Source of the DNA: a virus
Direction: 5' to 3' (one strand)
IMG/VR virus record: IMGVR_UViG_3300048835_000755
Span: 1 to 22,996 of that record
DNA length: 22,996 nt
Shown here one piece after another: positions 1 to 22,996 of the stretch. The first letter of the stretch is position 1. Each line of letters starts with the position of its first letter. The notes under the pieces were generated by a model. It searched no databases, was not told the DNA's origin, and worked only from the letters and a program-made list of their open reading frames with translations. Made by a program: the position numbers and the translations under genes.

Positions 1-313
1 CCTGGCCAGCGGCAAAGCCGAGGTGTGGGCGATCACCTTGCCCGTGTGGCGGCCCAATGATGGCCGCGTGGCCTACGGCACAATTGGCAAGGCCGAGGTG
101 GCAGTGCCCACGCACGTCGGCAAGTCTGTGTTGCGCATGACGCGCGACGAGATCGCGATCTACAGTTGGCTGGCACCGAATGCCAAGCCGAGCGAAGCGG
201 ACTCACTTGATGGCTGGCGGGTTACTACCGACGAATTGGAGCGAGCGGCCGGCCTGGACTTTTGGCCGGCCCTGCCCGACGAATCCGAAAAAAGACTGGA
301 GGCGATCAAATGA
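1..313 (+). CDS. DNA/RNA non-specific endonuclease (NUC1-like), C-terminal part
   Basis: The open frame runs in from the window edge (frame beginning at base 2) and ends at TGA 311-313, so the 5' end is missing; GTG at 23 is only an internal codon. The visible ~103 residues contain VWAITLPVW, a TIGK.EVAVPTH segment, a Y.WLAPN segment, and the ending TTDELERAAGLDFWPALPDE. This order matches the C-terminal third of NUC1-family nucleases, where a residue block IE..tGLDFFpaLP closes the domain. The catalytic DRGH motif of the family would lie upstream and cannot be checked. The family is secreted or phage-borne and degrades DNA and RNA with Mg2+. Here it would sit in a left-end module with a membrane protein, possibly for host DNA degradation or lysis. 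The next gene overlaps by ATGA. Family call is fairly sure; role is inference. Confidence 0.75.
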   Translation, partial: LASGKAEVWAITLPVWRPNDGRVAYGTIGKAEVAVPTHVGKSVLRMTRDEIAIYSWLAPNAKPSEADSLDGWRVTTDELERAAGLDFWPALPDESEKRLEAIK

Positions 314-609
314 ATATCGATCCCACGGTTGAACTGAAGGAATTTAAGACTGGTTTTTTTCGCTGGCTGTTCGGCCAGGACTCCAGCACAGTACTGCTGT
401 TCGGGATCTTGGCCGCACTTGGCTACGGCGCGTTTCGCGGCCTGCCGGCGCTGGTCGATCGACAGATCAAGGAGACCCAGCAAATCCGCACCGATTTCGC
501 CGACGCGCTCAAGAGCCAACAAGCCAGCTTCGACAAGACAATCGAACGCTGCTGCCGCGATCGCGAGACTGCTTCGCGCGGCGAACCAAAAGCCATCGCG
601 CGACAGTGA
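310..609 (+). CDS. small one-helix membrane protein (holin-like candidate)
   Basis: The gene encodes 99 residues. The ATG at 310 overlaps the preceding stop (ATGA) and has GGAGG at 298-302, which fixes the start. After a short N-terminus there is one hydrophobic segment at about residues 27-47 (STVLLFGILAALGYGAFRGL), followed by a polar, probably helical tail rich in Q, K, D and R and an unusual Cys-Cys pair near the end. The arrangement (one membrane span, cytoplasmic or periplasmic coiled tail) fits small phage membrane proteins such as holins or spanin-like partners, but no family motif is visible. Position next to the nuclease and an exported protein suggests a lysis or host-takeover module. 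Function is not established. Confidence 0.6.
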   Translation: MNIDPTVELKEFKTGFFRWLFGQDSSTVLLFGILAALGYGAFRGLPALVDRQIKETQQIRTDFADALKSQQASFDKTIERCCRDRETASRGEPKAIARQ

Positions 610-644
610 CGACGACGGAAAACCTACACTAACAAGGAGATCAA

Positions 645-1343
645 ATGAAATATGCAGCCATGCTATTACTTCCGCTGTTGACTTTGGGCGCGATTTACGC
701 CGCCGAACCTGCCAACCCGCACGAGGGCATCAAAATCCGCACGCCGTGGAACCATAAGAACACGCAGCGTTACCAGCCGCCGCCTGAGATCATTGAAGCG
801 CTCAAAAAGATGGAATACACCTGGGCCACCGACGGCAATTTGGATCGTCCTGTGATGCCGCGTTTTTTCCCAGCCCTGATCAACGCGCGCAAGCACCACT
901 TGGCGGAGTCGTGGGAGATTGTCGAATATGCGCAGATCGAGCGGCAGCCGTTAGGCGGCGGGAAGGTCCGCTACAACTGGGTCGACAACGGGAGAGACTT
1001 TCCGCAGTCGCGCATATTTTTGCCGCCAGAATTCGATGCTGCCGGCAAGCAAATACGGGGTGGCACCTACACGATTTGGCGCGACTTGGATATCGATCCC
1101 CGCAATCGGCTGCATGTGATTAATACACCGGGACATTGGAACGGCATTGTGTTTTCGAAGGCGTTGGAAGTCCATCCGTTGGGCCGCATCGACCTGGGGG
1201 AAGGTTTTTCGGTCGGCCGGCCGAGAGTGGGCCGGCCTCGCGAATTAACGATCTCGCCTGAGTACATTGTGGAGAAGGACGGCGAGAAGTACGTGCGTGT
1301 GAACGGCGGAAAGCTGTTGCTGAAGTTGGAGGCGAACGACTGA
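645..1343 (+). CDS. exported protein of unknown function
   Basis: The gene encodes 232 residues. AAGGAG at 635-638 region precedes ATG 645. The N-terminus is a clear signal peptide: MKYAAMLLLPLLTLGAIYAA, with probable signal peptidase I cleavage before EPANPHEG. The mature part has no cysteines that I can see and is rich in aromatic and charged residues (RYNWVDNGRDF, YTIWRDLDIDPRNRLHVI, NTPGHWNGIVF), and ends in a beta-like stretch. I recognise no family. It is unusual to find a classically exported protein immediately before virion genes; it could act in the periplasm during lysis or be carried for the host. The following gene starts one base after its stop. Confidence 0.65.
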   Translation: MKYAAMLLLPLLTLGAIYAAEPANPHEGIKIRTPWNHKNTQRYQPPPEIIEALKKMEYTWATDGNLDRPVMPRFFPALINARKHHLAESWEIVEYAQIERQPLGGGKVRYNWVDNGRDFPQSRIFLPPEFDAAGKQIRGGTYTIWRDLDIDPRNRLHVINTPGHWNGIVFSKALEVHPLGRIDLGEGFSVGRPRVGRPRELTISPEYIVEKDGEKYVRVNGGKLLLKLEAND

Positions 1344-2888
1344 ATGGCCGCGCCAATCAGCCTACCTTCGATCCGCTTAAGCAGCAATTGGCTGCCGTCC
1401 GATCTCGCTAACCTTAGTTGGTGGAGCAAGGCCGATGGTAACGTTTACACCACGTATAACGGCAGCACGCAATGCGTGAACGATGACCGAGTGGGCTACC
1501 TTGAGGACTTGAGCGGGAATGCCATGCACGGCATTCAGGGCACTGGCAGTAGTGGAGCGGCGAGTGCACTTGACCAAAACAAGCCTGTATTCAAGTCTGA
1601 TGTCTTTCGCAATCGCCCCGGCATATTTTTTGATAATTCTGCGGCTGCCGCTACGTCGAATCAATTCCTCAATCTGCAAAAAGCGATGTACAATGGCGTG
1701 ACGGAATTTACCATTGCCATCGTACTGTCATTTGCGGCTGCTTCCGGCAGCAGCAGGCTAGCCCTCGGTGCAGGTTCGACCAATCTAAGTGGATTGCGAT
1801 TGCTCAATGCGGGAGCGGCAAATTACTTGGCACCAACTGGCAGCACCCAGCTAACTGATGCGATAACTGGTGTCGTCAGTTGGGGTTCTCTACCCAATCC
1901 ACTCGCATTGGTGTGTGTTGTGCGAGGCAAGGCCGGCACGGGCCTGCAAATGTACGTAAACGGCGTTTTGACTGCATCCGAGTCTTGGGCAAGCGGGGCA
2001 ATCAGCCACAACCACGTATGGCTGCTTGGTAATAGCAACGCCACCAATAGTTCTACGGCTATTACCCCAGCCACTAACACCACGCGATACCACGGCTACT
2101 TTCATGAGGGGCTGTGTTGTGCGGGTCGCTACGTAACCGACGCGGAACTAGGTCATCTGCATCGCTACTTGTTCCGCCGCTGGCCTTTCATGCTCCCCAG
2201 TCTGGTATCGCCTAACATTGTTCCACCCACAGGTCACGTCCAGGGAGTCGCGAGCGATCGGCTGGGGAATTACTACGTGTCCCACACTTCGCGACTTGAG
2301 AAATACAACAGCGCGTGGACGTTACAAGCGACCAACACCGATCCATTCGCCGGTTTGGCGGCCGGATTGGATCACGTAGGAGATATAGGCTGGTTTGACG
2401 GTGAATTATTCGCCACTCCATCGATAGGTGGAGTTGGTAGCGGTAAAGAGCCGACGATTGCGGTTTACGATGACACCACGCTTGCCTTGGTTCGATCTCG
2501 AAATGTAAGTGACGATATTGCCGGAATCCACCTACCCGGAATCGCAGTTGCGCCGGAGATCAACAGGCTGTTTTCGACGGATTATTACGGTGATGCGTCT
2601 GATCTGTTCGAGTGGCGATTAGATGATCTGAGTTTCGTTGGGACCATTACTTTGTCTACGCCGCTGGCCAATGCTCAAGGCATGACCTACAAGCACCCGT
2701 ACATTTATTTCAGCCTGGGAAGCGATTCGGGAATCTATCGCTGTTATCCTGACGGCAGTGGAGTAGAGCAGGTGTCGTTGGGGTATTCGACGGTGCAGGG
2801 CCTTGGATTTGATCCCACAAACAACGACTTATTGCTCTGCCGCAATTCCTCGGCTAACGACCGCGTTTGGAGATACAAACCGTTATGA
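1344..2888 (+). CDS. LamG-like plus beta-propeller protein, probable virion adsorption protein
   Basis: The gene encodes 514 residues and begins directly at the preceding stop (TGA then ATG). Residues ~20-280 look like a concanavalin A/LamG jelly-roll: LSWWSKADG near the start, VGYLEDLSGNAMHG, RPGIFFDNS, FTIAIVLSF, LQMYVNGVLTAS and a final YHGYFHEGLCCAGRYVTDAELG.LHRYL, the usual end of phage LamG domains. From ~295 the chain has about five repeated blade-like units (GHVQGVASDRLGNYYVS, HVGDIGWFDGELFATPS, LPGIAVAPEINRLFSTDYYG, ANAQGMTYKHPYIYFSLG, VQGLGFDPTNNDLLLCR), each hydrophobic-strand rich, as in six-bladed propellers. Such domains bind or cleave surface carbohydrate. Placement before the terminase suggests a receptor-binding or baseplate accessory part. 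No catalytic residues can be assigned. Confidence 0.65.
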   Translation: MAAPISLPSIRLSSNWLPSDLANLSWWSKADGNVYTTYNGSTQCVNDDRVGYLEDLSGNAMHGIQGTGSSGAASALDQNKPVFKSDVFRNRPGIFFDNSAAAATSNQFLNLQKAMYNGVTEFTIAIVLSFAAASGSSRLALGAGSTNLSGLRLLNAGAANYLAPTGSTQLTDAITGVVSWGSLPNPLALVCVVRGKAGTGLQMYVNGVLTASESWASGAISHNHVWLLGNSNATNSSTAITPATNTTRYHGYFHEGLCCAGRYVTDAELGHLHRYLFRRWPFMLPSLVSPNIVPPTGHVQGVASDRLGNYYVSHTSRLEKYNSAWTLQATNTDPFAGLAAGLDHVGDIGWFDGELFATPSIGGVGSGKEPTIAVYDDTTLALVRSRNVSDDIAGIHLPGIAVAPEINRLFSTDYYGDASDLFEWRLDDLSFVGTITLSTPLANAQGMTYKHPYIYFSLGSDSGIYRCYPDGSGVEQVSLGYSTVQGLGFDPTNNDLLLCRNSSANDRVWRYKPL

Positions 2889-3742
2889 TAATTTCCGGCT
2901 ACACTTACCGCGAAGCCTTGCCACCCGTTTACGACGAAGATGGCGAGCTTGCCGCACTGGACGAAACACCTACACTTACCTTCGTCCGCAACGGCGTTCC
3001 CGACCCGAGTGTGATACCCACGCTAGTTACGGTTTCAACGGGGCTGTACGTGGTTGAGGCCGTCGTTACCGGCACGGCCGGTCAGTCCGTATACTGTTTC
3101 GCCACACTCTTAGATAGTGACCCGGTAGTGGTTGTCTTGCCAACGCGGATCATTGGCGACTTGGCTTCGGCGACGTCCCAGCAGCTCATCGCCGCTGAAA
3201 TTGCCGAGATAAAGGCGAAGACCATTAATCTGCCTGCCGATCCCGCGAGCGAAACCTTACTTTTAGCACTCGGAATAATGCTCAGTGGGCTCCCCGATTC
3301 GATCGATGAGCTGCTAACGGAGGAGCATGGCTCGGGGCCGTGGGTCACCGGCGAACTTCAGGTGGCGATAACGCCGATCACTTCGACCGTCTCACCGGGC
3401 GAAGTCAGCAAGTCCGAACTGATCGCGTATCAGCACGCGCCGTTTAGCTTTACCTTCGCCATCGTTTACAGCGGAGTCGTTCCGCCGACGCCGATCAACA
3501 TGGCGGGCCACACGCTCCAATTTGTAGTCTACAAAGTGATCGGCACGAACTTGATCGAACTTACCACTTCCAACGGCGTAACGATCAGCGGAGCATCAAA
3601 CAACATCGTTACCGTGGAGGGCGCAAACACGCTCACCGCGCAGGCCGGCGAGTATCGCTTCAACGTGCGCGATCAAACCGCCGGCGGCGTAGTGCGAGCG
3701 CGTGGTTCATTTAAAATCGAGGCCGAAAATAAAGCGGCGTAA
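2885..3742 (+). CDS. beta-rich structural protein with BppU-like C-terminal domain
   Basis: I chose ATG 2885 because it overlaps the preceding stop (ATGA); a further in-frame start at 2867 lies inside the previous gene. The protein has 285 residues. Residues 1-85 form an Ig-like sandwich (GYTYREALPPVYDEDGE, PTLTFVRNG, GLYVVEAVV). Residues ~95-150 are helical (LASATSQQLIAAEIAEIKAK). Residues ~165-280 resemble the N-terminal fold of phage baseplate upper proteins: FSFTFAIVYSG, INMAGHTLQFVVYKV, VEGANTLTAQAGEYRFNVRD. Known BppU-type domains anchor receptor-binding proteins to the tail tip. With the LamG-propeller gene just upstream, the pair may form an adsorption unit. Similarity is judged by eye only. 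Confidence 0.55.
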   Translation: MIISGYTYREALPPVYDEDGELAALDETPTLTFVRNGVPDPSVIPTLVTVSTGLYVVEAVVTGTAGQSVYCFATLLDSDPVVVVLPTRIIGDLASATSQQLIAAEIAEIKAKTINLPADPASETLLLALGIMLSGLPDSIDELLTEEHGSGPWVTGELQVAITPITSTVSPGEVSKSELIAYQHAPFSFTFAIVYSGVVPPTPINMAGHTLQFVVYKVIGTNLIELTTSNGVTISGASNNIVTVEGANTLTAQAGEYRFNVRDQTAGGVVRARGSFKIEAENKAA

Positions 3743-3744
3743 CC

Positions 3745-3906
3745 ATGATGCACCACCTGCCAAAATGGCGGCCCAACAAACTTGAAACCACGCGTTTGCG
3801 CCATGGTTTTTGGGTCCTCCCAGAGGGGGCACTGCCGAAAGGTTTCCCACCCCCCGCTCGCGCGTTTGAGACACAGTCCGTCCGTCCGGGGAATTGGACA
3901 CATTGA
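3745..3906 (+). CDS. small ORF of 53 residues
   Basis: ATG at 3745 (or 3748) lies two bases after the preceding stop, and the frame closes at TGA 3904-3906. The peptide starts MMHHLPKWRPNKLETTRLRH and continues FWVLPEGALPKGFPPPARAF. It is Pro, Arg and aromatic rich with no membrane segment. No clear Shine-Dalgarno is present, so translation may depend on coupling to the upstream gene. It is immediately followed by a strong hairpin (3918-3952). I do not recognise the family. The same GC-rich DNA (about 3806-3862) could instead be a cis-acting packaging or regulatory segment, so this call is tentative. Confidence 0.35.
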   Translation: MMHHLPKWRPNKLETTRLRHGFWVLPEGALPKGFPPPARAFETQSVRPGNWTH

Positions 3907-3917
3907 GCCAAATAGGC

Positions 3918-3952
3918 GGGCGGCAACCGATGGACAAGATCGGCTGCCGCCC
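3918..3952. promoter_or_regulatory. strong hairpin upstream of methyltransferase
   Basis: Arms GGGCGGCAACCGAT (3918-3931) and ATCGGCTGCCGCCC (3939-3952) pair over 14 positions with one A-C mismatch, around a 7-base loop. No T-run follows on either strand, so it is not a typical intrinsic terminator. It lies 11 bases after the small ORF and about 60 before the methyltransferase start. It could be a transcript-stabilising or attenuating hairpin or part of a packaging site. Confidence 0.6.
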
Positions 3953-3961
3953 TAAGCACGA

Positions 3962-3980
3962 CGACGTGGGTAAGACGTCG
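3962..3980. promoter_or_regulatory. second short hairpin upstream of methyltransferase
   Basis: CGACGT (3962-3967) and ACGTCG (3975-3980) are exact inverted copies with a 7-base loop. The hairpin follows the larger one by nine bases. The leader between 3907 and 4011 therefore carries two stacked hairpins and no convincing gene. Confidence 0.4.
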
Positions 3981-4011
3981 CCTAACCTGCGAAAAGCTAG
4001 GTCACGGCGAC

Positions 4012-5349
4012 ATGGAAGTCAGAGATCGGATCAAAGAATTGCGGCGCGTCCGCGGACGCGACCTCCGAACCAATCCGCACAAATGGCGCAAGCATCCCAA
4101 ATCGCAGGCTGCGGCGCTCACAGGGGCCTTGGAGGAAATCGGCTATGCTGGGGCCGTCCTGGCACGCGAGCTCGCAGACGGCTCGCTGGAGCTATTGGAC
4201 GGGCATTTGCGGGCGGAGCTAACGCCCGACGCGTTGGTGCCAGTTTTGGTGCTCGACGTCGACGACGCCGAGGCCAAGAAACTGATCGCGACTTTCGATC
4301 CACTGGGAGCGATGGCCACGATCGGTGCCGTCGAGCTCGAGGCACTGTTAAAAGAGGTGGAGACGGGCAACGAGGCGCTAAAAAAGATGCTGGCGGATCT
4401 AGCTAAGGAGGCAGAGAAACTATTGCCGCGCGAAGTTGCGGAGGATGCGGTGCCCGATTTGCCGCAGAATCCGATTACCAACTCCGGCGATTTGTGGTTA
4501 CTAGGTCGACACAAATTGCTCTGCGGCGATGCAACTGTTGGTAAAAACGTCGCCCGGCTGTTCGGCGGCGATTTGGCAGCGATGGTGTTCACCGATCCAC
4601 CGTACAACGTCGGTTACGTCGGCAAAACAAGCAAGCAGCTGACAATTCAAAATGACAGCATGTCGCATGATAGCTTTGGCGAGTTTCTGCAAAACGCGTT
4701 CGATGCGATGGCTGCCGGAGTGCGGCCGGGCGGCGCGATTTACGTATGTCATGCCGACTCGGAAGGACTCAACTTCAGACGCGCGATGCGGGAGGCGGGA
4801 TGGCTGTTAAAGCAATGTTTGATTTGGGTAAAGAACGCCCACGTGCTCGGTCGGCAAGACTACCAGTGGAAGCACGAGCCGATCTTGTATGGCTGGAAGC
4901 CTGGGGCCGCGCATCAATTCTATGGCGGTCGCCGGCAGACCACCATCATCGACGGCCGCTGTGGCGTGGAGGTCGAGCAGGATGGCGAGTCGATCCTGCT
5001 GACGATCACCGATGGCAAGGAGACGATCGTACTTCGAGTGCCAGCTTACGAAGTGGTGGAACACTTCGGCGACGAGGGCCAAACGTTGTGGCACTTCGAT
5101 CGACCGGCGCGCAATGCCGACCATCCAACGATGAAGCCTGTCGGCCTGCCCGCGCGTGCGATTCGCAACTCATCGTTGCCGGGCGAGATCGTGCTCGATT
5201 CATTTCTCGGTTCAGGTGCGACCCTCAGCGCCGCCGAGCAGATGGACCGCCGCTGCTATGGGTTGGAGTTGGATCCAAAGTACTGTGACGTGATCGTGGA
5301 GCGTTGGGAGAACCTGACGGGACAAAAAGCAACACGCGAAACTCCATAG
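4012..5349 (+). CDS. ParB-domain-containing DNA adenine/cytosine methyltransferase
   Basis: The protein has 445 residues. The N-terminal ~100 residues are a ParB/Srx-like nuclease domain with the signature LELLDGHLRAEL (residues 59-70). A helical linker follows to ~145. The methylase domain begins near NSGDLWLLGRHKLLCGDA (157-174). Motif IV is DPPY at 195-198, followed by the region QDYQWKHEPILYGWK (282-296), HPTMKPV at 371-377, and the SAM-binding motif DSFLGSGAT (396-404). Motif IV before motif I is the beta-class order, usual for N6-adenine or N4-cytosine amino-methylation. Between YGGRRQTTI and LWHFDRPARN there is a ~45-residue beta-rich segment. Phages carry such orphan methylases near terminase to protect DNA from restriction or mark it for packaging. 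Only 9 bases separate it from terL. Base specificity is unknown. The Shine-Dalgarno is weak. Confidence 0.88.
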   Translation: MEVRDRIKELRRVRGRDLRTNPHKWRKHPKSQAAALTGALEEIGYAGAVLARELADGSLELLDGHLRAELTPDALVPVLVLDVDDAEAKKLIATFDPLGAMATIGAVELEALLKEVETGNEALKKMLADLAKEAEKLLPREVAEDAVPDLPQNPITNSGDLWLLGRHKLLCGDATVGKNVARLFGGDLAAMVFTDPPYNVGYVGKTSKQLTIQNDSMSHDSFGEFLQNAFDAMAAGVRPGGAIYVCHADSEGLNFRRAMREAGWLLKQCLIWVKNAHVLGRQDYQWKHEPILYGWKPGAAHQFYGGRRQTTIIDGRCGVEVEQDGESILLTITDGKETIVLRVPAYEVVEHFGDEGQTLWHFDRPARNADHPTMKPVGLPARAIRNSSLPGEIVLDSFLGSGATLSAAEQMDRRCYGLELDPKYCDVIVERWENLTGQKATRETP

Positions 5350-5358
5350 CAAATCTCA

Positions 5359-7566
5359 ATGGCAAACTTCGACGATCTCCGAAGCAAGTCCGATGAGCTG
5401 CGGAAAACCCTGAGATCGATCGACCAAATGACAGGCCGAGACGACGAACGGGAACGGGACGCGGAGCGCAAGCAGCAAAAGCGCGAAGCCAAGCGTTTGG
5501 TGGTCATTCCACCGTGCGCTAATCGCGAACGACGTGAACGGCTCGAGGCCGACGATATTGCCTGGTTGATGCACTACTTCGGCACGAATTCCGAAGTCGA
5601 AGATCCGTACTGGTACGAGTTCACCGCGCAGCAGCGCGAGATGGCAGAGGCGATCGCCAGCGTGTTCCACCATGGCGGCGACCAGGCAATTGCCGCCAGT
5701 CGCGGCGAGGGAAAGACCACGCTGTTTGAGCGACTTGGGATCAAATACATTTTGCAGGGCAAGTTGAGCTTCCTGGTCATCGGTGCAGCCACCGGACCGT
5801 TGGCGCAAAACTCGCTCGATACCATCCGGAGCGCCTTCGAAGAAAACCCGCTGCTGTTGGCCGATTACCCCGAAGCATGCTTTCCGGTGCATAGCCTCGA
5901 GGGCATCGCCCAACGTGCCGGCTCGCAGCTAGTTTCCGGCCACCGCCACGATACCGGTGAGCCATTCACTAAGGCCAAAAGCAAGTTCCGTTGGAAAGGC
6001 AACGAGATTTACTTGCCCAACGTGCCAGGCTCACCCTCGGCACGCGCGATCATTGCCACTCGCGGACTCGATACGGCGATACGCGGCCTCAAAAAGCGTG
6101 GTCGCCGGCCGCAGGTTGTGGCGATCGACGATCCCGACACGCCGTCCACCGTGGCAAACAGCGACATGGCGACGGCGTTGGAAAATCGGATCGAATCCGA
6201 CATCGGCGGTTTGGGTACCCAACAACTGGCGGTCGGTCGGATCATGTTAACGACGCTACAATCCCGTAGTGGCGGCGTGTCGTATCGCTACACCGACCCA
6301 AAACAAAAACCATCATTTCGCGGCAAGCGCTATCGCTTTTTGCTGCACGCGCCCGAACGCACGGATCTGTGGGAAGAGTACGTCCGAATTCGCCACGAGG
6401 AGCAGCGAGCGCTGGCCGCCGGCGATTCGGAGGACGAGCACTGCCGAAAGTCGCACGCGTTCTACCTTGCGAATCGGGAAGCAATGGACGCGGGCGCGAT
6501 TGTGGCCAACCCTAATCGCTTCAACTCCAAGGTTTTGCCCGATGGCACGCAAGTCGAGGTGTCATCGCTCCAGCGCTATTACAACGAAGTGGCACGGCTT
6601 GGAGCCGTGGCGGTGGCCACCGAGTATGACAACGATCCTCCGGAGGAAACCGGGCCGGTGGAAAGCGGCATCACCCCCCACCGCATCCAGCGGCAGCTCA
6701 GTGGTTACGCGCGGCGGTTGATCGCGCCAGGATGCACCGTGCTGGTGCAAGGGATTGACGTGCGCAAGGTGGCGCTGCATTGTGTCGTGCGCGCGTTTCG
6801 GCCCGACGCAACGGCCTTCACTATCGATTATGGCGTGCATGAAGTACTTGGTACCACGTACGGCAGCGAAGAAGGCCTGGAAGTTGCGATTGAAAAAGCG
6901 ATTCTGTCGCGGATTGAAGAGACGAAGTCCACCGCGTACAAGACGATCGACGGCAAGCTAATGGAAGTGAACCTGACTTTGATCGATGCGGGCTGGCAAA
7001 CGAATGCGGTTTACTCGGCTTGCAAAAAGGCAGGCCTCGGCGTGATGCCAATCATGGGCTTCGGCCGATCCGCTGGTTGTGTCAAAACCAACTTTACCGA
7101 GGCCCAGAGCACCACACCCAACCGCAAGCCTGGTGACGGGTGGTTCATGTCCAAGCAAGGCAAGCCGCGCAGCCGCGTTTGGCTAGTGTGCGCCGACGCC
7201 GATCGGTGGAAGCGTTACGAACACGATCGCTGGTTGACGTCGCCGGCGCGCCCTGGGTGCAACATGCTATTCGGCGAGCCATCGGGCGTCGAGCAGTTGA
7301 GTGCCGATGAAAAGATGCACCACAGTTACGCGCATCACGTTTGCAACGAAGTCGAAGAAGAATCGGTGGTCAAAGGCAAACTCGTGCGCAATTTCAGAGC
7401 GAAAAGTGACAACGTGCATTACATGGACGCAAGTTATTACACCGACGTGGGCGCGAACATGCTTGGCATTCGGTTGTTGAGCGAGGCCACCGCCAGCGAG
7501 GCGCAACCGCCGGCTGCCGGCGGATGGTTCGACGCACAAAAAAGTTCCAAGAGGAGGGCTGGCTGA
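5359..7566 (+). CDS. terL: terminase large subunit
   Basis: The protein has 735 residues. It is the ATP-driven DNA packaging motor and nuclease that docks on the portal. The ATPase domain carries a Walker A-like ASRGEGKTT (113-121) and Walker B VVAIDDPD (253-260), with an ILTTLQSRSG-like coupling motif just after (about 294-305). The C-terminal RNase H-like nuclease domain shows acidic residues at GIDVRK (D467), LIDAGWQTNAVY (D543) and NVHYMDASYY (D690), the usual metal-binding triad. A charged ~50-residue coiled N-terminus precedes the motor. Length is typical of GpA-type terminases. No recognisable small subunit lies beside it; the methyltransferase occupies that place. The next gene starts on the stop codon (TGATG). 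Confidence 0.92.
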   Translation: MANFDDLRSKSDELRKTLRSIDQMTGRDDERERDAERKQQKREAKRLVVIPPCANRERRERLEADDIAWLMHYFGTNSEVEDPYWYEFTAQQREMAEAIASVFHHGGDQAIAASRGEGKTTLFERLGIKYILQGKLSFLVIGAATGPLAQNSLDTIRSAFEENPLLLADYPEACFPVHSLEGIAQRAGSQLVSGHRHDTGEPFTKAKSKFRWKGNEIYLPNVPGSPSARAIIATRGLDTAIRGLKKRGRRPQVVAIDDPDTPSTVANSDMATALENRIESDIGGLGTQQLAVGRIMLTTLQSRSGGVSYRYTDPKQKPSFRGKRYRFLLHAPERTDLWEEYVRIRHEEQRALAAGDSEDEHCRKSHAFYLANREAMDAGAIVANPNRFNSKVLPDGTQVEVSSLQRYYNEVARLGAVAVATEYDNDPPEETGPVESGITPHRIQRQLSGYARRLIAPGCTVLVQGIDVRKVALHCVVRAFRPDATAFTIDYGVHEVLGTTYGSEEGLEVAIEKAILSRIEETKSTAYKTIDGKLMEVNLTLIDAGWQTNAVYSACKKAGLGVMPIMGFGRSAGCVKTNFTEAQSTTPNRKPGDGWFMSKQGKPRSRVWLVCADADRWKRYEHDRWLTSPARPGCNMLFGEPSGVEQLSADEKMHHSYAHHVCNEVEEESVVKGKLVRNFRAKSDNVHYMDASYYTDVGANMLGIRLLSEATASEAQPPAAGGWFDAQKSSKRRAG

Positions 7567-7964
7567 TGTTGCTGGATAAATGTGACGGTCCGCCCTGCCC
7601 GCGATGTGGCTGCCAAGATGTCAAGATCTTGGTCGAACCGCGACCGGCTGCCGCGCCGGCGGCTTTCAGTGGTGTTGAGCCATCGCGTCAAGCGCCGACT
7701 CAGTGGTGGCCGACGGGCCGTGCGCAATGCAATCACTGCCGCACGCGCTTTTCGTTTCGCGAGGTCGCGCCAACCATCGACGCCGAACCGGAGCTACCCG
7801 AGGAGAGCGAGCCGCAGCCATCCGCCCAACCGGCCGCACCCACGAAATGTCCCCAGTGCGCTGGCAGCCGCTTTTATGTTTACCGGACAAAAGGAGCCAT
7901 TCAATATCGCAAATGCAAGGACTGCAAACACCTGGGCGAAAACAAGACGATCAAGGGCCCTTGA
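7566..7964 (+). CDS. double zinc-ribbon protein
   Basis: ATG 7566 overlaps the terL stop (TGATG) and has AGGAGG at about 7551-7556; the longer open frame upstream lies within terL. The 132 residues hold two zinc-ribbon units: CPRCGC with CNHC about 45 residues later, and CPQC with CKDC after SRFYVYRTKGAIQYRK. They are joined by an acidic, Pro-rich linker (EPELPEESEPQPSAQP). Zinc ribbons of this type bind nucleic acid or protein partners. Coupling to terL suggests a role in packaging or late transcription, but none is shown. A strong terminator follows at 8011. Confidence 0.75.
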   Translation: MLLDKCDGPPCPRCGCQDVKILVEPRPAAAPAAFSGVEPSRQAPTQWWPTGRAQCNHCRTRFSFREVAPTIDAEPELPEESEPQPSAQPAAPTKCPQCAGSRFYVYRTKGAIQYRKCKDCKHLGENKTIKGP

Positions 7965-8010
7965 GCAAATGGCCAGGTGCAATTAAAATCGACGGTGCGA
8001 GAACACCTGA

Positions 8011-8055
8011 GAACCCGGCGGTGAGTTAAAACTCATCGTCGGGTTCGTTCTTTTT
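8011..8055 (+). terminator. Rho-independent terminator
   Basis: A 16-pair stem (8011-8026 with 8031-8046, two G-U pairs) encloses the loop TAAA and is followed by GTTCTTTTT. This is the classical intrinsic terminator form for + strand transcription, ending the terL/zinc-ribbon unit. On the minus strand the same arms have two A-C mismatches and no T-run, so it is directional. The stop codon of the minus-strand gene lies at its loop edge. Confidence 0.85.
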
Positions 8056-8457
8056 ATCAGGTTCCCGCAGTCTTCCAATACGATGCAGCTCGTCGATCCG
8101 AGCCGACGCATAATTGTTACCGGCTTCTAACTCCTCGCCGTCGCCGGGATCGATGTCCGCTGGTGACAGGCAGTCGCGAAGTGGTTTTAACGCGGCACCC
8201 ATCGCCACGCCCGCCGCCACCATAGCGGCCGACCAATCAGCGCAGGGCTGGTGCAAATTGCGGAGGGCTTCGCGAGTGCGCTTGGAATTTTGGAGCATAA
8301 AGACGGATGCATAGAAAGATCCGCCCGACCTATCCCTTGCGGGCACGCCTCCATACGGTGACAGTTCGGTCGGCGGATCGAGTCCACGCAGTTTAACGGC
8401 ATCGAGTGCGACCAAAAACCCCAACTCTTTGTCAGAAAGTGTGCCACATTCTGGCAA
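8026..8457 (-). CDS. unknown minus-strand gene (candidate moron)
   Basis: This is the only persuasive minus-strand frame in the window. From the TTG at 8457 it encodes 143 residues with balanced composition: CGTLSDKELGFLVALDAVKL, then ARDRSGGSFYASVFMLQNSK, an amphipathic or hydrophobic helix WSAAMVAAGVAMGAALKPL, and a charged end RIDELHRIGRLREPDKKNEP. No family is recognised. The start is uncertain: the frame stays open to about 8770 but offers no other ATG, GTG or TTG, so the gene may be 5'-truncated or use a rare start. It is opposed to all neighbours and separated from terL by a terminator, the usual arrangement of phage morons. A lysogen-expressed function is inference. Confidence 0.5.
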   Translation of the reverse strand: MPECGTLSDKELGFLVALDAVKLRGLDPPTELSPYGGVPARDRSGGSFYASVFMLQNSKRTREALRNLHQPCADWSAAMVAAGVAMGAALKPLRDCLSPADIDPGDGEELEAGNNYASARIDELHRIGRLREPDKKNEPDDEF

Positions 8458-8529
8458 AATTCTTCGCGGCCCGTCAATCTCACGCGGTCCGCCAGCATCC
8501 TCATCGTGCCACGGCGCAACACGTTGCGC

Positions 8530-8551
8530 GATTATTTCGCGCGAAATAATC
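8530..8551. repeat. palindrome copy 1 (16-bp core TATTTCGCGCGAAATA, 22-bp dyad)
   Basis: The core TATTTCGCGCGAAATA sits at 8533-8548. Perfect symmetry extends three more bases each side (GAT...ATC), giving 22 bp. Exact core copies occur at 13762 and 16271. It is in the divergent region, as expected of an operator; as RNA it would be a 9-pair stem with a GCGC loop. Confidence 0.8.
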
Positions 8552-8554
8552 CGG

Positions 8555-8571
8555 TTACCAACTGTTGGTAA
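8555..8571. repeat. 17-bp palindrome TTACCAACTGTTGGTAA
   Basis: This is a perfect dyad with a single central base, three bases from the end of the 22-bp palindrome. The sequence is unrelated to the other palindrome, so two different dimeric proteins could bind side by side. No other full copy is seen in the window. Confidence 0.65.
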
Positions 8572-8688
8572 ATCGGTCTGCGAGGCCTTGGGCCGGCGGC
8601 GGTATGGTTGGGCTTTGCGAACTGCAAGTCCGTTGGAACGCCTAAAACTTTCGACCTTTTGTGTGGCCCGCCATGAAATCGTAACTGC

Positions 8689-8973
8689 ATGAGTCTCGCC
8701 GATCTCAACTCGCTGTATGCCACCGCCGCGGCCGCCATGGACGTGGGCGACTGGGATGCCGCGATTGCGGCCCTAATGAAGATGCAGGTGCGATTAGCGG
8801 CCACCCCTAACTTGTCGCGATCGCTCGCCGGCGGCGGCAATCAGTCGATCGGTTGGAATCCCGGCGACTTGAACAACCTGATTGCCCAATGCCGCAAACA
8901 ACAAACCGCCGCCCGCTTTAGCGCCGGCGGCCTGACTCAAACTCGCATCGTTTACTCGCGACCCACCGGATGA
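8689..8973 (+). CDS. gpW-like head-tail joining protein
   Basis: The protein has 94 residues. Lambda gpW and its relatives are small helical proteins encoded just before the portal that help seal the filled head. Here the N-terminal half is helical (SLADLNSLYATAAAAMDVGD, WDAAIAALMKMQVRL) and the end is basic (LNNLIAQCRKQQTAARF). The portal ATG overlaps the stop (ATGA at 8970). No Shine-Dalgarno precedes ATG 8689, so initiation may be leaderless-like or coupled to an upstream frame ending at 8692. Position and size support the call more than sequence. Confidence 0.6.
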   Translation: MSLADLNSLYATAAAAMDVGDWDAAIAALMKMQVRLAATPNLSRSLAGGGNQSIGWNPGDLNNLIAQCRKQQTAARFSAGGLTQTRIVYSRPTG

Positions 8974-10496
8974 TCTACACCGAACACATCGTGAGCTCGT
9001 TTTCGGAGGCCGCGGCCACGCCCGCTGCTGCCGTGGAGGACGTGCGCGTCGCGACGCAGTACGAGACGGTGCCCGAGTGGATGGGGCAAACCGGCCAACG
9101 TTCTTGGGATGCCGCCGAAACCAATCGACTCAATCAATCGCATTGGGAAATGGCCCGCGACGAGGACATCAACCTTTGGCTGCGGGCCCAACTGCCGACG
9201 CTGCGAGCTCGCGCCATTCACGAGTTTCGCAATAATGGCATTTTGACCGGCGTGGGACAATCCCTGGTCGACGACGTGGTCGGTCCCGATGGCCCCATGC
9301 TCGAGGTTCAATCCGACGATAAAAATTACAATGCCGCCGCCGAAGAGATCTGGCGGCAATGGTTCGCGGCTCCGACCTTTCGCCCCAACGTGAGCGGCGC
9401 AAGTTGGCTCAAGTTGTGCGTGCGGAACCTTCCCAAGTGCGGCGAATTTCTCAGTGTGATTGCCACCGATCCTTACGCGGAGGGACCGGTGCAATTGCGA
9501 TTGCGGCCGCTACACCCGCGCCGCTTGGCTTCGCCCATGCACGTGGGCCAAAGCGATCGCCATATCATGGGCATCGAGTTCGATCAGTTCGATCGACCCG
9601 CGCGTTACTGGATCACCGAATCGGAGAGCCTGCGCACCAAGCACGTGCCGTATTCGCCCGACGACATCATTCACGAATTTGTCATCGACGAAGAGGGCCA
9701 GGCCCGCGGCTATCCGTGGATTGCGCCATCGTTACCGTCGATCGCGGATCTGCGCGACTTCGACGATCAGATCTTGGACGCATCGCGGCAGATGGCCGAC
9801 CAGTGCCAGTTGCTGTACACCGAACATCCGGATGCGCCGTTTTACGCGATGCCGGAATCGACGACGATCGAACGTCGCACGTGCAAGATGGCTCCACCTG
9901 GTTGGAAACCCGCCACGTACCAGGCCGCGTTGCCGCCAGTACAATATCCCGATTTTCGGGCGGAAAAGCATCGCGACATCGGGCGGCCGTTCAATATGCC
10001 GTTGATGATGGTGCGCCTCGACGCTTCGAATCACAACTATTCTTCGGCTCGGATTGACACCCAGAGTTACAACCGCACGTGCGAGGGAATTCAATGCTGG
10101 TTGAGCGGCACGCCCGAAAGCTGCGGCATGCTCAATCGCTTGGCCGATTTAGTGTTCCGAGAAGCAAGGTTTTCGGTGGCCGCGCTGAAGCGCCGCCCGG
10201 CCAAGGTGATCTATGTCTGGACGTGGCCGCAACGGCCGCACGTGGATCCAAGCAAAGAGGCCGATGCCGAGACGGCATCCCTCGAAACCGGCACGCTCGA
10301 TTTTATCACAGCCCTGCAAAATCGTGGCACCACCCTCGATCGCCACCTGAAATCACTCGTACGCGCAGTCGAGGCCTTCAAGGCCGCGGGACTGCCGCTC
10401 CCGGCGTGGGCGGCCGGCGTAGCACAAGCCGCGACACCAGATGCTCGCGCGGCCCGCCGCACCAACGAAAAGCTGGAGGCCGTCAATGCGTCATGA
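8970..10496 (+). CDS. portal protein, lambda GpB type
   Basis: The protein has 508 residues, close to the usual 500-550. The portal is the dodecameric ring at one capsid vertex through which terminase pumps DNA. Supporting segments include NLWLRAQLPTLRARAIHEFR followed by NNGILTGVGQSLVDDVVG near the N-terminus, W.QWF, CVRNLPKCGEFLSVI, VQLRLRPLHPRRLASP, DDIIHEFVIDEEGQARGYPW, then NYSSARIDTQSYNRTCEG in the C-terminal half; this resembles the lambda-family order, in which an N.SS.R segment lies late. It is coupled by ATGA to the gene before and overlaps the protease/capsid gene by 11 bases. Confidence 0.88.
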   Translation: MIYTEHIVSSFSEAAATPAAAVEDVRVATQYETVPEWMGQTGQRSWDAAETNRLNQSHWEMARDEDINLWLRAQLPTLRARAIHEFRNNGILTGVGQSLVDDVVGPDGPMLEVQSDDKNYNAAAEEIWRQWFAAPTFRPNVSGASWLKLCVRNLPKCGEFLSVIATDPYAEGPVQLRLRPLHPRRLASPMHVGQSDRHIMGIEFDQFDRPARYWITESESLRTKHVPYSPDDIIHEFVIDEEGQARGYPWIAPSLPSIADLRDFDDQILDASRQMADQCQLLYTEHPDAPFYAMPESTTIERRTCKMAPPGWKPATYQAALPPVQYPDFRAEKHRDIGRPFNMPLMMVRLDASNHNYSSARIDTQSYNRTCEGIQCWLSGTPESCGMLNRLADLVFREARFSVAALKRRPAKVIYVWTWPQRPHVDPSKEADAETASLETGTLDFITALQNRGTTLDRHLKSLVRAVEAFKAAGLPLPAWAAGVAQAATPDARAARRTNEKLEAVNAS

Positions 10497-12714
10497 GTTG
10501 CTGATGTACCGCGAAGACCAACAGCGCGACCTAACCGTGCGGTCGTTTTCCGTGCGCGCCGAGAGCATCGACGAAGCGACTCGCAGCGTCGAGACGATCA
10601 TCGCCACCGAAGATCCGGTCACCGTGTTCGACATGCGAACCTGGCAGCCGATCGACGAAGTGCTGCGAATGGACGGCGTCGAACTGCCCGCGCAGGTGCC
10701 GATGCTGGCGAATCACAATCGCTATTCGCTGGACTCGATCTATGGTTCGGCACGGCAGATGAAAATCAGCGGTGCCGAGATGTCGGGCCGGCTGTACTTT
10801 GCCGAGGGCGACGAAGACGCGGACCGCGCTTGGAACAAGGTGCGGCAAAAGCACATCAATTCGGTCAGCGCGGGTTACCGCGTCATCGAATACACCGACA
10901 TCGAGCCGGGGCAAACCGCCATCGTCAAGGGTCGTTCCTACACCGCAGGCCAACGTGTGTTGCGTATCACCACGCTTTGGGCACTGCGTGAAGTTTCACT
11001 CGTACCGATTGGTGCGGACCAACGGGCCAAGATTCGGGGCGACGTGCCCCATAACAAGGAGGTCATTTCTGTGAATCCCAAATTACGCAAATTTTTGGAG
11101 TCGTTGGGACTACGTGCCGAAGCCACCGAAGCCGAAGCACAAGCCTTCTACACCGCGTTGAGTGCCGAAGATCGCGGCCGTGCCGATGCGGCCGCTGCCG
11201 CGCCGGATGTTCAGCCCAACGAGGGACAACGAAACGATCCGCCGGCCATTCCGCCGGTTGCGCCTCCGAACGTGCCGCCGAATGCCAATGCCGACGCCGT
11301 GCGCCAGCAAATTCGGCAAGAGGAACTCGATCGCGTGCGCCAAATCAACGAATTGGCCGGCACCGACGTGCCGCGCGAATTGGTAACCCGTGCGCTCAAC
11401 GAGGGCTGGAATGTCGGCCGAGCCACCGCCGAGTTTTTGGGCGCAATCCGGGTAAGCCGCGGCCAACCTGGCCCAGGCCAATCCGGCCCGGCGATTCACT
11501 CGCACAGCCACGAGGCCTCGGCCACGGTGCGTGCGTTGGGCATGGGCCTAATGCTCCGCCAAGGTTACGACCCGATCGCCAACCTGGCGAACTTCGTTGA
11601 TGGCGTTTACAAACCCGTGCGCGACACCGAGCGTAACGAGGAGTTGCTCCGAGCCGCCGACGATGCCTGGCACTTCCGCGACATGTCGCTAGTCGATCTG
11701 TGCCGCGAAGCCTGCCGAATCGACTCCGGCCGTATCCCGACCAGTCGCCAAGAATGCATTCGCACGGCGATTTCAGGGTCGGCGCTGTCGGGAATTTTCA
11801 CGACCAATGTGTCGGCCGAGTTGATGGTCGGCTTTACCGACGCCGGCGATTCGACCATCGGGTGGTGCTCGGAGGCGGAAGTGCCGAACTTCCAAACCAA
11901 CGAACGGCACTCGACCGGTAAATTCGGCGCGCTCACCAAGCACAAGCGCGGAGGCAAGGCCGATCACCTGGCGACCGATTCGGGTAAGGAAGAGTACAAG
12001 ATCGCCCGCTACAGCGGTCAATTTGTGGTGGACGAAATGGACATCATCGACGATCGCTTGGGTGCGCTCGATCAGCTTTCGCCGAAAGACATCGGTTTGG
12101 CCGCACGCCAACTACGACCGAACATGGTGTACGCGATCTTGCTGGCTAACCCTGAATTGTCCGATGGCGGCGAGCTGTTCAATAGCACGGTGATCACGAC
12201 CGTGGGTGGCCATGCGAATCTCACCAGTGGAGCGCTCGCGGCGGATACGCTGCAAGCCGCCATCACGCTGATGAGCAAGCAGCGGCAGAAAAAGCGGCCG
12301 CTCAATCTTCGCGTGCGTTATGTCATCGTGCCGCAGGACCTGGCGTTCAAAATCAACATCTTGCTGACGTCGGCCGAGCGCTCGAACAACAGCGACCTCG
12401 GCACAAAAAACCCGCTGGCCGGAATGGGACTCGAATTTCGCGCCGACGATCGCATCGGCGTGGCCGGCGTGGTGGATCCCGACACGGGCAACTCCTACGC
12501 CGGTACCGCGACCAACTACTTCTTGGCCGCGCGACCGGGCGAAGAGGGCGCTCGCACGATCGAGGTCGGTTACCTGCGAGGCACGGGCCGCGCTCCGCAA
12601 ATGCGCAGCTCGATCCTCACGCAAGGCCAGTGGGGCATCGGCTGGGACATCAACATGGACATCGGGGCCAAGGCCCTCGGCTTCCAGGGCCTGGTCAAAT
12701 CGTCCGGCGGTTAA
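10486..12714 (+). CDS. prohead protease / major capsid protein fusion
   Basis: ATG 10486, with GGAGG at 10475-10479, gives 742 residues; an earlier in-frame ATG at 10441 lies inside the portal gene. Residues 1-185 form an HK97-type prohead protease: PMLANHNRYSLDSIYGSA with likely catalytic His77, NSVSAGY with Ser126/Ser128, and LREVSLVPIGAD with Glu169. Residues ~196-360 are charged and Pro-rich (PPAIPPVAPPNVPP) with helices (QEELDRVRQINELAGTDVP), suiting a scaffolding delta domain that is cleaved away. From ~365 to the end lies an HK97-fold capsid protein (NVSAELMVGFTDAGDST, RYSGQFVVDEMDIIDDR, RYVIVPQDLAF, NMDIGAKALGFQGLVK). Fused protease/capsid genes are a known arrangement. A perfect internal Shine-Dalgarno and GTG lie at the junction. 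Confidence 0.88.
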   Translation: MRHELLMYREDQQRDLTVRSFSVRAESIDEATRSVETIIATEDPVTVFDMRTWQPIDEVLRMDGVELPAQVPMLANHNRYSLDSIYGSARQMKISGAEMSGRLYFAEGDEDADRAWNKVRQKHINSVSAGYRVIEYTDIEPGQTAIVKGRSYTAGQRVLRITTLWALREVSLVPIGADQRAKIRGDVPHNKEVISVNPKLRKFLESLGLRAEATEAEAQAFYTALSAEDRGRADAAAAAPDVQPNEGQRNDPPAIPPVAPPNVPPNANADAVRQQIRQEELDRVRQINELAGTDVPRELVTRALNEGWNVGRATAEFLGAIRVSRGQPGPGQSGPAIHSHSHEASATVRALGMGLMLRQGYDPIANLANFVDGVYKPVRDTERNEELLRAADDAWHFRDMSLVDLCREACRIDSGRIPTSRQECIRTAISGSALSGIFTTNVSAELMVGFTDAGDSTIGWCSEAEVPNFQTNERHSTGKFGALTKHKRGGKADHLATDSGKEEYKIARYSGQFVVDEMDIIDDRLGALDQLSPKDIGLAARQLRPNMVYAILLANPELSDGGELFNSTVITTVGGHANLTSGALAADTLQAAITLMSKQRQKKRPLNLRVRYVIVPQDLAFKINILLTSAERSNNSDLGTKNPLAGMGLEFRADDRIGVAGVVDPDTGNSYAGTATNYFLAARPGEEGARTIEVGYLRGTGRAPQMRSSILTQGQWGIGWDINMDIGAKALGFQGLVKSSGG
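11056..11073 (+). promoter_or_regulatory. internal ribosome binding site and GTG start inside protease/capsid gene
   Basis: AAGGAGGT at 11056-11063 is a full Shine-Dalgarno, followed after seven bases by GTG at 11071. The GTG is in frame (codon 196, VNPKLRKFLE...), exactly between the protease fold and the scaffold/capsid part. Initiation there would give a 547-residue capsid precursor without protease. Confidence 0.65.
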
Positions 12715-12786
12715 GCCCTGTGGTGGTCCGCCTGAAGTAAACCAAACCATATTTTTTTTCACAATCCAACAATCGGAGCCAATCCT

Positions 12787-13755
12787 ATGACTGCCACCAT
12801 GGTCAACGACGACCAAACCGTGCGCGTCACTGCGCCGGCGGCGGGTTTTGCCGCGGGCCAAGTGCTGCAATTAGCGGATGGCCGCGCGGCCGTTATCGCC
12901 AGCCTCAAAAACCTGACCGCCGGCGACGTGGTCGGCGCGCAGGTTGCCGGCAAGGTCGCCATCGCCAAAACGGCCAGCATCGCGCTGCTCGATGGTGGCG
13001 AAGTGTTTTTGGACCATTCGACGGGCCTGGCCCACTTCAAAAAGGTCAACGATCGTGACTTCTCGCTGGGTGTGGCCGTGGGCGACGCGGCCGCCAGCGC
13101 CAGCGAAGTGGTGGTCGATCTCAACGTCAAACCGCACTGGCTGATCGACTTGCTCCGCGATCCGCTAATGAGCGTGGTCGTCGGCACGCAAGCCCTTGGC
13201 GGGTTGTTGCCGGCACAAATGCGAGGCGGCTCGCTGGATCTCAAGATTACCGCCACCAATGAGGCCCAAAAAGTCGACGCCCTGTCCGTCGACGGCTTTG
13301 GAGCCGCGGCGAAGGCGATCGCCCGCTTCGTGCTGCGTCTGCCAAACGGCGGATCGGGCAGTGCCAGCGACTTTAATTTCGGCTTGGCCGACGACACGCA
13401 CGCCAGCAACGCCGACACGATCGCCAACTCGATCTTTTTCCACCTCGACGGTGGCAGCACCAACATCAACGCGCAAAGCGACGACAACACGGCGCATGCC
13501 GTGGCGGCCACCGACACCACCGCCGACTTCACCGCTGGCGTGGCCGTGGCCAACCGCGTGGAATTGTGGATCGACAAGCGCGATCCCGCCGACGTGGCGT
13601 TCTACGTCGAGGGCGTGCGGGTGCTGTCCGGCACCACGTTCGATGTCTCGGCATTCGCCGGGACGTGGAAGCTGCTGGCCCACCTGGAGAAAACGAGCGG
13701 GACCGAAACGGCCGACGCGATCGTCGACGCCGCCGCGGTCCGCATCCTCGAGTAA
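12787..13755 (+). CDS. capsid decoration protein: DUF2190-like N-terminus plus C-terminal jelly-roll
   Basis: The protein has 322 residues. Residues 1-115 resemble the DUF2190 family commonly encoded next to phage capsid genes: VRVTAPAAGFAAGQVLQLAD, DVVGAQVAGKVAIAKT, LLDGGEVFLDHSTGLAHF, FSLGVAVGDAAASASEVVVD. A short linker (PHWLIDLLRDPLMSVVVGTQ) follows, then ~150 residues of beta-rich LamG-like sequence (FVLRLPNGGSGSASDFNFGL, SIFFHLDGGSTNINAQS, RVELWIDKRDPADVAFYVEG, TWKLLAHLEKTSGTE). The likely role is to stabilise or coat the capsid and display a carbohydrate-binding head. CGGAG at about 12774 serves as ribosome site; an 8-T run lies 27 bases before the start. A palindrome copy follows 7 bases after the stop. 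Confidence 0.7.
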   Translation: MTATMVNDDQTVRVTAPAAGFAAGQVLQLADGRAAVIASLKNLTAGDVVGAQVAGKVAIAKTASIALLDGGEVFLDHSTGLAHFKKVNDRDFSLGVAVGDAAASASEVVVDLNVKPHWLIDLLRDPLMSVVVGTQALGGLLPAQMRGGSLDLKITATNEAQKVDALSVDGFGAAAKAIARFVLRLPNGGSGSASDFNFGLADDTHASNADTIANSIFFHLDGGSTNINAQSDDNTAHAVAATDTTADFTAGVAVANRVELWIDKRDPADVAFYVEGVRVLSGTTFDVSAFAGTWKLLAHLEKTSGTETADAIVDAAAVRILE

Positions 13756-13761
13756 GGCGCG

Positions 13762-13777
13762 TATTTCGCGCGAAATA
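13762..13777. repeat. palindrome copy 2 (TATTTCGCGCGAAATA)
   Basis: An exact copy of the 16-bp dyad starts 7 bases after the decoration gene stop and 40 bases before the next gene. Symmetry ends at the core. An RNA hairpin with a 6-pair stem and GCGC loop is possible; no T-run follows. Confidence 0.8.
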
Positions 13778-13816
13778 GTTCGCCGGTCGCGGCCGGCTCA
13801 GTAACGAAAGGCAGCC

Positions 13817-14203
13817 ATGCCCTCGCTGTTCGACGAAGCCTTTGCGATCGCCAACGATCTGTTCGCCGAGGCGTTCGGGATCGAAGGTGGCGTGACGCTG
13901 TGTCGGGCGGGATGGGAGACGGCCGCGGTTCCGGCCGAAGTGGTGCTGACGAACCACGAGAGCCTCGACGAGGCCAGCGGGTTCGTCAGCACCGTGCAGT
14001 CGCGGGATTACCTGATCGCGACGGACGCCTACCAGATCAACGGGGAAGTCGTCGAGCCGCGTGCCGGCGACGTTCTCCGCGAAACGATCGGGGGCGTCGA
14101 GTGCCAGTTTCAGGTCATGCCGATCGCCAACGGCCGGGCCAGTGAGTGGTTCGCCGCGGGCGGCGAACGATGGATTATTCGGACCAAGCGAGTAGCCAGA
14201 TGA
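13817..14203 (+). CDS. head-tail adaptor/joining protein
   Basis: The protein has 128 residues, with GAAAGG upstream of ATG 13817. An N-terminal helix (SLFDEAFAIANDLFAEAFG) leads into a beta-rich domain (GVTLCRAGWE, RDYLIATDAYQINGEVVEPR, GDVLRETIGGVECQFQVMPI, WFAAGGERWIIRTKRV). Size, shape and place directly after the capsid and decoration genes match lambda gpFII-like or HK97 gp7-like head completion and joining proteins. It is coupled by ATGA to the next gene. Named by position and fold pattern only. Confidence 0.55.
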   Translation: MPSLFDEAFAIANDLFAEAFGIEGGVTLCRAGWETAAVPAEVVLTNHESLDEASGFVSTVQSRDYLIATDAYQINGEVVEPRAGDVLRETIGGVECQFQVMPIANGRASEWFAAGGERWIIRTKRVAR

Positions 14204-14715
14204 CCGACACCGCTGTGACCACCGAAGTCGCCACAGGCGTGCTCGCGCATTTGGAGACGGTGCGCGACGGCCTGGCCGCATTGCGCCAAGCGAAGATCGA
14301 ACGCAGTTACGCCGATTGGGAGCATCCGCTCGAAGAAGCCGAGATCGAAGACAACCGCGTGCTGATCGACGTGATCGCCAAAACGACCGACCAAAAGATC
14401 GTGCTCGCGACTCGCAGCGATGTCCGTTGGTCGATCCCGGTGCGATTGGCATTGCGGCAACGCTTTGGGCAGGACCGCCAAGCCGATGACGGACGCATCG
14501 CGATCGAGTACTTGGACGTCATGGCCTGGCTCACGCAAGTGGTGGCCGAGTGCTTCACAGCCCAGCGGCTGCCAGAGGATCTGGTCAGCGTCTGGAAGGA
14601 AACCAAAATCGTCGTCTCGCCCATCACCGAGCATTTGCGGCTGACGCGGCAGTGGACCAGCGTGGTGGAAGTGCTGTTCGAAGTTGACAAACCGATTTGG
14701 ACGCCCAGCGAATGA
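14200..14715 (+). CDS. tail terminator / neck completion protein candidate
   Basis: ATG 14200 overlaps the previous stop (ATGA) and gives 171 residues; ATG 14170 is an alternative inside the previous gene. The chain is alpha/beta: a helix LAHLETVRDGLAALRQAKIE, strands RVLIDVIAKTTDQKIVLATRS, a helical central part VMAWLTQVVAECFTAQRLP, and a beta end TSVVEVLFEVDKPIW. The place between a head-joining and a gp10-like protein, and the strand-helix order, fit tail-terminator or neck proteins. No diagnostic motif is seen. The following ATG again overlaps the stop. Confidence 0.5.
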   Translation: MTDTAVTTEVATGVLAHLETVRDGLAALRQAKIERSYADWEHPLEEAEIEDNRVLIDVIAKTTDQKIVLATRSDVRWSIPVRLALRQRFGQDRQADDGRIAIEYLDVMAWLTQVVAECFTAQRLPEDLVSVWKETKIVVSPITEHLRLTRQWTSVVEVLFEVDKPIWTPSE

Positions 14716-15110
14716 TCGGCCTGAAAACCACCATCGTCGACGAAACCAAACGCGTGACGGCCGCGGCCGACAAGGCGGCGTTTCGCAATTTCGGCCATGC
14801 CGGCGCGTCGATCGGCAAGGACGCGCGCAGCACAATCAAAACCAGCAGCGAACCATCCGAGGCTGGCGATCCGCCGCACACGCGCGGTCGGGGCCGCAAA
14901 AACATCCGTGCCGCGGTCCGCTATGCGGCCAACGCCGACGGGGTTGTGGTTGGACCTCGAGCCAGCATCGTTGGCGACGCGGCCGTACCGCACGAGATTG
15001 GCGGCACGTACAAGGGCCAAGTGTTTGACGAGCGGCCGTTTATGGAACCGGCGCTCGAGCGGGCAATTCCACGATTCGCCGCCGAGTGGCGGGGATCTGT
15101 CAGCGGTTAA
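14712..15110 (+). CDS. HK97 gp10-like / minor tail completion protein
   Basis: ATG 14712 (ATGA with the previous gene) gives 132 residues. It is a basic protein with an N-terminal helix (TTIVDETKRVTAAADKAAFR), a loop SEAGDPPHTRGRGRKNIRAA, then VRYAANADGVVVGPRASIVG, AVPHEIGGTYKG and the ending FDERPFMEPALERAIPRF. The segment H..GG followed by RPFM.PAL is characteristic of gp10-like phage neck/tail completion proteins, in which it closes the domain. An 8-T run follows directly after its TAA stop. Confidence 0.65.
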   Translation: MIGLKTTIVDETKRVTAAADKAAFRNFGHAGASIGKDARSTIKTSSEPSEAGDPPHTRGRGRKNIRAAVRYAANADGVVVGPRASIVGDAAVPHEIGGTYKGQVFDERPFMEPALERAIPRFAAEWRGSVSG

Positions 15111-15128
15111 TTTTTTTTGGAGGCTGCA

Positions 15129-15548
15129 ATGGCACGAAGAGGTTGGGAAGGTCAGGTTCTCACCGGCACTGCCGGCGCGACCGCGACGACGGTAATCGAA
15201 AACACCAAGGACATGTCCGAGGATAAAACCACGGCACGTGGCAACACCACCGTGCGCGGGCAAAGTAATGGCCCACCCGTCGGCACTGAAAACGTCTCGA
15301 TCATCAACTGGGCTTTTGAGTTCACGATGGTCAACAAGGCTGGCGATACGGTGCTCGAGGCCCTGCGCACGGCCGAAGCCACCGGCACGCCCGTGGCTCT
15401 CCGCACGCGTGACCACGTGTCGGGCAAAGGCTACGACGGCGACGTCAACCTCGAGAGCAAGCATGGCATGCCGCTAGAAGGCGAGCAAACGATCGTGTTT
15501 AGCTGCACGGCCAACAACAGCCTGCGCACGCCGCAACCTTACGTGTAA
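15129..15548 (+). CDS. tail tube (major tail) protein candidate
   Basis: ATG 15129, preceded by T8 and GGAGG (15111-15123), gives 139 residues. The sequence begins ARRGWEGQVLTGTAGATATT and contains NTKDMSEDKTTARGNTTVRG, WAFEFTMVNKAGDTVLEALR, YDGDVNLESKHGMPLEGEQT and VFSCTANNSLRTP. A beta-rich body, a helix of the form DTVLEALR, and the late DV.LESK..MPLEGEQTI.F block match tail tube proteins of siphoviruses. The strong ribosome site suits an abundant virion protein. The 20-bp tRNA-Phe-like sequence begins one base after its stop. Confidence 0.65.
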   Translation: MARRGWEGQVLTGTAGATATTVIENTKDMSEDKTTARGNTTVRGQSNGPPVGTENVSIINWAFEFTMVNKAGDTVLEALRTAEATGTPVALRTRDHVSGKGYDGDVNLESKHGMPLEGEQTIVFSCTANNSLRTPQPYV

Positions 15549-15549
15549 G

Positions 15550-15569
15550 GGACTGAAAATCCATGTGTC
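15550..15569 (+). repeat. 20-bp copy of the tRNA-Phe att core
   Basis: GGACTGAAAATCCATGTGTC is identical to 22367-22386, which is tRNA-Phe position 29 through 48 (anticodon loop and variable loop). Bases just outside differ on both sides. No T-arm, acceptor arm or 5' half accompanies this copy, so it is not a tRNA gene. It lies between the tail tube gene and the next tail gene. Confidence 0.75.
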
Positions 15570-15614
15570 CTCTGAATCGCAGGGGATGCGTCCAAGCAAA
15601 AGGAAACAACAGCC

Positions 15615-16244
15615 ATGCCCACTGGAAGTTACAGTATCAATCTCTCGATCGGCGGAGTGAACATTTCGAAGGCGATCAATCGCGCCGGCGATCACCCCAA
15701 TCCGTACGAAGTCTCGCTGCCTGTCGGCAAAGCCGGCTCGCTGACGACGCGCACCGATGACGACACCGGCACCATCACCATGGCGTCGGCCGAACATGGC
15801 ATCACCACCGGTGCCGTGGTCGACATCCATTGGGCCGGCGGCGTGCAGTACGGCGTCACGGTCGGCACCGTCGCAGGCACGTCGGTGCCGTTCGATGCGG
15901 GATCGGGCGACAATTTGCCAGACCAATCCACCGCCGTCGTCGTCACGCCGCGCGTGCTGGTCAACACCGCCATCGATGGCGATGCGATCCAAATCATCGG
16001 CATGTGTGCCGAGTACACCAATATCGCCTCGACGGCGGCGGTACATCTCGATTTCCAGGACGCCGAAGACGACTCGATCGCCGAGATCGACCTGGTGGCC
16101 AATATCCCCAAGGTTTGGGACGTGGCCGCCGGCGCGACGAACGACTTCGCCGGCGATCCGATCACCAAGTGCTACGCCAGCAACGGCAGCGCCACCGAAG
16201 TCGCCACGCTCAAGATCTTGAGCATGGAGGATTCGACGCCCTAA
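15615..16244 (+). CDS. beta-rich virion protein of unknown function
   Basis: The protein has 209 residues; AAAAGGA at about 15598-15603 precedes ATG 15615. It starts MPTGSYSINLSIGGVNISKA and is almost entirely beta-like (GSLTTRTDDDTGTITMASAE, VVDIHWAGGVQYGVTVGTV, AIQIIGMCAEYTNIASTAAV, IAEIDLVANIPKVWDV). It is acidic and lacks membrane segments. The location after the tail tube suggests a second tube-like or tail decoration protein. The gene is framed by the tRNA-like 20-mer at 15550 and a palindrome copy at 16271, and so could be a cassette. Family not recognised. Confidence 0.6.
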   Translation: MPTGSYSINLSIGGVNISKAINRAGDHPNPYEVSLPVGKAGSLTTRTDDDTGTITMASAEHGITTGAVVDIHWAGGVQYGVTVGTVAGTSVPFDAGSGDNLPDQSTAVVVTPRVLVNTAIDGDAIQIIGMCAEYTNIASTAAVHLDFQDAEDDSIAEIDLVANIPKVWDVAAGATNDFAGDPITKCYASNGSATEVATLKILSMEDSTP

Positions 16245-16270
16245 GCCTAACGCGGGCGCGTCGAGAGATT

Positions 16271-16286
16271 TATTTCGCGCGAAATA
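16271..16286. repeat. palindrome copy 3 (TATTTCGCGCGAAATA)
   Basis: An exact copy of the 16-bp dyad lies 26 bases after the preceding stop and just before the AAAGGAG ribosome site of the next gene (GTG 16303). If it binds protein or folds as RNA here, it could affect initiation of that gene. Confidence 0.8.
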
Positions 16287-16302
16287 TTAAAGGAGCCCAA
16301 CC

Positions 16303-16659
16303 GTGAAGAAGCGACTGAAAGACGACGAGCAGCGATTCGTCGACACCGTGGCCGAGATGGCCGCCGCCGGCGAGACCCTGACGGCGGCCGCCGTGGCGCG
16401 CCGGGCCCGCGTCAATCCACGCCGGCTGCGCATGTTCGCGCGCCGCCACCACGCGGCGATCGTGTTCGACGACGTCGTACCGGAACCGGTCGAAGTCGCG
16501 CCGGCCGCCGTCAAGGTTCTCCCGGCGCTGTGGAAACCCGAACTAGCCCAGGCCGACGCGCCGCAACTCAAATCGCAGCCGCCGGCGGAAATGCCGAAGG
16601 CCGCGCCGCCGCAACCCCAGGAAGGAGCCCCAGTCGATGGCGACGTTCAAGGACAATAA
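16303..16659 (+). CDS. small basic protein with HTH-like N-terminus and Pro-rich tail
   Basis: GTG 16303, with AAAGGAG at 16289-16295, gives 118 residues. Residues 1-50 are helical and very basic (KKRLKDDEQRFVDTVAEMAA, TAAAVARRARVNPRRLRMFA), in the pattern of a helix-turn-helix (LTAAAVARRARVNPRRLRMF). The remainder is rich in Pro, Ala and Val (PEPVEVAPAAVKVLPALW, PPAEMPKAAPPQPQEGAP), probably unfolded. It overlaps the chaperone gene by 23 bases. It could be a DNA-binding regulator or a small tail assembly factor; I do not know a family. Confidence 0.55.
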   Translation: MKKRLKDDEQRFVDTVAEMAAAGETLTAAAVARRARVNPRRLRMFARRHHAAIVFDDVVPEPVEVAPAAVKVLPALWKPELAQADAPQLKSQPPAEMPKAAPPQPQEGAPVDGDVQGQ

Positions 16660-17179
16660 GGGGCGTGAATGGGTGATCCAGTTGGACGCACCCACCATCA
16701 CGCTCGTGCGACAAGAGTTCGACGGCTTCGATCTGGCCAATTTGGACGGCTCGGTCTACCTGAAGCTGACCGAAGATGTGGTGTTTTTGGTCGATGTGCT
16801 GTGGGTGCTGGTGCGCGACCAAGCTCAGGCCCTAAGCCCCAGCGTCAGCGACGTGGACTTCGGCCGCGCTTTGGGTGGCGACTCGATCGACAACGCCGTC
16901 AACGCGTTGCTGGAGGCCATCAGTAATTTTATCCCTCAGCGGAAGCGGGTGCTTCTCACCGCGGCCGTGCGAGAGCAGGAGAAGCTGCACGAGGAAACGA
17001 CCGAACGGGTGCTGGCCAGGATTCGCGATCCGGAAACCAAGCGCCAGGCGCTGGAAATACTGGAAGCGAGAATGGCCCAGTCTATCCATGCGATGATGAC
17101 CCGGTACGACTTTGCTACCGCTACGCCGGATTCATCGGCGTCCACCCCGGCGGACTCGGGCTGCGCGAACTCGAAGTGA
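16637..17179 (+). CDS. tail assembly chaperone (gpG-like), unshifted product
   Basis: AAGGAG at 16622-16627 precedes ATG 16637; the product has 180 residues. It starts with a compact alpha/beta part (KDNKGREWVIQLDAPTITLV, FDLANLDGSVYLKLTEDVVF) and is then helical (DSIDNAVNALLEAISNFIPQ, ETKRQALEILEARMAQSIHA). A gene of this size just before the tape measure is normally the tail assembly chaperone, equivalent to lambda gpG, which binds tape measure protein before tube polymerisation. The last ~25 residues in this frame (FATATPDSSASTPADSGCAN) are low complexity, whereas the -1 frame over the same bases is domain-like. See the next entry. Confidence 0.7.
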   Translation: MATFKDNKGREWVIQLDAPTITLVRQEFDGFDLANLDGSVYLKLTEDVVFLVDVLWVLVRDQAQALSPSVSDVDFGRALGGDSIDNAVNALLEAISNFIPQRKRVLLTAAVREQEKLHEETTERVLARIRDPETKRQALEILEARMAQSIHAMMTRYDFATATPDSSASTPADSGCANSK

Positions 17180-17232
17180 TGGCGTGCGGCAAGATCGAGT
17201 TCCTTGGCTTGACTTTCGGCGCGAGGTTGTAA
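17101..17232 (+). CDS. -1 frame C-terminal extension of tail assembly chaperone (gpGT-like)
   Basis: In the frame -1 to the chaperone, bases 17101-17232 read RLCYRYAGFIGVHPGG, then LGLRELEVMACGKIEF and end at TAA 17230-17232, four bases before the tape measure ATG. The pattern YAG..GV.P...LRELE.MA.GK is typical of the second half of phage tail chaperones made by -1 frameshift. The frame is open back to 16927 and contains no ATG, GTG or TTG before the domain, so it must be reached from the chaperone frame, giving a ~198-residue fusion. I see no ideal X XXY YYZ heptamer; GGAAACC at about 17032 and GGAAATA at about 17052 are weak candidates. A fixed frameshift or sequence error would look the same. 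Confidence 0.55.
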   Translation, partial: PVRLCYRYAGFIGVHPGGLGLRELEVMACGKIEFLGLTFGARL

Positions 17233-17235
17233 CCC

Positions 17236-19560
17236 ATGTCACAATCGGATATTCGCGCCGGGCGGGCCTACGTGGAACTGGCATTGCGCGATTCGGAGTT
17301 CGTACGTGGGCTGAGTCGCGCGCACCAACGCCTGAGAGACTTTGGCGCAAGCGCCACGGCCATCGGGTCGAACATGGTCAAGCTGGCCGTGTTGTTTTCG
17401 CTCCCATTCTTGGGCGCGATCAAGGCCGCGTCGACTCTCGAAGAGACGATGAACAAGTTCAACGTCGTCTTCGCGGGGAACGCGGCGGCGGTCAAGGTGT
17501 GGGGCGACGAATTCGCCGCCCAGGTCGGTCGGTCGAAGCGGCAAATCGCCGAATTCATGGGCAACTCGCAAGACCTGTTTGTCCCGTTGGGTTTCGACGC
17601 CGCATCGGCAACCGAGTTGAGCAAGACCATCACCGGGCTTTCCATCGATTTGGCGTCGTTCAACAACAAGGCCGACGCCGACGTGCTGCGCGATCTTCAC
17701 GCCGCGTTGACCGGTTCGGGCGAAGTGATGAAGAAGTACGGCGTGATAGTGAGCGAAGCCGCCGTCAAGCAAGAGTTGCTCAATATGGGACTCGACCCGG
17801 CGACGGTCACCGAACGCGAAAAGGTGCAGGCCCGGCTGAATATTATCCTACGCGGCACCACGGCCGCCCAGGGCGATGCCGAGCGCTCTTCGGATGCGTT
17901 CGCCAATCAAATGAAACGGCTAGAGGGGGAGATTGAGAACGCCGCCGGCATTATCGGAGGAGCGTTACTGCCGGCGGCCGCCGAATACGTGGGGCAGGTT
18001 GCGGAAGTGGTGCAGGCCGTAGCCGAATGGGTTTCGCTCAATCAGGAATTGGTCGTTATCGGGGCCAAGGTGGTGGCCGTGGTAGGCGGCATGGGTTTTG
18101 GTCTCATTGCGCTGGGTGGCACGATCAGTGCCGTCGGCAGCGCTTTGGGGGTCGCAGTCAACGCAGTTCGCGCCTTCAATGCGGCGTGTCTTTTCTTCGC
18201 GCTAAACCCCATCGTTCCCGCCATTATCGCCGTGGCCGTGGCCGCCGGCGGGGCCGCGCTGGCCATTCACGAACTGACGACGCACACGGCAAAACTGACC
18301 GAGGCCCAGGAGAAATTGCGCGAGGCGGGCGACAAGCAGCGCGCTACCGACCAGCTCACGATGGAGCGATTGCAGCAACTGCACCAGCAGCAAAGCCGGA
18401 GCAACGAGGAAACGCAAGAAGCCAGAGACCTGATTGACCAGTTGCAAAAGCGCTACGGCGATTTGGGGCTGTCCATTGATGAAGCGACCGGCAGAATTGT
18501 CGGCATGACCGAGGCCCAGCAGCGGCTCAATGCCGCCATGCGAGATGCAGCCGTTGCCGAAGTTGAAGCGGAACTTTCGGAGGTCCGCAACAACATCGAA
18601 GAGTTGACCAAGCAAATGGACGGTCAAGCGGACTGGGAAGAATGGACCGGTGGCCGGTTTGGCACCACCGAAGCTCTCGAGAAAAGCTTTCGGCAATTGA
18701 TGGTGCTGGAAAAAAAGCGGGATGCTTTAAAAAAACGGCACGCCGCGCTGGGAATGGGCGACGAAGACGCACTCACGGGCGGGGCCAAACCAGATGATCT
18801 AGCCGAGCGCGTCGCCGACGAGAACGCCAAACGTGAGCGCGAAAAACTCGAGCTGCGGCAAAAGGCCGAAGACGCCACCAAGCGCCTCGCGGAGTTGGAC
18901 GAAGATGCCGCCGCCAAAAAACGCGATGCGCTCGATTCAGAACTAAAAGCCATTCAAGACATCACCGCCGAACGGTTGCGGTTGCTCGACGTGCTAATCG
19001 CGGAGGAAAAGCTGCGCGACCCGGAATCAAAGCAAATCGAAGTGCTGGAGCGCAACAAGAAACAGGCTATCGAGGCCGGGCGAATCGACGAAGAGGCCGC
19101 GATGCAGCGGCATGAAGACGAGAAGATCAAGGCGGACGAAGAAGAGTGGGCGCGGAAGACCGCTGCCGAGCGCGCATTAAGCGACGAAATCGCGCGGATG
19201 GAGATCGACGCCGACAAAAAACTTTCCGCCGAACAAAAATCCCAAAAGAAGCGGCAACTCGACCGAGAACGCGCGTTGGAAGATGCCAAGGAGCAAGGAC
19301 TCGACCCGGCACTCATCAACCGGCAGCACGACTTGATCAATCAGTTGGCCAAGCAGGCCGAACCGGCGGAGCCGACGCAGTCACGAATCTTCGGCACCTA
19401 TTCGGCCGCAGCCCTGGCCGCGCACTCTCAGGGTGGCGGCAAGGATCCCGCCAAGGACATGGTCGAAAAGCAGAAGGAAGGCAACGATCTGCAGGCGGAA
19501 AACAAACTGCTGCTCGCCGACATCTTACTGGAACTGCGGCAGGGAGGAGCTCTGGCCTGA
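17236..19560 (+). CDS. tail tape measure protein
   Basis: The protein has 774 residues and is the longest tail gene, set between the chaperone and distal tail genes as in siphoviruses. Residues ~60-240 resemble the TP901-type tape measure domain (STLEETMNKFNVVFAGNAAA, LSKTITGLSIDLASFNNKAD, GEVMKKYGVIVSEAAVKQEL, DAFANQMKRLEGEIENAAGI). Hydrophobic Gly/Ala stretches at ~270-303 and ~317-344 (PIVPAIIAVAVAAGGAALAI) could insert in the membrane during DNA entry. From ~345 to 710 it is a long charged coiled coil (EKLREAGDKQRATDQ, DEEEWARKTAAERALSDEIA). At roughly 0.15 nm per residue, a tail of about 110-120 nm would be expected. The ribosome site is poor, consistent with low expression. Confidence 0.85.
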   Translation: MSQSDIRAGRAYVELALRDSEFVRGLSRAHQRLRDFGASATAIGSNMVKLAVLFSLPFLGAIKAASTLEETMNKFNVVFAGNAAAVKVWGDEFAAQVGRSKRQIAEFMGNSQDLFVPLGFDAASATELSKTITGLSIDLASFNNKADADVLRDLHAALTGSGEVMKKYGVIVSEAAVKQELLNMGLDPATVTEREKVQARLNIILRGTTAAQGDAERSSDAFANQMKRLEGEIENAAGIIGGALLPAAAEYVGQVAEVVQAVAEWVSLNQELVVIGAKVVAVVGGMGFGLIALGGTISAVGSALGVAVNAVRAFNAACLFFALNPIVPAIIAVAVAAGGAALAIHELTTHTAKLTEAQEKLREAGDKQRATDQLTMERLQQLHQQQSRSNEETQEARDLIDQLQKRYGDLGLSIDEATGRIVGMTEAQQRLNAAMRDAAVAEVEAELSEVRNNIEELTKQMDGQADWEEWTGGRFGTTEALEKSFRQLMVLEKKRDALKKRHAALGMGDEDALTGGAKPDDLAERVADENAKREREKLELRQKAEDATKRLAELDEDAAAKKRDALDSELKAIQDITAERLRLLDVLIAEEKLRDPESKQIEVLERNKKQAIEAGRIDEEAAMQRHEDEKIKADEEEWARKTAAERALSDEIARMEIDADKKLSAEQKSQKKRQLDRERALEDAKEQGLDPALINRQHDLINQLAKQAEPAEPTQSRIFGTYSAAALAAHSQGGGKDPAKDMVEKQKEGNDLQAENKLLLADILLELRQGGALA

Positions 19561-20342
19561 TGCTGTTCGACGAACGACCCCATGGACGCACTTTCGACGC
19601 CAACGCCGCGACGGCTTCGCGCCTGTACTTTTGCAGTGGCGAGCAAAACGAAGCCATTGTGTACGCCCTCGCCTCCGCATCCATTCCGCCATTCGTGACG
19701 ACTCCCATTGGCCTGCTCTATCGTCAGCCCATCCAATTGCGAGAGACGGGCCATGCTCTGTTCGATATCACGGCCCCGTACGGCCGCAGAAAGCGCGAGG
19801 TCGGCAGCTCGTCGTTTAGCTTTGACACCGGCGGCGCAACGGTAAACGTTAAGGTGGCCAAACAGCATCTCGCCTCGTACCCAATCGACGGAGATCTACA
19901 CAAAGGTGCGATCGGAGTCAAAGCGGACGGGACCGTCGAAGGTGCCGACATGATCATTCCCGCGTGTCGGATGATGTACACGTTTCGGCACCCGCTCGGC
20001 CAAATCGGCGAGTACCAAGCCGTGACGTTGGCACGCGCCACCGGCAAAACCAACGCCAACACGTTTCGCGGGTTCGCCGCCGGCGAACTGCTGTTTGCCG
20101 GTGCATCGGGTTCGGACGGCACTGAGTCGGAAGCCGAGCTCACTTACAACATAATCGCCAGCGAAAACGCGACAATCACCATGGGAGATATCGCCGGAAT
20201 TGTTAAACCCGGACACGCGTACGCCTGGGCCGAGTTTGAAAACGAAATAGCTGGCGGCGCGCCTGTGGTACGCCCGAAGGCGGTCCACGTCGAAATTGTA
20301 TATGGGTCGATCGACTTCGCATCCGTCTTCGGTTGGAGCTAA
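19560..20342 (+). CDS. distal tail protein of unknown function
   Basis: ATG 19560 shares its A with the tape measure stop (TGATG) and has GGGAGGAG at about 19543-19550; the open frame upstream lies inside the tape measure gene. The product has 260 residues: FDERPHGRTFDANAATASRL, then YFCSGEQNEAIVYALASASI, RQPIQLRETGHALFDITAPY, FSFDTGGATVNVKVAKQHLA, and the end VVRPKAVHVEIVYGSIDFAS. It is mainly beta with few helices. A protein placed between tape measure and fibre is often a distal tail or hub component. No family motif is recognised. Confidence 0.6.
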   Translation: MLFDERPHGRTFDANAATASRLYFCSGEQNEAIVYALASASIPPFVTTPIGLLYRQPIQLRETGHALFDITAPYGRRKREVGSSSFSFDTGGATVNVKVAKQHLASYPIDGDLHKGAIGVKADGTVEGADMIIPACRMMYTFRHPLGQIGEYQAVTLARATGKTNANTFRGFAAGELLFAGASGSDGTESEAELTYNIIASENATITMGDIAGIVKPGHAYAWAEFENEIAGGAPVVRPKAVHVEIVYGSIDFASVFGWS

Positions 20343-20344
20343 TC

Positions 20345-22267
20345 ATGCTGCCACATTCCGCCACGGGCCAAAACCGAAAAACCGCCTGGACAAACCAAGC
20401 TGCGCATTTAAATGCGGTCAAAGATGTTGCCAACGCGCATATGTCGGGTCAGTTGGGTCGGGCACCAAAGCCCAGTGCCCCCATGCGTTTGCCAGATTTA
20501 ATTCAGATCAAAAACATTAGCGGCTCCGACTTAGGCTTTGGTGCGATTTTGCAGCTCAAGGACTACGCGCTGGATCCGTCGATGGACTACCTTCAGAACC
20601 ATGTTTGGTTTGAGGCCGATGTTCCCGACGATCCTGACGGAGATTTCGTTACGCTTTGGCAGCCGATCAAAGACGGCGCGATCGGTTGGGCATGCGTGCA
20701 TCAAGCCCTAGTGGCGGCGCAATACGATTCGGAAGACGGCGAGCCGATGGCGAAAGAAAAGTGGGGTGTAAAGCCAGGCGAAACAGTTTTGAGGAAGGAT
20801 TACCCCGGATTTAAGATCCATTCGGTGGTTGACTACGGGTCGGAAAAGATCGTTTGGGCAATACGACTGCCGATCGTCGAGGAGGAGCGAATCACATTCC
20901 GCAACGACGATTCGACGGAGTTTCCGCAGTACGGAATTGCTCAGGTAGTGTCGATCGACTATTCGGACGATCGCGAAGTGTACGTGGTTAAACGGCCGGC
21001 AGGACCGCCGCACACCAGCGATTTGGCACCGATTCTATTTGTATGGAATGCAAACGGCGCTGTCGCCGCCGAGGAAGAGGGCAAGGGGCTGGTAGTCAGT
21101 CGCGCAAAGCACAAAGTGTTAACGCTCAAATGGGAAGGCGATCTTGCTCCCGACATCAACTGGATGTTGTCCCCAAGGCAAGGCTACTGGACAGCGTGGA
21201 GCTTTGGCAAGCCGTACTTTCGCGTGCTGGGAGACGTCGATGAATCGGCAAAAACGCTCAGTGCCGAGGTTGTGGCAGAATCGGAAGCCTACGCTCGCTC
21301 CACGACATCCATCACGCCAACGCCAGGGATGGTTTTTGGTTTAGGAGGCGTAACATCGGCATCGCAAGTTGACGATTTCCCGGTTGTTGGAGGCGTTACG
21401 GTCGCAGCCACTAGTCACAGAGGTGGAGCTTTGTTCGTCAGTCGCGATGACACTGGCGTCGGACAATTCGTGAAAAACTTCGTGGGCGAACTAGGCAAAC
21501 TAAAGCCTGTTCACGCTGAAGCGTTTGGCCCAAGTTCTGGAAGTTATGCTGGCTACCAATTCGGAGTCGATCCGCGCAACGGCGGCGAGCGAAAAGCCAT
21601 GGTGTACATGCCAGGCTACAACGCCATGAGTAATGTCGCCGACGGAAAAGTCTGGCTGATGGAGGATCAAATCAGCATTGGCATCGCCGTGGCGAAAGGC
21701 ACCGTGTCAACGCACTTCGGATCATCACTCACAGGCTATTGGAGCGTGCGGTGCTGGGCTGGCCCAGGCACAACTTCAGCTTACCCGGTCACCGATCCGT
21801 ACTATGATGGCACCGACAGCAATCGACCTGATATCGAGATCACCGTATACCTTCCCAAACGCCAATCTCAATTCCCAAACATTCGAGAGGGCGATCTCGT
21901 GCACTATTGCTGGATGCCTCTGAATGGAGGTAATCGGTACGCGCTCTGTTTGCACCCGGCGTATGATGACCCGATCGGCACGATCAAGATGTGGAACTCG
22001 GGCAGTGGCATTCCCGCTGGCTGGCAGATTTGCGACGGCACCAACGGCACGGTCGATCTGCGACAAAAGTTCATTCGTGGCCGCGATCCCAGCGAGGGCT
22101 CGCCACCCACCGGTGCAGCCACGCACAGCCACACCGACCACTCCACAGCCACGCTCAACTACCAAGCGGGCGCTACCGGCCAGACCATCGTGACGACTGC
22201 CAACCACTCTACTGAGTCAAACATCCCGCCGTACGTGACAGTCACGTTTATCCAGCGAGTCGATTAG
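20345..22267 (+). CDS. tail fibre with C-terminal phage collar domain
   Basis: ATG 20345 (two bases after the preceding stop) gives 640 residues; an upstream in-frame TTG at 20333 is less likely. The N-terminus (LPHSATGQNRKTAWTNQAAH) may attach to the tail. The middle is beta-rich. The C-terminal ~95 residues match the phage tail collar domain: DDPIGTIKMWNSGSGIPAGW followed by QICDGTNGTVDLRQKFIRG, a His-rich loop (THSHTDHSTATLNYQ) and the usual ending NIPPYVTVTFIQRV. This domain occurs at fibre tips that contact the host surface. The His cluster recalls metal-binding tips. It is the last phage gene before the att site. Confidence 0.8.
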   Translation: MLPHSATGQNRKTAWTNQAAHLNAVKDVANAHMSGQLGRAPKPSAPMRLPDLIQIKNISGSDLGFGAILQLKDYALDPSMDYLQNHVWFEADVPDDPDGDFVTLWQPIKDGAIGWACVHQALVAAQYDSEDGEPMAKEKWGVKPGETVLRKDYPGFKIHSVVDYGSEKIVWAIRLPIVEEERITFRNDDSTEFPQYGIAQVVSIDYSDDREVYVVKRPAGPPHTSDLAPILFVWNANGAVAAEEEGKGLVVSRAKHKVLTLKWEGDLAPDINWMLSPRQGYWTAWSFGKPYFRVLGDVDESAKTLSAEVVAESEAYARSTTSITPTPGMVFGLGGVTSASQVDDFPVVGGVTVAATSHRGGALFVSRDDTGVGQFVKNFVGELGKLKPVHAEAFGPSSGSYAGYQFGVDPRNGGERKAMVYMPGYNAMSNVADGKVWLMEDQISIGIAVAKGTVSTHFGSSLTGYWSVRCWAGPGTTSAYPVTDPYYDGTDSNRPDIEITVYLPKRQSQFPNIREGDLVHYCWMPLNGGNRYALCLHPAYDDPIGTIKMWNSGSGIPAGWQICDGTNGTVDLRQKFIRGRDPSEGSPPTGAATHSHTDHSTATLNYQAGATGQTIVTTANHSTESNIPPYVTVTFIQRVD

Positions 22268-22366
22268 TCCCCCCGGCAAAAATTCGCGGCTGGACCAAAA
22301 TCGCACCCCCAAAATCCAAAAACAGCGTAAACTAGTGTACATCGTTACACAATATTGTTGGGTAAC
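22268..22366. other. non-coding phage end next to att site
   Basis: This AC-rich stretch has no gene and no terminator. GTGTA (22335-22339) and TACAC (22346-22350) form a short dyad, possibly an integrase arm site, and repeated AAAATC/AAAATCC motifs lie before it. This is the expected place for recombinase-binding sites, but none can be proven by eye. Confidence 0.35.
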
Positions 22367-22411
22367 GGACTGAAAATCCATGTGTCGTCGGTTCAATCCC
22401 GACTCTGACCA
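22367..22411 (+). other. attR-like 3' half of tRNA-Phe(GAA)
   Basis: Canonical tRNA numbering fits from 29 to 73: anticodon loop CTGAAAA with GAA at 22372-22374, variable loop GTGTC, T stem GTCGG/CCGAC around TTCAATC, acceptor 3' strand TCTGACC and discriminator A22411. The matching acceptor 5' strand GGTCAGA and a D arm are absent upstream, and position 28-42 is a C-A mismatch. Phages that integrate in tRNA genes leave this orphan 3' half at one prophage end. The rest of the tRNA should lie at the other end. Confidence 0.75.
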
Positions 22412-22506
22412 CTTGTAAGATTCCAGGGTTTTGCCTGGGAGTGTTCCGAGGGAAATGCCCGCAGACGCGGCGCACGCAGGCCGTGGTACACACCCTCGAT
22501 ACGCTT

Positions 22507-22545
22507 CCCCCCGCCGGATTGATTACCCGGCGGGGGGCTTTTTTT
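22507..22545 (+). terminator. Rho-independent terminator
   Basis: An 11-pair GC stem (CCCCCCGCCGG at 22507-22517, CCGGCGGGGGG at 22527-22537) with a 9-base loop is followed by C and seven T (22539-22545). It lies about 95 bases beyond the tRNA 3' end and may originally have ended the host tRNA-Phe transcript. Confidence 0.9.
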
Positions 22546-22569
22546 AAGCCGCACGTCGGGGGGCTAGCG

Positions 22570-22996
22570 ATGCCATCGTGGTCAGAGTTTCGGTTTATGG
22601 TCGTATGCGGCGGCACCAACGCTAGCTGCTCTGCGGGGGATCTGCGGGGCGTGCTCAACAATCTGATCGTTGAATCTTTCCCTGCCCCTTCGCGGTTGAT
22701 CGTCGCCGTTGGGACGGTGCTGACCCCGGATCACTGGGGCCGTCGATTGGACCTGATGACATGGCGGCTCGGTAGTAACGGCGACAGGCTGCCGATCCCC
22801 GGCCATGCAGGTTGTCCGATTTACTGCCCCCGAGTGACCGGACCAAGCGTACATAGTCATTCCATAGATCTGACTTTTTCCGAGCGGGGGATTTACGGTT
22901 TCGAATTGTTTGACCGGGACGGGGCTTTTGGGAAATCGGAGGCATTGTTGGCCACCTATATTTTTGGAGTGGATGAACCGAGCCCAACTCGCAACT
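22570..22996 (+). CDS. partial gene at right edge, probable host protein (DUF6941-like)
   Basis: From ATG 22570 the frame is open to the window end (142 codons) with no stop, so the gene is 3'-truncated. It begins PSWSEFRFMVVCGGTNASCS and contains RGVLNNLIVESFPAPSRLIV, RLDLMTWRLGSNGDRLPIPG and IDLTFSERGIYGFELFDRDG. The order (N-terminal strand, nnL.v..fP, central strands, late G.Y.FELF.DG) recalls the small beta-rich DUF6941 family, which has no known function. GGGGGG lies about 8 bases upstream. As it lies beyond the att site and terminator it is probably host DNA. Family assignment is by impression. Confidence 0.55.
   Translation, partial: MPSWSEFRFMVVCGGTNASCSAGDLRGVLNNLIVESFPAPSRLIVAVGTVLTPDHWGRRLDLMTWRLGSNGDRLPIPGHAGCPIYCPRVTGPSVHSHSIDLTFSERGIYGFELFDRDGAFGKSEALLATYIFGVDEPSPTRN

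Follow-up and report, generated by a model that had tools for sequence, protein, structure and literature searches.

How can a phage that encodes its prohead protease and its major capsid protein in a single gene make the two in the proportions that a capsid calls for? One shell takes hundreds of capsid subunits but only a few proteases, and it would be crowded if every subunit carried one. The question is raised by a viral stretch of DNA, 22,996 bases long and recorded in IMG/VR (the window), in which a single reading frame runs through protease, scaffold and capsid, and in which an earlier note had pointed to a ribosome-binding site lying inside that frame. Fusions of this kind are already described (PMC8508860, PMC7302621, PMC6536676, PMC8601537), in the accessible parts of these papers as one gene and one protein and with an internal start unmentioned. 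The features concerned, all on the + strand, are the following.

10475 to 10479, +: Shine-Dalgarno (SD) sequence GGAGG for the full-length product, 6 nt upstream of ATG 10486, energy -8.6
10486 to 12714, +: full-length gene of 742 aa, prohead protease, scaffold and HK97-fold major capsid protein, assigned by profile matches
10528 to 11010, +: prohead protease domain, about residues 15-175, model pLDDT about 92
11011 to 11070, +: disordered linker, residues 176-195, bearing the putative internal ribosome site, pLDDT below 50 at 176-194
11056 to 11063, +: internal SD AAGGAGGT, read from the sequence
11064 to 11070, +: spacer CATTTCT, 7 nt, read from the sequence
11071 to 11073, +: putative internal start codon GTG, codon 196 of the ORF 10486-12714
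11071 to 12714, +: predicted nested in-frame gene with GTG start, scaffold plus major capsid precursor, 547 aa, assigned by the conserved homologous start
11071 to 11655, +: scaffold (delta-like) region, approximately residues 196-390, helical, with helices from 198 in the model
11656 to 12711, +: major capsid protein domain, HK97 fold, about residues 391-742, assigned by PF25209 and Foldseek

The full-length gene starts at ATG 10486, before the portal gene (8970-10496) has ended, and the calculated masses of the 742- and 547-residue products are 80.95 and 58.8 kDa. Its protein matches the profile NF045541 (scaf_prot_MCP2) with E 2.2e-86 over positions 1-633 of 634, spanning protease, scaffold and capsid, at a score of 290.8 bits that lies below the curated NCBI cut-off of 525; judged by this match, the gene is of the NF045541 architecture, as a diverged relative outside the curated set. 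Further matches were obtained to PHROG 4523 (E 6e-76), to Phage_capsid_4 (E 2e-25) and, at residues 431-739, to PF25209 (91 bits vs a cut-off of 27). Foldseek with a structure model built from 36 homologues gave capsid matches at E 1e-9, which together with PF25209 identify an HK97-fold capsid protein; this fold search of the model returned capsids only and no protease match, and a sequence search of the PDB found nothing beyond distant Mu gpT-like capsids. On the protease side, the S78/HK97-type profiles remained under their cut-offs (PF04586, 15.4 vs 21; TIGR01543, 26.7 vs 59), the latter as a weak match at residues 70-184 with E 5e-6, and H77, S128 and E169 are invariant across the 36 homologues, the serine and histidine being candidate catalytic residues. 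Since the modelled protease reaches to about residue 175, the linker occupies residues 176-194 and the first scaffold helix begins at 198, codon 196 falls at the domain border, precisely where the earlier note had placed it. Both the length and the sequence of this linker differ among homologues.

Around the site the window reads ...CCCCATAACAAGGAGGTCATTTCTGTGAATCCC..., and the full SD, the 7-base spacer and the GTG are exactly as first described, the latter being in frame as codon 196 of the 742-aa ORF because (11071-10486)/3 = 195. The pattern AAGGAGGT-N7-RTG has a single exact occurrence in the window. When ribosome-site strength was scored by a simple anti-SD duplex energy, GTG 11071 reached -10.9 kcal/mol. 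None of the other in-frame ATG/GTG/TTG codons in the ORF (61 in all) scored as well, and among the 1,362 ATG/GTG of both strands of the window it ranked third, outscored by ATG 7566 and ATG 19560 alone. These two look like real gene starts, each gene overlapping the upstream stop; the former opens the gene for a 132-aa CxxC-rich, zinc-ribbon-like protein directly after the terminase gene (7566-7964) and the latter a short gene (19560-20342). Moreover, AAGGAGGT pairs 8/8 with the 16S tail CACCUCCUUU of planctomycete genomes carrying related prophages, the canonical tail CACCTCCTTT being present in six of the seven family-carrying planctomycete genomes searched. The internal SD is unpaired in the centroid RNA fold, and RNA structure around the site is unremarkable (z -1.0). 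With a good SD in front of each, both ATG 10486 and GTG 11071 look usable as starts.

The window alone would nevertheless not settle the matter, since the encoded residues account for the site in part: 16% of the synonymous shuffles that keep the encoded K-E-V-I-S-V recreate it. Statistics from a single window were consequently rejected as proof, given this figure and the fact that pattern matches with up to one mismatch are not rare (0.41 expected by chance in the window). The same shuffles lend some weight to a reading in which the fusion is the only product and cleaves itself at the linker, the SD being a by-product of charged Lys-Glu codons. Such a reading also accords with the disorder and Lys-Glu content of the linker, and with the database record of Lactococcus phage c2, whose capsid protein is processed to a mature N-terminus at codon 206. 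It is the homologues that settle the site.

In this regard, 258 fused genes were gathered from viral contigs, phages and planctomycete genomes and reduced at 85% identity to 144 clusters, made up of 69 from the group of the window, 62 from a second S78-type group and 13 of ClpP type, with the border taken to be the 60 codons that follow where the protease HMM ends, without regard to SD or start. An in-frame ATG was found at the border in 136 of the 144 non-redundant genes. Starts with an SD energy of -5 or lower occurred at the border in 92% of the clusters, in comparison with 37% for other in-frame windows and 17% for other frames; at -6 or lower the values were 69%, 18% and, for the other two frames, 9%. 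Likewise, the top interior SD start falls at the border in 71/144 genes where 10.5 are expected. These sequences share descent, so that P values overstate their independence and the argument rests on effect sizes.

A cleaner view is given by the 95 genes with a single in-frame ATG at the border, which were used because they involve no selection by SD strength. Their mean SD energy was -6.8, vs -2.2 at 1,767 other in-frame ATGs, with bases -12 to -8 reading G-A-G-G-A and an SD core located 4-9 nt upstream in 77% of the borders as against 1.2% of the control ATGs. Protein-preserving synonymous shuffles averaged -5.0, and the real sequence was stronger in 80 of the 95 genes, so that codon choice at the border is, by this comparison of sequences, biased towards an SD beyond what the protein requires. 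This bias speaks against a fusion-only product, as do the conservation of the start codon itself and the presence in c2 of an SD-ATG at codon 131, ahead of the processed end; we regard self-cleavage of a sole product as very unlikely.

A border SD might, on the other hand, act by slowing ribosomes to let the protease fold ahead of capsid synthesis, with no initiation at all, and its position exactly between two domains would suit such a role. SD cores lacking an in-frame start are, however, no denser at the border than elsewhere (3.81 vs 3.78 per kb), whereas those followed by one are enriched about 18-fold (9.72 vs 0.55 per kb), and a properly spaced ATG/GTG is conserved. As the excess appears only when a start follows, a pausing signal is disfavoured, to the point that we give it hardly any credence.

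Conservation extends to the codon. In 33 close relatives aligned on the LRxYL motif, the border codon is ATG in 26, GTG in five and another codon in two, and other valine codons never occur. Among the ClpP-type genes, all 13 clusters carry an ATG 19 codons past the protease end, preceded at 9 nt by GAGGA, AGGAG or a core resembling these. Some homologues (L017, L097, L098, L122 and L165) have a weak or absent border SD; as far as comparison of sequences goes, the three fused groups as a rule have both an SD and a start there. The comparison that the earlier note had proposed, whether homologues conserve the SD and start at synonymous sites or keep the protein while losing them, thus came out in favour of conservation, and the second pattern is not the rule.

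Further evidence comes from relatives in which the two parts are separate genes. In L082, L083 and L095 a protease and a capsid gene are joined by a 4-nt ATGA overlap (at L082:3594, L083:3376 and L095:639) with AGGAG upstream, and the capsid gene starts at exactly the position homologous to the window GTG: the capsid N-termini are MNKRLLSYLRSVGL (L082), MNPRLIAYLRSLGL (L083) and MNPRLLAYLRSIGL (L095), vs VNPKLRKFLESLGL at the window GTG. All remaining close relatives in which both domains were detected are fused. A sequencing error behind the split state was considered and rejected, the three contigs coming from different metagenomes, being 53-61% identical and sharing the same ATGA join. To judge from these gene starts, the homologous site in split phages necessarily starts the capsid precursor. 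In the capsid tree, L082, L083 and L095 form a clade nested in a larger, supported one to which eight fused genes belong as well, and FP_Epona and Dulem virus 34, whose separate capsid proteins measure 530 and 513 aa, make up another split group independent of the first, so that the split state arises at least twice on the tree.

The existence of split relatives with the same site, and their appearance at least twice, could also be taken to mean that the SD is a relic, the old site of a once separate capsid gene that was passively kept after a recent fusion and is now unused. Against this, the site is kept in fused genes that differ in more than 60% of their residues, in three fused groups and amid a freely varying linker, and codon choice favours the SD. 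Moreover, the fusion is not simply recent, given that the split clade sits within a clade holding fused genes. We consider a relic very improbable.

Conservation of SD and start in the homologues, together with split relatives that start their capsid gene at the same place, indicates that the border site very probably functions as a genuine internal start, giving the 547-residue scaffold-capsid precursor, which upholds the interpretation first put forward; the nested product, described then as a capsid precursor, does comprise 547 residues from the GTG and is refined here to scaffold plus capsid. Dual initiation, with the 742-aa fusion and the 547-aa precursor made from one reading frame, is accordingly a prediction from sequence, and one that we hold to be highly probable. 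Ribosomes starting at ATG 10486 would make the protease-scaffold-capsid fusion, and those starting at GTG 11071 would make the scaffold-capsid precursor only, from which most of the shell would be built. The fusion would be the rarer product and would join the procapsid by means of its own capsid domain, carrying the protease inside, and after assembly the protease would cut away the scaffold and itself. We infer initiation at GTG 11071 from the sequence; the product ratio, the assembly of the fusion into the shell as a minor component and the subsequent loss of scaffold and protease are predicted by analogy with lambda, Mu and HK97. Since both products should lose the scaffold as the particle matures, mature virions would be blind to the internal start, and this removal may be the reason why it has gone unreported.

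The principle has clear precedents. As in the window, lambda C/Nu3 shows the order portal, protease and decoration, and an in-frame nested start at the protease/scaffold border with a shared 3' end; in lambda, nesting yields scaffold alone and the major capsid protein E has a gene to itself, whereas the nested ORF of the window comprises scaffold and capsid. Within lambda C (L299, lambda 2800-8000), the top interior start by anti-SD energy is codon 309 (AGGAGG, -10.5), the annotated Nu3 start at codon 239 being weaker (-6.9). Mu I/Z also has an in-frame nested start with an SD (AACAGGAGAACAAACCC-ATG), from which the scaffold gpZ begins MNETLRKLLARLGV, but the capsid gene T of Mu is separate, with a 4-nt overlap with the end of I/Z, whereas the capsid domain of the window lies inside the nested ORF. 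The window gene therefore fits the in-frame nested protease/scaffold type in its internal start and ribosome site at the border and its shared 3' end, and departs from the scaffold-only form of lambda and Mu in that its nested ORF includes the capsid domain. Alignment with hhalign sets residue 1 of Mu gpZ on residue 196 of the window protein, over 32 columns only and with a probability of 9%, and the scaffold start resembles PHROG 328 in 8/12 members and PF10123 in 3/12, matches that support a kinship of the scaffold start with Mu-type proteases. Taken together, the gpZ alignment and this kinship suggest that the nested start may predate the fusion with the capsid gene. Herpesviruses offer a parallel in UL26/UL26.5, where a protease-scaffold precursor is accompanied by a 3'-coterminal, more abundant protease-free product; there, the shorter product is translated from a nested transcript of its own and contains no capsid protein.

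Other fusions share with the window gene the combination of protease, scaffold and capsid in one gene, including those of the NF045541 (MCP2), NF045540 (ClpP-like, MCP1) and PHROG 4523/133 families and the known fusion phages MD8, F10, mEp043, RcKemmy, Gifsy-2 and small actinophages, most of which show a border SD-start by sequence. In Gifsy-2 the SD and start at codon 221 are its best. The distant fusion of c2, gene l5 (L289), has an SD and ATG at its own protease/scaffold border at codon 131 (AAAGGAGAACAAGAACAA-ATG, at the junction of protease and coiled coil), upstream of the mature N-terminus, and that of Rhodococcus phage RRH1, Orf7, has the same at codon 274. None of the database records examined annotates a nested CDS in a fused gene, and no internal start in a fused capsid gene was found described in the full-text, open-licence literature, where older work in subscription journals, for instance on c2, may be missed. 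Lambda C/Nu3 and Mu I/Z already provide known cases of in-frame nesting at the protease/scaffold border, and the novelty first claimed for nested initiation accordingly narrows: what appears to be new, as far as open-licence literature shows, is a family-wide internal start in protease-scaffold-capsid fusions.

As for its bearer, the window has a head block in lambda-like order, with a gpA-type terminase, a lambda-family portal, the fused gene and a decoration-like gene. The latter (12787-13755, 322 aa) matches PHROG 122 (head decoration) over its first 114 residues only and continues in a long C-terminal extension, and a DNA methylase (N6_N4_Mtase, E 1e-29) is encoded upstream of the terminase gene at 4012-5349. 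Among cellular sequences, the nearest relative found belongs to a Phycisphaerales genome, and the fused family occurs in 61 of the 392 genomes sampled from that phylum, which makes a planctomycete the likely host on grounds of sequence kinship. One fused-family match in a genome of the same phylum (G150:C179:9778-10446) has four in-frame TGA codons and may be decayed or recoded.

Altogether, a conserved internal start would resolve the stoichiometry problem of fused genes, as it would permit far more shell protein than protease, and it would give most of the fused-gene genomes examined a further major structural protein that their annotation lacks. The fusion subunit built into the shell lattice is predicted to be the route by which the protease is delivered. 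Fused and split relatives sharing one start offer a natural series for studying the fusion and separation of overlapping genes. We would put at about even the chances that internal initiation is general in fusion phages (S78-type, ClpP-type, c2 and small actinophages), in which case the capsid precursor would be the nested product, the annotated fusion would be a minor shell subunit bringing the protease through its own capsid domain, and the site, common to Mu I/Z, would be older than the fusion and would allow passage between the fused and split states.
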